64,000 bases of DNA. It comes from Thermococcus onnurineus NA1 (GTDB lineage Archaea; Methanobacteriota_B; Thermococci; Thermococcales; Thermococcaceae). The translations under genes and the position numbers were made by a program. Shown here in pieces: positions 1-64,000 of this stretch. Each line of letters starts with the position of its first letter. Positions within the stretch are counted from its first letter, which is position 1. Under the pieces are notes generated by a model. The model was not told where the DNA came from and did no database searches. It saw only the letters and a list, made by a program, of their open reading frames with translations. The stretch is taken from positions 620,001 through 684,000 of the forward strand of contig NC_011529.1 of the NCBI RefSeq assembly GCF_000018365.1, in the 5' to 3' direction.

Positions 1-475
1 GCTTTATCCTCTTGGCAAACTTTTCCCAGTTCTTCCTGAGAATGCCGTATATCCAGTAGTCTATCTCCTTCTCCAGGAACTCTATGTCCTCGACCGGGTC
101 GTGGTAGTCAGTCGGCTGCCCCTCGGCATCGGTCTTGCCCGTAACGTCAACGACGTGGATGAGCGCGGAGGCCATTCTGAGGTCGTCGAGGAACTTGTTG
201 CCCAGACCGCGGCCCTCGTGGGCGCCGGGGACGAGACCGGCGACGTCGATCATCTTTATCGGGATGAGTGCGAGGCCATCCTTGTATTCGTAGTTCTGCG
301 GGTTTGGCTTACAGCCGAGCTCCTTGCAGGGGTGCTCCGCTACCGCGTAAGTGACGCCGACGTTGGCATCTATCGTCGTGAAAGGGTAATTGGCAATTTG
401 AACGTCAACGAGGGTTGCCGCCGAGAAGAAGGTCGATTTTCCAACGTTTGGCTTGCCAACGACACCTATCTCCAT
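1..475 (-). CDS. YchF/Obg-type GTP-binding protein (3' part outside window)
   Basis: This gene runs off the left edge, and only about 158 N-terminal residues are visible. The start at 475 is followed by the Walker A motif GKPNVGKST at residues 7-15, a TTIDANVG segment at 33-40 and the G3 motif DVAGL at 77-81. The downstream run [20 protein letters not shown] is characteristic of YchF/Obg-related translational GTPases. The family normally has about 390-400 residues with a helical insert and a C-terminal TGS domain, which would lie outside the window. YchF proteins bind ATP or GTP and associate with ribosomes; the exact archaeal role is not settled. The family call is firm. Confidence 0.9.
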
Positions 476-582
476 GCTCACCACCGAGGTAAATTAGTCA
501 GGGGGTTTTAAAGGGCTATGGTCTGCTACAACTCCGAAAACTATAACTCTCCAAGCATCCTAATCTTTTTTGGTGAATCCCT

Positions 583-870
583 ATGAAAATCTACACCCTC
601 GTCGAGGACTACTCCGACTATGAGAGCCCATTCCTGGCGCAGCACGGTGTGAGCTTTCTCATCGAAAAAACGGGAAAAGAATCCTCTTCGACGTCGTCGG
701 CGCGCTGTAAGATAGATGGCGATAGAGGGGATAAGAGCAATCATTGGAAACTTTCACCTGATTGATGCAAGTAAAGAGCGGATAGAGAAAACAATAAACG
801 GCTTTCTTGAGGTGGACGTGGAGGAGGTTTACACCGGCCACTGCACGGGGCTGAAGGCGGAGGTAGCTTT
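583..870 (+). pseudogene. Decayed metallo-beta-lactamase-fold hydrolase
   Basis: The start at 583 encodes a typical N-terminus of an archaeal MBL-fold hydrolase of the dihydropterin synthase-related type (MKIYTLVEDY, then QHGVSFLIE). Near 676-680 the frame breaks: reading TGKRILFDV needs an extra base. The metal-binding HxHxDH core is missing, and the sequence resumes in another frame (about 716-870) with the family's C-terminal part, including IIGNFHLIDAS and EEVYTGHCTGLKAE. The gene has therefore lost its middle and its frame, and no active enzyme can be made. It abuts a CorA remnant, so one deletion may have joined two neighbouring genes. Confidence 0.75.
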
Positions 871-1083
871 CTGGAGATCTATGGCAGGAACGACATTATC
901 AGAATTCTGACCGTTGTCTCAGCGGTTTTCATCCCATTGACGTTCATAACGGGCATCTACGAAATGAACTTCCGCTACATGCCCGAACTGGGGTGGCGCT
1001 ACGGCTACTTCATGACAATATCCGGCATGCTGCTCACTGCCGTTGGGATGCTCCACTACTTCAAAAGAAAGGGGTGGTTATAA
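871..1083 (+). pseudogene. C-terminal remnant of a CorA-type Mg2+ transporter
   Basis: In the frame ending with TAA at 1081-1083 the sequence reads LEIYGRNDIIRILTVVSAVF, then IPLTFITGIYEMNFRYMPEL, a second membrane segment and a basic tail FKRKGWL. This matches the last two transmembrane helices of CorA. The signature GMN motif between them reads E-M-N here, a change at an otherwise nearly invariant glycine. No start codon or cytoplasmic domain precedes it; the frame runs into the MBL-fold remnant. The stop overlaps that of the convergent racemase gene. The family identity is inferred from the membrane-end signature. Confidence 0.7.
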
Positions 1084-1770
1084 ACCGAGGGCCAGCCTCA
1101 CAGCCATTTCCGCTATCACATCGAGCGGGTCAATAAGAGGGACGCTCAAATCCTCGGGCTTTAGCGCAACACTGACCTCCGTGCAACCGGCTATTATGCC
1201 TTCGCTCCTCTTTTCCAGCCTCCTGGCAACCCGGAGGAGAAGTTCCCTGCCCAGCTCGAGGTTTCCAGCTTTAACCCCCTCGTAAATACCCTTCATGACG
1301 AGCTCCTGATCCTTTTTGATGGGCACTGCTATCTGAATCCCCCTGTCAAGGAGGGCACGGTGATAAACAAGGCCCTTAATGGTTCCATCGGTGGCCAAAA
1401 GACCGACCTTCTTAAGTCCCATCTCCTCTATTCTCTTCGCGGTTTCTTCCACCATACTGACGAGTGGTATGCTTATCTTCCTCTGAATGCTTTCCGCGAA
1501 GAAGTGGGCGGTATTGCAGGGCATTATTATAAAGTCCGCCCCCCAGCTCTCGAGCTTTCTGGCGCTCTCTACAAGCTCTGGCCTCGGATCTTCGCCCTCC
1601 CCGAGGATGAACGCCGTCCTGTCGGGTATCTTCGGGTTGTTGTAGATGATTATCCTCGGGTGATCCTGATCCCTCTTTGCTGGTGTCTTCTCGATTATCC
1701 TTCTGAAGAGTTCTGCAGTGGCTAACGGTCCCATGCCGCCGAGTATTCCGATGACCCTCTCGGTCATCAT
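1078..1770 (-). CDS. Aspartate/glutamate racemase family protein
   Basis: A 230-residue cytosolic racemase that interconverts L- and D-amino acids (probably aspartate) by a cofactor-free two-base mechanism. The two catalytic cysteines are visible: C85 in IIMPCNTAH and C196 in AGCTEV. The N-terminal [11 protein letters not shown] is the usual substrate-loop motif. The length fits the family. Two consecutive ATG codons (1770 and 1767) follow a GGAGGA ribosome site, so either could be used. The start overlaps the stop of the upstream cupin gene by one base, so the two are probably co-transcribed and translationally coupled. Confidence 0.9.
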
Positions 1771-2114
1771 TACTCCTCCAGCCAGACGGAATCGTCGCCG
1801 TAGTAATTCAGCTTGACCACGAAGAGCCTGAAGGGCTCGTCGCGCTCGTTGATGACCCAGTGGACGGTTTTTGGCTTGACGAGGAAGATGTCGCCCGGTT
1901 TTGCAAGGTACTCGGTATCACCGATGCCGAGCCTGGCCTCGCCGCTTATTATGTAGAACAGCTCGTACTGCTTCTCGTGATAGTGCTTTTTAACCGTCTG
2001 TCCCGGCTTCACCTCGACGATTTGGGCGTAGCTTCCCTCTGGAAGTTCACCCTCGAAGAGAGGGAGCTTCCTGTAAGTGCCCCTGTCGATGAGGTTTTTG
2101 ATCCCGGCCTTCAT
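1770..2114 (-). CDS. Small cupin-domain protein
   Basis: A 114-residue single-domain cupin. Metal-ligand histidines are seen at H44 and H46 ([10 protein letters not shown]) and at H85 (PKTVHW), with the usual PGD turn at about 73-75. The start at 2114 is preferred over an upstream one because GGTGATCTTC sits directly before it. Cupins of this size often bind sugars or metals or act as isomerases or regulators; the substrate cannot be told here. It is the first gene of a two-gene unit with the racemase. A TATA-like element lies near 2143-2155 on the minus strand. Confidence 0.85.
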
Positions 2115-2155
2115 GAAGATCACCAGGAGGCAATTAGAAAAGGAACTAAATAAAA

Positions 2156-2268
2156 TCATTGCCTGCATTTCCCTATTAGTTCAAACACATCACAATGGCA
2201 GCCCGCACTCAGGGATCCTAGTATAGTTCCGTTTCCGTTAATCTCAAGTAGCTCTTTGAATTCAAGGA
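2156..2268 (-). pseudogene. Possible short gene relic upstream of the cupin gene
   Basis: Within the otherwise gene-free 2115-2461 stretch the minus strand has coding-like sequence: EFKELLEINGNGTILGSL, then SAGCHCDVFELIGKCRQ and a stop at 2156-2158. Further upstream (about 2270-2370) another frame reads MHLHFSRRKVLIVF. A frameshift would join the two. I do not recognise the family. It may be the decayed remainder of a small gene or a chance open stretch. Confidence 0.25.
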
Positions 2269-2408
2269 GCTTAGATCAGAGACAGAAGAAATGAAGACAA
2301 TTAGAACCTTTCTCCTGCTGAAGTGCAGGTGCATGATTCCCCTCTTGAGTATTAAGACCTCAGAAGTTTTAATCATTTCTTTCGACAACCATCGAAACCC
2401 TCAAAAGA

Positions 2409-2418
2409 CTTTTATATC
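2409..2418 (+). promoter_or_regulatory. TATA box for tldD/tldE
   Basis: CTTTTATATC lies in the intergenic space about 45 bp upstream of the tldD start, which predicts a transcript beginning near 2438 and a short leader containing GGTGAT. Confidence 0.6.
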
Positions 2419-2461
2419 TCTTCCCCGAGACATCAGTGGACAAACGTAAACGGTGATGACC

Positions 2462-3829
2462 ATGGAGGCGCTTGAGAAGGCCCTTAAATGGGCTGAGGAC
2501 AACCTGAAAGCGGAATACATAGAGTTAAGGTATGAGAACTTAAGAAAAACGACGCTCGGCCTCAAGGATGGTGTCTTTACAAGCTTCACCGGCAAATTCC
2601 ATCAGGGCGTTGCGATAAGGGTTCTCGCAGACGGTGCCTGGGGCTTTTCTTCGACGAGCGACCTTAACAACATCGAAAAGGCCATCGAGGAGGCTTACAA
2701 ACTCGCCAGGGCTGCCGCTCAAACCAAGAATGAGAAGATTGAGCTGGCCGAGGTAAAGCCCGTCCAGGACTTCGTGAAGAGCAAGATGAAGATTAAACCC
2801 GCTCACGTAGACGTCGAGGAGAAAGTCGCTCACCTTAGGGAGCTTGAGAAGCTCCTCAAGGAGGATAATGCAGTAAAGAGCGTTCAGATACGCTACGAAG
2901 ACGGCAGCGGGCAGAAGATACTCCTCACCAACGAGGGAACCAGAATAGAGTGGGACTACAACTACCTCTTCCAGGGAACCTACGTTACCGGAAAGAAGGA
3001 AGGAAAGCTTGCGATGGCAAGGGACAGCATCGGAGCCGTTGACTATGGCTGGGAACTCATGACAGATCACGAACCCAACGAGAAGGTAACTGAGAGGCTC
3101 CTCAGGAAGATGCACTCCCAGCTGGACGGCATCGCTCCAAAGCGCGGCGAGTGGCCCATCGTAGCGGGCCCAATAGTCGTCGGCATCATCGCCCACGAAG
3201 CTCTTGGCCACCTTGCAGAGGCGGACTTAACGATAAACTCACCGTTTAAGGACCTCATCGGCAAGCAGATTGCCCCAGAGTACGTCACAATGAGCGAGCG
3301 CTACGTTGAGGGTGGCTTTGGCAACGACAAGTACGATGACGAGGGTGTTCCGGTTAAGGACATCCACATCATCGAGAACGGAATTCTCAAGGAGATAATG
3401 CTCAACCGCGAGTACGCCCACAAGTGGGGAATGGAGCCAAATGGCCATGCAAGGGCCGAGAGCTATCGCTACCCGCCGATAATCAGAATGCGCAACACCG
3501 TCTTCGAGCCCGGTGATTACTCCTTCGAGGAGCTCATCGAGGACATAAAGTTCGGTTACTACGTAGTTGACTTCCGCGGCGGTCAAGCGCAGCTCAACTC
3601 GGCCTTCCAGGTTGGAATTCAGGAAGGCTACGTCATCAGGAACGGTGAGATTGCAGAGCCTATAAGGGACACCTCTATCACCGGCGTGGCAATAGAAGCC
3701 CTCAAGAAGATAAGCGCGGTCGGTAAGGACTTTGGCCTTGAAGTCGGCTTCTGCGGGAAGGGACAGATTGCCTTTGTCAGCTCGGGTGGGCCTCACATGC
3801 GCTTCGACGGAGGAATACTTATCGGGTGA
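2462..3829 (+). CDS. tldD: TldD family metalloprotease subunit
   Basis: TldD pairs with TldE (PmbA) to form a heterodimeric zinc peptidase that degrades unfolded peptides and, in bacteria, matures microcin B17 and CcdA. The 455-residue protein has the HExxxH zinc motif at about residues 245-250 within AHEALGHLAEAD. Three in-frame starts exist (GTG 2453, ATG 2456, ATG 2462). ATG 2462 is chosen because GGTGAT lies 4-5 bases upstream of it. The partner gene follows 10 bp after the stop, so the pair forms an operon. Length and motif agree with a working enzyme. Confidence 0.93.
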   Translation: MEALEKALKWAEDNLKAEYIELRYENLRKTTLGLKDGVFTSFTGKFHQGVAIRVLADGAWGFSSTSDLNNIEKAIEEAYKLARAAAQTKNEKIELAEVKPVQDFVKSKMKIKPAHVDVEEKVAHLRELEKLLKEDNAVKSVQIRYEDGSGQKILLTNEGTRIEWDYNYLFQGTYVTGKKEGKLAMARDSIGAVDYGWELMTDHEPNEKVTERLLRKMHSQLDGIAPKRGEWPIVAGPIVVGIIAHEALGHLAEADLTINSPFKDLIGKQIAPEYVTMSERYVEGGFGNDKYDDEGVPVKDIHIIENGILKEIMLNREYAHKWGMEPNGHARAESYRYPPIIRMRNTVFEPGDYSFEELIEDIKFGYYVVDFRGGQAQLNSAFQVGIQEGYVIRNGEIAEPIRDTSITGVAIEALKKISAVGKDFGLEVGFCGKGQIAFVSSGGPHMRFDGGILIG

Positions 3830-3839
3830 GGTGGTGAAG

Positions 3840-5165
3840 ATGGAGGAGCTTATCCGCTTCGGCGAGAAGTTTTTTGACGAACTCGAAATTGCCGTTTACC
3901 GCTCCCGCAATGTTAGCGTCAACATCGAACTGAACGAGATTTCAATGGCGAGCGTCAGAAGCGGCGCCGTAACGATAATCAGGGGAATAAAGGACAAGCG
4001 CCTCGGCCTAGCGATAATCGACAGCGACGAGCCGGCAAGAATAAAGGAAGCAATAGAGCAGGCTGCGAAGATGGCAAAGCTAAACAGCCCGGATGAGAAG
4101 TGGGTTTCACTTCCGGAGCCGGGCAAATACCGCGAGGCCCCAAAGCCGAACTATGAGCTTAAGGAGACCCCTCCTGACCGACTGGTCGAGATGATAGTTC
4201 ACGGCATTAAGCTCGCCCGCGAGAAAGACCCCAACGCTATCGTTGCGGGTGGAGAAGGCGGCGTAACCTGGGAGGAGAGGCAGATCATCAACTCACACGG
4301 CATCGATGTCGAACAGGAAGGAGGAGCTGCCTACATATTCTTCGAGCTGGTCGGCAGAAAAGAAGGCGTCGTAACCCCTGGCATATTCGACTTCGAAGCG
4401 AGGAGAGACCTCAACCTCGATGTTGATGGTGTGGTTGAAAGGGCCGTTCGGAAGGTCGGCTGGGCTTACAACGTGAAAGCCAGCAAGAACGAGGAAGTGC
4501 CGATAATTCTCGGCCCATGGGCGATAGCGGGCCTCTTCAGCTACGCACTCTTCCCGGCCTTCAGCGGCGAGAGGCTCGTCAAGGAGACCACTCCACTTGC
4601 AGACAAGGTCGGGGAACAGATAGCGAGCGAGGTTCTTACTCTCTACGACGACCCGTTCCACGAGCTCGCCATTGAGCCGGTTATAGCCGATGGTGAGGGT
4701 GTCCCAACGAGGAAGAACGTCCTCATCGAGAAAGGAACCTTCAGGGGCTTCGTTTGGGACAACTACTGGGCCAGAATCTACGGCACTGAGAGCACAGGAA
4801 ACGGCAAGCGTGATTTGAGGAGCGGCGGAATAAACATCGGCTTCCACACCATGGCAATCGAGAACGGTAAAAAGAGCTTTGAGGATATGATAAGCGAGAT
4901 TGACAGGGGCTACTTCGTGGACGGCTTCCAAGGTGCGCACTCGAGCAACCCGGACAACGGAAACTTCGCTGTAACAGCTAATCCGGCCTACCTCATCGAG
5001 GACGGTGAAGTCGTCGGCTCCAGCGTCTTCCTCATAGCGGGCAACGTCTATGAACTGCTTAAACAGGCCAGCGAGGTCAGTAAGGAGCAGATCGTTATGC
5101 CCTTCATGACGACAATGATAACGCCGTTCATCAGGTTCGAGAATGTGAAAATTGCCGGAAAGTGA
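3840..5165 (+). CDS. tldE: TldE/PmbA family protein, partner of TldD
   Basis: A 441-residue homologue of TldD that lacks the HExxxH motif, as expected for the non-catalytic TldE/PmbA partner. Family features include the C-terminal GAHSSNPDNGNFAVTAN segment and the GEGVPTRKN strand. The start at 3840 follows GGTGGTGAAG. A longer reading from 3732 would overlap tldD and has no support. It sits directly downstream of tldD, consistent with stoichiometric co-expression. TldE is thought to shape the chamber and to hand peptides to the zinc site of TldD. Confidence 0.92.
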   Translation: MEELIRFGEKFFDELEIAVYRSRNVSVNIELNEISMASVRSGAVTIIRGIKDKRLGLAIIDSDEPARIKEAIEQAAKMAKLNSPDEKWVSLPEPGKYREAPKPNYELKETPPDRLVEMIVHGIKLAREKDPNAIVAGGEGGVTWEERQIINSHGIDVEQEGGAAYIFFELVGRKEGVVTPGIFDFEARRDLNLDVDGVVERAVRKVGWAYNVKASKNEEVPIILGPWAIAGLFSYALFPAFSGERLVKETTPLADKVGEQIASEVLTLYDDPFHELAIEPVIADGEGVPTRKNVLIEKGTFRGFVWDNYWARIYGTESTGNGKRDLRSGGINIGFHTMAIENGKKSFEDMISEIDRGYFVDGFQGAHSSNPDNGNFAVTANPAYLIEDGEVVGSSVFLIAGNVYELLKQASEVSKEQIVMPFMTTMITPFIRFENVKIAGK

Positions 5166-5248
5166 CGCCTTTCTTTTTTCTCAACTTTTAGAGCCTCTGC
5201 TCTCAATAAGCACGCAGCTAAAAAAGAATGTTCCCCCTAGTAAAACAG

Positions 5249-6244
5249 TCACTTCAAAACCCTGAAGTCTATCGCGATGTTGAACTGCCTCGGCGCGTAG
5301 GGGCGGACCTTTCTCTCATCCAAAAACTCAACGTGGAAGCCGAGCCCCTTCGCTATACCATTTATTTTCGCCTCGTGTTCAAAAAAGAGGTTCTCCTCGG
5401 GCCCAAAGCCATAGTAGTGGACAATTCCGCCGTCCTTAACGCTCAGCATAGCCTCCCTCAAAAAGCGATCGGCGAACTTGGGGAGATTCATTATCACGCG
5501 GTCGGCCTCAATTCTACCAGCGATCTTTCTAACGTCGCCAAGGATGGGGACAACATTCGGCATCTTGTTCAGCTTTCTGTTTTCTTCGAGGTACCTAACT
5601 GCCCAGGGGTTGATGTCGCAGGCGAAGACGAGCTTTGCTTTCTTTGCGAGGAGTATCGAGTATGGTCCGACGCCGGCAAACATGTCGAAGACGATCTCAC
5701 CCGGCTGGGTTTTCTCGAATATCCTCATCCTCTCGGTGGCGAGCCTCGGCGAGAAGTAGACCTTAGCAACGTCCAATCTGAGCCGTATCCCATTCTCTCG
5801 GTGGAGCGTTTCGGTTCTCCTCTCACCAGCAAGGCGAATCAGCTCCCTAACGCGGTATTCACCTTCAATCTTGCTCCCCTTAGCGAAGACGGCCTTTATG
5901 TGCCTGTGGACTTTCAGAATTGCCTCACCAATGGCCTTCCCGTAGGGCATCAGCTTTTCGGGAAGCTCGATTATCGCGACATCGCCGATGATGTCGAAAG
6001 AACTCGGGAGAAGAGGCCTCACTTCTTCGGGAACCTCAACGACCTCGCGGTAACTGTGGGGCCTCCGCTTAGTCTTCTCGAACTCTGCCTCCACGATTTC
6101 AAAGCCTTCAACTGGCCCGGTGACAGGGAAGAGTATGAACTCGCCCTCCCGCTTCACGGAGTAGCTTTTAGCCAGAACACCGAGCTCGATGAGCTTTCGT
6201 CTCGTCTTTTCGGCTTCTCTCTTGGGGACTTTTACGGCGAACAT
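5249..6244 (-). CDS. trm5b: tRNA (guanine37-N1)-methyltransferase, Trm5b type
   Basis: A 331-residue class I SAM methyltransferase of the archaeal Trm5 family, which makes m1G37 next to the anticodon and so prevents frameshifting. The SAM-binding motif FDMFAGVGPYS is at 186-196, the acidic end of strand beta2 (FACDIN) at about 207-212 and the catalytic NLPK motif at 253-256. The N-terminal part holds the D1-like and linker domains. Length matches Trm5b better than Trm5a or Taw2, but these paralogues are close and the subgroup is an inference. The gene is convergent with tldE and monocistronic. Confidence 0.85.
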   Translation of the reverse strand: MFAVKVPKREAEKTRRKLIELGVLAKSYSVKREGEFILFPVTGPVEGFEIVEAEFEKTKRRPHSYREVVEVPEEVRPLLPSSFDIIGDVAIIELPEKLMPYGKAIGEAILKVHRHIKAVFAKGSKIEGEYRVRELIRLAGERRTETLHRENGIRLRLDVAKVYFSPRLATERMRIFEKTQPGEIVFDMFAGVGPYSILLAKKAKLVFACDINPWAVRYLEENRKLNKMPNVVPILGDVRKIAGRIEADRVIMNLPKFADRFLREAMLSVKDGGIVHYYGFGPEENLFFEHEAKINGIAKGLGFHVEFLDERKVRPYAPRQFNIAIDFRVLK

Positions 6245-6326
6245 CAGGGATTAGTTACGCTGGAGGTTCAAAAGGTTTGCCGTTTTGACTTCCGAGGATA
6301 TTACATCCAAGCTCCAGCGACGAAAG

Positions 6327-6336
6327 ATTTTTAAAC
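6327..6336 (+). promoter_or_regulatory. TATA box of tRNA-Glu
   Basis: ATTTTTAAAC is centred about 27 bp before the first base of the tRNA gene, the normal archaeal spacing. Confidence 0.65.
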
Positions 6337-6358
6337 GCTCACCCTTCCCTAATATCGG

Positions 6359-6436
6359 GCCCCGGTGGTGTAGCCCGGTCAAACATGCGGGCCTTTCGAG
6401 CCCGCGCCCCGGGTTCAAATCCCGGCCGGGGCACCA
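6359..6436 (+). tRNA. tRNA-Glu (anticodon UUC)
   Basis: The cloverleaf folds fully. The acceptor arms are GCCCCGG (6359-6365) and CCGGGGC (6426-6432), with discriminator A6433 and encoded CCA at 6434-6436. The anticodon stem CGGGC/GCCCG encloses the loop CTTTCGA, so the anticodon is TTC. The T-arm reads GGGTTCAAATCCC. No intron is present. The 3' half is a classical integration site for archaeal mobile elements. Confidence 0.97.
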
Positions 6437-6577
6437 AAATTCTCTCACCCACCTTTCTAAGAGCAGCTTCACCACTGGAGACAAGCCCTCTTTGAAAAAG
6501 AGCCACCTCAACATGCCATTAATAAAACGAGACCTACTATAAGCCACCCTCAAAGGCCCCACAACCTTTAAATCCAA
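6437..6577 (-). other. Possible N-terminal integrase scar (int(N)) abutting tRNA-Glu
   Basis: A minus-strand open frame from a TTG at 6577 encodes about 47 residues with coding-like composition (for example RFINGMLRWLFFKEG and VVKLLLERWVREF). It then runs antisense through the 3' half of tRNA-Glu, giving WCPGRDLNPG. SSV-type integrases, whose att site lies inside int, leave a short N-terminal int fragment of this layout next to the intact tRNA. No int(C), att repeat or other provirus gene is visible, so this could equally be a chance frame. The rest of the 6437-6782 gap is AT-rich and holds only the promoter region of the next gene. Confidence 0.3.
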
Positions 6578-6782
6578 AGCTGCATGAATTTGAAATACCG
6601 GTCTTTAGACTTTCAGCTGCCTCCAAGCTCAGCACTCATTTTGGATGAGTGATTTTTACATCTCTATATTGTATCTCGATAGTTTTTTGTAATTTTGGAG
6701 ATTTTCCAAACAATTATAACATATTGTCAAAATAATGCCGAAAATTTTTTAACATTAAAAGGAGACCCTCTATGGTGGTATT

Positions 6783-7535
6783 ATGGTAGGTGTTGTCAAG
6801 ACTGGAATAGAGGAGATTGATTCTGCCTTGGGTGGAGGAATAGTCGATATGGGGAATCTTTTGATATCCCATGACAAAAGGTCACTGGGATGGGTACTTG
6901 GTTTGAAGATATTCAAGAGCATGATTGATCAGGGGGCAATTGGAGTCATATTAAATACGACCCTACCAATTTCAAAGCTTCAATTGAGAACCAAATGTGC
7001 TGGATTGGATCTTGAAAAAGAAGGAAAAGCAGGAAAGCTTTACATAATTGACCTCTTCGGATCCAAGTACGATATCCCATACAATAGTCCGTACGTTATC
7101 CAGATAAGGGACTGGAGTGGCGATACAGGGATTCCAAAATTGCTTCAAATATATAGCAGACTATCATCACGAATCCCTGAAGGCTCAACTGTAGTTGGTC
7201 TAGCTGCGACGTTGGAAGGGCTCTACCATGAATTTGGAAAACAAACCATGGACAACCTGATAAGAGCCTCACTCGCCAGCTTTGAAAATGAAGTGGTAAA
7301 TAAAGGCAGGAAAATTAATATTCTCACCATTGCACTCCTAAACAGAGAAGCTGTTCCCGATTATGTAACAGCATGGCTGTACAGTCTTAGTGACCAAATC
7401 ATAGAATTCATTTCCAATACTGGCACTGCGGGTCTAGAGGAGACTATACTAATACCAAGATCCCTTGTCCCTGAGTTCCAACCGAGGCATTACACAATAA
7501 AGCTCTCAAAAGAACACAGGATTCAAGTTCTTTGA
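6783..7535 (+). CDS. KaiC/RadA-fold protein with degenerate ATP site
   Basis: A 250-residue protein that begins like KaiC-family ATPases (VVKTGIEEIDSALGGGIVDMG). Where the Walker A loop GxxGxGKT should follow it reads LLISHDKRSLGW, so the P-loop is lost. No clear Walker B or catalytic glutamate is seen. It probably keeps the RecA-like fold but does not hydrolyse ATP in the usual way. The gene and its flanks are clearly richer in A and T than the surrounding core genes, and it lies just downstream of tRNA-Glu; both hint at acquired DNA. The start at 6783 follows GGTGGT. The function is unknown. Confidence 0.7.
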   Translation: MVGVVKTGIEEIDSALGGGIVDMGNLLISHDKRSLGWVLGLKIFKSMIDQGAIGVILNTTLPISKLQLRTKCAGLDLEKEGKAGKLYIIDLFGSKYDIPYNSPYVIQIRDWSGDTGIPKLLQIYSRLSSRIPEGSTVVGLAATLEGLYHEFGKQTMDNLIRASLASFENEVVNKGRKINILTIALLNREAVPDYVTAWLYSLSDQIIEFISNTGTAGLEETILIPRSLVPEFQPRHYTIKLSKEHRIQVL

Positions 7536-7638
7536 TTTATTTTTTTGAATTCGGCATCCTATACAATCCCAATATTTTTTGCCGGAGTTAATGATGTAAA
7601 TGAAAAGGCTTTTAACCTTTCATCCGTTTTCCCGCCCG

Positions 7639-8757
7639 ATGGCCATGAAGACACTCGCCCAGGTTTTCAGGGAAGTTCTGCAGGAGAAGGGTATAGAGAG
7701 CTTCGGCGTGCTTTCAAAGCGCTACCGTAAGTCAAAGAATAAGCTCCAGGATGTGGCCGTGGATGTCCTTAACGGAAAAGGAGTCATAGCAGAAGTCCCA
7801 GAGCCAACGGTAGTTGCGTGGGATTTAAACGGGAACCGCGTTAAGGGCTCGCGCTACGCCTACGTGCCGGGCTGCATGGCGAAAAAGTTCAAGGTTCTAA
7901 TCAGAGCTGAAGACCTGAAGGCCCGCATTCCGGAGTGGCCCTACTTCATAATTGACCTAATGCACTGGGACAAGCACACCCAGAAGGAAAAGGGTAAGAT
8001 ATGCCTTCAGGTGGCTCAGAGCTACGGCCTGCTGAGAGACTACTTCACAGGAAAAGAGCTGGCGGTAACCTGGGCGAACGATGAGTTCAAATCCATGTTC
8101 CACGGCCCGGTTGAGAGGATAACGACATACGAAGGATCTACCGCCAACTTCCTGAAAGAAGAGGGCATCGATGAGGTCGTACTCCTCGACCCCTGGGCGG
8201 AGGAAGTTCTGGGAGAGGAGGACTTCGACGTTAAGGCCTTCATAATCGGGGGAATCGTCGACACCGGTGGAACCAAGAAGAAGACCACGCCAAAAATCGG
8301 CGAAGAGCTTGAAAAGGAAGGAATAAAAGTCCACAGGAGGAAAATAGTCCTTAGGGGTGATGTCGTTGGCGTCCCGGACAGGATAAACAGAATCCTCGGC
8401 ATAATCCTTAAGATGATGATTGATGGCAAGTCAATGGATGAGGCAGTCTACGAGTTCCAGGAGCCACTTCACGCACGCTGGCGCCTCAGAAAGGAGCTTC
8501 CAAAGCATGCGACTCGCTACATGATAAACGGCAAAGTTTACCGCGTCGTCGAGAAGGAGCTGTTTGACGAGTATTCCAAGTGGCTTAAGATACGCTGGGA
8601 GGACTTCGTAAAGGTTCTGCGCGAGTTAAATCTCGTCGCGCTCGAGAGGAAGCGGATGCACCACCTCAACAAGATTTCCAACCCTAGAATAATCAACGGC
8701 AAGCTTTACAGGGTCATACTTCTCAAGAAGGCCGCGATGCTGTGCTACAACTGCTAA
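7639..8757 (+). CDS. tRNA (adenine9/guanine9-N1)-methyltransferase, archaeal Trm10 type
   Basis: The 372-residue protein closely resembles the SPOUT-fold Trm10 homologue characterised from Thermococcus kodakarensis, which methylates N1 of A9 and G9 in tRNA. Recognisable stretches are FGVLSKRYRKSKNKLQD near the N-terminus, WPYFIIDLMHWDKHTQKEKG and, in the SPOUT knot, FIIGGIVDTGGTKKKTTP. A TATA-like GGCTTTTAACC at 7607-7617 predicts transcription from about 7638, so the mRNA is probably leaderless from ATG 7639 or ATG 7645. The in-frame ATG at 7600 lies upstream of that promoter and is unlikely. Confidence 0.88.
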   Translation: MAMKTLAQVFREVLQEKGIESFGVLSKRYRKSKNKLQDVAVDVLNGKGVIAEVPEPTVVAWDLNGNRVKGSRYAYVPGCMAKKFKVLIRAEDLKARIPEWPYFIIDLMHWDKHTQKEKGKICLQVAQSYGLLRDYFTGKELAVTWANDEFKSMFHGPVERITTYEGSTANFLKEEGIDEVVLLDPWAEEVLGEEDFDVKAFIIGGIVDTGGTKKKTTPKIGEELEKEGIKVHRRKIVLRGDVVGVPDRINRILGIILKMMIDGKSMDEAVYEFQEPLHARWRLRKELPKHATRYMINGKVYRVVEKELFDEYSKWLKIRWEDFVKVLRELNLVALERKRMHHLNKISNPRIINGKLYRVILLKKAAMLCYNC

Positions 8758-8773
8758 AAAGCATAGAAAAATC

Positions 8774-9355
8774 TTAAGCCCCCTTCTTTTCTCTGAGCTC
8801 TCTAACGAGTTCCTCCAGGGACTTCTTGGCTTCAACTTTGGAGTAAAAGTCGTATTCTTTCTTTAGAAACTCATAGTGATCTCTCTCATCGTTTGCGAGT
8901 TCGCTCATGATACGTTTGTGTTCTGGATCTTCCAGCCTCTCCATGAGCACTATGTAGATAGCTTCCGAAAGCTTCTCGGTATCCATACCTATACGCAGTA
9001 CAGTTAGATAATCCTCTACATTTTTAAGCCGGAAGTCTTTCTCCGCAAGAACCTCTGCCCAGCTATTCAAAGGCATATCTAATGGTTCTTCTCCGGGGAA
9101 CAGACCCTCAAATATCGTCCGGACTCTCTTGTCGTGACTTTCCTCAATCTCAACGAACTCCTTGAATTTCTTTTTTGCGTACTCCTCAGGCATGTTTTGG
9201 TGCAGGAACGTATAAAGTCCCGTAGCGTCTCTTTCTCCTTTGATGATGTATGAAAGGATTTCTTTCAATGAGCGCTTGGATATTTCACGAAGAGTTTTCA
9301 TGACGTTTTCGTTTATGCTGGCCTTTTCCATAAACATTTCCAGAGCCTTGCTCAT
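8774..9355 (-). CDS. Ferritin-like (rubrerythrin-related) diiron protein
   Basis: A 193-residue helical protein with the spacing of diiron ligands seen in rubrerythrin-type domains: a glutamate in IIKGERDATGLY, an ExxH in EIEESHDKR, another glutamate around SEAIYIVLMER and an ExxH in ANDERDHYEF. No rubredoxin domain follows, so it would be an erythrin-like four-helix bundle. Likely roles are peroxide detoxification or iron handling in an anaerobe; the substrate is not shown. The start at 9355 is chosen because it follows a GTGAT-like site and begins the family-like helix. The gene stands alone and converges on trm10. Confidence 0.8.
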   Translation of the reverse strand: MSKALEMFMEKASINENVMKTLREISKRSLKEILSYIIKGERDATGLYTFLHQNMPEEYAKKKFKEFVEIEESHDKRVRTIFEGLFPGEEPLDMPLNSWAEVLAEKDFRLKNVEDYLTVLRIGMDTEKLSEAIYIVLMERLEDPEHKRIMSELANDERDHYEFLKKEYDFYSKVEAKKSLEELVRELREKKGA

Positions 9356-9511
9356 ATCACATCCCTGAAGGCAATTAGTGGGCACTTGTTAAAAAACTTT
9401 TTTCGAGGATACCGTGACCTGTAATATTTCCTACAACCTTGTATAATCAGTAGCACTGGCATGTTGACGCTAAGGACGAGCTTAAACGATAAAGTAACAA
9501 AATGGAAAGAT

Positions 9512-12166
9512 TCAGAAGAACAGAATCACAGCGTCTCCAACGACGGCCGTTTCAACCTCTTCGCCATCGCTGAACACTGCCTTTCTCAGAACGATGTCGT
9601 CCTTGCTCAGTTCGACATCTTGTCCTTCAATCTCGAACTCGACCTTGCCGCTCTCCTTGAGGGCCTTGGCAACTTCCTCGGCGTTCTCCTTGAGGTAGGC
9701 GGTTATCTTTGGCACGAGCTTGCCGTAGCGCGGCCCTACTGTTCTGAAGTTGGGCTTTATCTCGATGATGCGCTCCTCGAGCTCTGGCTCGCCCTTGATT
9801 ATCTCAAGCCTCTCAACGTTCATAGTTCCGGCGATGTCCTTTTCGATGGCCTTCAGCATCTCGTAGGAGTCGGTAGCGTAGACCGCCACGTGCTTGAGCT
9901 TGGCGTTGAGTGCTAAGCCGTGGCTGTTCTTGTAGCGCCTCATGACACCTACTATCTCCCTGGCCAGCTCGCCGAGCTTCTCGGCGTTCTCGTCAATCCT
10001 GCCTTCGTCGTACTTCGGCCATTCGAGGAGGTGGACACTCTTCGCTCCGATGCGTTCTTTGAAGAGGTTCTGGTAGAGCTCCTCGGTTACGTGCGGCACG
10101 AACGGAGCGAGCAGGAGCATGACGTTGTAAAGCAGTTCGTAGAGGGCTACCTTTGCCTTCAGCTTGCTCTCCTCGTCGTCGCCGTAGAGGCGGTACTTGA
10201 TCATCTCGATGTAGTCGTCAGCGACCTCGTGCCAGACGAATGTTATCAGCTCCCTCGTGAGCAGGTTGAAGCGGTACTTCTCCATTTCCTCCGTGGCGAA
10301 CTTGATGAGCCTGTGAAGTCTCGAGAGTATCCAGCGGTCAATCGGCTCCAGCTCGATTCCTTTTGCTGCCTCCGGATCAAAGCCTTCAAGGTGTCTCTCG
10401 GCGAAGCGGTAGATGTTCCAGACCTTCTGGAGGAAGCGGTAGTTGTAGTCAACAGTTTCCCACTTGAACGGGTGGTCTTCTCCGGGCGGCGCTAAGGCAG
10501 TCCAGAGTCTCAGGGCATCGGCGCCGTACTTCGGGATCACCTCATCCGGTGCAACGACGTTGCCGTAGCTCTTACTCATCTTCCTCCCGTCTGGACCAGC
10601 CACCATTCCGTTGATGAGGATGTCGTCCCAGGGCTTTTCCCCGGTGAGCACGTAGGTCCTGAATATTGTGTAGAATGCCCACGTCCTGATGATGTCGGTC
10701 CCCTGCGGCCTCAGAGCCGTTGGGAAGTTGTGCTTGAACCACTTCTCGTCCTTGCCCCACTTGGTGATGATGAGCGGCGTAATGCTCGAATCCACCCAGC
10801 AGTCGAGGACGTCAGTTACAGGCTCGAGCTCGGCACCGCAGACCGGGCACTTCTCAACGGGCGGCTTGTCAAAGCGCGGGTCAACGGGCAGGTCTTCCTC
10901 TCTGGCAGGAACTACGTGGCCGTTCTTACAGACCCAGAACGGGATTGGGGTTCCAAAGACGCGCTGCCTGCTTATAACCCAATCCCAGTCCATTGACTCG
11001 GCCCAGTCCTTGAGGCGGAGGAACATGTCGCTCGGATACCAGTTGATTTTCTCTGCCACTTTCACAATCTCGTCCGTGAAGTCCTTCACCTTTATGAACC
11101 ACTGCTTCTTCGGCAGGAGCTCGATTGGGGCCATACAGGAGCTCCTCTCGGTGTGCCTCAGGACGCGGTGGGTTATCTTCTCCTTCTTGTAGAGAAGGCC
11201 CATCTTTTCGAGATCCTCAGCGATGGCCTTCCTTGCCTCCTCGGTCTTCATACCAGCGTACTTGCCGGCCCTTTCGTTCATGGTGCCGTCCTCGTTGATG
11301 GCTATGATAACCGGCAGGTTGTAGCGCTTCTGCCACACGACGTCCTGCTCATCGCCGTAGGTACAGTTGTAAACGGCACCGGTTCCAAAGGTCGGATCGA
11401 CGTCCTCGTCGGCTATAACCGGCACTTCCCTCTCGAATATGGGGAGCTTCACCTTCTTGCCAACGACATCCTTATAGCGTTCGTCATCAGGATGCACGAA
11501 GACGGCAACACAGGCCGGCATGAGCTCCGGTCTGGTAGTGGCTATCGGGACGTAACCGGAGCCATCAGCAAGCGGGAGCTTGATGTAGTAGAGGAAGCCA
11601 TCTTCCTCAACATAACCTACCTCGGCCTTGGCAAGGCTCGTCCTACATCTCGGACACCAGTAAACCGGGTGCTCGTCGCGGTAGAGCATGCCCTTTTTGT
11701 AGAACTCGAGGAGGGACTTCTGGACCGTTGCCTTGTACCAGTCGTCCATTGTGTGGTACTCCAGATCCCAGTCGGCGGAATAGCCTATCCTTATGAACTG
11801 GTTGCGCATGGCCTCGATGGCCTGCCAGGTCCACTCAACACATTTCTGAAGGAACTTCTCTGGCTGATCCTTGCTGATTCCGAACTCCTTCTCTACCTTC
11901 AGCTCGGTCGGAAGGCCGTGGTTGTCGAAGCCCTGTGGGAAGAGCACGTTGTAGCCGGTCATGCGCTTATAACGGGCCACAATGTCAATCCAGGTGTGGC
12001 TGAGCACATGACCAAGGTGGAGTGTTCCGCTTGTGAACGGGGGTGGAGTGTCGATCGCGTAGCTCGGTCTCTTCTCGTCGAGTTCGTATTTGTAGATTTT
12101 TTCATCCAGCCAGAACTTCTGCCACTTGGGTTCGATTTCCTGCGGGTTGTAAGTCTTCGGGAGCAT
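9512..12166 (-). CDS. valS: Valyl-tRNA synthetase
   Basis: A class Ia synthetase of 884 residues that charges tRNA-Val with valine. The HIGH signature is HLGH at residues 50-53 and the KMSKS signature reads GRKMSKSYGN. A zinc-binding CPRC pair and a CPVC pair are present, as is the editing-domain stretch ATTRPELMPACVAVFVHP. Family matches run to the C-terminal end, and the length suits archaeal ValRS. A TATA element at 12218-12229 predicts a leader of about 30 bases. No attenuator was seen. Confidence 0.97.
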   Translation of the reverse strand: MLPKTYNPQEIEPKWQKFWLDEKIYKYELDEKRPSYAIDTPPPFTSGTLHLGHVLSHTWIDIVARYKRMTGYNVLFPQGFDNHGLPTELKVEKEFGISKDQPEKFLQKCVEWTWQAIEAMRNQFIRIGYSADWDLEYHTMDDWYKATVQKSLLEFYKKGMLYRDEHPVYWCPRCRTSLAKAEVGYVEEDGFLYYIKLPLADGSGYVPIATTRPELMPACVAVFVHPDDERYKDVVGKKVKLPIFEREVPVIADEDVDPTFGTGAVYNCTYGDEQDVVWQKRYNLPVIIAINEDGTMNERAGKYAGMKTEEARKAIAEDLEKMGLLYKKEKITHRVLRHTERSSCMAPIELLPKKQWFIKVKDFTDEIVKVAEKINWYPSDMFLRLKDWAESMDWDWVISRQRVFGTPIPFWVCKNGHVVPAREEDLPVDPRFDKPPVEKCPVCGAELEPVTDVLDCWVDSSITPLIITKWGKDEKWFKHNFPTALRPQGTDIIRTWAFYTIFRTYVLTGEKPWDDILINGMVAGPDGRKMSKSYGNVVAPDEVIPKYGADALRLWTALAPPGEDHPFKWETVDYNYRFLQKVWNIYRFAERHLEGFDPEAAKGIELEPIDRWILSRLHRLIKFATEEMEKYRFNLLTRELITFVWHEVADDYIEMIKYRLYGDDEESKLKAKVALYELLYNVMLLLAPFVPHVTEELYQNLFKERIGAKSVHLLEWPKYDEGRIDENAEKLGELAREIVGVMRRYKNSHGLALNAKLKHVAVYATDSYEMLKAIEKDIAGTMNVERLEIIKGEPELEERIIEIKPNFRTVGPRYGKLVPKITAYLKENAEEVAKALKESGKVEFEIEGQDVELSKDDIVLRKAVFSDGEEVETAVVGDAVILFF

Positions 12167-12217
12167 CTTACCACCTACCTGAGGCTTTTTCAGTGATGAT
12201 TTCCCTATCAGAAGGGA

Positions 12218-12229
12218 CGTTTAAAAAGG
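12218..12229. promoter_or_regulatory. TATA element usable on both strands
   Basis: CGTTTAAAAAGG is correctly spaced for valS on the minus strand (initiation near 12198). On the plus strand it would start transcription near 12245, at the edge of the candidate structured RNA. Confidence 0.5.
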
Positions 12230-12238
12230 TTAATCCCT

Positions 12239-12336
12239 TCGGTGGTGCCCCTAGAGTTTGCACTAACCCAGAAACCAAGAAGCGTGCACGAGCTTTAGTT
12301 TTCCCGAATCTTCCGATGGACGATAGGCACCACCGA
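12239..12336. ncRNA. Candidate structured RNA, three-way junction, strand unknown
   Basis: The gap between valS and the methyltransferase gene holds strong nested complementarity. P1 is a perfect 11-bp pairing of TCGGTGGTGCC (12239-12249) with GGCACCACCGA (12326-12336). Inside it P2 pairs 12251-12263 with 12284-12298 (13 bp with a two-base bulge), and P3 is a short hairpin at 12309-12323. Both flanks carry nearly symmetrical TATA elements (12218-12229 and 12356-12365), each spaced so that transcription could begin near an end of P1. It does not fit the H/ACA or C/D layout I know. Whether it is transcribed is inference. Confidence 0.35.
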
Positions 12337-12355
12337 TGCCCCTAATGGTGCATAG

Positions 12356-12365
12356 CCTTAAAAGG
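12356..12365. promoter_or_regulatory. Palindromic TATA element
   Basis: CCTTAAAAGG is self-complementary. It suits the methyltransferase gene on the plus strand (start near 12386). On the minus strand it would start an RNA near 12335, exactly at the edge of the candidate structured RNA. Confidence 0.5.
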
Positions 12366-12409
12366 TTTTCGTGACAACATTTGAAGGAAAGCTCAGATGA
12401 GGTGATTCC

Positions 12410-13228
12410 GTGGGTGAGCTCTACAGGAGCCTCGCGCGCTACTATGACGTTATCTATCGAGCGCGGCTGGAGAGGATCTCCCAGGAAATTGGCTTCGTCG
12501 AAAGAATCTTCAGGAACGACGCGAGGCGGGAAGTTAGGCGCGTTCTCGACATAGCTTGCGGAACCGGTGCGCCAACCCTTGAGCTTGTCCGGCGGGGCTA
12601 TGAGGTTGTGGGTCTCGATATCAACGAGGAGATGCTGACTGTGGCCAGAGGGAAGGCCCAGAGAGAGGAGTTGAGCGTGGAATTCATGTTGGGAGATGCC
12701 GCGGCACTCGACTTCCAAGAGGAGTTCGACGCGGTGACGATGCTATTCTCGAGCATCCTCTACTTCGATGAGGACAGAATTAACGAATTATTTAATTCTG
12801 TAATTAAAGCTCTACGGACTGAAGGAGTCTTCGTCGCAGACTGGTCGAATTTGCTCTTCTACCGTGATGAGGGTCCCGATGTGAGAGAAGAGCGTGAAGG
12901 AAACGAGATCGTCGTGACAACGACATGGAGGGAGTTCGAGAACGCCAGCCAGAGGCTTCACCTTAAGCATCTTGTTCAGATAATCCATCCGGATGGTGAA
13001 GTCAAAGCCTTTTTCACTCACGAGAACCTGAACGTTTACACCGCCAGGGAAATGCGCCTGCTTGCTGAGAAGCACTTCGACGAGGTTAGAATTTATGGCG
13101 ACTTTCAGAGAGCTTCCGGCGAATGCGTGGAGACTCTGGCTCGTTGGAATCAAAGGCCAAGCTCCCTGAATGCCTCAATAAGCCTCTCATTCTCCTCCCT
13201 CTTCCTCACGCTGAAGCGGACGTACTGA
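12410..13228 (+). CDS. Class I SAM-dependent methyltransferase with frameshifted C-terminus
   Basis: The Rossmann motif I VLDIACGTG is at residues 45-53, followed by VVGLDINEEML and GDAAALDF, so it is a small-molecule-type SAM methyltransferase; the substrate is unknown. The GTG start at 12410 follows GGTGAT. From about 13115 the reading frame looks wrong. Frame +1 gives the family-like ending [16 protein letters not shown] with a stop at 13167-13169, while the open frame continues with 24 or more unlikely residues into the convergent cobD-like gene. The break falls at an AGAGAG run, so loss of one AG unit, real or a sequencing error, explains it. Confidence 0.8.
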   Translation: MGELYRSLARYYDVIYRARLERISQEIGFVERIFRNDARREVRRVLDIACGTGAPTLELVRRGYEVVGLDINEEMLTVARGKAQREELSVEFMLGDAAALDFQEEFDAVTMLFSSILYFDEDRINELFNSVIKALRTEGVFVADWSNLLFYRDEGPDVREEREGNEIVVTTTWREFENASQRLHLKHLVQIIHPDGEVKAFFTHENLNVYTAREMRLLAEKHFDEVRIYGDFQRASGECVETLARWNQRPSSLNASISLSFSSLFLTLKRTY

Positions 13229-14112
13229 GGCAAACCAAAGCTCGTGCAGTCGCGGACGGCTATTCCTTTACGTTTGAGCGCTTCAACGACCGCCTTTGCA
13301 TCCCCAACACGCTTGATGAAGAAGTTGGCATCGCTTTTGATGTCCAGGGCCTTTTCCATCCGCTCCTTCTCGCGCCAGATTAGAGGCATCGTTTTCTTGA
13401 GATGCTCGAAGCCGTCCTCGATGAGGAACTCCAAAAAGGCGTAGCCGAGCGAGCCTATACTCCAGGGCATGCGGACGCTTTTAAAGGCCTCCTCAAAGCC
13501 GATGACGTAGCCCACCCTTATCCCGGGCAGCCCGTAGCTCTTGGTGAAGGTCCTGAGCTTCACGAGGTTTTCCCCTTCTGGACTTTTCGCTCCTTTGACG
13601 AAGTCTATGAATGCCTCATCAAGTATAAGGAGCGCGCCTTTGTCTTCGACGGCATCGAGAAGAGGCCTGAGCCCCTTTGGCGAGTAGAACTTGCCGTCGG
13701 GGTTGTTGGGGTTGCAGAAGAAAACGATACTCTCGTTCTCTACGAGTTCGGCGAGCTTCTCTGGATCGTTTGGGCCTGGTATGACCTCGGCCCCGAAGAT
13801 TTTCGTCACCCTCTCGTATTCCCCGTAGGTGTGGCGCGGGATGATGACCTTCCTTCCCTTTAGCGCGAGGATTCCGATGAGGTAAAGGGCCTCGGTTATG
13901 CCTGCCGTAACCGTGACGGGTTTTCCGACGAGTTTGGAAAGCTCCTCCTCAAGCCCCCTGTAGTATGGGTACCTATTGCTGATAGATTTCGCCCTTTCAA
14001 ACATCTCACCGGTCCACTCTGGCAGATACGGATTGAGCGAGGCAGAGAAGTCGAGCAAACCCTCTTCCCTCGCCCCTCCGTGATAGGTTGAGAATCTCAC
14101 GGGTTCAAGCAT
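13150..14112 (-). CDS. cobD: Threonine-phosphate decarboxylase-like PLP enzyme (cobamide side-arm)
   Basis: A 320-residue class I/II aminotransferase-fold protein of the HisC/CobD group. CobD decarboxylates L-threonine phosphate to aminopropanol phosphate, the linker of the cobamide lower ligand. The PLP lysine lies in [15 protein letters not shown], with [10 protein letters not shown] and [10 protein letters not shown] upstream. HisC has the same fold, but adjacency to cbiB favours CobD. The start at 14112 follows GGGGGTG and lies inside the end of cbiB (16-bp overlap), so translation is likely coupled. A longer N-terminus starting at 14175 is possible but lacks a ribosome site. Confidence 0.85.
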
Positions 14113-14981
14113 GGACACACCCCCGTTAAGAGCAGTAGCAACACGACAGCTATCCACTCTCCCACGACAATCCAATAAATCCTCAGCGCCCGCCTTATAT
14201 CTTCGAGCGTCGGCTCCCTGCCTTCAAAGTGATAGACCCCTTCTTTCTTAAGCCATACTCCGAGGACGGCGCTCATAGCTGCTATGGGCTTGTCGGCATT
14301 TATCTTAAACTTCGCCTTCCCCCAGTATTCGAGAACCTTTCTCGGACTGAGGGGCAGGAAGAGCAGAACGGTAATGCGGGCTGGGATGAAGTTGAGCAAA
14401 TCGTCAAGACGCGCTGCAAACTTGCCAAAATACTCGTGCCTTTCATCGCGGTAGCCTATCATGGCGTCCAGAGTATTCACAGCACGGTAAACAAGAGCTC
14501 CTGACAGGCCGAAGAGGAGATAGTAGAAGAGCGGAGCAACGATGCTGTCTGTGATGTTCTCTGCGAGGCTCTCTATGGCCGCTGAATTGAGATGAGCCCT
14601 ATCGAGCTTTGAGACGTCCCTGCTGACTATCCAGCCCACGTACTTCCTCTGCTCTTCTATGTTGTCCCTCACCGTGTTCTCCACGTGCTGGGCGAGGCTT
14701 TTAATCGCGAAGGAGCTTTTTAGAAGGTAAACGCCCAGGGCGAAACCCAGCCACTCTGGCAGAAGCTCCGGAAGCTTGGAGAGGGCAAAGGCGAAGGTGA
14801 TGACAAAGAGAGAAGCAGAGGTTCCGGCGAGAAAGTCCAAAATCGAGCTTCTTCTTCTGTATATCCCATCAAAGAGACCGATTAGCCTGCCGAACCAGAC
14901 GGTGGGATGGACTAATGCTGGCGGTTCGCCGAGGAGGAAATCCCAGAGGAGCGCAACCACAAAAGTTACTAAAGCTTCCAT
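14097..14981 (-). CDS. cbiB: Adenosylcobinamide-phosphate synthase CbiB
   Basis: An integral membrane enzyme of 294 residues that condenses adenosylcobyric acid with aminopropanol (phosphate). Family signatures are [21 protein letters not shown] at the N-terminus, then [32 protein letters not shown] and [20 protein letters not shown]. Several hydrophobic helices flank these loops. The gene overlaps the upstream UDG-like gene by 13 bp and the downstream cobD-like gene by 16 bp, forming a compact three-gene unit. The last residues ([10 protein letters not shown]) are unusual but end naturally at a stop. Confidence 0.95.
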
Positions 14982-15715
14982 TCTCCGAGGGCCTCCTTTA
15001 CCTGGGTGTATTCACTGAGCATCTCCTCGTTAGGTTCCCTCAAGCCCCTGCGCACGTACCAAGCGGGGTGTCTTAAATAAGTTGCATCAAAGCCAAGCCT
15101 TTTTAGGGCCTTCTCCGCCGTCCTGCCGATGGCAAAAATAGCTTTTGGCTTCAGGATCTCAAGCTCCCGTTGGAGGAGACTGAGCTCCCGTTCGTCGAAG
15201 CCCTTAAGCTTATTCCCTGGCGGGTTGCACTTCACGACGTTGGTGATGTAGACAAAGTCTGGGTTAATCCCTAGAGAAAAGAGGGTCTTCCTGAGCAGCA
15301 TTCCCGAGGTGTCGCGATAGAAGCATATTCCAGTTAATCCACACCCCTTCCTCCCAGGCGCTTCGCCTACAAGGACAATGCCCGAACCGACCCAGCCATT
15401 GGCGAAGGGCAGACCATCGAAACTCCTGACCTCGAGCTGATAGCTGTAATACTCCTCGTGGCAGAACTTCAGCGGTTCGCGGAGAAACTCCCGGTAAAGG
15501 GCCTCAAGCTCTCCTGAGACTTTCTCATCCTTCATATCGACGACAAGGAAGCGTTGCTCCGGATTGTAAATCGTCCTCGCGTAGAGGCCGTAAACCTTCT
15601 CCTCGAGGTTGAGAAAGTCTCGCCAGTCCCTGAGGAAGAGGGGCTTAGTCTTAAGGTTTCTTGGATTTACATAGACCTTTCCAATCTGCTCCAGCTCGTC
15701 AAGCTTCAGCAGCAT
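14969..15715 (-). CDS. Uracil-DNA glycosylase superfamily protein
   Basis: A 248-residue protein with the UDG-superfamily motif A as GEAPGRKG, followed by [16 protein letters not shown], which resembles the TGxxFxxDxSG stretch of family 5 (UDGb) enzymes. CNPPGNK and a C-terminal RHPAWY (the usual HPS motif) complete the fold. The opening GEAPG is family 4-like, so subgroup assignment is open. The additional cysteines could hold an Fe-S cluster. It probably excises uracil or other deaminated bases. A TATA element (15735-15747) predicts a leaderless mRNA starting at ATG 15715. It heads the cbiB-cobD operon for no obvious functional reason. Confidence 0.78.
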
Positions 15716-15734
15716 AAAGGATAAAACATCCAAG

Positions 15735-15747
15735 GCGTTTATAATTC
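15735..15747 (-). promoter_or_regulatory. TATA box of the UDG-cbiB-cobD operon
   Basis: Read on the minus strand this is GAATTATAAACGC, centred about 26 bp before ATG 15715. This fits leaderless initiation. Confidence 0.6.
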
Positions 15748-15757
15748 TGGTGGTGAC

Positions 15758-16006
15758 ATGGGGACGAGAAAGTGTCCCTTCTGCGGAGGGACTATGGTGC
15801 CGAGCAAAACTGACTTCCTTGGGCACGCCCAGTACTTCTGGGTCCCGCCCTGGAAGAGCAGACTGACAGGCTTCCTGAAGCCGGGAGTAAAGGGCAGGCC
15901 CTGGCTCTGCATCGACTGCGGCGCGGTTGTGGCGTACGTTGATGAAAAGAAGCTTTCAATCCTCCGCGAGGAGTACGAGCAGACAAGGCTGGAGGGTTCA
16001 ACTTGA
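15758..16006 (+). CDS. Small zinc-ribbon protein
   Basis: An 82-residue protein with one zinc ribbon formed by CPFC near the N-terminus (RKCPFCGGTMVPSK) and CIDC at about residues 51-54 (PWLCIDCGAVVAYV). The C-terminus is a charged helix. It has no other recognisable domain; such proteins usually bind nucleic acid or a partner protein. The start follows GGTGGTGAC. Its stop overlaps the TTG start of the next gene, so it belongs to the operon continuing with the ATP pyrophosphatase, cobZ and cobS. Function unknown. Confidence 0.75.
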   Translation: MGTRKCPFCGGTMVPSKTDFLGHAQYFWVPPWKSRLTGFLKPGVKGRPWLCIDCGAVVAYVDEKKLSILREEYEQTRLEGST

Positions 16007-16644
16007 AGGGCATTGCCTTCTTCTCCGGCGGCAAGGACGGGCTTTATGCAACTTATTTGGCCCAGAAAAGCGGCATAAGTGTCCCGTATTTCCTTGTCCT
16101 GAAGACCACCATCGGAGTCTCGCCACACTATGAGAACCTGAGCGAGCTGGAAAAGCTCGCTGGGGCTATGGGAAAGGGGCTTCTGATCTTTGATATGGCA
16201 AAAGGGAGCGAGGCTTTAGCTGAATTCATCGGCTCACTCGGCGTCGATTACCTCATCGCGGGAGATGTGCTTCTCGAAGACCACCTGGAGTGGATCGAAA
16301 GGCTGGCCGAAGGAGCGGGCGTTAAAGTCTTGGAGCCTCTATGGGGCAGGAACACGTTTAAGCTCGCGAGAGAGATACTAGAAGCGGGATTTGAATACGC
16401 GATAATCGCGGTCAACAAAGAGAAGCTATCCAAGGAATGGCTCGGCTACACCTTCCGCTCGGTTGAGGATTTGGAGCGCTTCCTCGATGCAAACCCCGGC
16501 ATCGACCCCCTCGGCGAGTTCGCTGAGTTCCACACAGCGGTCTTAAAGTGCCCGCTGTTTGAGGGAAGTTTTGAGCTGAAGCCGCTGAAGGTGGAGGAGA
16601 GCGAGACCTACTGGTGGATGAAGTTCAGGCTGGTGAGAAAATGA
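16003..16644 (+). CDS. N-type ATP pyrophosphatase, Dph6/MJ0570-like
   Basis: A 213-residue adenine-nucleotide alpha-hydrolase-fold protein. The PP-loop is FFSGGKDGLYATYLAQ near the N-terminus, and GDVLLEDHLEWIERLAE matches the conserved second motif of the diphthine-ammonia ligase family. Dph6 amidates diphthine on EF-2 in the last step of diphthamide synthesis; paralogues of unknown substrate are common in archaea. Its place between a zinc-ribbon gene and cobZ-cobS suggests an amidation or ATP-dependent step tied to cobamide work, but that is inference. The TTG start at 16003 follows GGAGG. The stop overlaps the ATG of cobZ. Confidence 0.75.
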   Translation: MKGIAFFSGGKDGLYATYLAQKSGISVPYFLVLKTTIGVSPHYENLSELEKLAGAMGKGLLIFDMAKGSEALAEFIGSLGVDYLIAGDVLLEDHLEWIERLAEGAGVKVLEPLWGRNTFKLAREILEAGFEYAIIAVNKEKLSKEWLGYTFRSVEDLERFLDANPGIDPLGEFAEFHTAVLKCPLFEGSFELKPLKVEESETYWWMKFRLVRK

Positions 16645-17051
16645 GAGCCGGAGAAACCCTCAGAAAACTTGAATCAAAAGGCATAACCCTTGAAAAGATG
16701 CTCGATACTGCGATGGAGCTCTACATCGGTGAAAATGCCAGAGACGTTAGAAAACTGCTGAAGGAGACGATGCTCCGTTATCTTGACGACATCAACGTTC
16801 AGTCTCTGCTCATGGCGGCGCTCCTCCTTGAGGAGAACTTCGAGGTTGAAGGTGACCCCGTGAACTTAGTAGCCGATGAGCTCATTGGAATAAGCATAGC
16901 AGAATACATCGGCGGTAAAATGGCCCTTTTCAACTTCTTCTACTATGACACGAGAAAGCCCGGAATACTGAAGGAGCTGCCACCCTTTCTGGACGACGCA
17001 GTAGGCGGCTTCATAGCGGGCTGCATGACGAAACTCCTTTCGGAGGACTGA
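16641..17051 (+). CDS. cobZ: Alpha-ribazole-5'-phosphate phosphatase CobZ (PgpA-like)
   Basis: A 136-residue PgpA-related protein, the archaeal CobZ type that removes the phosphate during nucleotide-loop assembly. The diagnostic core VNLVADELIGISIAEYIGG corresponds to the VxDExxG motif of PgpA-like phosphatases, followed by FYYDTRKPGILKELPPFLDD. The start at 16641 overlaps the previous stop (ATGA). An upstream ATG at 16614 lies inside the previous gene and lacks support. cobS follows 3 bp downstream, strengthening the assignment over a phosphatidylglycerophosphatase role. Confidence 0.88.
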   Translation: MRAGETLRKLESKGITLEKMLDTAMELYIGENARDVRKLLKETMLRYLDDINVQSLLMAALLLEENFEVEGDPVNLVADELIGISIAEYIGGKMALFNFFYYDTRKPGILKELPPFLDDAVGGFIAGCMTKLLSED

Positions 17052-17054
17052 GTC

Positions 17055-17756
17055 ATGAAAAACCTCCTCCCCTTCCTGACACGGGTGCCAATCAAGGGCG
17101 ACTTCGAGAAAGTTCGCGAGGAGCTCTGGGCCTTTCCACTTGTCGCTTTGGTGAGTTCGGCGCTCCCAACGCTTGTCCTCTACTTAAAACTTCCCCTTTC
17201 GAACGTCCTGGCGGTTTTGGCGCTCTACTTCACCATCGGCCTTCTCCACCTTGACGGTCTGGCGGACTTCGCCGACGGAGTTATGGTCAAAGGCAATCGC
17301 GAGAGGAAAATAAAGGCAATGAAAGACCTGAACACCGGAATAGCGGGTCTCTTCGCGGTGGTCATGGTTCTGTTCCTACAGGTCTATTCCCTCCAGCTCG
17401 TTCCTTTCTACGCCATCTTTCTAGCGGAGCTAAACTCAAAGCTCGCCATGCTCCTCGCGCTGGCAACCAGGAAACCGCTCGGCCAAGGGCTTGGGGCCTA
17501 CTTCATGGAGAGGATGAACAGCGGCCAGCTCCTCGGTGGGTTCATCTTCTACGCCATTCTCCTCGTCCCTGTAGTTGTCTACGAGCAAAATGCCCTGGTC
17601 TCGCTCCTTGGTCTGGCTTTCGGAGGTTACGCCATCAAAGTTGCCCTCGACAACTTTGGCGGAATAAACGGCGACTGCATAGGTGCAATAGCGGAGATAA
17701 CGAGGGCTGGGACGCTTTTGGTTGTGGCGTTTGCGGGAGCTTACTTGGGCGGCTGA
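17055..17756 (+). CDS. cobS: Adenosylcobinamide-GDP ribazoletransferase (cobalamin synthase) CobS
   Basis: A polytopic membrane enzyme of 233 residues that joins adenosylcobinamide-GDP to alpha-ribazole (phosphate). The family signature [19 protein letters not shown], with its metal-binding aspartates, is near residues 68-86. A conserved C-terminal [18 protein letters not shown] lies near 200-217. Roughly six hydrophobic segments are apparent. It is the last gene of the zinc-ribbon/ATPase/cobZ/cobS operon, with only 3 bp to cobZ. Its 3' end overlaps the restored end of the convergent GH114-like gene. Confidence 0.94.
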
Positions 17757-17769
17757 ACACCCGGGATAA

Positions 17770-18885
17770 TCACGAGCTCGTCCAGCTCCCTGTCTTCCAT
17801 TGCCCCGTAGGGGATGTAGCCCCTTCATGAGCCTTCTCGATGAAGTCGAGGATCCTCACGAGATTTTCTTCGCTACTACTTCTGTCATCCACGTAGTCAA
17901 CCACTAAAACAAGCTTTCCGGCCTTAACAACCGTGTCCAAGTAAGGCACCTTCTCGTCCCTCCAAGGGCTCGGCTTAAGGCCGTCGTAAAAGACGTCCTC
18001 ACTGGCCCAGCCGGAAATCGTCTTCAAAAGTCTGCCGTCATCATATTCAAGGAGTTGCTCACCGTTTTGGGGGATTATCAGGAAATCCTCACCGGCCTTC
18101 GAGCGCGTGTAGTTTGCTATTTCGAGTATGAACTCGATCATCTTCCGGGCCGTCCAGTTCTCATCATAGCCATTCTCGCCCCAGTACTCGAACTCGTCAA
18201 CTTTATCAAGGTAAACCCCCGCAAAGCCTTGCGCAATGATCCTGTCGAAATATTCAAACATTATCTCCTTCCACTCATCATCCCAGTATTTTACCGCGTA
18301 GTTCCCCTCCCAGTTGGGATTCTCCGGTCCGAGCCAGGCAGGAGGTTTTTCTTTCCACTCCTCTTTCCAGTAGAAGCGATAGTCCTCAGCCTCGCCGATG
18401 CTGATGTAAGCTATCGGAACAACCCCCGCGTTTTTAATCAGATCAATCTCCTCACCGCTGTAGGCAGTTTCATCGCTTCCGTCACGCGAGTAGTCCATGA
18501 CGATTAAATCAAAGCCACTCTCTGCTATAACCAGGGAACTCGCGTTCTGAAGCCAGTAGGCCCAGCTGTTGATTATCAGAGAGGTTAAATTCTGTGATTC
18601 GTTGAAAAAAACACTAGAAGTGATTTCAGTTTCATTAGATGAAGGTGTCGGGGCTTCTGTTTGATTGAGGTTTTTTATGATAGTCTCAGTGGAGAAGGCC
18701 CGAGTTGATGTTAAGGGACGGGAGGAGAAAGTTGAGTTTGTGTTCCCGTTGAAGTAAGAAGGCTGTACTGGACTTGAGGTTGTTTCATTGGGTTGGTAAC
18801 CCTGATAAGTGTCTAGGAGACAACCCCCAACCAGCAGCACAGCAACGAGAATCACAATGGGTATATATCTTTTAACTTCTGGCAT
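17770..18885 (-). CDS. GH114-like (endo-alpha-1,4-polygalactosaminidase-related) lipoprotein, frameshifted near the end
   Basis: A secreted protein of about 370 residues. The N-terminal helix YIPIVILVAVLLVGGCL carries a lipobox (LVGGC), followed by a Ser/Thr/Asn-rich linker rich in glycosylation sequons. The catalytic-like barrel reads DLIVMDYSRDG, VVPIAYISIGEAEDYRFYW, GFAGVYLDKVDEFEYW and FLIIPQNGEQLL, as in TM1410/MJ1477-type GH114 proteins. From about 17823 the frame is wrong: shifting by one base after a GGGG run restores GYIPYGAMEDRELDELV and ends at TAA 17741. The TATA site at 18907-18917 implies a near-leaderless mRNA from ATG 18885. Confidence 0.82.
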   Translation of the reverse strand: MPEVKRYIPIVILVAVLLVGGCLLDTYQGYQPNETTSSPVQPSYFNGNTNSTFSSRPLTSTRAFSTETIIKNLNQTEAPTPSSNETEITSSVFFNESQNLTSLIINSWAYWLQNASSLVIAESGFDLIVMDYSRDGSDETAYSGEEIDLIKNAGVVPIAYISIGEAEDYRFYWKEEWKEKPPAWLGPENPNWEGNYAVKYWDDEWKEIMFEYFDRIIAQGFAGVYLDKVDEFEYWGENGYDENWTARKMIEFILEIANYTRSKAGEDFLIIPQNGEQLLEYDDGRLLKTISGWASEDVFYDGLKPSPWRDEKVPYLDTVVKAGKLVLVVDYVDDRSSSEENLVRILDFIEKAHEGATSPTGQWKTGSWTSS

Positions 18886-18906
18886 AAGCCCAAGTAAAAG
18901 AGAAGA

Positions 18907-18917
18907 CCTTTTAACGG
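18907..18917. promoter_or_regulatory. Shared divergent promoter between the GH114-like gene and cobY
   Basis: CCTTTTAACGG reads as a TATA element in both directions. It lies about 27 bp before the GH114-like start and about 33 bp before the cobY start. Confidence 0.45.
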
Positions 18918-18944
18918 TTTCTCCCACTTATAAACGGTGGGATT

Positions 18945-19490
18945 ATGATAATCATCCTCGCCGGAGGCAAATCAACCCGCATGGGGCAGGAAAAGCCCGT
19001 CCTCAAGGTAGCCAGTAAACAGATGCTCCTCTGGGTCTACGAAGAAGCGGGGGAAGTTGACGACGTCCTCGTTGCTCTATCGCGGAACACCCCCAAAACA
19101 AGGGAGCTCTGCCTTAGGGAAGGGATTCCCTTCATTGAGACGCCGGGAAAAGGCTACGTCCAAGATATCCAGTGGCTTTTGCGTGAGTTCGGCCCATTCG
19201 TAAGCGTCTCCGCCGATATCCCCTTTGTGAAGGCCTCGGATTTTTGGCTTATCGAGAAGGCCTTCGACGGGAAGACGAGCCTGACAGGGGTCCTTCCGCT
19301 TGAAAAGGTGCCGGGAGACTTGAATCCAGTAGTTTACCGAGGTTATGCAATCGTTGGCCTGAATGCCGTCGCTGAAGAAGGGGAGAGATTCTTTGAGTTC
19401 ACAAATCCCCTGTTGTCATTAAATGTGAACACTCCTGAAGAACTGGAGCTTGCGAAGAGGATTGCTAACCTAATCCGAGCTCCGAGATGA
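18945..19490 (+). CDS. cobY: Adenosylcobinamide-phosphate guanylyltransferase CobY
   Basis: The archaeal, non-orthologous replacement for CobU: it transfers GMP from GTP to adenosylcobinamide phosphate. The 181-residue protein starts with the nucleotidyltransferase loop [20 protein letters not shown] at residues 2-21, followed by [10 protein letters not shown] and a C-terminal [11 protein letters not shown]. There is no kinase domain, as expected for CobY. The GGTGG site before ATG 18945 supports the start. The 3' end overlaps cbiP (convergent) by 26 bp. Confidence 0.93.
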
Positions 19491-20919
19491 TGTATCCCAC
19501 GTCAAGGTTCTTCTCAACAACCCTAGCAAAGCGCTCTATCTCCTCCTCAATGCTCCATCCACCAACGCTTATCGGCTCGAGACCTTTTTCCGCCCGCAGA
19601 AAGTTGAGAAGACGCTCCGTAAAGGCGAAGTTATGGAAGATGCCGTGTAGATAGGTCCCGAAGGTTCTCTCACCAAGGGCTCCCTCCGGCTCAAAGGCCT
19701 TAGCACCGTTTATCTCGCGTATTATCGAGAAGGGCCTCTCTGAGGTTGAGCGGCCCATCCTTATCTCATAGCCCTCAACGCTCATTCTCTTAGCCGGCTC
19801 CCAAAGGATTTCGGCCTTCAGGTGATTTGTCCGTTTAACGGGCGTGAAGATTGTTTTAGCGGGCAACAGTCCAATACCCTTGACCTCACCGCGCTTCGAT
19901 TCTACGTTGTCGATTATCTTCTCCCCGAGCATTTGAAAGCCGCCGCAGATTCCAACGACGAAAGAACCTTCGTGGTGAGCCTGAATTATCGCGTCCTCTA
20001 TTCCATTCTCGCGCATCCAGAGCAAGTCCTCGACGGTGTTCTTGCTCCCGGGGATTATTATCAAATCACCTTCGATTTCCTCCGCTTTTGTAACGTAGTC
20101 CACCCCATTGGCCCAGTGAAGGGGCTCAAAGTCGGTAAAGTTGCTTATGTGGGGAAGCTTGACTATCTGGATGTGGAGCTCGCCATTAACCTTCGGAAAG
20201 CTAGTCAAAGAGTCCTCTTCTGGCAACTTGTGCTCGATGCAGGGAACGACTCCGAGGGTAGGCTTCCCGTAGCGCTTCTCTAGATATTCGAAGCCTGGCT
20301 CCAGCAGGGAGGCATCGCCGCGGAACTTATTGAATACGAAGCCAAGGATCAAGTTTCGCTCCTCCTTGCTCAAGAGCTCCATCGTACCCACTATAGAAGC
20401 GAAGCTCCCACCTCGGTCGATGTCGGTAACGAGGATGGTCTTCGCTTTGGCGTGCCTCGCAACGCGCATGTTGGCTATGTCGTAGTCCTTGAGGTTAATC
20501 TCAACGGGCGAGCCTGCGCCTTCGATTATCACAATCTCGTGCTCCACCATGAGTTCATCCAGAACCTTCATGGCCTTCCGAAAGAGCTCCTCCTTCCGGG
20601 AGAGCATGTATTCCCTAGCTGAAACGCTTCCTATTGGCTTTCCCATAAACACAACTTGGCTCCTCATGTTCCCCTCAGGCTTGAGGAGTATTGGATTGAA
20701 CCTCACCGACGGCTTCTTTCTGCAGGCTACCGCCTGAAGGTACTGGGCGCGACTTATTTCGCCGCCTTCTATGCTCGGTGCGGAGTTCAGGCTCATGTTC
20801 TGGCTTTTAAACGGAACAACGTCATACCCTAAGTTCGAAAAGATCCTGCACAAAGCCATAACGAGGAGGGATTTCCCAGCTCCGGAGGAAGTTCCCTGAA
20901 CCATTAGGGCTTTTCCCAT
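19465..20919 (-). CDS. cbiP: Adenosylcobyric acid synthase (glutamine-hydrolysing) CbiP/CobQ
   Basis: A 484-residue amidotransferase that amidates the b, d, e and g carboxyl groups of adenosylcobyrinic acid a,c-diamide. The N-terminal dethiobiotin-synthetase-like ATPase domain opens with [12 protein letters not shown]. The C-terminal glutamine amidotransferase domain has its nucleophile in [12 protein letters not shown] and its histidine near [11 protein letters not shown]. The [12 protein letters not shown] linker is typical. Full length; the gene is monocistronic and divergent from cobT with only 68 bp between them. Confidence 0.95.
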
Positions 20920-20947
20920 TCACACCCCCACTGGAAGTGGACGAAGG

Positions 20948-20958
20948 ACATATAAACC
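20948..20958 (+). promoter_or_regulatory. TATA box of cobT
   Basis: ACATATAAACC is 30-40 bp upstream of ATG 20988. It predicts a transcript start near 20978 and a leader carrying GGTGAT. Confidence 0.6.
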
Positions 20959-20987
20959 TGTTGGATAAAACCTCCATCGGTGATACT

Positions 20988-21995
20988 ATGAAAAGCCTCA
21001 TGCTGGTTGTCCTCGGAAACACAGAGATAAGCACCGTGCCAGGAATAAGCGTTGCTGGAGCAACGCCAGAGCTCACAAAGCTTACTCCACCAGCTGATGC
21101 TGAATACCTGTTCTACGAGAAGCCGAAAATCATAGACGTGATTCCCGTTACCCCCGATGGACATCCTACGCCAGCCATAATCACCAAGGCCGCAAGGGAG
21201 CTTGCCAACTTCCCGTTGATGATAGTCCGCGGTGGAACTTACTTGGCTCCCCTCGTGCCTCACGTCCACATCAGCGACTACGTTGGCAGGGACTTCAGGA
21301 AGGGACCGGCTTTACAAGAGGCCGAGGAGATAATCGCGAGAGCGAGACTCTTCGGCGAAGAGCTCAGCAATACCCCAATCGAAGAGCTCGTCATCGGTGA
21401 GTCCACTCCAGGGGGAACGACAACAGCTCAGGCTGTCCTCTGGGCGCTCGGCTATGAAGCCAGAACTTCTTCGGCGGCCCCAAACAACCCCCAGAGCCTA
21501 AAGGAGGAAGTCATAAAAGCAGGCTTTGAAAGGGCCGGAATAAAGCCTGGAGACTTCAAAGAGAAGCCCCTTGAAGCACTCAAGCAGTTCGGCGACCCCA
21601 TGATGGCAGCGGTAGTCGGGATAGCACTCGGTTTCAAAGGCAAAGTCGTTCTTGCTGGTGGAACCCAGATGCTCGCCGTTGCAGCTCTGCTGAAGGCCCT
21701 CGAAGAGGACATGAGCAGATTTATGATAGCGACAACCAAGTGGGTTGTAAATGATAGAAGCGCCACATTCATCGACACCGCAAAGGATATCGGGATAATC
21801 ACTTACGCCGCTGATCTGGACTTCTCGAAGAGCGAATTCAAAGGCCTCAGGGACTACGAGAATGGCTACGTTAAGGAGGGCGTTGGGGCTGGTGGTGCCA
21901 CCTGGCTGGCGGTTAAGGCCGGATTCTCCCCCGAAGACGTCAGCAGAAAGGTGGACGAGCTTTACAGAAGGCTGATGGAGCTGAAGGCTACCTAA
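20988..21995 (+). CDS. cobT: Archaeal CobT: nicotinate-nucleotide-dimethylbenzimidazole phosphoribosyltransferase family
   Basis: A 335-residue member of the archaeal CobT group, which activates a lower-ligand base by phosphoribosyl transfer. Family features include [17 protein letters not shown], the loop [20 protein letters not shown] and [15 protein letters not shown]. The start at 20988 is chosen for the GGTGAT site 4-5 bases upstream; the open frame to 20937 lies across the promoter. Its end overlaps cbiZ (convergent) by 4 bp. The base actually used by the organism cannot be read from the sequence. Confidence 0.9.
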
Positions 21996-22579
21996 CCTCT
22001 TATTCTCTCCCACTTCCTTATACTCTCTTCGAGAGCCTTCCTGACGGTTTTTCCGATGTTTATTCCTAGCTCCGTTGCTGTTCCGGCCCACTCTTTCTCC
22101 CCGGGATATGCAAAAACCCCTATACCGTCGCTTGTCGTTCCAGTGGCCTTGTAGCCGAGCTTTAAGAGGGTGTATGTCTTAGCCTCAGTCGCTGTCATTA
22201 TCGCGTTGGCCATAGCCCCAACGGTTAGCCCCTCGTTTATCACGATTGCCATATTTATTGTACCCGGCTTCCATGGTGGTGGGACGTCGCCGGCTATTGC
22301 AGGATTGGTTATCCCTGCAGTGACATAGGCGGTAACGCTTCCATGTCTTGAAACAGCTAGAACTCTGCGGATATCCGCTGCCGTCATGAAGCCTACAAAG
22401 TTCTCAAGGCCATTCTCTCGCTCGAAGATGAGACAGTCAGCTTTGTAGTCTCCAGAATAGTCCTTGTGCACTTTCATGAAAAAGAAGCCGTTGGCGTTAA
22501 CAAGACCTCCTCTGTGAGGCGCGTTGCTGAGGGCCATCATAGGTTCATTGAATGATTTTATGAAATGTCTGGACTCCAT
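21992..22579 (-). CDS. cbiZ: Adenosylcobinamide amidohydrolase CbiZ
   Basis: CbiZ cleaves the aminopropanol arm from salvaged adenosylcobinamide, giving adenosylcobyric acid that CbiB can rebuild. The 195-residue protein shows the family run [48 protein letters not shown] and [12 protein letters not shown]. No fused transporter domain is present. Together with the neighbouring cbiP, cobT, cobS, cobY, cbiB and cobZ, it marks the region as a salvage and remodelling pathway rather than one for de novo corrin ring synthesis. Confidence 0.93.
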
Positions 22580-22691
22580 GGGGAACTCTACGAGGATGAC
22601 ATATTAACGCTTTACGCTTTTTCTGTTAAATGCTTCCGCTTATCACTGAAAAGGTTATTAACTTCCTCGCAAAGATTTTTTGGGTGATAGC

Positions 22692-23207
22692 ATGGGAGCG
22701 GAGGAACACAGGAAAAAAGCGCCGAAGAAGTTTAAGTTTGCAGTTATAACGGTCAGCGATACCGCAAGCAGAGGAGAGAAAGAGGACGCCAGCGGAAAGT
22801 TTCTTGTGGAGGCTCTGAAAGAGAGTGGAAACGAGAACGTCCATTACACTATCGTGCCGGACGAAAAGCTGGCAATAATCAAAGCAGTCATTGAGTCTAT
22901 CGAAAAAGGTGCCGATGTGATCGTTACCACAGGCGGAACGGGAATAACTAGCAGGGATGTCACGATAGAGAGCATAAGAACGCTTTTCGATAAGGAGCTG
23001 GTTGGCTTTGGCGAGGTCTTCAGGCTGAGGAGCTATGAAGAGATTGGAACAGCCGTCGTTCTCACCAGGGCAACCGCTGGAATCATTAGGAGCGATGGCA
23101 GGGCCATAGTTGTCTTCTGCCTGCCGGGAAGCCTGAACGCAGTCAAGACCGGAGTGGAGATAATAAAAAGGGAAGCCTATCATGTACTCAAGCACGCGAG
23201 GGAGTGA
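22692..23207 (+). CDS. moaB: Molybdenum cofactor protein MoaB (molybdopterin adenylyltransferase type)
   Basis: A 171-residue MogA/MoaB-fold protein that adenylylates molybdopterin before metal insertion; in Thermococcales the metal is usually tungsten. The conserved strands AVITVSDTASRG and VIVTTGGTGITSRDVTIE mark the active site, and LPGSLNAVKTG the C-terminus. ATG 22692 is preferred to the TTG at 22680 because GGTGAT lies between them. Its stop overlaps a GTG codon at the start of moeA, so the two are co-expressed. Confidence 0.93.
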   Translation: MGAEEHRKKAPKKFKFAVITVSDTASRGEKEDASGKFLVEALKESGNENVHYTIVPDEKLAIIKAVIESIEKGADVIVTTGGTGITSRDVTIESIRTLFDKELVGFGEVFRLRSYEEIGTAVVLTRATAGIIRSDGRAIVVFCLPGSLNAVKTGVEIIKREAYHVLKHARE

Positions 23208-23209
23208 AT

Positions 23210-24400
23210 ATGCGCGAGTTCAAGAAGCTGACGCCTTACAGAGAGGCTCTTGAGCTGATGCTAAACGATTTAACCGAAATCCCGGACGTCGAGGAGATAC
23301 CGCTCGAAGAAGCTCTTGGCAGGGTTCTGGCCGAGGACGTAGTCTCATCTATAGACAGCCCGCCCTTCGATCGCTCTGCAGTGGACGGTTATGCTTTGCG
23401 CGCCGAGGACACCTTCCAGGCTAGGGAATACAGCCCCGTTGAGCTTAAAGTTATTGATGAGATAGTCGCCGGGGAAGAGAGCAAGGCAAAAATCGAACCA
23501 GGAACAGCGGTAAAGCTTATGACAGGCTCAAAGATGCCGGAAGGGGCTAATGCAGTTCTCATGCAGGAAATGGTTGAGCGCGAGGGGGAGATAATCAGGG
23601 TTCTCAGACCCGTCGCCCCGGGTCAGAATGTTGCCTTCGCCGGGGAGGATGTAAAGAAGGGCCAGGTCGTGCTGAAGAAGGGCCAGGTTTTAAGGCCCCA
23701 AGATCTGTCACTGCTCAAGAGCATAGGGTTCAAAACGGTCAAGGTCAAGAGGAAACCTCGCGTTGGGATAATTGTCACCGGTGACGAACTCATCGAGAAG
23801 TTCGACGAGGAAGCGCTTAGGGCAGGGAAGATACTCGAGAGCAACTCTATTATGCTAGAGGGCCTTGTTAAGCAGTATTTCGGTGAACCCGTCTTTTACG
23901 GGGTCGTCCCCGATGACGAAGAAACAATAAAGGCAGCAATAGAGAAGGCAAAGGCCGAGAACGATATCGTCTTGGTAACAGGGGGAAGCGCCTTTGGTGA
24001 CAAGGACTTCGCCCACCGCTTCGTCAGGCTCCTCTTCCACGGAACAACGATAAAGCCAGGAAGGCCAATAGGCTACGGTGAGAGGGTCTTCATTATGAGT
24101 GGCTATCCCGTTGCAGTCTTCGTGCAGTTCTACCTCTATGTCAAGCATGCTTTAGCGAAACTCGTCGGAGCTAAAAACTATGAGATCAGAGTTTACGCAA
24201 AGCTGGCCGAGAGGGTTTCGAGTCAGCTTGGGAGGCATGAGTTCATCAAGGTCTGGTACGAAAACGGTGTTGCAAGACCGATTAAGAAAAAGGGCAGCGG
24301 GATAATAAGCTCGCTCGTTAAGAGCAATGGCTACATCGTGATTCCAGAGGACAGTGAGGGTTATTTAGAAGGGGAAACCGTAGAGGTCGTGCTTTATTAA
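23210..24400 (+). CDS. moeA: Molybdopterin molybdenumtransferase MoeA
   Basis: A 396-residue enzyme that inserts molybdate or tungstate into adenylylated molybdopterin. The hallmarks are SPPFDRSAVDGYALRA near residue 50, LMTGSKMPEGANAVLMQE, GIIVTGDELIE and the second MogA-like motif VLVTGGSAFGDKDF. It lacks the extra periplasmic-binding-like domain that some archaeal MoeA proteins carry. ATG 23210 and GTG 23204 are both possible starts; the former is chosen because GGGAG precedes it. It is the second gene of moaB-moeA; moaC lies separately at 46.9-47.4 kb. Confidence 0.93.
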   Translation: MREFKKLTPYREALELMLNDLTEIPDVEEIPLEEALGRVLAEDVVSSIDSPPFDRSAVDGYALRAEDTFQAREYSPVELKVIDEIVAGEESKAKIEPGTAVKLMTGSKMPEGANAVLMQEMVEREGEIIRVLRPVAPGQNVAFAGEDVKKGQVVLKKGQVLRPQDLSLLKSIGFKTVKVKRKPRVGIIVTGDELIEKFDEEALRAGKILESNSIMLEGLVKQYFGEPVFYGVVPDDEETIKAAIEKAKAENDIVLVTGGSAFGDKDFAHRFVRLLFHGTTIKPGRPIGYGERVFIMSGYPVAVFVQFYLYVKHALAKLVGAKNYEIRVYAKLAERVSSQLGRHEFIKVWYENGVARPIKKKGSGIISSLVKSNGYIVIPEDSEGYLEGETVEVVLY

Positions 24401-24475
24401 GAACTCCTCAAGACATCATGAAAGTCCATGAACTAATAACATACACTAAGAACCAAGAATCATAGAAAAGAACAT

Positions 24476-24697
24476 TCACTCCTCCATCAGCTCTTCTTTT
24501 TTCGGCTTCTTAACGAGGAGTTTAACTTCACTGGGAAGCTCTCCATGGTCAGCAAGGTTCTCTATAAGCTCGATGACTTCGAGTTTCTCCTTTTCTTTTT
24601 CATCTATAGCCTCTGTCAGTGGGTTTGGCCTTGCCCACGGAATTATCTCCTGTATTTTGCTATCAAAGTCTTCCCGCCGAGTATTCAACCCTTGCAT
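24476..24697 (-). CDS. Small charged hypothetical protein
   Basis: A 73-residue lysine- and glutamate-rich protein with no motif I recognise. It contains EIIPWARPNPLTEAI, then a predicted helix EKEKLEVIELIENLA and a basic tail ending KKPKKEELMEE. ATG 24697 is taken as the start, since a TATA-like GGTTTATTTATCC near 24727-24739 predicts initiation close to 24708. A GTG at 24721 would lengthen it by eight residues. It stands alone between moeA and the H/ACA RNA gene. It is probably a real gene by codon pattern and promoter, with unknown function. Confidence 0.5.
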   Translation of the reverse strand: MQGLNTRREDFDSKIQEIIPWARPNPLTEAIDEKEKEKLEVIELIENLADHGELPSEVKLLVKKPKKEELMEE

Positions 24698-24805
24698 GTC
24701 TTTCACATTTGTTAATATCACGCAAGGATAAATAAACCTTTTCTATACAGATTTTGCAATTATCTGGACCAATAATGCAGAATTTGTAGGGAACACAAAT
24801 GTTCA

Positions 24806-25022
24806 TGCTATGGCCCGCCCGTAACTCCCACCCTCATTGGTGCCTGACGGCGAGCTCGGGCGGGCTAACCCAGGCGGGCCTTAGCTGTGCTCGGCCTGGG
24901 TTTCCCACGGTCATTGCGCTCCGTAACGCGGAAGGCCCTCCCGTGGGGACCTCGCTGAGGCCGAGCTGTAGCCCCTGCATCGCCCCCCGGTTCATTCTCC
25001 CCGGGGTCCTCGCGCAGGGGCG
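24806..25022 (-). ncRNA. H/ACA guide RNA with three hairpin units
   Basis: A very GC-rich block folds on the minus strand into three consecutive H/ACA units, each with a lower stem, pocket, upper stem and kink-turn (GAG facing UGA). Unit 1 pairs 25014-25021 with 24971-24978 and is followed by ACA at 24967-24969. Unit 2 pairs 24958-24966 with 24889-24897 and is followed by ACA at 24886-24888. Unit 3 pairs 24873-24880 with 24812-24819 and is followed by AUA at 24809-24811. A TATA box at 25044-25054 sets the 5' end near 25023. Archaeal H/ACA RNAs guide rRNA pseudouridylation with Cbf5, Nop10, Gar1 and L7Ae. Targets were not worked out. Confidence 0.85.
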
Positions 25023-25043
25023 ATATAAGATGGAAAAGAAGAG

Positions 25044-25054
25044 GTATATAAAGT
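25044..25054 (-). promoter_or_regulatory. TATA box of the H/ACA RNA gene
   Basis: Minus-strand CTTTATATACC is centred about 26 bp upstream of the first base pair of hairpin 1. It lies immediately downstream of the DUF835 gene, so the RNA has its own promoter. Confidence 0.7.
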
Positions 25055-25059
25055 TGCCT

Positions 25060-26154
25060 TCACCCAATGAGCTTCTTGAGCTGGGCGTAGAGCTGGGTTT
25101 CTAGGCTTTCCTTTTCGAGGACAACTATTAGAGTTCCTCTGTGGACAATTACAAAGTCCCTCAACTTTGACAGGAACTTCATGAGGCTCTCCCACGAGTT
25201 GTAAATCGTGAGATATTCAAGGCAGTCAATTACGATAATCCCATGTTCACCGGATTTTGCGAACTCTTCAAGATACCTGTAAGAAATCTCGGTTATCCTT
25301 GCGAGATTGGTGGGATTTATAGTGTTCTTAAATTTGCCCTGGAAGGGTATCGTTGTAACAAAGTAGTATTTCCACCCTTCTGGAATGTCATCCACATCCC
25401 TAATAAATGCAAGTACTGGCCGACCTCTTAGCTTTTCCTTGATCTTTTGATATTCGGTTTCACTGACTAAAACAACTCCAGGCTCGAGATTAATGGGGTT
25501 ACCATCATCTCTTTTTGGAGGTTTGAAGAATTCCGATGATGTGAGTTTCACCATTGCGGCTACCATAGTAACTATTAGAACTGTAGATAGGGTAAACCCG
25601 ATTGGTTTATACCACTCATTAGTTCCGAACAGCGCGGCAGGTACAAGATGGACTCCAAAGAGAATTATGCTAACATAAAGGATCTTAATGGCAGTTTTGT
25701 ATATCTCTTCAGTCTCCTTCAGTAATAACCCGCCCGCTATCACGAAGATACCACTTATACCCAGTGTTGCAGCGCTAGTTGCTGTCCAAAAGGGATCCTT
25801 AGTGTATGCATAGACACCCATCATATAAACAATGAAAAAAACAGGCATAGGGGCAAATATAGTAAGGGTTTTATGTCTAGCTACAATAGACTCCTCCTCA
25901 AGGAACTTTACGGATCCGTAGAACATTAACGCCGAAAATGCCGGAAGAAATAGAACCCCAAGCATCTGAAATATTGGGTTTGTAAAGACCGTAGAAGAAA
26001 TCGCAAGAAAATCGAAAATCCAAGCCAGAGAGAATGCTAAGGCAGATCTCCTTTTATTATGAAGATATATCTTAAATATCCATCCAGCTGCCACCAAATC
26101 TGCCATAAGTACCATTATTGCCTCCACAAAAACAATCGCCTGAATACTATCCAA
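25060..26154 (-). CDS. Seven-helix membrane protein with C-terminal DUF835 domain
   Basis: The first roughly 220 residues form about seven hydrophobic helices, like the membrane sensor part of some archaeal and bacterial signalling proteins. The cytoplasmic part is a DUF835 domain (GVVLVSETEYQKIKEKL, FVTTIPFQG, HGIIVIDCLEYLTIYNSWE, GTLIVVLEKESL), common in Thermococcales and thought to resemble a RecA/KaiC fold without a P-loop. Its function is not known. The TTG at 26154 is taken as the start because GGGGTGAG precedes it and contains the stop of the upstream adenylate-forming-like gene; the two are clearly coupled. A longer reading to 26199 is possible. Confidence 0.75.
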   Translation of the reverse strand: MDSIQAIVFVEAIMVLMADLVAAGWIFKIYLHNKRRSALAFSLAWIFDFLAISSTVFTNPIFQMLGVLFLPAFSALMFYGSVKFLEEESIVARHKTLTIFAPMPVFFIVYMMGVYAYTKDPFWTATSAATLGISGIFVIAGGLLLKETEEIYKTAIKILYVSIILFGVHLVPAALFGTNEWYKPIGFTLSTVLIVTMVAAMVKLTSSEFFKPPKRDDGNPINLEPGVVLVSETEYQKIKEKLRGRPVLAFIRDVDDIPEGWKYYFVTTIPFQGKFKNTINPTNLARITEISYRYLEEFAKSGEHGIIVIDCLEYLTIYNSWESLMKFLSKLRDFVIVHRGTLIVVLEKESLETQLYAQLKKLIG

Positions 26155-26159
26155 TTTTC

Positions 26160-27218
26160 TCACCCCGTACTCCTTTGGGGATTTCCAAACCCATCCCATT
26201 TGAATGGCCCTTCAGGGGGAGCCCTAATGGCAGTCTCATCTTCAAATTTAATCACTAGAACCTCAGGTCTGGCTACTATTATGCCAACCCTACCCCGTTC
26301 ACCATGTTTAACTATGCAATATCTACCCCCCTCCTGCTTTAGTGGAAAAATAAGTGTGAATGGATAATTAGGATAATACCAGAACTCATTGCCCTTATGA
26401 ATACCAACGAGATCACCAAAGAGATAGTAGCCATAGAGGGGTATTAACGTAGTGTTCTCAAACTTCCGGGATAATATTTCAAAAAACTCGTGGTTTATAC
26501 CAACGCCACTTATTATTGCGGTCTCAATAGTTTCGCGGTATGGTTCGAAGAGGGCCATAAGTGGTGGGGCGGACCTAACAAGGTTTATCCTGTCATTTTC
26601 CATCACGCGTTTCGTGTACCTAACGAGAGGGTCAAGAATCTTAAGGACTGCTCCAAGACCTTGCTCCGCGTAGACTTTTTTCAATCCGTCAGTTTCCATG
26701 CCAATGAAATACAATATGCCACCATAGCTCCAGACGAGTTCACTTATTTCATCTTGGTACCAACCGTATGGACCGTGTGCAATTGCCTTCATTTGGTGCT
26801 CTTCATTGTAAATCTTATCAAGACCGTAAATTTTGTCAAGCGCCTGCCTGAGGTAGATATGAAGAACCTTCAAATAGTGATTGTCCCAATGTCCAATAGC
26901 CCGTTCTCGTGTGGTCCCAGAAGACTGGTAAAAACGAATTCTGCCCCGATAGTTGGTGGGGACGAACTCCAGCCAGTTGTTCCTAAGAAAGTCTTCATCA
27001 ACGGCCAGTCCTGAATTGAAAATGTTCTCAAACACATTCTTTAGGTTTCCCTGAAATATATCATCAAGGTTCGGCTTAAGAGTCTCTGCAATCTTCCTCC
27101 AGTAGGGTGTTCGCTGGAAATGAAACTCGAAGATCCCCCGAAGGTATTCGAGCGTCTTGGTTTCATCAACATCCAAGGGATTGAGATACAGATTGTCCAA
27201 TATTTCCCCGTAATTCAT
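26160..27218 (-). CDS. Degenerate adenylate-forming (ANL-like) protein
   Basis: A 352-residue protein related to the N-terminal domain of phenylacetate-CoA ligase/LuxE-type adenylate-forming enzymes. The ATP loop is recognisable but altered, reading YQSSGTTRERAIGHWD where a glycine normally follows SGTT. The region ISGVGINHEFFEILSRKF resembles the G-E segment of PaaK-like proteins. The C-terminal lid domain is absent. It is therefore probably an inactive or specialised paralogue of the full-length protein encoded divergently at 27359. The promoter at 27235-27250 suggests near-leaderless transcription. It is co-transcribed with the DUF835 gene. Confidence 0.65.
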   Translation of the reverse strand: MNYGEILDNLYLNPLDVDETKTLEYLRGIFEFHFQRTPYWRKIAETLKPNLDDIFQGNLKNVFENIFNSGLAVDEDFLRNNWLEFVPTNYRGRIRFYQSSGTTRERAIGHWDNHYLKVLHIYLRQALDKIYGLDKIYNEEHQMKAIAHGPYGWYQDEISELVWSYGGILYFIGMETDGLKKVYAEQGLGAVLKILDPLVRYTKRVMENDRINLVRSAPPLMALFEPYRETIETAIISGVGINHEFFEILSRKFENTTLIPLYGYYLFGDLVGIHKGNEFWYYPNYPFTLIFPLKQEGGRYCIVKHGERGRVGIIVARPEVLVIKFEDETAIRAPPEGPFKWDGFGNPQRSTG

Positions 27219-27234
27219 GGGGACCCCTTAGGCC

Positions 27235-27250
27235 GGGTTATATAAAAACC
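27235..27250 (-). promoter_or_regulatory. Promoter of the ANL-like/DUF835 operon
   Basis: The minus strand reads GGTTTTTATATAACCC, about 25 bp before ATG 27218. The element is nearly symmetric. Confidence 0.6.
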
Positions 27251-27309
27251 TTTCCTCTATCGAATCCCGTCTTTTTGATAAGATAATCTACAAAATATAT
27301 TGGAAAAAC

Positions 27310-27327
27310 CTTAAAAGTTATATATCG
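27310..27327 (+). promoter_or_regulatory. Promoter of the full-length ANL gene
   Basis: CTTAAAAGTTATATATCG lies 32-49 bp upstream of ATG 27359; GGTGAG precedes the start codon. Confidence 0.55.
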
Positions 27328-27358
27328 TGAGTTCAAATTATTGCATCGGTGAGCGTCT

Positions 27359-28642
27359 ATGAGCCTGATTGTTGGAAGAATCAGCCGGGAGGACATGGAA
27401 GATTTCCAATATACCCTTGAAATGGCATTGAAAAGCACCGAGTTCTGGAAGAAGAAATTCTTCGAACTTGATTCAGAGAACCTAAAACCAGAGGATATGG
27501 TGTCTCTAACTGAGAAGGTAAAAATAACACCCCATGATCTGTATGAGATAGATGAAGTATGGCCCAATTACATAAAAAAGGCAGAAGTATTCCACACGGT
27601 AATGAGAACAAGCGGAACTACGGGGAGACCCAAGAGGATACCTTATACCAGAGACGACAGGTTTAGAACTGCCAGACAAGTAGAGCCATGGGTACGCAAG
27701 TACATGGACAATGGCGACAAGATCGCATCTTTCTTTCCACCGCTTCCGTCCTCATCCGGAATGTTTGCCTTTGGGGCATTTGAGGCCCTAAACGCCAAGT
27801 CGGCATATTATCAGATACCCATTCAGTACCTCCTCGACAAGGAGATGCTCTTGAAGGAGCTCCAAGACATCAAACCCACAGCTCTCTTCTGTCTAACAGC
27901 AACCGCTTACAACCTGGGACTCATCCTTCCAGAATCAATAAAGAAGGACATACAGACGATAGTTGTTGGCGGCGAGACACTGACCCCAGAACTCGCGAGG
28001 GCTACTTTAGAACTCTTCGAAAACGCGGTTATTATAGATAACTTTGGTTCAACTGAAGATGCAATAACAGGCTACCGTGTGATAACGAAAAAGAAAACAA
28101 CCGAGTTCCATTTTGAAGAATCAGTAGTAATCCTCAAGGACAACGGCGACGGTTATGATGAGTATAAGCGGATCTATATAACAAAAGTGATGAGGAACGG
28201 CGAGCTGACAGGTCTGCCGCTCTTCAACTACGATATAGGCGACCTCGCAAGGGTTGTCGATGGTGAAGTCAGAAACATTATAAGAGTTAAAGATGTAATA
28301 AGTCTCGCCGGGGCAAAGCTCCACATAGATCAGGTGATGGAAATTGTTTTCAACCATCCCGACCTGCTCGATTTCGTGATAATCTACCACCCACTCTCAC
28401 CCAGGAATCCAAAACCCAAGGCCACCATCCGTGTCGCATACAGTGGCAAGAAGCCTGCTGGAATCGAAGATGAAGTTAGAGAGCTTATATATGAGGCAAA
28501 CAATCCTGTCAGATACGAAGTGGAAGAATCCAAGCAGGCGGAGCTCACAATCGAGGCAGTCCCACTGGAGAAGCTGAGGGAAGGCCTCCCAAGAAAGCTT
28601 GGCAAGACCAAGAGGATATACATTGTTGGTAGAGATCTTTAA
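27359..28642 (+). CDS. Adenylate-forming enzyme, phenylacetate-CoA ligase/F390-synthetase-like
   Basis: A 427-residue ANL-superfamily protein. The ATP-binding loop RTSGTTGRPKRIPYT is intact. IDNFGSTEDAITGYR corresponds to the A5 motif, and PLFNYDIGDLARVVDG to the aspartate-containing A7 motif. The C-terminal lid domain follows. Such enzymes activate a carboxylate as acyl-AMP and usually pass it to CoA; PaaK and coenzyme F390 synthetases are the nearest named relatives. The substrate cannot be inferred, and no clear catabolic genes lie next to it. It is divergent from the shorter ANL-like gene across a 140-bp spacer with two promoters, suggesting joint regulation. Confidence 0.82.
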   Translation: MSLIVGRISREDMEDFQYTLEMALKSTEFWKKKFFELDSENLKPEDMVSLTEKVKITPHDLYEIDEVWPNYIKKAEVFHTVMRTSGTTGRPKRIPYTRDDRFRTARQVEPWVRKYMDNGDKIASFFPPLPSSSGMFAFGAFEALNAKSAYYQIPIQYLLDKEMLLKELQDIKPTALFCLTATAYNLGLILPESIKKDIQTIVVGGETLTPELARATLELFENAVIIDNFGSTEDAITGYRVITKKKTTEFHFEESVVILKDNGDGYDEYKRIYITKVMRNGELTGLPLFNYDIGDLARVVDGEVRNIIRVKDVISLAGAKLHIDQVMEIVFNHPDLLDFVIIYHPLSPRNPKPKATIRVAYSGKKPAGIEDEVRELIYEANNPVRYEVEESKQAELTIEAVPLEKLREGLPRKLGKTKRIYIVGRDL

Positions 28643-28724
28643 TTCTGCCACCTTTTCTCTCCAATTTCGTCACAATGCCGAAAATTTATTTAAGGCTCTT
28701 CTCAAACTTCCAGTGGTGGTGTTC

Positions 28725-29975
28725 ATGGATGGAAAGATTATTCACGATGGAATTCACGGAAGTATGAAGCTCACCGACCTTATTCTAGACCTTGTTAAAA
28801 CGCCTGAGTTTCAGAGACTCAGGAACATAAAGCAACTTGGCTTAGCGTATCTCGTCTATCCAGGAGCAAATCATTCCCGCTTCGAGCATTCCCTAGGTGC
28901 ATGGAACATAGCCAAGAGGCTTTCCTCCGAAGTTGGCCTGAGTGAAGACGAAAGCATGCTCCTTCAGGTTGGCGCTCTTCTCCACGACATTGGCCACGGG
29001 CCCTTCAGCCACACCTTTGAGAGCATCTACAAGCACTATGTCAAGGAGCATGACCACATGCGTCTTGGCCAAGACATTGTCCTTGGGAGAATAAATATAA
29101 CCGAAAGTGAGAATGGCGGCAAAATTCCCGAGATAATAGAGAACTACAGCTACGACTTCACGCCGAAAGACGTTGCCAACCTAATCCTCGGGAAGCACGA
29201 AAAGCGCTATCTGGGACAAATGCTCCACGGAGACGTTGATGTTGACCAGCTGGACTACCTCATACGGGACGCTCACTATACGGGCGTTGCCCACGGTATA
29301 ATTGACTTAGAAAGGCTGATGAAAGTCCTGAAGGTGCATGATGGTGAGCTCGTTGTAGACGAAAAGGGCATCGAGGCCGTCGAGGGTATGATGGTTGCCC
29401 GTTCACTCATGTATTCCCGCGTTTACTTCCACCACACGGTGAAGATAGCGGAGGGGATGCTGACTAGAGCGTTGGAGTTTGCCCTAGAAGAAGGCCACCT
29501 CTGGGACTTTTGGAGGATGATTGACTGCCGCGTTCTGGTGGAGCTTGAGGACCTAGAGGGCTATCCAGCTGAAATCGTCAGGCGCATAAAGTATAGGGAA
29601 CTCTACAAGGCGGCCGTTTTAGCCAGTGCAGACGAGCTGACGAGTGAGGAGAAGAGGGAGCTCTTGACCGCTTACAAGAATGTCAAGAGGAGGCAGGAGA
29701 TAGAGAGAGCTTTGGCCGATGCAGTTGGTGCAAAGGAGGGCGAAGTGATCCTTGAGTTCAGCATAGCCGACCTGATGCTCAGCGAGCCGAGGCTCAAGGC
29801 CACGGAGATAAACGTGCTCCTCGGAAACGGCGAGCTCCAGCCCCTCACCAAAGTTACTCCCCTGGCCAATGCTCTCAAGAGAAGACAGACACCCCGGTGG
29901 GCCGTTCTCATAGCCTCTCCGAAAGAATACGTCGGCAAAGTTAGAGAAGTCTGGAAAAAGGTCATCTTCAGCTGA
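28725..29975 (+). CDS. HD-domain phosphohydrolase, dGTPase/SAMHD1-like
   Basis: A 416-residue metal-dependent phosphohydrolase of the dNTP triphosphohydrolase group. The HD ligands are seen in NHSRFEHSLG, ALLHDIGHGPFSHTFE and DVDVDQLDYLIRDAHYTG. This pattern matches dGTPase/SAMHD1-type proteins, which hydrolyse dNTPs to nucleosides and triphosphate; the preferred nucleotide is unknown. ATG 28725 is chosen because GGTGGTG precedes it and an AATTTATTTAAGG promoter lies at 28683-28695. The upstream in-frame extension to 28599 crosses that promoter and is not used. Confidence 0.88.
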   Translation: MDGKIIHDGIHGSMKLTDLILDLVKTPEFQRLRNIKQLGLAYLVYPGANHSRFEHSLGAWNIAKRLSSEVGLSEDESMLLQVGALLHDIGHGPFSHTFESIYKHYVKEHDHMRLGQDIVLGRINITESENGGKIPEIIENYSYDFTPKDVANLILGKHEKRYLGQMLHGDVDVDQLDYLIRDAHYTGVAHGIIDLERLMKVLKVHDGELVVDEKGIEAVEGMMVARSLMYSRVYFHHTVKIAEGMLTRALEFALEEGHLWDFWRMIDCRVLVELEDLEGYPAEIVRRIKYRELYKAAVLASADELTSEEKRELLTAYKNVKRRQEIERALADAVGAKEGEVILEFSIADLMLSEPRLKATEINVLLGNGELQPLTKVTPLANALKRRQTPRWAVLIASPKEYVGKVREVWKKVIFS

Positions 29976-30927
29976 AGAGCTGTTTCTTTATCTCCTTTTT
30001 CAGCTCCTCAATCATTTCTATGAGCTCATCGGCATCTTTAACCTCTTGGAGGCTCTCCTTGGGTATGAGAGGCACCTCCTTGACGACCTCAGTCTTGGTC
30101 TTCTCCAGGATGAAGACACCGTCGCTGTTGATTATCCTGCTTACCTCCGCAACCATCTCTGCACGCTTGACCGTTGAGCGGGTCTTCTTCTCGTCTATGC
30201 CTGTGAGTATCTTGAACTTGTCTTCCTTTGAAACCGCGTTAAAGGGAGCCTTCTTGACCTTGACGACACCGAGCCCAAGCCCCTTGAGCTGCTCGAAGAT
30301 TTCCTTTTCGAGGGGAGTCTCCGGTGTGACGTCAAGGTTGGCCTCGACAGTCGAGTGGAGTATGTCGATAGGCTCGGCAAGGGGCTCGTCAAAAAGCTCT
30401 TCGAGGCGGATTGCTACCTCAAGGGAAACCGCCTGTTCGCCCTTCTCGTAGTTGAGGAGGCTCTTCCTGGAGACTCCCACGAGCTGAGCCAGCTCATTCA
30501 CGGAATAGCCATGCTTCTCGCGGAGGTGTTTCAAAAGCCTGCCGTTTATTCTAACGTAGAAGCCGCCGCGCTCGGCAAAGATAGCTGGCAATTCGTTCTC
30601 GATGAGGACATCGTAGAGAGTTTCCGGCCTCAGGGCATAGATGCCAAAGCGCTCGTAGACAACACCCTCCTCGAGCTCGGCGTTCTTGCTTCTTAGACCG
30701 ACAATGAGCGGTGAGGCCTTAAAGAACTTGGAGAGCCTCTTCAAATCCTCTGCCTGCTCCTCGGTTACGGTGTCTATATTGGTCGCCACTTTAATGAAGA
30801 GCAACAGAAGTAACCTGCTCGCCACTATATCAAAGCACGCGCCTTTAAACTCTATTCTGGCAGTTTTGTAGCCCGTGCCTCTGAGTATTGCCTCAACGGT
30901 TCTTATGAGTCTCTCCCTGTCCATCAT
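29968..30927 (-). CDS. HTH (XRE-type) transcriptional regulator, archaeal COG1395-like
   Basis: A 319-residue protein with an N-terminal nuclease-like domain of unknown function (about 1-120). A classical helix-turn-helix follows at about 132-175, reading LLKHLREKHGYSVNELAQLV and GVSRKSLLNYEKGEQAVS, then a C-terminal domain ending in a charged helix. This arrangement is found in a conserved archaeal regulator family whose targets are unknown. Two adjacent ATG codons (30927, 30924) lie about 25 bp after a TATA-like CTTTATTAAGG, so the mRNA is leaderless. It is divergent from the GNAT gene and may control that promoter. Confidence 0.85.
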   Translation of the reverse strand: MMDRERLIRTVEAILRGTGYKTARIEFKGACFDIVASRLLLLLFIKVATNIDTVTEEQAEDLKRLSKFFKASPLIVGLRSKNAELEEGVVYERFGIYALRPETLYDVLIENELPAIFAERGGFYVRINGRLLKHLREKHGYSVNELAQLVGVSRKSLLNYEKGEQAVSLEVAIRLEELFDEPLAEPIDILHSTVEANLDVTPETPLEKEIFEQLKGLGLGVVKVKKAPFNAVSKEDKFKILTGIDEKKTRSTVKRAEMVAEVSRIINSDGVFILEKTKTEVVKEVPLIPKESLQEVKDADELIEMIEELKKEIKKQLFS

Positions 30928-30969
30928 TTTTAAATAAGTGAAATACCTTAATAAAGTTAAGGTGTTTGC

Positions 30970-31503
30970 ATGAGGCCGATAATCCTTGAAGGGAACCTTG
31001 TTTCACTCGGGATACTTCTGCGCGAGGATCTGAAGCATATCTGGCTCTGGTACAACGACAGGGACGTAAGGCACTACCTCTCCTTTCCGGAGGAGATATT
31101 CTTCTACGAGGACGAGCTCGAATGGTACGAGGCGCTGAGGAGGGAAAAGAAGCACGAAAAGGTTTTCGCGGTAATTGAGAACTCCTCGCGCTCCCTCGTT
31201 GGACTCGTGGGACTTCACAAAATCGACTTTCACAACGGACGCGCCGAGCTAGGCTACTTCATTGGGAAAGAGTACTGGGGCCGCGGCTACGCTAGTGAGG
31301 CCGTTTCTCTGGCGGTTCGCTATGCCTTTGAGTGGCTCAACCTGAGGAAAGTCTATGCCCATGTCTACGAGAGCAATGGGGCTTCAATTAGGATTCTCGA
31401 AAAGAACGGCTTCAAATTGGCCGGCCGCTGGAGGAAGCATCAGTACGTCCCAGGGGAAGGCTTCGTTGATGTTCTCTGCTACGAGCTCTTCCGCGAGCCT
31501 TAG
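30970..31503 (+). CDS. GNAT family N-acetyltransferase, RimJ/RimL-like
   Basis: A 177-residue acetyltransferase with the acetyl-CoA-binding motif A ELGYFIGKEYWGRGYASEAV around residues 92-111 and the C-terminal NGASIRILEKNGFKLAGRWR typical of the RimJ/RimL group. These enzymes acetylate N-terminal amino groups or small substrates; the target is unknown here. The start follows AAGGTG. A 42-bp spacer separates it from the divergent HTH regulator gene, so the two promoters overlap. The next gene downstream, tiaS, has its own TATA element. Confidence 0.88.
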   Translation: MRPIILEGNLVSLGILLREDLKHIWLWYNDRDVRHYLSFPEEIFFYEDELEWYEALRREKKHEKVFAVIENSSRSLVGLVGLHKIDFHNGRAELGYFIGKEYWGRGYASEAVSLAVRYAFEWLNLRKVYAHVYESNGASIRILEKNGFKLAGRWRKHQYVPGEGFVDVLCYELFREP

Positions 31504-31535
31504 CTTTTTAAACCCCTTCCCTTTTTCTTCCAACC

Positions 31536-32819
31536 ATGAGGCTTCACATCGGCATCGACGACACTGACTCACCGAACGGCATGTGCACTACCTACCTCGG
31601 TGCCATCCTCTACCGCGAGCTGTCCCGGATAGCGGAGCCCATAGCCCTTCCCCGCTTGATCAGACTCAACCCGAACATTCCCTACAAGACCCGCGGCAAT
31701 GGAGCGGTGGCGATGACCTTTGAAGTCGATGAGGAGCTTATAACAGAGGTTAAAAACACAGTTCTCCTCTACGTGGACCAGCTTGCCGACTTCGAGCACG
31801 AGAATACTAACCCCGGCGTCGTGTTCTTTGAAGGAGATATTCCAGAAGAGCTCCGCAAGTTCTCGTTGAGAGCTTTGAGAGAGCACGTTACAATCGAGGA
31901 GGCTGAAAGGGTCGCGAAGGAAGTTGGGGCAGAGTACTTCAAGTTCAAGGTCGGGAGGGGCATAATCGGCGCGCTCGCGGCGGTTGCTTACCCGCTGGAG
32001 AGGTTCACCTACGAGCTGTTAGCTTACAGAGAGCCCGACAACTGGGGAACGCCGAGGAAAGTGGACAAGGAAAGTGTCTTTCTGGCCGATAGCTGGAGCT
32101 ATCCCTTCACCTACGACAACGTTGACCCCTACAAGAGGAGCGTCCTCATAACACCCCACGGCAAGGATCCCGTTCTGGTTGGCATCAGGGGAATTGACAG
32201 GGGAAAGGTTCTCCAGACCTTTGAGATGGTTCGCTTTGAGGAACCCGTGACATTTTACCAGCTCTACAAGACGAACCAGAACACGGACGACCACCTTACA
32301 TACAAAAAAATCGGCGAGCTGAAGCTCTACGACAGCGCGGTGGTTAGGGGAACGGTGGTTAAGCCCTACTGGGAGCGCGGGAGGCACGTATTCTTTGAGC
32401 TTGAGGATGAAACGGGAAGGATTCGCGTTGCTGCCTTCGAGCCGACCAAGAAGTTCAGGAACTACGTGAGGAAGCTCCTCCCCGGAGACGAGATAATAGC
32501 CGCTGGAGGCGTTAAAGAGCACGAGGGCGTTCTGACGCTCAACCTCGAGAAGTTCTATCCGGTGAAGCTCGTCCCGAGGATCGAGTACCAGAAGCCGAAA
32601 TGCCCGAAGTGCGGCGGGACGATGAAGAGCAAGGGGGATTACCTCAAGTGCAAGCGCTGTGGCCATAAGATGCCGAAGAAGCTCATTCCGGTTGAAGTCC
32701 CGCGCGAGCTGGAGAGGAAAATCTACGAAGTGCCGCCCGACGCGAGAAAGCACCTGTCGAGGCCGCTGGTGCTGCCGGGTGGAGAAAATAAGATGATAGA
32801 ACGATTGAAGGAATATTAA
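31536..32819 (+). CDS. tiaS: tRNA(Ile2) 2-agmatinylcytidine synthetase TiaS
   Basis: TiaS modifies C34 of tRNA-Ile2 with agmatine so that it reads AUA. The 427-residue protein opens with the family signature [20 protein letters not shown]. The kinase-like domain contains [16 protein letters not shown], followed by an OB-fold around [18 protein letters not shown]. The C-terminal zinc ribbon has CPKCGG and CKRCG pairs near residues 353-376. Length is normal. A TATA box TTTTTAAACC at about 31505-31514 predicts a leaderless mRNA starting at ATG 31536. The stop overlaps the convergent ATPase gene by 4 bp. Confidence 0.96.
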
Positions 32820-33988
32820 TAAACCAGTCCAAACAGGAACAGCGGGACTCTTCCCTTTCCGGTGACAAGACCATCAACCGCTATGTAGTCAGGTTTCTGG
32901 TAGCGACCCTTTGATTCACCGCCTACCTCGATAATCCATTCGCCAATCCTGAAGTCAGCGGTTTTCTCACCCCTCTTCCCTTTGAGGTAGCAGAGACCGA
33001 GGTTCCGCAGGTGGTTCACGAAGAACTCCTCGCGCAGGGCACCTTCGTGAGTGTTAAAGCCCTTTCTGGCAAAGAACTCTCTCAGCGGAACGGTGAGGTA
33101 TAGTTTAGGCTCCTTCCTTCCGCTGCCGCAGGGGTGAAGGGCAATCAGGAGGCCGGCCTTTGAAAGGTCTTCCACGAGCCTTATCGCCATGTTCTTGGAG
33201 ACTTCGAGAGCCCTAGCTATCCGGGAGTAGTTGGCCTCGAATGGGGCGGATTTGGCGACGATGTAGAGAAGCTTAAATGCATCGGTTTCGTACTTAACGC
33301 TAACCTCCCTCAGGGCGGAGAGATCTTCGAGGATTACCTTCCGAATAGAGTTGTCAAGGGCATCGTAGAAGCCACTCCTCGGGTAGAGCACTCCCCCCTC
33401 TCGCATGTATTCCCTCCAGAGTGGATGGAGTTCAGCGTACATATCTGTCAGGTCAAACGCTCTGGAAAGGACTTCTTTTAGTGGGTACCTGGGAACGTCG
33501 AAGTCCCTCTTTATGTTGAGCCATTCCCTGAAGGAAGCGGGGGGTAATTCCTTGAGGACGACCCTTCTTGACAGGTCAGCTCCCGAATGAACCAAATCTA
33601 TAGCCGATGAACCTGAGAAGAACACCCTTACCTCGTGCTCGTCGTAGAGCGTCTTTAAGTCCTCGGCCCAGTCCGCTTTCCTGTGAATCTCATCAATGAA
33701 AACATTTCTGTATCCCATCTCCGCGAGGGAGTTCACAACCTCGTAGAGGGAGAAAGGCTTTATGAGGGTCGAATCGGCTGAGAAGTAAACGCTCCTTTCG
33801 GTTTCATTTGCCAGCTGGAGCAGAAGGACTGTCTTACCGACACCACGAACGCCCTTAACGCCAACGTAATACTCCTCATCAACAGCTTTAAGCTCGTCGA
33901 AGAGAAAGCGCTTTTTTGGGAACTTCCTCGCCCAAGCCATTACCCTCCTGCTCGTGGTGATGAGTGAAGTGAGTATCCTCTCGTCCAT
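32816..33988 (-). CDS. AAA+ ATPase with DUF4143-type C-terminus
   Basis: A 390-residue ATPase of the COG1373 type. Walker A is [14 protein letters not shown] near residues 48-61, Walker B is [13 protein letters not shown] near 94-106, and the sensor-like [11 protein letters not shown] follows. A winged-helix segment and a C-terminal DUF4143/PD-(D/E)XK-like portion ending [20 protein letters not shown] complete it. Such ATPases are abundant in archaea, often variable between strains, and of unknown role; toxin-like or mobile-element functions have been proposed. It is monocistronic, with a TATA element at about 34004-34018 and a short palindrome (34039-34052) just upstream. Confidence 0.85.
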
Positions 33989-34003
33989 GTTTTGAAGTTG
34001 GAT

Positions 34004-34018
34004 TCTTTATTTATAAAT
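34004..34018 (-). promoter_or_regulatory. TATA box of the DUF4143 ATPase gene
   Basis: The minus strand reads GATTTATAAATAAAG, about 22 bp upstream of ATG 33988. Confidence 0.6.
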
Positions 34019-34038
34019 CTTGTCCTCACGCGGGGACG

Positions 34039-34052
34039 ATATGCGTGCATAT
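34039..34052. promoter_or_regulatory. Small palindrome upstream of the ATPase promoter
   Basis: ATATGC and GCATAT flank a two-base spacer, about 20 bp upstream of the TATA box; possibly a regulator site. Confidence 0.25.
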
Positions 34053-34075
34053 TGTTCAGAGAAAAGAACAAAATG

Positions 34076-36165
<2,090 letters not shown>

Positions 36166-36200
36166 ACAATCACCTCCAAAATTTTTAAAGAAGTCTGTCT

Positions 36201-36215
36201 AAAACCAAAGGTTTT
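36201..36215. promoter_or_regulatory. Inverted repeat near the oxidoreductase promoter
   Basis: AAAACC, three bases, then GGTTTT, placed just upstream (with respect to the minus-strand gene) of the TATA-like CTTTAAAAATTTT at about 36180-36192. Possible operator. Confidence 0.3.
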
Positions 36216-36243
36216 GCACCTTAAGTTGTTTTCTCTCGAAACA

Positions 36244-36292
36244 CTGACGATAAGACGAATTAGGTTACCCTAATTCGGGTAATCTTCGTCAG
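36244..36292. promoter_or_regulatory. Nested palindrome between divergent oxidoreductase and SDR genes
   Basis: An inner inverted repeat CGAATTAGG (36256-36264), spacer TTAC, CCTAATTCG (36269-36277) is framed by an outer pair CTGACGA (36244-36250) and TCGTCAG (36286-36292). It ends 12 bp before the TATA-like CGTTTATTAATCC of the SDR gene. This is the position expected for an archaeal activator or repressor that could serve both genes. The regulator is unknown. Confidence 0.5.
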
Positions 36293-36335
36293 AATGACAG
36301 CCAACGTTTATTAATCCACGAGCGAAGAAACGATC

Positions 36336-37142
36336 ATGAGCGTGGAGATAGACCTCAAGGGCCTGGGTGTGATAGTCACGGCCTCATCACGCGGAATAGG
36401 GTTCAATGTGGCGCGGGAACTGCTGAAGAGGAACGCGAGAGTCGTTATAAGCTCACGGAGCGAGGAGAACCTGAAGAAAGCTCTCGACGAGCTCTCACCA
36501 TTAGGAGAAGTCTACGCAGTTAAGACCAACCTCTGTGACCAGCGGGACCTGGAGAACCTTGTCAAGGAGTCCTGGGAGCTTTTGGGTGGAGTTGGTGCCC
36601 TCGTCTGGAATGCCGGAAACGTCCGCTGCGAGCCGTGCCTCCTCCACGAGGCGGGCTATGATGACTGGGTTGAGGCCGCGAAGCTCCACGCAGTTGCCCC
36701 AGGCTACCTGACGACCCTCCTCGTCCAGACGTGGCTTGAAGGGAAAAGGAAGGGAGTCCTCGTTTACCTCAACTCCGTCTCGATAAAGGAGCCAATGCCG
36801 CCGTTAGTTCTGGCTGACGTTACAAGGGCCGGCCTGGTGCAGCTGGCGAAGAGCGTTTCGAGAACCTACGGAAAGCACGGAATAAGGGCCTACAGCGTTC
36901 TGCTCGGCAGCTTCGATACGCCCGGCGCACGGGAGAACCTCAAGGCCGTTGCCGAGTCGAGGGGCGAGATCTTTGAGGAGACCTGGGAGCGGGAAGTGCT
37001 GGGCAGAACACCCCTCCACAGAACCGGCGGATGGGACGAGTTGGGTTCGCTGGTGGCTTTTCTCCTGAGCGATGAGGCAGAGTACATGCTCGGCTCGACG
37101 GTGGTCATAGACGGCGCGATGACGAGGGGAATAAATCTTTAA
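36336..37142 (+). CDS. Short-chain dehydrogenase/reductase family protein, atypical active site
   Basis: A 268-residue classical-length SDR. The cofactor loop reads VTASSRGIGFNVARELLKR near residues 14-32, followed by SRSEENL and the structural motif LVWNAGNV (usual NNAG). The catalytic serine is in YLNSVSIKEP, but the expected YxxxK is replaced by the stretch LVLADVTRAGLVQLAK, with no Tyr-Lys pair in the usual place. A divergent SDR subfamily shares this loss, and its reaction is unclear. The SDR is divergent from the GltD-like flavoprotein gene and shares its intergenic palindrome, so a common redox-linked regulon is plausible. Confidence 0.8.
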   Translation: MSVEIDLKGLGVIVTASSRGIGFNVARELLKRNARVVISSRSEENLKKALDELSPLGEVYAVKTNLCDQRDLENLVKESWELLGGVGALVWNAGNVRCEPCLLHEAGYDDWVEAAKLHAVAPGYLTTLLVQTWLEGKRKGVLVYLNSVSIKEPMPPLVLADVTRAGLVQLAKSVSRTYGKHGIRAYSVLLGSFDTPGARENLKAVAESRGEIFEETWEREVLGRTPLHRTGGWDELGSLVAFLLSDEAEYMLGSTVVIDGAMTRGINL

Positions 37143-37185
37143 GCCATCTCCCCCTATTTTATGCCCATAAAAGAGACTTTCTAAG

Positions 37186-37468
37186 AGATACTTCCTCATC
37201 AAGATAACGCTGCTCAACCCGACGGTGAGCGTGCTAAAGAATAAGCTCACCAACGACGTTGACTTTGAGACGGGCCTTCCGATGAAGCACAGGAAGTTCG
37301 TGGACGATTAAAGAGGCTCGCTACGACGTCATTATATCGGTCGGCGACACGAGGGAGAACCTCATCGGCTCGAACTGAGGCCGGTATATCCTCCGCTTCC
37401 TCAAGGAGAGGCCAGAGCTGAGGGAAGCCTACACCTTCGCGAGGGGGTTTGAGTTTAGGGTGAGCTGA
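37186..37468 (+). pseudogene. Decayed gene relic of unknown family
   Basis: The 368-bp gap between the SDR and the amidohydrolase contains protein-like sequence interrupted by stops and one frame change. Frame one reads RYFLIKITLLNPTVSVLKNK, then LTNDVDFETGLPMKHRKF and a stop near 37308. The next frame continues IKEARYDVIISVGDTRENLI, then a TGA (37376-37378), then RYILRFLKERPELREAYTFA ending at 37466-37468. The composition and codon pattern look coding, so this is likely a recently inactivated gene. I do not recognise the family, and no start codon with a ribosome site is visible. Confidence 0.5.
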
Positions 37469-37510
37469 AGGCCTTTCTTCTCATTTCTTCAAAATTAGGA
37501 AAAAGAAAAC

Positions 37511-38653
37511 TCACCAATCCGCCTCGTGAATCAGCTCTCCCTCCGCGAAGACGTGCGTCGGGTAGTTCTCCATGTGGAATGGATCGCCGTTCCAGACCAC
37601 CAGCGAGGCCCACTTGCCCTTCTCGATGCTTCCGAGCTTGTCGTCAACGCCGAGGATTTTCGCGTTGTTGTGGGTTATGATCTTTATCGCCTCTTCCTTG
37701 CTCATGCCGAGCCTTATGAAGTGCCTGAGCTGAAGGTATAGATTGGCCTGGAGCGTAACTGGGTGGTCGCTCATCAGCCCAAAGAGCGGCTTGACCTCGA
37801 GCAGGTATCTGGCGTTCTTCCAGTCCTCATGCTTCAGCTCGACCTTGTAGGGCAGGGAATCAAAGGGACCGTAGACGAGTGGCACGCCTTCTTTCTTTAT
37901 CTTCTCAAAGGTTTCCCTGCTGTGCACATCTCCAGCGTGTTCGATGGTTATTTTAAGCCCGAACCTGCGCTTAATCATGAGGAGAGCGGCAATGTCGTCC
38001 TCCTTGTGAACGTGAACCCTGAGCGGGACTTCGCCCTTCAGAACCGGAATCAGGGCCTCGACCGTCGGCTCGACCTCCTCCGGTTCCTTCTTGCCCTTCT
38101 CGAGGAGCGCTATTGTCTTCTGGGTCTTGATGAGCCAGTTGAGCAGAATTCCTATCGCACCCATTCTTGTGCTCGGCCTCGTTCCCTTCCAGTTCGTGGT
38201 CGAGCGCGGGTTGTAGCCGAAGGCAGCTTTGACACCGGCGTACTTCATGAATGCCTCCTCTATGTCTCTGCCGTAGTTCTTGATGAGAACTGCCTTTCCA
38301 CCGATGATATTTCCGCTGCCCGGCAGAACGGACGAATACAAGACACCAAACTCAATCGAGTGCTTGAAAGCCTTGTCGTCCATATATATGGAGTAGAGTG
38401 CATCAACGAGTGGAAGAACTGCGTCCATCTGCTCGTTGGCCTCACCTTCCTGATAGGGCTCACCGTAGCGGTCCATACCTATGTGGCTGTGGCCGTCGAT
38501 GAATGCAGGGGTTACAACGCCCTCCGCTATCACTTCGGCCTCCTTGGGCTTTTCCTTCGTTATCTCCTTAATCTCATTGTCGAAGACTACGTATACGTCT
38601 TTCTGGACATTGCCCAGACCATCGTAGAGAAGGGTGGCTTTAACGGCCTTCAT
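37511..38653 (-). CDS. Amidohydrolase family protein (imidazolonepropionase-like)
   Basis: A 380-residue metal-dependent hydrolase. The metal-binding motif PAFIDGHSHIGMDRYGE is near residues 50-66, with further histidines in RVHVHKEDDIAALL and IEHAGDVH and the aspartate in GLMSDHPVTL. The C-terminal beta-sandwich closes with GSIEKGKWASLVVWNGDPF. It resembles uncharacterised archaeal imidazolonepropionase-like and aryldialkylphosphatase-like amidohydrolases; the substrate is unknown. ATG 38653 is chosen because GGTGACGACC precedes it. A TATA element CGTTTATATTTC lies near 38671-38682, with two palindromes (38704-38728) upstream of it. Confidence 0.82.
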   Translation of the reverse strand: MKAVKATLLYDGLGNVQKDVYVVFDNEIKEITKEKPKEAEVIAEGVVTPAFIDGHSHIGMDRYGEPYQEGEANEQMDAVLPLVDALYSIYMDDKAFKHSIEFGVLYSSVLPGSGNIIGGKAVLIKNYGRDIEEAFMKYAGVKAAFGYNPRSTTNWKGTRPSTRMGAIGILLNWLIKTQKTIALLEKGKKEPEEVEPTVEALIPVLKGEVPLRVHVHKEDDIAALLMIKRRFGLKITIEHAGDVHSRETFEKIKKEGVPLVYGPFDSLPYKVELKHEDWKNARYLLEVKPLFGLMSDHPVTLQANLYLQLRHFIRLGMSKEEAIKIITHNNAKILGVDDKLGSIEKGKWASLVVWNGDPFHMENYPTHVFAEGELIHEADW

Positions 38654-38703
38654 GGTCGTCACCGCTCAGAAATATAAACGAGCGCTTAAATGCCTGTCGA
38701 TGA

Positions 38704-38728
38704 TGTAATTACAGAATTGAACAATTCT
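38704..38728. promoter_or_regulatory. Two overlapping palindromes upstream of the amidohydrolase promoter
   Basis: TGTAATTACA (38704-38713) is perfectly self-complementary. AGAATTG-AA-CAATTCT (38713-38728) follows with one shared base. They lie 22-57 bp upstream of the minus-strand TATA box, where a regulator could bind. Confidence 0.35.
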
Positions 38729-38791
38729 ATAATTCAAGAACCCCACAATATCCATCTCCATCTGACAAAATAAAAACAGAAGAGAAAGGCC

Positions 38792-39664
38792 TCAGAAGTA
38801 GATGCCCATCTCCTCCGCGATCTTCCTGAGCCTCTCTATTCTCTTCTCCGTTGGTGGATGGGTGGAGAACAGGCTCGCGAGGCTCGTTCCCTTGAAGGGG
38901 TTGACTATGAACATATGGGCCGTCGCAGGGTTGCCTTCTCTCATTGGCTTGTAGTAAACGGCCTGCTCTATCTTCATCAGCGCACTGGCCAGAGCGTGGG
39001 GTTTCCCGCTTATCCTTGCCCCACCTTCATCTGCGAGAAACTCGCGGGAGCGACTTATGGCCGCCTGAATGAGCATCGCGGCGATGGGTGCGAGTATTGC
39101 CACAAGTATGGCCGCGAGTACATCTCCACCTTCGTCCCTGTCCCTGCCGAAGCCTCCGAATATTGCTATCCACCTAGCCCAGTAGGCGAGCTGGACTATC
39201 GCCCCCGCTAGAGCTGCTGCTATTGTACCTATGAGTATGTCCCTGTTCTTGATGTGAGTGAGCTCATGAGCTATAACCCCCTCAAGCTCGTCCCTGTTGA
39301 GTATCCTGAGCAATCCGGTTGTAACGGCTACCACCGCGTGCTTGGGGCCTCTTCCGGTGGCGAAGGCATTCGGTGTCTCGCTGGGAACTATCGCAACCCT
39401 GGGCATCGGAAGTCCAGCCCTCTCGGCAAGGCTCCTGACTATCGCGTAGAGTTCCGGCGCTTCCTCTTCGTCAACTATTCTGGCCCGATACCAGGCCAGC
39501 ACTATCCTGTCGCTGTACCAGTAGGAGATAAAGTTCATGACGAGCGAAAACATGAACATTACGAACATCAGACTCGTTCCGCCGATGAGGTAGCCTATCG
39601 CCATCAGTAATCCCGTAAGCACGGCCATCAGCAGGCCGGTTCTGAGCCACAGTTCGAGCCCCAT
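38792..39664 (-). CDS. htpX: Membrane zinc metalloprotease HtpX
   Basis: A 290-residue M48-family protease that cleaves misfolded membrane proteins. The zinc motif is HELTH in [14 protein letters not shown] near residues 136-149, and the third ligand lies in [14 protein letters not shown]. Two N-terminal and two central hydrophobic helices (for example [20 protein letters not shown] and [20 protein letters not shown]) anchor it with the active site facing the cytosol. The C-terminal [13 protein letters not shown] is typical. It is monocistronic on the minus strand; no heat-shock operator was identified. Confidence 0.94.
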
Positions 39665-39702
39665 GGTCTCACCTCCACTTAACCTTTACCCACAAGATTA
39701 AA

Positions 39703-40263
39703 CTAACCAGACAATACTAAAATATTTCGGTGCCTTAAGTTCCCTTGAAGTGCACTCCTGCACTCTTCGACCTTCTGAAGAAACTCCTTCCTGCCGAGAC
39801 AGTCCCCACCGCGCTTGAGCTTCACCGCCGCAATTTTGTAGTTGCCCTTTCCAAAGAACCTGCAGACTCTATCGGGCTCGTCCACAAGCCTCGCCACTGC
39901 AAGGGTCTGCCCGTTGCATTCGACGTAGTCTATTACCGTATCCTGAAAACCCGTGAAGATGACAACGCACTTCCTGTTAGGATTGAACTGCGTTAAGTCT
40001 TCGTCTACAGGCGGGAGCTGTTTAACGACGCAGACTTCCGGATATTTTCCAGACTTTATTGACTTTACCAGTTCTGGAGGCTCTCCGCTCTTTTCAAAGC
40101 GCTCTATTTCCTCCCTACTAACTTGGACTGGCTTTATGGAGTAGCAGAGGACTCTCTCGTCGTGGTACATAAGGTACGTGCCGTCCTCAAGGAACATGAA
40201 CGCTATCCTCTCCCTCGGAAGGTCAAAAATGTAGCCAGCTTTGCTTTTCTTCACGCTGTACAT
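39703..40263 (-). CDS. Hypothetical protein with paired cysteines
   Basis: A 186-residue soluble protein that I cannot assign to a family. It is mostly beta-like in pattern (FMFLEDGTYLMYHDERVLCY) and contains a basic helix near the C-terminus. Seven cysteines occur, among them C40, C78, C99, C114, C133 and C154, not in a zinc-ribbon spacing. The gene lies between htpX and the thermosome gene on the same strand, but the spacers (38 and 72 bp) do not prove co-transcription. Codon usage is like its neighbours, so it is probably a native lineage-specific gene. Confidence 0.65.
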   Translation of the reverse strand: MYSVKKSKAGYIFDLPRERIAFMFLEDGTYLMYHDERVLCYSIKPVQVSREEIERFEKSGEPPELVKSIKSGKYPEVCVVKQLPPVDEDLTQFNPNRKCVVIFTGFQDTVIDYVECNGQTLAVARLVDEPDRVCRFFGKGNYKIAAVKLKRGGDCLGRKEFLQKVEECRSALQGNLRHRNILVLSG

Positions 40264-40335
40264 ACAACCACCGGAAGGATTGCTTAACGCTGCTTTATAA
40301 GAACTGCTGGACAGAAAAGAGAAGTGAAAGGGGCA

Positions 40336-41988
40336 TCACATGCCCATATCCATACCGCCCATTCCGCCCATATCGGGCATGCCACCGCCCTGGCCACCTT
40401 CGGGCTTGCTAAGCTTTGCGGCGATGACGTCATCGATTCTGAGGATCATTATGGCAGCTTCGCTGGCGCTCTTGATGGCCTGCTTCTTGACGCGGAGTGG
40501 CTCTATGATGCCCTTCTCTATCATGTCAGCAGGCCCGCCTTCGAAGATGTCTATGCCTATGTTCTTGCCCTTGTTCTTGTGCTCACTGATGACCTTGACG
40601 AGCATCTCGACGGTGTCGAGACCGGCGTTCTCAGCGAGGGTCTTCGGGATTATCTTGAGGGCCTCAGCGAAGGCCTCTACAGCAAGGGCCTCCTTGCCGC
40701 CAACGGCCTTAGCGTACTCGTCGAGCTTGATGCTGAGCTCAATCTCACCGGCACCTCCGGCCGGAAGAACGTAGCCATCCTCCATGACGTCCTTGACGAC
40801 CTTGATGGCGTCCTCAAGGGCGCGCTCAACCTCGTCGATAACGTGCTCGGTACCGCCCCTGATGAGGATGGTGACGGCCTTCGGGTTCTTGCAGCCCTCA
40901 ACGAAGATCATGCTCTCGCCCGCTATCTTGCGCTCCTCAACGAGGTCGGCGTGGCCGAGGTCCTCCGGAGTGAGGTCCTTGACATTGGTAACAACCTTAG
41001 CGCCGGTAGCCTTGGCGAGTTTCTCCATGTCGCTCTTCTTAACGCGCCTGACGGCGAGGATACCGTACTTGGCCAGGTAGTGCTGAGCAAGGTCATCAAT
41101 ACCCTTCTGGACGAAGAGAACGTTTGCACCAGTGGCAGCTATCTGGTCGACCATATCTTTGAGCATCTTCTCCTCCTGCTCGATGAACTGGAAGAGCTGG
41201 TCAGGGCTGGTGATGTTTATCTTGGCATCGGTCTCGGTCTTCTTGACCTCGAGGGCCTCATTGATGAGGGCTATCTTGGCTCCCTCGACCTTGTTAGGCA
41301 TCCTCGGGTGGACGCGCTCCTTGTCGATAACCACACCACGAATGAGCTCGCTCTCTTCGACGCTCTCACCGGCCTTCTTCTCGATCTTGATGTTGTCGAT
41401 GTCGACGACGTACTTGCCGTTCTTCTTCTCGGCGACCTGCTTGACGGCATCAACGGCGAGCCTGGCGAAGAGCTCCTTGTGGCTCTCGGCGTTCTTACCG
41501 GTAATAGAGGTCATGGCTATCTTCATGAGGGTCTCGTCATCGTCAGGGGTAACCTCAATGGCGATGTTTTCAAGGATTTCCTGGGCTTTCTCAGCTGCCA
41601 TGGTGTAACCCTTGACGATGATGCTTGGGTGAATGTTCTGGTCAAGAAGCTCCTCAGCCTTCCTGAGAAGCTCACCAGCAATCACAACAGCGGTAGTAGT
41701 GCCATCACCGGCCTCTTTGTCCTGAGTCTTAGCAACCTCAACCATCATCTTAGCGGCAGGGTGCTGGAGGTCAATCCTATCAAGAATGGTGGCTCCATCG
41801 TTGGTAATGACAACATCCCCAAGGCTGTCAACAAGCATTTTGTCCATACCCTTCGGACCGAGGGTGGTCCTCACGGTCTCAGCAATAATCCTCGCGGCAA
41901 GGATGTTAATCCTCTGGGCGTCCCTTCCAACATACCTCTGAGTTCCCTCGGGCAGAATAACAACCGGCTGTCCACTAAGCTGTGCCAT
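40336..41988 (-). CDS. Thermosome (group II chaperonin) subunit
   Basis: A 550-residue ATP-dependent folding chamber subunit. The ATPase motifs [18 protein letters not shown] and GDGTTTAVV are at about residues 44-54, 64-70 and 98-106, and [13 protein letters not shown] is in the C-terminal equatorial part. The Gly/Met-rich tail ([16 protein letters not shown]) resembles that of the T. kodakarensis CpkB subunit rather than CpkA, but this is only an impression. Promoter CTCTATAAAAGTT (42038-42050) and GGAGGAATG define the start. A large open frame on the opposite strand is an artefact of its codon usage. Confidence 0.97.
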
Positions 41989-42037
41989 TCGACATTCCTC
42001 CTTCTATATCAATTTGGCAAAAACGCTTCGTCAGCAC

Positions 42038-42050
42038 TCTATAAAAGTTT
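42038..42050 (-). promoter_or_regulatory. TATA box of the thermosome gene
   Basis: The minus strand reads AACTTTTATAGAG, about 55 bp upstream of ATG 41988. It is followed by a leader with GAAGGAGGAATG. A heat-shock repressor site may overlap it, but I could not identify one with confidence. Confidence 0.6.
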
Positions 42051-42164
42051 TTGGGCCGAAAATTTCAAAAAAACGACTAATTTTTGAATTAATGACAAAA
42101 AGATGACATAGAAGTGGGGGAAAGGGCTAAAACCTTCAAAACTGACCAATTCCAGGTGTGGAAC

Positions 42165-42476
42165 ATGGAGCCGAGGGTTTACGAAGTGCCTGTTGAGAGG
42201 GTGAGAGAAGTCTTTGGGCGCATTGAGGAGTACGACCTCCTGAGCGTGGACGTTGAGAACGAGGCTTCCGTGATTGATGATATGCTTGGATCAGAGGAAG
42301 GGAAGCTCAGATACGTCCGCGAGAAGCTCGACGACGGCAACATCGATTCGGCCGTCCTCGTAGTGAGGGACGGAACTGGAACCCTCGTTGTGAAGATGGA
42401 AAACGTAATAACGATAAGGGCAACAGTCAGGAACTACGAGAGACTAATCGAGGAATTCGGACTTAAGGAGAGGTGA
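42165..42476 (+). CDS. Conserved small hypothetical protein upstream of bud32
   Basis: A 103-residue acidic alpha/beta protein with no family I can name; it opens MEPRVYEVPVERVREVFGRI and ends VRNYERLIEEFGLKER. ATG 42165 is chosen because AGGTGTGG precedes it and a TATA-like GGGCTAAAACC lies at about 42124-42134. The longer frame to 42114 begins inside that promoter. The bud32 start lies only 6 bp downstream, so the two are one operon; a role linked to Kae1/Bud32 or to tRNA threonylcarbamoylation is possible but unproven. Confidence 0.6.
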   Translation: MEPRVYEVPVERVREVFGRIEEYDLLSVDVENEASVIDDMLGSEEGKLRYVREKLDDGNIDSAVLVVRDGTGTLVVKMENVITIRATVRNYERLIEEFGLKER

Positions 42477-42482
42477 TCGGGA

Positions 42483-43145
42483 GTGGAGCTCATAAAACAG
42501 GGAGCGGAGGCTAAGATATACCTAGCACACTTCGAGGAGCTCTACTTTCCGTGGGACAACGAAAAGGTCATCATCAAACACCGCATTCCAAAGAGATACC
42601 GCATAAAGGAGATAGACGAGGGGCTGAGGAAGGAGCGAACCGTCCGCGAGGCGAGGGTGCTCCACAAGGCGAAGGAGTTCGGCGTCAACTGCCCCTACGT
42701 CTACGAGGTCGACCTGAGGGACATGAAAATCGTTATGGAGTTCATTGAGGGAGAGAGATTGAAGGAGCTCCTCGAGAGCGTCCCTGTGGAGGAGAGGCTG
42801 AACCTCTGCCGGGAGATTGGGAGACAGGTGGGGAAGCTCCACGAGGCAGGAATAGTGCACGGTGACCTTACAACTTCAAACATGATCCTCAGACACGGAA
42901 AGGTTTACCTAATAGACTTCGGTCTGGCCGATTTCGACCCAACGCTTGAAGCCCAGGGCGTCGACCTGCACCTGCTCAAGAGAGCCATGGAGAGTACGCA
43001 CTACACTTGGTTCGAGAAGGGCTTTGAAGAGGTGCTGGAAGGCTATGCCGAGGTCAGGGGCAGAGAAAAGGCGGAAGAGCTCAAGGCGAAGATTGAAGAG
43101 ATCGAGAGCAGGGGACGGTACAGGGAGAGGAGCTGGGTTGGCTGA
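42483..43145 (+). CDS. bud32: KEOPS-associated kinase/ATPase Bud32
   Basis: A 220-residue small protein kinase fold that acts as the ATPase switch in the KEOPS complex, which makes t6A37 in tRNA. ELIKQGAEAKIYLA is the glycine-poor nucleotide loop, VIIKHRIPKRYR holds the ATP-binding lysine, VREARVL the alpha-C glutamate, IVHGDLTTSNMIL the catalytic loop and LIDFGLADFD the metal-binding DFG. The basic C-terminal tail (RGRYRERSWVG) binds Kae1 and tRNA. It is a separate gene, not fused to kae1 as in some archaea. The GTG start at 42483 follows GAGGTGAT. Confidence 0.95.
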   Translation: MELIKQGAEAKIYLAHFEELYFPWDNEKVIIKHRIPKRYRIKEIDEGLRKERTVREARVLHKAKEFGVNCPYVYEVDLRDMKIVMEFIEGERLKELLESVPVEERLNLCREIGRQVGKLHEAGIVHGDLTTSNMILRHGKVYLIDFGLADFDPTLEAQGVDLHLLKRAMESTHYTWFEKGFEEVLEGYAEVRGREKAEELKAKIEEIESRGRYRERSWVG

Positions 43146-43202
43146 ATATAATAATCTTCTGCTGGAGAGGATATAAAGAAAGGCCAAGGATAATATTGGG
43201 CT

Positions 43203-44462
43203 TCAAATCTTAAATCTATTAACCGCCTGCATGAGGTTTTCGACAACCCTCTCAAAGTCCCTAAGCGTGGCACGGACCTCCTCGAGCGCCGATGTCTGCT
43301 CCTCAGCGGCGGCACTAACCTGCTCGGCAGCGGCGGTCGTCTCCTCAGCGCTGGCCGCAAGGTTCTCGAGGAAGCGTAGACCCTCGTCTATCTTCTCACC
43401 CTCCTCGAGAACCTTGCTCTTAAGCTCGTTTGCCTTGATCTCCATCTCCTCAATGAGTTCTGCTATGTGTGTGAGATAGGAGACGCTCTCCTTGAGGACT
43501 TCTGTTGATTGAGTAACGGTCTCCACGCTCTTGCCAGTGACATCGACGCTCTCTTGTATCTTCTCCATAATCTGGGTGACGATGTTGCGGATGTCGTCCG
43601 CTGCGTTCTTGCTCTCCTCTGCGAGGTTTCTGATCTCCTCTGCAACGACGGCGAAGCCTTTACCAGCTTCCCCCGCCCTAGCAGCCTCTATTGCCGCGTT
43701 GAGGGCGAGGAGGTTGGTCTGCTCGGCTATGCCGGTGATGACGTTGGTGATGCTGGCGATGTTCTTGCCCATCTCCGCGACTCCCTTTACAGTCTCCTCT
43801 ATCATGAGCATCATGTTTCTGATCTCCTCTATCTGGCCAACGGCCTCCTGACCCTTCTGGCCACCCTCCCTTGCGAGCGAAACAACCTCCCTCATGGAAC
43901 GCTCGAAGTCCTCCATGGTGCTGATGGTCTCCTTGCCAATCTCATCGATGTAGCGCATCGTCTCTGTCATGTGGTTGATATTCTCTTGCTCGCGCTGGGC
44001 CTCTATGCTGACCTGGTTGATGGCCTCGGCAACCTGGTTAATTGCCTCGCTTATCTGCTCCACGTTCTCACTGATGAGCTTACTGCGATCCTGAACAATA
44101 ACAGCAGCATTTTGTATGTTTTGGATCATTGCCGCAAGACCCTGCCTCATCTTTTCTATGGCTTCCCGTATCTCAGAAAGGTGGCCGCTTAGGTTTTTAT
44201 CTTCGACCGAAAGGTCACCCTCGGCTATTCTGTCAAGTATCTGAGCAATAACGCGGATCTGCTCCTCTATCTCCTGCTTGTACTTAAGAACATCTAGAGG
44301 AATACCATGCTCTACTGTAGAACTCCGGACCAGCATGATCGCTGTCAGCACCCCAATTGCACCGCCTACGACCGCGCCTATAGTGCCCACGAATATCGAG
44401 GGCACTATGGTGAGCAGGAACACAAGTACTGGGGATATGATTATCACACTTCGCTGTTCCAT
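43203..44462 (-). CDS. Methyl-accepting chemotaxis-like protein without extracellular sensor
   Basis: A 419-residue protein with one long N-terminal hydrophobic hairpin (about residues 7-46), a HAMP-like segment ([17 protein letters not shown]) and a long coiled coil. The tip is a strongly conserved MCP signalling hairpin, [20 protein letters not shown] and [20 protein letters not shown]. There is essentially no extracellular domain between the helices, so it would sense the membrane or cytoplasm, or act as an adaptor. No che or archaellum genes lie in the window. GGAGGGATC precedes ATG 44462. The upstream region holds spaced ACCTACA repeats. Confidence 0.88.
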
Positions 44463-44543
44463 GTCGATCCCTCCGAAGAGCTAGGGGAATAAAAATACTT
44501 AAATATTTCTAATTAACAAAAGTAATAACCTAACCATAAGACG

Positions 44544-44573
44544 ATGTAGTAACTACCTACACAACGACCTACA
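44544..44573. repeat. Direct and inverted repeats upstream of the MCP-like gene
   Basis: ACCTACA occurs twice with a 12-base period (44555-44561 and 44567-44573), preceded by the palindrome GTAGT-A-ACTAC (44546-44556). The block lies about 80 bp upstream of the MCP start, between it and the end of the MutS2-like gene. Confidence 0.4.
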
Positions 44574-44575
44574 TA

Positions 44576-46306
44576 TTAAAAGCCCCTGAACGCCCTCCAA
44601 ACTCTCTCAAAAATCTCCCTCTCTCTTCCACGCTTCTTCTTTGCGAGGCGCTCGACTATGAGCTCGGGCGTGCTTCTTCCGAGCGTTCCAAACTTCGGCT
44701 GCCTGTCCACAATGAGGTCGAGGTTCTCGTCTAGACCTTTGGCCTCTATCCCATCGACCCTCGCGAAGGGCAGCTCCCTCCTCAGATCCTCGCCGAGGTG
44801 TGAAACTATGACAACGTAAAAGCCCCTCTCATAGGCGACTTTGAGGAGCTCTCCGATTATCTTGACAGCCGCCCCCGGTTCGGTTATGGCCTCGAACTCG
44901 TCTATGAGGATCAGCTTTCTGCCCTCTCCCTTCAGTGCTCTCACGAAAGACCTCAAGGCCGTCTCAAAGGCTCCGGCACCGTAGACGCTCCTCTTACGCC
45001 TGAAGAAGAAAAGCTCGTTGAGGGGTTCCACCCACGCTTTCTCCGCCGGAACTGGCAGCCCCATGTGGGCGAGAAGCGTTATCTGTGTGATCAGCTCTAG
45101 GAGTGAAGTTTTTCCACCGCTGTTCGCACCGGTGAGGATTACTACGGGCTCGTCCTTTACCTTCTCCACGCCGGGGAGATCAAAGTTCTCGGGCTTTCTC
45201 CCAACGACGTAGCTCACCGGCTGGGGATTTTCGATGAAGAGATGCCTTCCGTTGATGAACGCGATTCCACCGTTCCAGAGCTCGGGGAAGGTGAAGCCCT
45301 CCGCGAACTCCTTCACTGCCCTCAGGAAGTCCAGCTCGTAAACCCCAGCCAGCTCTTCCTTAAGCCTGGCCAGAAGCGGACGGATTTTTCCGAGAACCTC
45401 GCGGCTCTTGAGGTAGAGCTCCACCTTGAGTTCCTTCTCAAGTTCCTCTCTCAGCATTTCGACTCTCTCTGGGGGAACTGTGACGGGATAGAGATCCTCG
45501 CGGGAGAACAGCTCAACCGTGACGCCGAGCTTTTCGCTCAGCTCTTCCTCGGCCTCGTTGATGAGGTCCAAGATTCCACCCTCAACCTCACCGAAGTGCG
45601 AGAAAATCGCCTCGTAGTTCCCGGCTTTAAGCTCGCTCAGGAATTCAAGCAGTTCTTTCCCGCTCAGCGTCAGGCTGAACTTCTCGAGCTTTTCTGAAAT
45701 CTTCTCGTTCAGCTCGCGCTCCTTGCCGGCTATCAGTTCTTCGAGCCCATCAAGGAGCCTCCTTTTTTCCATGACTTCTTCGAGTTCTTTAAGCGCCTCG
45801 AGAATTTCTTTCGCAACGCTCTTCTCTCCTGTGAGCTCACCTATACTCACGAGGGCTTGAAGCGTCTCTTTGTTCTCCCATAGAGGCATGATGTAGAGCT
45901 CAGGAGCTATATCGGAAGGTGTAAGCTCAACATCGATGCCGTAGCCAACGGTGCTGAGGACGAGGGGATAGCCTTCGGCATCCTCAAGGCTGGTCGAGAC
46001 CGCACAGAGGTTTAAATTCTCTGCTTTTTCAAGCTCGCCCTCATCAACTATTAAAACCCTGTCGTGGAGGAAGTCGCGCCTGAACTTTATGGGCCGAACC
46101 TTCGAGAGATATTTCCTGAGTTCGGGCCGGATTTTCGGCAGGTTCTCTTTGAAATATGCCTGTCTGCGGAGGATTTCATCCCTCTCAGAAACCGGCCCAA
46201 ACTCGTCAAGAAAAGCCGAGCTTCCAGGAAGGACTAACCGCCTCTTTATCTCCTCGAGTATCGCCCGGTAGATTGCCTTAGCCTCTGGGTTAAGCTTGAG
46301 GGTCAT
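44576..46306 (-). CDS. MutS2-like ATPase (archaeal COG1193 type)
   Basis: A 576-residue MutS-family protein. The C-terminal ABC-type ATPase has Walker A VILTGANSGGKTSLLELITQ, a signature-like VYGAGAFETALRSFVRAL and Walker B KLILIDEFEAITEPGAA. Long coiled-coil regions precede it. The mismatch-recognition domain and the Smr nuclease domain of bacterial MutS2 are both absent, as is typical for the archaeal group. Roles in recombination control or ribosome rescue have been shown for bacterial MutS2; the archaeal role is unknown. It is monocistronic, convergent to nothing, with 113 bp to the MCP gene. Confidence 0.85.
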   Translation of the reverse strand: MTLKLNPEAKAIYRAILEEIKRRLVLPGSSAFLDEFGPVSERDEILRRQAYFKENLPKIRPELRKYLSKVRPIKFRRDFLHDRVLIVDEGELEKAENLNLCAVSTSLEDAEGYPLVLSTVGYGIDVELTPSDIAPELYIMPLWENKETLQALVSIGELTGEKSVAKEILEALKELEEVMEKRRLLDGLEELIAGKERELNEKISEKLEKFSLTLSGKELLEFLSELKAGNYEAIFSHFGEVEGGILDLINEAEEELSEKLGVTVELFSREDLYPVTVPPERVEMLREELEKELKVELYLKSREVLGKIRPLLARLKEELAGVYELDFLRAVKEFAEGFTFPELWNGGIAFINGRHLFIENPQPVSYVVGRKPENFDLPGVEKVKDEPVVILTGANSGGKTSLLELITQITLLAHMGLPVPAEKAWVEPLNELFFFRRKRSVYGAGAFETALRSFVRALKGEGRKLILIDEFEAITEPGAAVKIIGELLKVAYERGFYVVIVSHLGEDLRRELPFARVDGIEAKGLDENLDLIVDRQPKFGTLGRSTPELIVERLAKKKRGREREIFERVWRAFRGF

Positions 46307-46448
46307 CGTTCAAGAAATGGGCCGAAGTCTAAAAAACCTTCCGACATTCACCGTCTCACACCAGCGCAATCCATCAAGGGAAATCCCGGGAAATTTTATA
46401 AGGATGAGTTGCACCAGTACTAACGATAACAGTAACACGGTGTCTTCA

Positions 46449-46955
46449 ATGCTCCTCAAAAGACTCCTTAAGCCCAGCTACAGATTTAGGATATGGGAGC
46501 TGGAGTTTGATAGTAAGAAGTTCGTGGAAGGCCTGAGGCGAAAAGGCATTCACGTCGCCGAGCTGAGAGAAGACTGGGACGTCGAGCTGACGGTTGAGGC
46601 TTTTCTTGAGTCGACCTTTGGAGAACACGTCTACCTTATAAAGTTCAAGGACGGGATCAAACTGCTTGCGAGGACCACCGACCCTCTTACGAAGGAATTC
46701 AAGCTTAAAGAAAACGCATATCTAGTGAGGAACGAGGGAGCACTGAAAAAGCTCATCCTAAGCCAGACTTCAACAATGATGAAGATACTGATGGGCTTCC
46801 AACCTCTCGTTATCTGGGCGCCCCTAGTCTTCGGCCTTCAGTATTTAGACGAGAGATATCCGTTCGCAGGCTTCTTCCTCGTGCTCCTGGGCTTCTTCCT
46901 CAATGACCTGCTTAAAACCCTCGAATATTTTATCCTGGGATACTGCAGGGAATGA
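46449..46955 (+). CDS. Hypothetical membrane-anchored protein
   Basis: A 168-residue protein. The N-terminal roughly 110 residues look soluble and alpha/beta (YRFRIWELEFDSKKFVEGLR, KDGIKLLARTTDP). Two C-terminal hydrophobic helices follow (LVIWAPLVFGLQYL and FFLVLLGFFLNDLL), so the soluble domain is tethered to the membrane. I do not recognise the family. ATG 46449 is chosen because GGTGTC precedes it and a TATA element AAATTTTATAAGG lies at about 46391-46404. The frame upstream of 46449 crosses that promoter and is not expected to be translated. Confidence 0.65.
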   Translation: MLLKRLLKPSYRFRIWELEFDSKKFVEGLRRKGIHVAELREDWDVELTVEAFLESTFGEHVYLIKFKDGIKLLARTTDPLTKEFKLKENAYLVRNEGALKKLILSQTSTMMKILMGFQPLVIWAPLVFGLQYLDERYPFAGFFLVLLGFFLNDLLKTLEYFILGYCRE

Positions 46956-46968
46956 GAAAAGAAAGGCC

Positions 46969-47439
46969 TCAGCCTTCTTCCTTCACCTTTTCGACTACGT
47001 GGATGCCCTCAATTCTCGTGAACGGATACTGACCCTGCTCGTCTTTCTCGACGGCCTTAACCATGTCCCATATGGTCAGCAGCGCGAGGGTTACCCCCAT
47101 CAGGGCCTCCATCTCGACTCCGGTCTTGTAGGTCGCGCGAACCTCGCAGGTGGCCTCGATGTAGTCCTCGCCGAACTCGAAGGAGATGTCCACGCCCGTG
47201 AGCGGTATCGGGTGGCAGAGCGGAATCAGCTCGGGCGTCTTTTTGACGGCCAGAATTCCAGCAATCTGCGCCGTCGCAATAACGTTGCCCTTCTTCGTCT
47301 TCCCGGCCTTTATCAGCTCGATAGTCTCCGGTCTGAGCCGTATCCTGCCCTTCGCGACAGCCTTTCTGAGGACCTCCCTCTTATGCCCAACCTCGACCAT
47401 CTTGACACCTTTTTCATCGACGTGGGTTAGTTCCTTCAT
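46969..47439 (-). CDS. moaC: Cyclic pyranopterin monophosphate synthase MoaC
   Basis: MoaC acts with MoaA to convert GTP to cyclic pyranopterin monophosphate, the first step to the molybdenum or tungsten cofactor. The 156-residue protein carries [20 protein letters not shown], the active-site [20 protein letters not shown], and the [20 protein letters not shown] and [10 protein letters not shown] stretches. The start at 47439 follows GGGGGCG; the much longer open frame to 47655 is the antisense of rtcB's end. It lies 32 bp downstream of rtcB on the same strand. Confidence 0.94.
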
Positions 47440-47470
47440 TGCAACGCCCCCAAAAGTTGAAAGAAAGGCA

Positions 47471-48910
47471 TCAGCCCTTCGCAACACCCATCGGGCGCAT
47501 CCTGGCGACGAGCTTGGCAATGCCAGCCTCGTGGACGACGTTAACAACGTTGTCAACGCTCTTGTAAGCGCCTGGGGCCTCTTCAGCGACGACCCTGAGG
47601 CTTGCCGCCCGGATATAGACGCCCTTCTGGAGGAGCTCGTTCTTAAGCCTGTCACCGCGATACTGTCTGGTTGCCGCTTTTCTGCTTAGGAGCCTTCCGG
47701 CACCATGGCAGGTTGAACCGAAGGTTTCCTTCATAGAACCTTCCGCTCCAGCAAGAACGTAGCTGGCGGTACCCATCGAGCCAGGAATGAGAACCGGCTG
47801 GCCAACGTCCCTGTAAGCCTTCGGCACATCTGGATGACCGGCTGGGAAGGCCCTGGTAGCGCCCTTCCTGTGGACGACGACCCTGACCTTCTTTCCATCA
47901 ACCTCGTGCTCCTCGACCTTTGCTATGTTATGGGCAACGTCGTAAACGATGGTCATCTCCATGTCCTCGGCTTTGCGCTTAAAGACCTCCTCAAAGCTCT
48001 CCCTGACCCAGTGGGTTATCATCTGCCTGTTGGCCCAGGCGAAGTTTGCTGCCGCCTTCATTGCGCTGAAGTACCTCTGGCCCTCTTCGCTCTGGAAGGG
48101 AACGCTGACGAGCTCGCGGTCGGGCCATGGAACTCCGTACTTCCTGTTGGCCTTCTCCATCACGCGAAGATAGTCGCTTGCGACCTGGTGGCCGAGACCC
48201 CTACTTCCGGTGTGAACCATCACAACTACTTGGCCCTCGAAAAGGCCGTAGGCCTTCGCCACTTCCTCGTCGTAGATTCTGTCAATGACCTGAACTTCGA
48301 GGAAGTGGTTTCCCGAGCCAAGGGAACCGAGCTGTGGAGCTCCCCTCTGCTTGGCCTTCTGGCTGACGGCATTGGGATCCGCGCCCTCCATCCTGCCGCC
48401 TTCCTCAAGGTGCTCAAGATCATCCTTCCAGCCATAGCCGTTGTCAACTGCCCACTTGGCACCGTCGGCTAAAACATCATCCAGCTGGCTCCAGTGGAGC
48501 CTCACTCTACCCTTGCTTCCCAAACCGGAGGGAACGTTTTTGAAGAGCGTGTCGACGAGCTCCTTGATCTTCGGCCTGACTTCCTTTTCAGTTAGGTTCG
48601 TGCGGATAAGACGGACACCACAGTTTATGTCATAGCCGACTCCACCGGGGCTGATAACTCCTTCCTTAACGTCAAAAGCGGCGACGCCCCCTATCGGGAA
48701 GCCATAACCCTGATGACCGTCGGGCATGACTATGGAATACTTGTAGATGCCAGGAAGCATGGCAACATTTGCCGCCTGCTCAAGTGTTCTGTCCTGGCGC
48801 ATCTTCTCTATGAGTTGGTCGTCAGCATAAACCCTGCCCGGAACGCGCATTCTTTTATCAAACTTCGGTATCTCCCACCTTATCTTGTCAATTCTCTTCA
48901 GCGGAATCAT
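47471..48910 (-). CDS. rtcB: tRNA-splicing ligase RtcB
   Basis: RtcB joins 2',3'-cyclic phosphate and 5'-hydroxyl RNA ends using GTP and Mn2+, chiefly for tRNA exon ligation. The 479-residue protein is uninterrupted by an intein, unlike some Pyrococcus orthologues. Metal-binding and active-site motifs are [26 protein letters not shown] and [16 protein letters not shown]. The guanylylated histidine lies in [13 protein letters not shown]. moaC follows on the same strand, and the archease operon lies about 1.4 kb upstream, which fits archease's role as RtcB activator. Confidence 0.97.
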
Positions 48911-48969
48911 CCTCTCACCCCCGTTTTAAATCCCCCCGAAGTTATTTAAGCTTTAGCTGGACTGAAGTG

Positions 48970-49416
48970 TTACTCCAGCTTCAGTCTTCTCTCCTTCGGC
49001 ACGTAGTTGATGAGCCTGCCCTCCTTGGCTTTGGCCGAACCGAGGTAGTAGCTCCCCCACTTGACAATGACCCAGCCGTGAAGGTCTTCGTCAATCTCAA
49101 CGCTCTCGCCGGCAAGATAGCGCTTGGCTCGCTCTTTATCCAGCTCAACAATGTTCTTTGTCGCTTTTGGGCCAACCAGGAAGCTCCCTTCGATGGTGAG
49201 CCTTATACCGTCGCTCTCGATCCTGCCAAAATAGACCCCCTGTCTGTCCGTGCTTTTCACCTCAAAGTCACAAGGCTTGTATGCATAGACCTTATGGTAT
49301 CTGCCGCGTATCTCGTAGATTAACTCCGGGGCGTAGCCATAATTCTCAAGTAAAAGCTTCTTCACAAGCTCGGTATCGTCCGTCTTCCCTATCTCTCCCC
49401 TAGGGTTCTCGCTCAT
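48970..49416 (-). CDS. PUA-like protein encoded with the Trm4-type methyltransferase
   Basis: A 148-residue protein resembling the C-terminal PUA-like domain found on RsmF/Nop2-type RNA m5C methyltransferases. Its conserved stretches include GVYFGRIESDGIRLTIEGSF, LDKERAKRYLAGESV and the closing GWVIVKWGSYYLGSAKAKEG. Here the domain is encoded separately. It overlaps the end of the methyltransferase gene by four bases, so the two are translationally coupled and probably form a complex or share RNA substrates. The start follows a GAGAGG-like site inside the upstream gene. The exact RNA target is unknown. Confidence 0.75.
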   Translation of the reverse strand: MSENPRGEIGKTDDTELVKKLLLENYGYAPELIYEIRGRYHKVYAYKPCDFEVKSTDRQGVYFGRIESDGIRLTIEGSFLVGPKATKNIVELDKERAKRYLAGESVEIDEDLHGWVIVKWGSYYLGSAKAKEGRLINYVPKERRLKLE

Positions 49417-50351
49417 GCTTCTCCCTCCCCGGGCTTCACTATCTTCGCAATGAAGAATGCTTCAGTGTCGTTGTCGTTGGGATGAATCCTGAGGGTTTTC
49501 CTAAGCTCTTCTGAGTAGGTTCTACCCTCCCACTCGAGAACGGGTTCGCTTGTCTTCACAGGCAGGTCTATATCATCCAGCCTCGCGTCCGTCTTCCTCA
49601 GGAGGTAGTCAACCACCTCCTCGTTCTCCAGCGGGTCTATGGTGCAGGTGGAGTAAACGAGCACTCCACCTGGTTTGAGGGCTTTGTATGCTGCAAGGAT
49701 AAGCCTCTTCTGGATGTTCATGTATTTGACGACTCCCCTGAGCCTCCATCCGGTCAGGAACTTCCAGCTCTTTCTTATCATGCCAACGCTTGAGCAGGGG
49801 GCATCGAGTAGAACTCTGTCGAAGGTATTCTCAAACCTTCCGAAGTATGCACCATCGCGCGTCGTCACGCGGGTGTTCAAGACGCCCATCCTGTTGAGGT
49901 TCGCTATGAGTATATTTGCCCTGTCTATCTTGGGGTCATTGGCTATTATGCAACCCTCGTTTTCCATGTACTGTGCTATCTGCCCGGTTTTGGAGCCCGG
50001 CGCGGCGGCCATGTCGAGAACGAGCTCTCCAGGCTTTGGGTCAAGAACAACTGGCGGAATCATTGAGCTGGCTTCTTGCCCGAAGACCAGACCCAGACTG
50101 TGCTCCGGAACTCTGGCGAGGTTATCTACGTTGATAAAGAAGCCCTCCCTGACCCATGGGATCGGCTCGAGCTTGTAATCCTCACTCAGGCGTTCAACTA
50201 CAACCTCAAGCGGGGCCTTGAGCGTGTTCACCCTTATGCTCTGCCGGAGCGGCTTGACTATGAACTCCCAAAACTCGTCAGTATCCTCTATCTGGGAATA
50301 GCGCTCGTAAAACTCCTGGTTGGCCTCCCTGATCTCGTCCCTCACGCTCAT
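49413..50351 (-). CDS. tRNA/rRNA cytosine-C5 methyltransferase, NSUN/Trm4 type
   Basis: A 312-residue SAM enzyme of the Nop2/Sun family. The SAM loop is LDMAAAPGSKTGQIAQYM, motif IV is DRVLLDAPCSSVGMIRKSW and the catalytic motif VI is VLVYSTCTIDPLENEEVVDY; the two cysteines (PCS and TCT) do release and nucleophilic attack. The orthologue next to archease in Pyrococcus abyssi makes tRNA m5C, and archease sharpens its specificity. Here too the archease gene ends 9 bp upstream of this start. Together with the following PUA-like gene it forms a three-gene operon. Confidence 0.9.
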   Translation of the reverse strand: MSVRDEIREANQEFYERYSQIEDTDEFWEFIVKPLRQSIRVNTLKAPLEVVVERLSEDYKLEPIPWVREGFFINVDNLARVPEHSLGLVFGQEASSMIPPVVLDPKPGELVLDMAAAPGSKTGQIAQYMENEGCIIANDPKIDRANILIANLNRMGVLNTRVTTRDGAYFGRFENTFDRVLLDAPCSSVGMIRKSWKFLTGWRLRGVVKYMNIQKRLILAAYKALKPGGVLVYSTCTIDPLENEEVVDYLLRKTDARLDDIDLPVKTSEPVLEWEGRTYSEELRKTLRIHPNDNDTEAFFIAKIVKPGEGEA

Positions 50352-50360
50352 CTGACCACC

Positions 50361-50789
50361 TCATAAATCGGGCACGAGCTGGACCATCCATCTCCCGTCT
50401 GACAGTTTTTCAATCCTCATGTCGTGGTAGGTTATGGCCTTGACCTCTTCCTTGGGCTCGTGCTTCTCGTAATTGAGGGGCTCACCGTAGGCCCTGGCCC
50501 TGAGCCTATAGCCATCCTCAGTCTTCTCGATTTTGACCTTGAAGTCCCCAAAGACGAGACCGTCCATCTCATGAAGCACCAAGAGCTCCTCAAGGAACAG
50601 GTAGAGCAAAGCCTCCAGGTCTTCAGCCTCAACCTCAAGTTCTCTCACTTCCTTCGGCTCGACCTTCCTCACATCGACCATGACATCAAAGAGCGCCAAC
50701 GCGACAGCTTCAAAGGCCTCCTCAAGGGTCTCACCGTACCCGCGGATTCCAATGTCCGCGGTGTGCTCGTAGTGTTCCCACTCGCGCAT
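50361..50789 (-). CDS. Archease
   Basis: A 142-residue protein that activates RtcB guanylylation and also modulates the Trm4-type methyltransferase. The signature [20 protein letters not shown] is at residues 7-26, with [17 protein letters not shown] centrally and [11 protein letters not shown] towards the C-terminus; the metal-binding Asp and His lie in these. ATG 50789 follows a perfect GGAGGTGAG and is about 20 bp from a TATA-like element near 50806-50816. The longer open frame to 51254 lies antisense to panB and is spurious. First gene of the archease-methyltransferase-PUA operon. Confidence 0.94.
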
Positions 50790-50846
50790 ACCCTCACCTC
50801 CAGAAGACTTATAGGGACGAGGGTTTATTAGGCTAAGGGTGAGAGC

Positions 50847-51704
50847 ATGAGGGAGATAACCCCAAGGACGATTATGGAGATGAAGGGCAAAGAGAAAATC
50901 GCCATGATAACAGCTTACGATTATCCTTCCGCGCTCATAGCGGACAGAGCAGGAATGGACATCGTATTCATCGGAGATTCTCTTGGCATGGTCGTTTACG
51001 GTGAGCCAAACACACTGGCTGTTTCTATGGATCAGATGGTTCTCCACACGAGGGCCGTTGCCAAAGCCGTCAAGCGGGCGCTCGTTCTGGCCGATATGCC
51101 CTTCGGAAGCTACGAGGTTGACGTTGAAGAAGGCATCAGGAATGCCATCAGGCTGATTCAGGCAGGTGCGGATGCCGTTAAAATAGAGGGCGGTTATGAT
51201 CATAAAAAGCTCGTTAAGAGGCTCGTCCGCATGGGAATTCCAGTTATGGGGCATACCGGCTTAACTCCACAGCGCTACCTCAGGTTGGGAGGCTATCGCC
51301 TGATGGGCGAAACCGAGGAGGAGATCGAGGAAATCCTGCGCGATGCCAAGGCCCTCGAAAAAGCCGGAGCATTTGCTGTCGTTCTGGAGTTCACGCTTGC
51401 TGATGTTGCCAAGCTTGTAACCGAGGAGGTCTCCATTCCGACCATCGGCATCGGGGCTGGGCCATACGTGGATGGACAGGTTCTGGTCTGGCATGACATC
51501 CTCGGGATTTACGAGAACGTCCCGCCTTTCGTCAAGAAGTACGCTGACATAGGTGGGATGATCCGCCTCGCCCTTGAGAACTACCGCGAAGAGGTCAAGA
51601 ACGGTTCTTTCCCCGCAAAGGAGCACTACTGGGAGTTCCTCGACAAAGAGGACTTCAGGAGAAAAACCAGGAATGTCCTCGAAAGATTGAGCGAGGATGA
51701 TTGA
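50847..51704 (+). CDS. panB: 3-methyl-2-oxobutanoate hydroxymethyltransferase PanB
   Basis: PanB makes ketopantoate, the first committed step of coenzyme A synthesis. The 285-residue protein has [56 protein letters not shown] and the catalytic-glutamate strand [16 protein letters not shown], then [20 protein letters not shown]. Full length for the family. It is divergent from archease, with overlapping promoter space of 57 bp, and directly abuts the downstream glycosyltransferase gene, so the two are co-transcribed even though no functional link is obvious. Confidence 0.96.
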
Positions 51705-52370
51705 ATGCTGGAAGGCAAGAGAATAACCGTCATAATTCCAGCCTACAATGAGGCAAAACGGATCGGAAAAGTCCTCGAGAGAATTCCAGAGTTCGTGGAT
51801 GAAGTAATCGTCGTGGACGATGGAAGCAACGACAACACCCACTGGGTAGCCGTTGAATACAGCAAAAAAGATTCCAGAATCAAAGCGTTGAGACTCGAGA
51901 AGAACAGCGGAAAAGGAGCGGCCATGAGGGAGGGCGTGAAGGAAGCTACTGGAGAGATCATAGTTTTCATGGACGCCGACGGCCAGCACAGGCCGGAGGA
52001 AATAATAAACCTCGTTGAGCCAATAGTTAGAGAGGACGCAGACTTCGTTATCGGCGCGAGGAAGTTTGAGGTTCAGGGTAAGAGACCGCTCCACAGAAGG
52101 CTGAGCAACATAATAACAACCAGGCTTTTGAGGCTCAAGCTGAGGCAGTACGTTTACGACACCCAGAGCGGCTTCAGGGCAATGAAGAGGGAGTTCGTGC
52201 CGACTATTGAAAGCGACCGCTACGAGGTTGAAACTGAGATGCTCATCAAGGCGACGAAGATGGGAGCGAGGATTAAAGAAGTACCCGTCAGTATGATTTA
52301 CGGTATTGAAACAGGCCACTTCCGTCTTGAGGACGTCTTCCGTTTCCTCTGGGCCCTCCTCAAGTTCTGA
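51705..52370 (+). CDS. Family 2 glycosyltransferase, dolichol-phosphate-sugar synthase-like
   Basis: A 221-residue GT-A fold enzyme. The donor-binding strand is ITVIIPAYNEAKRIGKVL near the N-terminus; VDEVIVVDDGSNDNT and IIVFMDADGQHRPEEI carry the nucleotide- and metal-binding aspartates, and DTQSGFRAMKR is the acceptor region of Dpm-type proteins. It would transfer a sugar from a nucleotide donor to a dolichol phosphate carrier for N-glycosylation or glycolipids. There are no membrane helices. The ATG follows the panB stop without a gap. The end overlaps the convergent EamA gene by 11 bp. Confidence 0.88.
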   Translation: MLEGKRITVIIPAYNEAKRIGKVLERIPEFVDEVIVVDDGSNDNTHWVAVEYSKKDSRIKALRLEKNSGKGAAMREGVKEATGEIIVFMDADGQHRPEEIINLVEPIVREDADFVIGARKFEVQGKRPLHRRLSNIITTRLLRLKLRQYVYDTQSGFRAMKREFVPTIESDRYEVETEMLIKATKMGARIKEVPVSMIYGIETGHFRLEDVFRFLWALLKF

Positions 52371-53202
52371 GCTCACTCTTTACTTTTACTGCACCCAGCG
52401 TTCCGAGGGTTATGAGGAGAAAACCGATGGCATGATAGAGCGTGAAGCTTTCACCGAGGAGCACGCCTATTCCAATCGCCACTGCAGGAGCGGGCGTTAT
52501 TATCGCCGTCGCCTTCGAAAGGTTGATGAGCTTTATCGACTTGTACCAGACTATCTGGCCTAAAGCTATTATCATGCCCTCGGCGATGACAAACCTGGAA
52601 AGCTCCAAACTAGTAGCAGCCGCCAGAGGGAAGAGCAGTAAAAAGCCGAAGGTGTTTCTCAGTGCTGCTATTATAATCGGACCGTATGAGAGCCTTTTGG
52701 CTATAACGTGGCCGAGCTGCCAGAAGAGTGGGACGAGCAGAAGCAGAAAGTCCCCAAGGTGAAGTTCCAGAGAACGGCCCTGGGTGATCACGAAGGTTAA
52801 ACCGGCGAGTATAAAGAGAGAATAGCCCACTAGCCGCCGGGTTATCCGCTCCCCAAGAAAGAGCCACGAGAGGAAGAAGGAGAAGAGCACTTCGCTCCTT
52901 GTTATGAGTGCGGCATTTATGGCAGTGCTCATTCGCGCGCCGAAGGAATAGGCAAGATAAGCCAGTGCAGTTCCAAATAATCCCACAAAAAAGGCCTTCC
53001 TGAGGTCTCCTGGATTGTCCCGGATCTCCCGCCAATCCCCACTCAAAAACAGACTTCCCCAGAGTATCAGGGAGGCCGTGAGAGCTGAAAAGGCGGCAAA
53101 ACTAATTGGGTTTGATGGGTTTGACTTTATCACGACTGGCTCAAGGCCGTAGATGAACATCCCAGTTATCGCCAGGAGTGTCCCGAGGGATTCCCTCTCC
53201 AT
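52360..53202 (-). CDS. EamA/DMT-superfamily transporter
   Basis: A 280-residue membrane protein with about ten hydrophobic helices in two EamA repeats. The repeat start is LLAITGMFIYGLEPVVIKSN, and the repeat junctions show FFSFFLSWLFLGERITRRLV and AIGIGVLLGESFTLYHAIGF, the usual glycine- and glutamate-containing ends of EamA units. Members export or import amino acids, nucleotide bases or metabolites; the substrate cannot be predicted. The gene is monocistronic, with a TATA-like GCTTATAAATCC near 53223-53235 on one strand and a weak site on the other. Confidence 0.88.
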   Translation of the reverse strand: MERESLGTLLAITGMFIYGLEPVVIKSNPSNPISFAAFSALTASLILWGSLFLSGDWREIRDNPGDLRKAFFVGLFGTALAYLAYSFGARMSTAINAALITRSEVLFSFFLSWLFLGERITRRLVGYSLFILAGLTFVITQGRSLELHLGDFLLLLVPLFWQLGHVIAKRLSYGPIIIAALRNTFGFLLLFPLAAATSLELSRFVIAEGMIIALGQIVWYKSIKLINLSKATAIITPAPAVAIGIGVLLGESFTLYHAIGFLLITLGTLGAVKVKSELRT

Positions 53203-53260
53203 GGTTTTCCTGTTCTCCTTTCTTGCTTATAAATCCTCAGGAGGGTTCGTAAGACCGCTT

Positions 53261-53383
53261 CTAATGTCCCAATAGCCCATATAGGGAAAGAGTAATAACT
53301 GCCATATCTTGGATTTTGTCCAATATGATGCTGAAGCTCCAGATTGTGAGGACAAATGTAACAATAAAATAATCAAAGTCCAA
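53261..53383 (-). CDS. Possible very small leaderless membrane protein
   Basis: A 40-residue frame from TTG 53383 encodes two hydrophobic stretches (FDYFIVTFVLTIWSFSIILD and MAVITLSLYGLLG). A TATA-like GTTATTTAAGC at about 53398-53408 sits the right distance upstream for a leaderless mRNA. No ribosome site is visible and the family is unknown. The same TATA element is symmetric enough to serve the plus-strand gene at 53454. Judged possible only. Confidence 0.3.
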   Translation of the reverse strand: MDFDYFIVTFVLTIWSFSIILDKIQDMAVITLSLYGLLGH

Positions 53384-53453
53384 CTTAACGTCACAACGCT
53401 TAAATAACGCTATACGGATAATAAAAAATAAAAAATGGGGAAAGACAGTGGCC

Positions 53454-53879
53454 ATGATAGCTCTCAAATCAGCAACCATTAAGCGCATAGAAGCCCTGGG
53501 GTTCACCATAGTAGTGGTTACTGTTCTCATAATCGCGCCAATACTATGGGGGGCTTCATATAACTTCAAGGAGGATATCCTAATAGAGCCGGGGGATTAC
53601 AAGGTCTACAAGCTAGACGGCTACGAGTGGAGCATGCTCCATTTTTTGATAGAGTCCGACAGACCTGTTACAGTATGCATCACCGATGAAACTGGCCTCA
53701 GAATGCTAAAATCTGGAGAAGGGATGATATGCCTCTTTAGGGTTGACAGCACCACCAGCGTGGAGAGAGTCTGGAGATTTCCCAAAAGAGGCCCCCTGTA
53801 TCTGGTCATAATATCCGACTCGACCGATGAGCCAACCTCCGTCCATCTCCAGGTGGAGGGCGGCCTTATTCTGTGGTGA
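53454..53879 (+). CDS. Hypothetical protein with single N-terminal membrane helix
   Basis: A 141-residue protein with one N-terminal hydrophobic helix (GFTIVVVTVLIIAPILWGAS) and a mainly beta-stranded outer domain (LIEPGDYKVYKLDGYEWSML, RRGPLYLVIISDS in approximate order). The layout, a signal anchor followed by a beta-rich domain, suggests an exported or surface-facing protein. No family is recognised. ATG 53454 is taken over GTG 53448; neither has a strong ribosome site, which weakens confidence in the exact start. The gene sits alone in a low-density stretch beside tRNA-Thr. Confidence 0.55.
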   Translation: MIALKSATIKRIEALGFTIVVVTVLIIAPILWGASYNFKEDILIEPGDYKVYKLDGYEWSMLHFLIESDRPVTVCITDETGLRMLKSGEGMICLFRVDSTTSVERVWRFPKRGPLYLVIISDSTDEPTSVHLQVEGGLILW

Positions 53880-53929
53880 GGTGTAGATCAACGTTAGTTG
53901 ATGGCAACAATGAAGGCTGTTCTGGAGAG

Positions 53930-54070
53930 GTTTTATAGATACATGCAGTCACACAAAAGTTCACATCACGCTTAGTCCGCAGGTCATCGAAATGCTTGAC
54001 AAAGCCAATGTATAACAGGAGCCGTTTCATAGAAGACGCCATTTTGGCAAGGCTTTCTTCGAAAGGAAGG
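53930..54070 (+). pseudogene. Decayed ribbon-helix-helix (CopG-like) regulator
   Basis: Between the hypothetical gene and tRNA-Thr the plus strand reads KVHITLSPQVIEMLDKANV then a stop, and in another frame NRSRFIEDAILARLSSKGR. Joined by restoring two bases in TATA near 54010 this gives the strand-helix-turn-helix pattern of CopG-type DNA-binding proteins (VHITL..., then RSRFIEDAI). No start codon is in frame. It is likely a small regulator or antitoxin gene lost by frameshift. No partner toxin is seen. Confidence 0.45.
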
Positions 54071-54094
54071 CTTTTCAGAAGGGAGGAACGGTTG

Positions 54095-54171
54095 TGGAGC
54101 CGGGAGCGGGATTTGAACCCGCGACCTGCGGATTACGAGTCCGCCGCCCTGCCGAGCTAGGCTACCCCGGC
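54095..54171 (-). tRNA. tRNA-Thr (anticodon CGU)
   Basis: Read on the minus strand the acceptor GCCGGGG pairs with TCCCGGC (one G-U pair), the anticodon stem GCGGA/TCCGC encloses CTCGTAA (anticodon CGT) and the T-arm reads GCGGGTTCAAATCCCGC. CCA is encoded at 54095-54097. There is no intron. Confidence 0.97.
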
Positions 54172-54195
54172 GTCCCATGTTAAGGGCTCTGGAGA

Positions 54196-54207
54196 CCTTT
54201 ATAAGTT
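54196..54207 (-). promoter_or_regulatory. TATA box of tRNA-Thr
   Basis: The minus strand reads AACTTATAAAGG, about 30 bp before the first tRNA base, just after the PAP2-like gene's stop. Confidence 0.6.
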
Positions 54208-54211
54208 TTTC

Positions 54212-55027
54212 TCAGGGAGTCCCAAGGAGATTGCTGATAAGCTGGCTCCAGTACTGAGGATCAGCGGCTAGAAAGAGGACGATTACACCAATGAAGAAGC
54301 TCAGAACCGCCAGCCGTCTTAAATATGAAAGCTCCAGCCCGCACAACATTGCTGGAAGTCTTGGAGAATAACCTGCTGTGAGCCTCGAAACGATCACTGC
54401 AAGGACCATTCCAGTTATTATGTCGTAGATCCAGTGGTGGCCAAGGAAGAGCGTCGTGAAGGGTATCAACGAGTTAAGGACAATGAGAGTCGCACCAATC
54501 TTCTCCTTCCGGTACCTCCAGAGTGTAATTATGTTGACCATAGCGAACGTGTTGTGAAGGGAAGGCAGGACGAACTCCTGTCTGGTCAAATAGGTGCTCT
54601 CCGAGATATATCCAGGCAGGTTGTAGACCAGATGGGGCGCGTGGACGTGGACGATCAAATATATTGACCCTGCCACGGTGTAGGAGAGGAGGTATCTAAT
54701 GAAAAGCTCGTCCGAAGCTTCCAGATCCCTTTTGTAGAGGAGCAGATACGCAACGGCGAGGGCTATTGAGCCCGAAAAACCAAGGTAGTACACACCTTCA
54801 AAGAGCCAGTAAAGGAGAGGGAGACTTTTTGTAAATTCGATGAGGCCGATCACAAAATCTCTGGAGGTGAACGGGAGCTGTAGGAGGTAGTGGGTGACGT
54901 CAACGCTGTACCTACCGAGAAAACCGTAAGAGAGCCCAAATAGAAGCCACCCGAAGTAACTTATAAAGAAGGCGTTTAGCCTCACGAGGATCTCCCAGTC
55001 GTTGGTGAGCTCCCGCAGCTTTAACAT
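54212..55027 (-). CDS. PAP2-superfamily membrane phosphatase/transferase-like protein
   Basis: A 271-residue polytopic protein (about six helices) with the PAP2 catalytic motifs: a C2-like stretch FVLPSLHNTFA and a C3-like LFLGHHWIYDIITGMV, whose histidines act in phosphoryl transfer. The pattern is closest to PAP2 proteins of the inositol-phosphorylceramide synthase or dolichyl-pyrophosphatase sort. Likely substrates are isoprenoid or lipid phosphates in the cytoplasmic membrane. ATG 55027 is chosen for the GGGGG site upstream and a TATA-like AAAAGGTTAAATATTT at about 55048-55063; the longer frame crosses this promoter. Confidence 0.78.
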   Translation of the reverse strand: MLKLRELTNDWEILVRLNAFFISYFGWLLFGLSYGFLGRYSVDVTHYLLQLPFTSRDFVIGLIEFTKSLPLLYWLFEGVYYLGFSGSIALAVAYLLLYKRDLEASDELFIRYLLSYTVAGSIYLIVHVHAPHLVYNLPGYISESTYLTRQEFVLPSLHNTFAMVNIITLWRYRKEKIGATLIVLNSLIPFTTLFLGHHWIYDIITGMVLAVIVSRLTAGYSPRLPAMLCGLELSYLRRLAVLSFFIGVIVLFLAADPQYWSQLISNLLGTP

Positions 55028-55165
55028 AATATTACCCCCAGTGGTGAAATATTTAACCTTTTCGCCTTTAATATTTAACATTCAAGATATGAATTGCCCT
55101 TCTCTGTGGCGTTTGGAGTCCAAGCCCTTAAAAACTCTCCGAACAAAGGGATGGTGGTGAGACCA

Positions 55166-55612
55166 ATGGAGATCCCGGGTTACGGAGAGATAGAAGCCGA
55201 AACAGTAGTGTTCGACCTCAACGGCACCCTTGGCGTCAGCGGCAGGGTGGATGAAGAAGTAAAACACCTCCTCGAGAGGTTGTCAGATAGGTACACCGTC
55301 GTCATTCTGAGCGCAGACACCTTCGGGACGCTGGAGGAAGAGTTCAAAGGCCTTCCAGTAAGGATCGAGCGCGTTAAAGATGGAAGTGAAAAACTCGAGA
55401 AGGCCATGGCCTATGGCTCCTACATAGCTGTTGGCAACGGAAACAACGATGTGGCAATGCTCGAGAGCGCTGAATTGGCCTTCTGCGTCATAGGGCCAGA
55501 AGGAGCGACCGTCGAGGCCCTCCTCGCAAGTGACATTGTTGTCAAAGATGTAAAAGATGCAATAGCGATGCTTCTCGATGATAGGAAGCTCACAGCGACA
55601 CTGAGAGGGTGA
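55166..55612 (+). CDS. HAD-like hydrolase, soluble P-type-ATPase-like (COG4087 type)
   Basis: A 148-residue HAD-fold protein. Motif I is VVFDLNGTLGVSG, where the second aspartate of DxDxT is replaced by asparagine; motif II is VVILSADTFGTL, and motifs III and IV are the lysine near GSEKLEKA and VGNGNNDVAML. Without the acid/base aspartate it is more likely a transferase or regulatory protein than a classical phosphatase; this is characteristic of the small P-type-ATPase-like group. ATG 55166 follows GGTGGTGAG, with a TATA element CCCTTAAAAACTC near 55124-55136. The YigZ-like gene starts 3 bp after its stop. Confidence 0.82.
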   Translation: MEIPGYGEIEAETVVFDLNGTLGVSGRVDEEVKHLLERLSDRYTVVILSADTFGTLEEEFKGLPVRIERVKDGSEKLEKAMAYGSYIAVGNGNNDVAMLESAELAFCVIGPEGATVEALLASDIVVKDVKDAIAMLLDDRKLTATLRG

Positions 55613-55615
55613 GGT

Positions 55616-56233
55616 ATGGAATACAGGACGCTCAAGGGAGTGGGCACTGCCGAGCTTGTTGTCAAAAAGTCCGTCTTCATTGGCTACGCCTCGCCGGCCA
55701 GCTCAGAAGAGGAAGCTAAAGCATTCATAGCCAGGATAAAGGCTCACCACAACGATGCGACCCATAATGTCTCAGCCTACCTCATTAACGATGGGAAGAA
55801 CTTCGCCGTTCGCTACGATGACGATGGCGAGCCTAAAGGCTCAGCAGGAAAGCCTGTATTAAAGGTCATCCAGAACAAAGGTCTGAGCAATGTTGTTGTC
55901 GTTGTTACGCGCTACTTCGGCGGCATAAAGCTCGGCTACGGCGGGCTTGTTAAGGCCTACAGCGATGCGGCCAGCTTGGCCATAGATAATGCTGGCATCG
56001 TCGAAATCTACGAAACCGAGCGTTTTGAGGTTACCCTCCCCTACAACCTCTTCCACGTTGTAAAGGAGACCGTTGAGAAGGCTGGCGGCAGAATAGTGGA
56101 AGAGGAATACGGTGGGTTAGTTAGGTTCACGGTCGAGACGCGGAAGGGTGAAGCAGAGTCCCTGATGGAGCTCCTCACGGAGAGGACTAAGGGGAGAGTC
56201 AGACTGAGACCGCTGTTCATGAGGAGCCTGTGA
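55616..56233 (+). CDS. IMPACT/YigZ family protein
   Basis: A 205-residue protein of the UPF0029/IMPACT family. The N-terminal domain has the signature NVSAYLINDGKNFAVRYDDD followed by GEPKGSAGKPVLKVI and VVVVTRYFGGIKLGYGGLVK; the C-terminal domain is a ferredoxin-like DUF1949 fold. Relatives bind nucleic acids or ribosomes, and the eukaryotic one restrains Gcn2; the archaeal role is unknown. It forms an operon with the HAD gene upstream. A long palindrome occupies the short space to the convergent helicase gene. Confidence 0.9.
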   Translation: MEYRTLKGVGTAELVVKKSVFIGYASPASSEEEAKAFIARIKAHHNDATHNVSAYLINDGKNFAVRYDDDGEPKGSAGKPVLKVIQNKGLSNVVVVVTRYFGGIKLGYGGLVKAYSDAASLAIDNAGIVEIYETERFEVTLPYNLFHVVKETVEKAGGRIVEEEYGGLVRFTVETRKGEAESLMELLTERTKGRVRLRPLFMRSL

Positions 56234-56234
56234 T

Positions 56235-56271
56235 TTTTTACATCTCATGTAAATTACATGGTATGTAAAAA
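56235..56271. repeat. Large palindrome in convergent intergenic space
   Basis: TTTTTACAT (56235-56243) and ATGTAAAAA (56263-56271) form the outer arms. The inner arms CATGTAA and TTACATG surround one A (56253). Only two of 18 arm positions mismatch. It lies between two convergent stop codons and could end transcripts in both directions or bind a protein. Confidence 0.7.
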
Positions 56272-56287
56272 TCGCTCGAAGTTAACA

Positions 56288-58963
56288 TTATTTCCCCAGA
56301 ATTTTCTCCCACACCCTTATCGCCATCCATTTATCAAGGAACTCATTGAAGGTGCCGCACTTCGGCGAGAGGACGCAGACCGGGCAGCCGTCCTTACAGG
56401 AACAGCCGGTCAGGTGCTCGTAGCTCTTTTCCATAAGCTTCTCGACGTTCTCATAGAGTATCTCGGCCAGGCCGGCACCGAACTCATTGCCGTCATAGAT
56501 GAAGACGAGGGGCCTCCCGATGTGGGGCGGATTGGGGAAACTCGCGTAGCTGTAGCCGCCGAGTTCGCGTGAATCTACGTAGGTGAAGATGGGCGCTATC
56601 TTGATAATGTTGTGTTCTATGGCATGAAGGGCAGAGCCTATTCCATCCTTGCTGTCCACCATCTTCTTTATCGCAAAGGCCAGCTCCTCCTCGTTTATTC
56701 CAAAACGCTGGAGGGCGTCGCCTATGGCCTTCCTGATGGTGTGGCTTGTGGCACCGAGGTAGATGGGGAAGAGCTTCTTTCTGTCCAGGTTCTCGTAGAG
56801 GGTGAAGGCGAGGTCTTCCCTACCTTTCTCTGCAGCTATGCTGAAAAATTCCCTGAACTCCTCGTTCGGAATCTCTCGTATCCAGTCGGGGAAGACGAGC
56901 CAGATTCCCTTAGTCTCGAACTCCCTAATGTGGGGCTCCTCAAACTCAACCCTGGCGAACCTTTCCCAGTTGAGTATCGAGAAGTCTTCATCGACCTTGA
57001 CCCTCTCACCGCTCAGGGGGGAATAGATTTCACCCTTCAGGACTCCCGCTTCCTTCAGCCTCATCAGTTCAGCCACATAGTTGCCCACGTCGTTGCCCTT
57101 GACGGCGAAGCCAGTATGGATGTGCCTTACCCTGAGCCGGCCGAGGCCTATCTCTACGCCCTTATACGCTTTGCTCGCCGTTGTCTCAAGTATCTCTACC
57201 TCCTCGCGCTTGTTCACGAATGTCTCCACGCCCCAGAGGCGATTTAACTGCTTGGCGAAGACGAAGTGGAACTTTCCAAGGGTTAAGCGCTCTCCTGACA
57301 TATAAAGCTCTCCGCGGGAAAAGTAAGTCATTCCGGGGAGGAGTGAGCGGTGATACTCGTCGGCATCGACTTCCTCGATGAGGTAACCCTTGATCTTGAG
57401 CCAGTTGACGAAGCGGAGAAGCTCTCCCATATCCCGCTTCTGCATCAGCTTTGCCCTTATCCAGGGCTCGTCCTTGAGAAGGAAGAAGCTCTCGTCGGTG
57501 GCCGTCCGGAGGGAGGAGTAGCTGAAAGCGGGCCTCAGAGGTCTGACCTCGAGCTTGCCTGTTATCGGGTTCTTCCTGAGAGAGGCCCTGCGCTCTATAA
57601 CAAGCCTCTCCATCACCTTTCGCTCGAACTCGTCCAGTTCGTCCCATTCGATTACTCCTATTTCAGTGAGCAGGTAGTGCAGATGCTTTTCCGCTATGCG
57701 CTCGTTCTCTAGGCTGACTGGCATGTACTCGATTATGCCCTTCTCAAGCTTCTCGACGAGCTCATCGACGTGCTCCTTGTAGTAATAGTCGAGTCCGTTC
57801 TTCCTCAGGACGATACCGTTGATAGCCTCTCTGTCCGCTTTTCTCCCAGCCCTTCCAAAGCGCTGGATGAGTGAGAAGAGACCGTCGGGCGGAATGCCGT
57901 AGTTTATCACTACATCCAGATCGCCGATGTCGATGCCGAGCTCGAGAGCGTTGGTTGTGAGGAGAACGAGAAGCTTTCCCTCTTTGAAGTCCCGTTCTAT
58001 CTCCCAGCGGATGTTTTTAGGCAGCGTTCCCTTGTAGGTGCTCGTCTTGTGAAAGACTGGCGAATTGAGGAGGAAGCGCATGAGCTTCTCCGTTCCTTTA
58101 CGCGAGTCGAAGAAGACTAGGGTCTTGATCTTCTTCTCGGCGAGCCTCTCCACAACGGCCCTCAAAAGCTGTCTCTCGTCGAGGTTCTTGGGCTCGAAGA
58201 GGATTAAGTACCGCCTCGGAAAGGGATTCCTGGCTTCGCTTACCGGCTCGAACTCAGCTCTAAAAAGCTTCTCGGCAAACTCCCGAGGGTTTCTCAGTGT
58301 TGCTGAAAGGGCTATTATTTGAGGCTTCGCGCCGAGGCGCTTGAACCTGAAGGCCAGCCGTCTGAACAGGTAAGCCGCGTTGCTCCCGAAGACGCCGCGG
58401 TAAACGTGAAGCTCGTCCACGACGAGATAGCGGAGGTTCCTCAAAAGCCACTCGTAGTCACGCCATCTCCTGAGGATGGTGTAATGGAGCATATCCGGGG
58501 TCGTGAATATCACTCGCGGTCTCTCGCGGAGTATTTCGCGCCTCTCCTCCCACGAGACGTCGCCCGTCAGAATTCTTGCGTTGATGAACTCGCCGGTTAG
58601 ACGGTAGAACGCGAGGTTCTCGAGCGAGAACTTCTCGAACTGGTTGTTGATAAGCGCGCGGGTGGGATAGACGAGCAGGTAGGTCGCGCGAGGATTGGAT
58701 AGGTATGAGTCAAAGATCGCCAGCCTGAAAATCTCGCTCTTTCCGCTCGCGGTTGGAGTGGTTACCACGATGTTTTTACCTGAGTAGAGCTTTCCGAGTG
58801 CCTCAACCTGGTGCAGGTACAGTTTAAAGCCTAACTCATCAAGGAGAGAATTGACCTCGGGGTTATTAAACCGAAAATCGGAGAACTCGCCGCTTCTCAG
58901 GGGAAAAACGTGAACTTTGGCTATTTCGGACTTGAGGGATTTGAGGGTCTCGAAGAGGGACAT
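56288..58963 (-). CDS. DEAD/DEAH-box DNA helicase, MrfA/YprA-like
   Basis: An 891-residue superfamily 2 helicase. Walker A is VTTPTASGKSEIF near residues 66-78, motif II is VVDELHVYRG, motif III is ALSATLRNP and motif VI is LIQRFGRAGRKAD. The C-terminal roughly 350 residues form an MZB-like module ending with a four-cysteine cluster (TGCSCKDGCPVCVLSPKCG near 860-878). This is the layout of MrfA/Hrq1-like 3'-5' helicases that repair mitomycin-type and cross-link damage. The family call rests on this order of domains. It is monocistronic, convergent to the YigZ-like gene. Confidence 0.88.
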   Translation of the reverse strand: MSLFETLKSLKSEIAKVHVFPLRSGEFSDFRFNNPEVNSLLDELGFKLYLHQVEALGKLYSGKNIVVTTPTASGKSEIFRLAIFDSYLSNPRATYLLVYPTRALINNQFEKFSLENLAFYRLTGEFINARILTGDVSWEERREILRERPRVIFTTPDMLHYTILRRWRDYEWLLRNLRYLVVDELHVYRGVFGSNAAYLFRRLAFRFKRLGAKPQIIALSATLRNPREFAEKLFRAEFEPVSEARNPFPRRYLILFEPKNLDERQLLRAVVERLAEKKIKTLVFFDSRKGTEKLMRFLLNSPVFHKTSTYKGTLPKNIRWEIERDFKEGKLLVLLTTNALELGIDIGDLDVVINYGIPPDGLFSLIQRFGRAGRKADREAINGIVLRKNGLDYYYKEHVDELVEKLEKGIIEYMPVSLENERIAEKHLHYLLTEIGVIEWDELDEFERKVMERLVIERRASLRKNPITGKLEVRPLRPAFSYSSLRTATDESFFLLKDEPWIRAKLMQKRDMGELLRFVNWLKIKGYLIEEVDADEYHRSLLPGMTYFSRGELYMSGERLTLGKFHFVFAKQLNRLWGVETFVNKREEVEILETTASKAYKGVEIGLGRLRVRHIHTGFAVKGNDVGNYVAELMRLKEAGVLKGEIYSPLSGERVKVDEDFSILNWERFARVEFEEPHIREFETKGIWLVFPDWIREIPNEEFREFFSIAAEKGREDLAFTLYENLDRKKLFPIYLGATSHTIRKAIGDALQRFGINEEELAFAIKKMVDSKDGIGSALHAIEHNIIKIAPIFTYVDSRELGGYSYASFPNPPHIGRPLVFIYDGNEFGAGLAEILYENVEKLMEKSYEHLTGCSCKDGCPVCVLSPKCGTFNEFLDKWMAIRVWEKILGK

Positions 58964-59065
58964 GGGGGTATATTTGGGGGAAACCGCTAAAAAATTTCTG
59001 GAGGCTAGGGCACCAACACAATAAGTGATTTAAACACCGCCCTCAGAATGATTAGGGGGATCACC

Positions 59066-59326
59066 ATGGAGGCCCACGAGGACGAATACGTTAGGATGTA
59101 GGCGGAGCAGATGAAGGCGAAGAAGCGAAGGAAGATAAAACTAATGCTCTTTATCCTGAGACTATGGATTATCATCCTGTTCACATCAAGAAACGTTCCG
59201 TCCCTGTTCTTCGCGGCGCTGTTCGGCGGTCTGTTCCTCCTGTTACTGATCTTCCTTGCCCCGACTACAGAAGGGGAAAACGGAGACTTCTGGATGAAGG
59301 AAGTTAAGAGACAGAGAAGGCCGTGA
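59066..59326 (+). pseudogene. Small membrane protein gene interrupted by an in-frame TAG
   Basis: From ATG 59066, preceded by GGGGGATC and a TATA-like GATTTAAACACC near 59030-59040, the frame reads MEAHEDEYVRM and then hits TAG at 59099-59101 (codon 12). It continues without further stops through AEQMKAKKRRK and two hydrophobic stretches (LMLFILRLWIIILF and LFFAALFGGLFLLLLIFLA) to 59326. A restart at ATG 59111 would make a 71-residue membrane protein lacking the acidic N-terminus. The family is unknown. The stop may be a real recent mutation or a sequence error. Confidence 0.55.
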
Positions 59327-59420
59327 AGCCCATAGAAGCCTCTCAGCTATCGAAACAACAAGGATTATCCAACCCGCAATCCTTTAAAACCTTCTTCCTC
59401 AGCCTAACTCGGTGGTGAGG

Positions 59421-61196
59421 ATGAGAATTGCGGTCATCGATTACGACAAGTGCAACCCCGACAAGTGCGGGCATTTCCTGTGTGAGAGGGTTTGCCCCGT
59501 CAACAGGATGGGAGGAGAGGCGATAATAATCGACGAGGAGAACTACAGACCGATAATCCAGGAAGCGAGCTGTACAGGCTGTGGAATCTGCGTTCACAAG
59601 TGCCCCTTCAACGCAATAACGATTATTAACCTCCCGGAGGAACTTGAAGAGGGCTGCGTCCACCGCTACGGCGTCAACGCCTTTGTGCTGTACCGCCTGC
59701 CGGTCGTCAAGGACGGCATGGTCGTCGGAATCCTTGGCCCGAACGGAACCGGTAAGACCACCGCGGTCAAGATACTTGCCGGCCAGCTCCTCCCGAACCT
59801 CTGTGGAGACAACGACAGCTGGGACAACGTTATCAGGGCCTTCCGCGGCAACGAGCTCCAGAACTACTTCGAGAGGCTGAAGAACGGAGAGATTAGGCCA
59901 GTGGTGAAGCCGCAGTACGTTGACCTAATTCCCAAAGCGGTGAAGGGTAAAGTGAGGGACTTACTCAAGAGGGCAGACGAGATTGGGGCCTTTGACAAGG
60001 TTGTTGATGAGCTTGAGCTCAGGAACGTTCTAGACAGGAACATAGACCAGCTAAGCGGTGGAGAGCTGCAGAGGGTTGCAATAGCCGCGGCTCTACTCAG
60101 GAATGCACACTTCTACTTCTTTGACGAGCCTTCGAGCTACCTTGACATAAGGCAGAGGCTCAAGGTGGCGAAGATAATCCGCCATCTGGCAGATTCAGGC
60201 AAGGCGGTTCTGACAGTCGAGCACGACCTAGCAGTCCTCGACTATCTGAGCGACATAATCCACGTTGTCTATGGTAAGCCTGGCGCTTACGGTATCTTCT
60301 CCCAGCCGAAGGGAACGAGGAATGGTATCAACGAATTCCTCAGGGGCTACCTGAGAGACGAGAACGTTAGATTTAGGCCCTACGAGATACGCTTCACCAA
60401 GTCCAGCGAAAGACAGAGCCAGGCGAGCGAGATACTCGTTGAATACCCGCGTCTCGTCAAGGATTATGGCGGGTTCAGGCTGGAGGCCGAACCAGGGACG
60501 CTCTACATGGGCGAAGTGGTTAGCATCGTTGGCCCGAACGGTATCGGTAAGACCACCTTCGTGAAAATGCTGGCCGGCGTGGAGAAGCCGACGGAGGGCG
60601 AGGTTGACTGGGAGCTCAAGGTCAGCTACAAGCCCCAGTACATCAAGGCAGACTATGAAGGAACGGTTTACGACCTCCTGAGCAAGATCGACGCCTCAAA
60701 GCTCCTCAGCAACTTCTACAAGACAGAGCTGTTAAATCCGTTGGGCATTCCAGACCTCTACGACAAGCAGGTGAACGAGCTGAGCGGTGGAGAGTTGCAG
60801 AGGGTCGCCATAACTGCAGCGCTCATACGCGATGCCGATCTCTACCTGCTCGACGAGCCCTCAGCTTACCTCGACGTTGAGCAGAGGCTTGCGGTATCAA
60901 GGGCGATAAGACACCTCATGGAGAAAGAAGGAAAGACTGCCCTCGTAGTAGAGCACGACGTCCTCATGATAGACTACATCAGCGACAGGATAATGGTCTT
61001 CGAAGGCGAGCCCGGAAAGTACGGTAAGGCTCTGCCTCCGACGGGAATGCGCGAGGGAATGAACCGCTTCCTGGCCAGTGTGGGAGTAACCTTCAGGCGC
61101 GATCCCGATACTGGAAGGCCGAGGGCCAACAAGGAAGGAAGCGTCAAGGACAGGGAACAGAAGGAGATGGGAGAATATTACTACGTCTCTGCATGA
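59421..61196 (+). CDS. Ribosome recycling ATPase ABCE1 (RNase L inhibitor homologue)
   Basis: ABCE1 splits post-termination ribosomes together with aPelota or aRF1. The 591-residue protein starts with two [4Fe-4S] clusters (DKCNPDKCGHFLCERVCP and SCTGCGICVHKCPFNAI), followed by two ABC ATPase domains: Walker A GILGPNGTGKTT and SIVGPNGIGKTT, signatures QLSGGELQRVAIAAAL and ELSGGELQRVAITAAL, and Walker B FDEPSSYLD and LDEPSAYLD. A hinge joins them. ATG 59421 follows GGTGGTGAGG; the GTG codons at 59412 and 59415 form part of that ribosome site. Confidence 0.97.
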   Translation: MRIAVIDYDKCNPDKCGHFLCERVCPVNRMGGEAIIIDEENYRPIIQEASCTGCGICVHKCPFNAITIINLPEELEEGCVHRYGVNAFVLYRLPVVKDGMVVGILGPNGTGKTTAVKILAGQLLPNLCGDNDSWDNVIRAFRGNELQNYFERLKNGEIRPVVKPQYVDLIPKAVKGKVRDLLKRADEIGAFDKVVDELELRNVLDRNIDQLSGGELQRVAIAAALLRNAHFYFFDEPSSYLDIRQRLKVAKIIRHLADSGKAVLTVEHDLAVLDYLSDIIHVVYGKPGAYGIFSQPKGTRNGINEFLRGYLRDENVRFRPYEIRFTKSSERQSQASEILVEYPRLVKDYGGFRLEAEPGTLYMGEVVSIVGPNGIGKTTFVKMLAGVEKPTEGEVDWELKVSYKPQYIKADYEGTVYDLLSKIDASKLLSNFYKTELLNPLGIPDLYDKQVNELSGGELQRVAITAALIRDADLYLLDEPSAYLDVEQRLAVSRAIRHLMEKEGKTALVVEHDVLMIDYISDRIMVFEGEPGKYGKALPPTGMREGMNRFLASVGVTFRRDPDTGRPRANKEGSVKDREQKEMGEYYYVSA

Positions 61197-61282
61197 ATTC
61201 TTTTTATTTTTCTGGAACGTTTAAAGTTCCTATGCCGAACTCTATATTTGTGTGGAACTATACAAAAGAGCCCATCCGAAAT

Positions 61283-61326
61283 CTTTTTAAATCATTATAC
61301 CATATGTAAGTTTGAACATACATATG
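61283..61326 (+). promoter_or_regulatory. Promoter with 26-bp operator-like motif (first copy)
   Basis: The TATA element CTTTTTAAAT (61283-61292) is followed after 8 bp by CATATGTA (61301-61308), ten bases, and TACATATG (61319-61326). The arms are perfect inverted repeats, and the motif spans the expected transcription start near 61312. A second copy with the same layout lies at 63916-63958. Confidence 0.65.
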
Positions 61327-61337
61327 TTGGTGATAGT

Positions 61338-61406
61338 ATGATAGGGTTCGACAAGCACTCTAGGAAAGTACAGGTAATAAAATGCAAAGGGAGGTGCCGT
61401 CTATGA
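61338..61406 (+). CDS. 22-residue open frame ahead of the membrane protein gene
   Basis: ATG 61338 follows GGTGATAGT, as good a ribosome site as those of full genes. The 22-residue product is basic, starts MIGFDKHSRKVQ and has two cysteines near the end (CKGRC). Its stop (61404-61406) overlaps the ATG of the next gene as CTATGA, so translation of the two is linked. It could be a leader peptide or a genuine small protein; no family is known. Confidence 0.45.
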   Translation: MIGFDKHSRKVQVIKCKGRCRL

Positions 61407-62110
61407 AGTGGAGGGCTGCTCCAGCCTGGCTTAGGGGTATAATAGACTTAGCACTAACGATCGTTTTTGCAATAATAGCACTCTCAGGAATAGCCCTTTA
61501 CTTAGCGCCTTCCGGCAGGATAGCAAATACAGTCGGCTGGACCTTTCTGGGACTTGATAAAGACACTTGGACCAACATCCACACGTATTTAGGATTTGTC
61601 ATGATAGGCCTCGTGGCGGTTCACCTGATAATTGGATTTAAGAGCATGATAACCATGCTCAGGATGGGCTTTAGAAAGACTAAGTGGAAGCCTGTGATCG
61701 GGTTCCTGCTGGTGATGGGCCTCATAGCTGGTGGATTCCAAGTCTACAGTGCATACTTCGTGGAAGAAGAGAGTGACTCCAGCGATACTGACTACGAGTA
61801 CGTTTACACTCCAACCAATGACACTACCACTACATATACCTACGTTGAGATCACCGGAACGATGCTTAAGAGCTATACGTTACAACAGCTAGCGGATCTC
61901 TATGGGGTATCTGTGGACGATCTAGTTAAAGTCCTAAAGGATGATTACGGCATCGAGGCAGAGCCAGATGAGCTCCTCGAGGCCATCGAAATCAAAAACG
62001 GACTGGACAGAGAGGTCTTCAAAGAAGAGCTCGCCGCAGCTATTGAGAAGCTCCTGGATTTAAACACTCAAACTGAAGGAAACGAAACAGTTGAAGGAGG
62101 TGGAAGCTGA
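61403..62110 (+). CDS. Cytochrome-b-like (DUF4405-type) membrane protein with C-terminal helical domain
   Basis: A 235-residue protein with three N-terminal helices (IIDLALTIVFAIIALSGIALY, DTWTNIHTYLGFVMIGLVAV and IGFLLVMGLIAGGFQVY in shortened form). Histidines in TNIHTYLGF and VAVHLIIGF sit on one helix face, as in DUF4405/cytochrome b561-like haem-binding bundles. A Thr-rich outer linker is followed by a small helical domain, SYTLQQLADLYGVSVDDLVK, possibly ligand- or partner-binding. GGGAGGTG precedes ATG 61403. The next gene starts within its stop codon. A role in membrane electron transfer is an inference. Confidence 0.7.
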   Translation: MKWRAAPAWLRGIIDLALTIVFAIIALSGIALYLAPSGRIANTVGWTFLGLDKDTWTNIHTYLGFVMIGLVAVHLIIGFKSMITMLRMGFRKTKWKPVIGFLLVMGLIAGGFQVYSAYFVEEESDSSDTDYEYVYTPTNDTTTTYTYVEITGTMLKSYTLQQLADLYGVSVDDLVKVLKDDYGIEAEPDELLEAIEIKNGLDREVFKEELAAAIEKLLDLNTQTEGNETVEGGGS

Positions 62111-62334
62111 TGGGCCCTTACCTTCCCCAATACTTTTATGCTGAAACTCCTGGCTACGTCGAGTACGTGAACATAGCCCTCTGGCTCGTTCTCTTAGTGG
62201 TGGTTCTATTCTCCATGTACTCTCTCCATAAGAACCTCAATGCAGTGCTCAGTGAAATGAAAGGTATAAACACAGTTGCCTCTGAGCTAAGAGAGCAGAC
62301 TAATAGTGTTGAAAAGATCTTGGAGGAAGTATGA
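62110..62334 (+). CDS. Small single-helix membrane protein with coiled-coil tail
   Basis: A 74-residue protein: a short Tyr/Pro-rich N-terminus, one hydrophobic helix (VNIALWLVLLVVVLFSMYSL) and a C-terminal coiled coil (LNAVLSEMKGINTVASELRE, then QTNSVEKILEEV). It overlaps the stop of the previous gene (TGATG), so it is co-translated with the cytochrome-b-like protein and probably interacts with it. The family is unknown. The 225 bp after it hold a TATA element for the next gene and no other clear feature. Confidence 0.65.
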   Translation: MGPYLPQYFYAETPGYVEYVNIALWLVLLVVVLFSMYSLHKNLNAVLSEMKGINTVASELREQTNSVEKILEEV

Positions 62335-62514
62335 AAGTAGAGTGTCTTTCTTTAAACTTCCTCACGTCTTCTTTTCCTATTAACCTTCCCGGATGGCCAT
62401 CTTAAACACAAATAAACGATGACTAACGTTGTTTAACAATGTCGACCAAAAAATCACAATAACCAGATCAAGGCTGAACAAACTTGAATCTATACAGACG
62501 ATTTCATGAAGAAG

Positions 62515-62528
62515 GCTTAAATATGCCT
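62515..62528 (+). promoter_or_regulatory. TATA box of the CWB2 protein gene
   Basis: GGCTTAAATATGCC is nearly palindromic and ends 31 bp before ATG 62560. Confidence 0.55.
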
Positions 62529-62559
62529 TTTCACACAGGAATAACCGAGGTGATGTGAC

Positions 62560-63744
62560 ATGAGGTGGAAAAAAGCAATTGCACTGTTCCTTGGTTTGAT
62601 GCTTATAACAACTACCCTATCTTTCGGAAGGGTTTCAGCCGAGGAAACTTCAGTAACAGTCATTCTTGTTAGTGATAACGAGGCCGACTGTGCACTGGCC
62701 CAGTACCTAGCAAACGTGACCGGTGCGGTTGTTGTGATGACTACGTGGGGTGTTTACGATCCGAACGTAACTGCTGAGATTATGAGCTACGCTCCGGATG
62801 AGGTCATAATAATAGGTGGTCCTGAGGCAGTGGTGGAGGAGTACGTTAATGATCTTCAAGAGCTGGGTATTACGGTGGAGCGCTGGGGTGGTCAAAACAG
62901 GTACGAGACAAACCTCATGGTCATGACCCAAGCCCAAATCAAGTTCGGCCTTAAGTTCAAGGATAAGCTCATCATGGTTCCAGGCAACGACACGGCCGGA
63001 ATAAAGGCTGCCCTCAAGATAGCGGTCAGAGAGAGAGCGATGATTGCATTCGTCAATGAAACAACCAATGTGACCAAGCTGATGCTGAAGCTTCAGGTCA
63101 GAACCGGCAACGTGACCATCGTTGGGACTCCCTTTATGAACAGAACTCTGCTCAGGGTAAGGGAGCAGCTCAGAAACCAGTCCAGGGAGTGCAACTGTAC
63201 CAGTGTTCATGTCAACATAACTGCGGAGATAGCTCTCGAAGCGATAAACGCGGGTGAGGAGAGGATCAGCACCGCCAAAGCCCTCCTTGAGAACGCGACC
63301 CTCACTCCAATGCAGGAGAGACTGGTGGAGAGGATGCTGACGCTTGCAGAGAAAGAGCTGTCAGAAGCCAAAGAAGCCTACAGCGAAGGTAAATACGGAA
63401 AGGCCTACGGGATGGCGATAGCGGCGAAGGCCCACGCGGAGTTCGTGATAAGAATAGCCTCCAGCGATTGGAGCATGAGGATGGGGCTCAACCCCATGAT
63501 GAGGGCCAATGTAACACTCCACCGCCTGGAAGCCCAGATAAGAGTCCTAGAAAATGCTGGGATCGATGTCTCGGAATTAAAGAGCCTGGTTGAGCAGCTC
63601 AAGGTCGCCATCCAGAACAACGACGTGGAAATGGTCAACGTCCTCCTCATGAAAATCGAAGAGGCTCTTAGGGAGCTCTTCATGGGTGGCAAGTCCCACT
63701 TAAAGGCCCACGCTATGCCTTTTGCCCGTGGCGGAGCCCCATGA
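62560..63744 (+). CDS. Secreted protein with cell-wall-binding repeat 2 (CWB2)-like domain
   Basis: A 394-residue exported protein. A signal peptide (RWKKAIALFLGLMLITTTLS, cleaved after VSA) precedes a CWB2-like alpha/beta domain with PDEVIIIGGPEAVVEEYV and the diagnostic ERWGGQNRYETNL. A second half is helical with long heptad-like stretches (RMLTLAEKELSEAKEAYSEG, EAQIRVLENAGIDVSELKSL) and no trans-membrane anchor. Many NxT/S sequons suggest heavy N-glycosylation. CWB2 modules attach surface proteins to the envelope in bacteria; the archaeal ligand is unknown. The start follows GGTGATGTGAC. Confidence 0.82.
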   Translation: MRWKKAIALFLGLMLITTTLSFGRVSAEETSVTVILVSDNEADCALAQYLANVTGAVVVMTTWGVYDPNVTAEIMSYAPDEVIIIGGPEAVVEEYVNDLQELGITVERWGGQNRYETNLMVMTQAQIKFGLKFKDKLIMVPGNDTAGIKAALKIAVRERAMIAFVNETTNVTKLMLKLQVRTGNVTIVGTPFMNRTLLRVREQLRNQSRECNCTSVHVNITAEIALEAINAGEERISTAKALLENATLTPMQERLVERMLTLAEKELSEAKEAYSEGKYGKAYGMAIAAKAHAEFVIRIASSDWSMRMGLNPMMRANVTLHRLEAQIRVLENAGIDVSELKSLVEQLKVAIQNNDVEMVNVLLMKIEEALRELFMGGKSHLKAHAMPFARGGAP

Positions 63745-63915
63745 TGTTTAATTTTGTTTTTGATCCTTTTTATTTATCTGACTTCTTGTCGCCCTAAATA
63801 TGGAAGTCAGAGACCGAGAGAGAAAACAACCACTCCTCAATTAGTATTCTCTTCAGCTTGAGCCGCATGGTGTATGGGCCTAAGGCTACGTTTTTAACTG
63901 TATCTCCACCGAAAA

Positions 63916-63958
63916 CTTTATAAAGTCTCCGACATATGTAATATTAGACTTACACATG
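63916..63958 (+). promoter_or_regulatory. Promoter with 26-bp operator-like motif (second copy)
   Basis: CTTTATAAAG (63916-63925) is followed after 7 bp by CATATGTA (63933-63940), ten bases and TACACATG (63951-63958). The layout matches the copy at 61283-61326 except for one base in the second arm. Confidence 0.65.
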
Positions 63959-63973
63959 GAGGAGGTTGAGAAC

Positions 63974-64000
63974 ATGATAAATATGAAGTTGTTTGGAGTT
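63974..64000 (+). CDS. Start of a gene cut by the window edge
   Basis: Nine codons (MINMKLFGV) are visible. ATG 63974 follows GGAGGTTGAG; an in-frame ATG at 63956 would overlap the operator-like motif and is less likely. The basic then hydrophobic start is compatible with a signal sequence, but no product can be named. Its promoter shares the motif of the gene cluster at 61.3 kb. Confidence 0.5.

Follow-up and report, generated by a model that had tools for sequence, protein, structure and literature searches.

A candidate ArsR-type regulator and its putative palindromic operator at DUF2202 and DUF4405 promoters of Thermococcus onnurineus NA1

Introduction

The Thermococcales glycolytic motif, which is recognized by TrmBL1/Tgr, is TATCAC-N5-GTGATA. 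TrmBL1/Tgr binds downstream of the BRE-TATA element over the transcription start (PMC6316755), a position similar to that of the palindromes described below, but it belongs to another family and has another motif and glycolytic targets. TFB-RF1 (PF1088) resembles the present system in being a Thermococcales regulator that is co-encoded with a membrane protein and has a palindromic motif and a conserved small regulon. However, TFB-RF1 is an activator whose motif, TCTGAANTTCAGA, lies upstream of a weak BRE (PMC5937170), whereas the motif reported here is different and lies downstream of the TATA box. The CopR motif, TTNNCAWWWTGNNAA (PMC7830388), which is located upstream of the BRE, also differs in both sequence and position. 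These two motifs agree with a remark in the preliminary description of this DNA that no known Thermococcales regulator has the motif. TFB-RF1, CopR, and OxsR were rejected as the regulator of the operator because their motifs differ.

The solved structure closest to the candidate regulator is that of another ArsR-type winged-helix protein, Phr (2p4w). The two are approximately 32% identical, but Phr carries an additional C-terminal domain and acts on other targets. SurR is of the same type, but its redox cysteines are absent here. OxsR of Haloferax (PMC9426492) is likewise a small single-domain winged-helix regulator, but it is a TrmB family protein with a CG-rich motif and a conserved sensing cysteine, whereas the regulator described here has no conserved cysteine.

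In the accessible part of their account, Makarova et al. (2015; PMC5898192) describe a neighbourhood of DUF4405, ferritin-like, and ArsR genes in Thermococci (arCOG04002, arCOG03957, arCOG01679 for the ArsR gene, arCOG07800, and arCOG08354), for which iron-dependent electron transfer was suggested. The operator-bearing operons reported here have genes of these kinds, clustered in the same way. That part of the account does not include an operator, scattered target promoters, a regulator-operator pairing, or an operator in Archaeoglobales, all four of which were found here. In the open-access literature we came across no account of the operator or of the regulon, so priority is not certain, and nothing relevant on DUF2202, MJ0754, or the motif was found there.

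Results

Two palindromes in the analysed window

The window, a stretch of 64,000 nt of the T. onnurineus NA1 genome, contains CATATGTAAGTTTGAACATACATATG at 61301-61326 (+), designated operator 1, and CATATGTAATATTAGACTTACACATG at 63933-63958 (+), designated operator 2. As the preliminary description reported, the 8-bp inverted arms are perfect in the first copy and carry one change in the second. At three or fewer mismatches, these are the only matches in the window; shuffled sequences average 0.19. The palindromic layout proposed earlier was right, but the arm extends to 9 bp rather than 8 bp in the majority of copies (CATATGTAA / TTACAYATG).

A TATA-like element of the DUF4405 operon, TTTTTAAA (61284-61291, +), is preceded by the BRE-like CCGAAA and lies upstream of operator 1. 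Motif scans of the window and genome, together with measurement of the TATA distance, show that about 26 bp separate the dyad of operator 1 from the TATA centre and that this dyad falls where transcription is expected to start, in keeping with the repressor-type position suggested at the outset. Operator 2, located by the same scans, follows the TATA box TTTATAAA of the DUF2202 operon (63917-63924, +), which is accompanied by the BRE-like CCGAAAAC. The spacing between the TATA element and the operator had been given as 7-8 bp; counted from the last base of the TTTATAAA-like octamer, it is 9 and 8 bp.

Behind operator 1 are a 22-codon ORF, MIGFDKHSRKVQVIKCKGRCRL (61338-61406, +; from the sequence and comparison with relatives), a DUF4405 membrane protein gene (cytochrome b561-like, arCOG04002 type) with an extra C-terminal domain (61403-62110, +; PMC5898192 and domain search), and a gene for a 74-aa protein with a single transmembrane (TM) segment and a coiled coil (62110-62334, +; from the sequence and relatives). 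Operator 2 precedes an exported DUF2202 ferritin-like gene, which starts in the window (63974-64000, +) and, according to the operon extension past the window, continues to genome position 684804. The truncated gene noticed earlier at the window edge is indeed present and is this gene, whose operon runs beyond the window.

Sites and targets in the genome

Across the genome, a single contig of 1,847,607 bp, CATATGTAA-N8-TTACATATG has exactly five strong copies (0-1 mismatch), at positions 192231, 681301, 683933, 735412, and 1052628. The only further matches are two weak ones, both at 3 mismatches. Each of the five sites lies directly downstream of a TATA box and ahead of a gene. Random placement was not seen, and only the promoters of a small number of gene families carry sites.

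The targets are two DUF2202 proteins, one DUF4405 protein, one 155-aa exported protein, and one 102-aa orphan protein. Both DUF2202 proteins are exported and ferritin-like (domain matches of 1e-62 and 5e-57), and MJ0754 (3q4o) is a solved relative. The DUF4405 target is a cytochrome-b-like membrane protein (Pfam, 5.9e-17), and its gene is followed by that of the 74-aa TM coiled-coil protein, relatives of which come after DUF4405 in regulator-bearing operons (e.g., L165 5656-5871). The products of the putative regulon are iron- and heme-type membrane and exported proteins. Searches of Pfam and NCBIfam with the 155-aa protein, and of Pfam, NCBIfam, and PDB sequences with the 102-aa protein, gave no significant match. 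The orphan gene is located at genome positions 192267-192572 (L008 6268-6573), and its family is present in 18 of the 41 genus genomes, usually with the operator touching the start of the gene.

Conservation in Thermococcaceae

When 60 relatives were scanned at two or fewer mismatches, the motif was found in most genomes of the genus, ahead of the same families. Conservation upstream of the orthologues, the absence of which would have spoken against an operator, extends across genera and into Archaeoglobales. We collected and classified 81 distinct sites among the matches listed, 79 of which lie ahead of DUF2202, DUF4405, exported B-type, or orphan C genes. The remaining two are a DUF2202 gene broken by a contig end and a site (L178) that was left unclassified by the gene-family search. 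The 81 sites carry approximately 40 bits of information over 26 bp, a figure that reflects descent plus constraint because many of them are homologous, and positions 3, 6, 8, 9, 19, 21, and 25 are invariant. The distance between the TATA centre and the dyad is 25-27 bp in nearly all A, B (exported-type), and D promoters, which puts the dyad over the expected start. The orphan-gene (C) promoters have a distance of 28-31 bp and a variable motif position 1. A BRE-like sequence is present in 65 of the 81 core promoters.

Matches to looser patterns (e.g., in G019, and a repeated one in G031) were dropped because they did not satisfy the 9-bp arms. Another family of the class contributed four weak matches, which have a single repeated sequence in common and do not represent this element. 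In G072, the second DUF2202 gene (L250 flip 5266-5933) is split into two ORFs, which suggests a frameshift or decay.

A candidate regulator in the operon of operator 2

The operon behind operator 2 encodes the DUF2202 protein, a beta-domain protein of approximately 100 aa, a 69-aa TM protein, an ArsR regulator, and a 67-aa TM coiled-coil protein, the gene of which overlaps that of the regulator. The regulator is a 100-aa ArsR-type winged-helix protein encoded just past the window edge (genome 685418-685717/685720), as identified by operon extension and a match to the Pfam HTH_5 profile (49.7 bits against a curated cut-off of 22). Its predicted structure has the ArsR winged-helix fold (AlphaFold pLDDT 95), and Foldseek matched the model to Phr, HlyU, SmtB, and CzrA, with P. 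furiosus Phr as the nearest solved structure. It is very likely that both palindromes are operators of a small regulon under this candidate repressor.

Among the 41 genus genomes, regulator orthologues (73-100% identity) are restricted to those that carry the motif, with a fragment in G016 as the one exception. In the genomes without an orthologue, nothing but distant paralogues was found, with identities no higher than about 45%. Counting from the two lists of operator sites and regulator matches in 94 Thermococcaceae genomes, we found, among the matches listed, that 59 have both, 31 have neither, 3 have the operator only, and 1 has the regulator only. The operator thus co-occurs with one regulator gene (Fisher p ~3e-20 among the matches listed, a value that ignores relatedness and therefore overstates independence). 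In the operator-only genomes (G017, G020, and G087), contigs end beside the operon, and the regulator-only genome (G074) is 77% complete. The presence of DUF2202 tracks the same pattern except in G007, which has the site and the regulator without DUF2202.

The recognition helix, ISRQLLYLHL, is nearly invariant in Thermococcaceae and Archaeoglobales alike, and it holds the sole invariant His of the orthologues. No conserved Cys/His set corresponding to the SmtB/ArsR metal ligands (Cys/His/Asp of alpha3 or alpha5) was found among them, and a conserved redox cysteine of the SurR, MsvR, or OxsR type is absent. The single cysteine, Cys29, is replaced by V or S in some Thermococci and by M or other residues in Archaeoglobales, which makes metal or thiol sensing of the classical kind unlikely; sensing through the classical ArsR residues was rejected because these are not conserved among the orthologues.

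A TM coiled-coil gene of approximately 70 codons follows the regulator in nearly all examined loci with enough downstream sequence; the L179 sequence stops shortly after the regulator. Two genomes, G027 and G014, have an intact regulator gene apart from any close operator match, and feedback would therefore not be universal. At these loci (L263 3579-3875; G014:C1:975485 and 657429), the intact gene is outside the DUF2202 operon, and a second, partial copy remains within that operon in G014. This arrangement is perhaps a relocation caught part-way.

The same pair in Archaeoglobales

In a scan of named genomes, the regulator was found at 58-68% identity in Archaeoglobales and in other archaeal MAGs. 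It is present in 9 of the 57 genomes of the order, and six of these nine have a site at two or fewer mismatches, always within about 2 kb of the regulator. The 48 genomes without the regulator contain three poor matches (p=2e-4 against 6 of 9, ignoring relatedness). In four whole genomes (G119, G120, G122, and G125), the sites at this threshold are those of the regulator operon only. G118 has two perfect sites ahead of exported B-type proteins, G140 and G121 have versions with 3 mismatches, and no site was found in the genome scan of G137, which has the regulator. A degenerate palindrome with 4 mismatches lies directly before the regulator gene in G127 (L281 about 1777) and is a possible autoregulatory site.

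The Archaeoglobales operon draws its members from the same set (a small exported protein, DUF4405, and once DUF2202), together with the ArsR protein and a TM coiled-coil protein. The palindrome follows the TATA box of the first gene, and its dyad is 17-18 bp from the TATA element. The L180 operon comprises only DUF4405, ArsR, and the TM protein, with ArsR as its sole DNA-binding gene. The same operator, regulator, and operon in a different class suggest that the pair was transferred or is an ancient inheritance, its specificity having been either kept over a long distance or transferred.

These observations bear on whether a different transcription factor binds the operator, with the ArsR gene being one more member of the regulon. 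Because the operator controls ArsR-containing operons, co-occurrence alone would look alike, and other winged-helix paralogues are present in every genome. However, the operator accompanies the ArsR operon across the class boundary, including L180 with its single DNA-binding gene. Moreover, genomes without this ArsR protein have paralogues yet no sites (among the matches listed), and G007 keeps the site and ArsR without DUF2202. We therefore consider a different factor rather unlikely.

Proposed mode of regulation

The promoter-confined sites, their conservation, and their co-occurrence with one regulator gene favour, at the sequence level, the shared repressor-operator reading of the preliminary description. 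We infer binding by the ArsR protein, repression, and feedback, as follows. A regulator dimer would bind CATATGTAA-N8-TTACATATG so that the dyad falls on the transcription start, immediately behind a strong BRE/TATA, and would block RNA polymerase or start-site melting. Some signal would release the regulator and allow production of the exported ferritin-like DUF2202 proteins, the DUF4405 b-type membrane cytochromes, the small exported proteins, and the 102-aa orphan. Where the regulator gene lies behind an operator, release would also yield more regulator and hence negative feedback. Relay of the signal may fall to the membrane coiled-coil protein whose gene comes directly after that of the regulator.

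The position of the operator over the expected start, behind BRE-like elements in 65 of the 81 promoters, speaks for steric repression. Some positions allow archaeal regulators to activate, and CopR does so in P. furiosus (PMC7830388), but an activator or dual regulator is quite improbable here: the sites lie downstream of the TATA box over the expected start, as with TrmBL1 (PMC6316755), and the frequent BRE-like sequences contrast with the weak BREs of TFB-RF1-activated promoters (PMC5937170). An RNA-acting or extended core promoter element is scarcely credible, because, although the full 26-nt palindrome could fold as RNA, the expected start at the dyad leaves only half of it transcribed, the transcribed leaders do not surpass shuffled sequences in folding (the reason for which the hairpin was rejected), and the element is missing from nearly all promoters of this genome and entirely from many genus genomes.

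For the proposed ArsR-type repressor, it is conceivable, though doubtful, that it forms a two-part sensor with the membrane coiled-coil protein of approximately 70 aa, in which the extracytoplasmic iron or redox state is read and the repressor is titrated or released. The logic would be analogous to that of Bacillus SdpI/SdpR. If true, the two proteins would constitute a compact membrane-to-DNA switch of archaea, common to Thermococcales and Archaeoglobales. An operator, a set of targets, and a candidate regulator can be assigned to an uncharacterised, conserved ferritin-like/cytochrome-b cluster of hyperthermophiles. Its function becomes directly testable, as the de-repressing condition would point to the physiological role.

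Other features of the region

The beta-rich domain of approximately 80 aa (L161 5003-5296 and relatives) is common to the 155-aa exported protein and the DUF2202-operon protein. Its fold was predicted confidently (pLDDT 85), and a PDB structure search gave no match at E below 0.2. The 22-codon ORF at 61338-61406 ends in IKCKGRCRL, and ORFs of 21-36 codons in L078, L246, and L261 have nearly the same tail. The recurrence of IKC(K/R)GRCR in these three relatives may reflect a ribosome site and not a peptide, because the tail overlaps the Shine-Dalgarno sequence of the DUF4405 gene. An exported protein with CWB2 cell-wall-binding repeats is encoded between the two operator operons (window 62560-63744), and its relatives adjoin the regulator locus in L255, L261, and L263.
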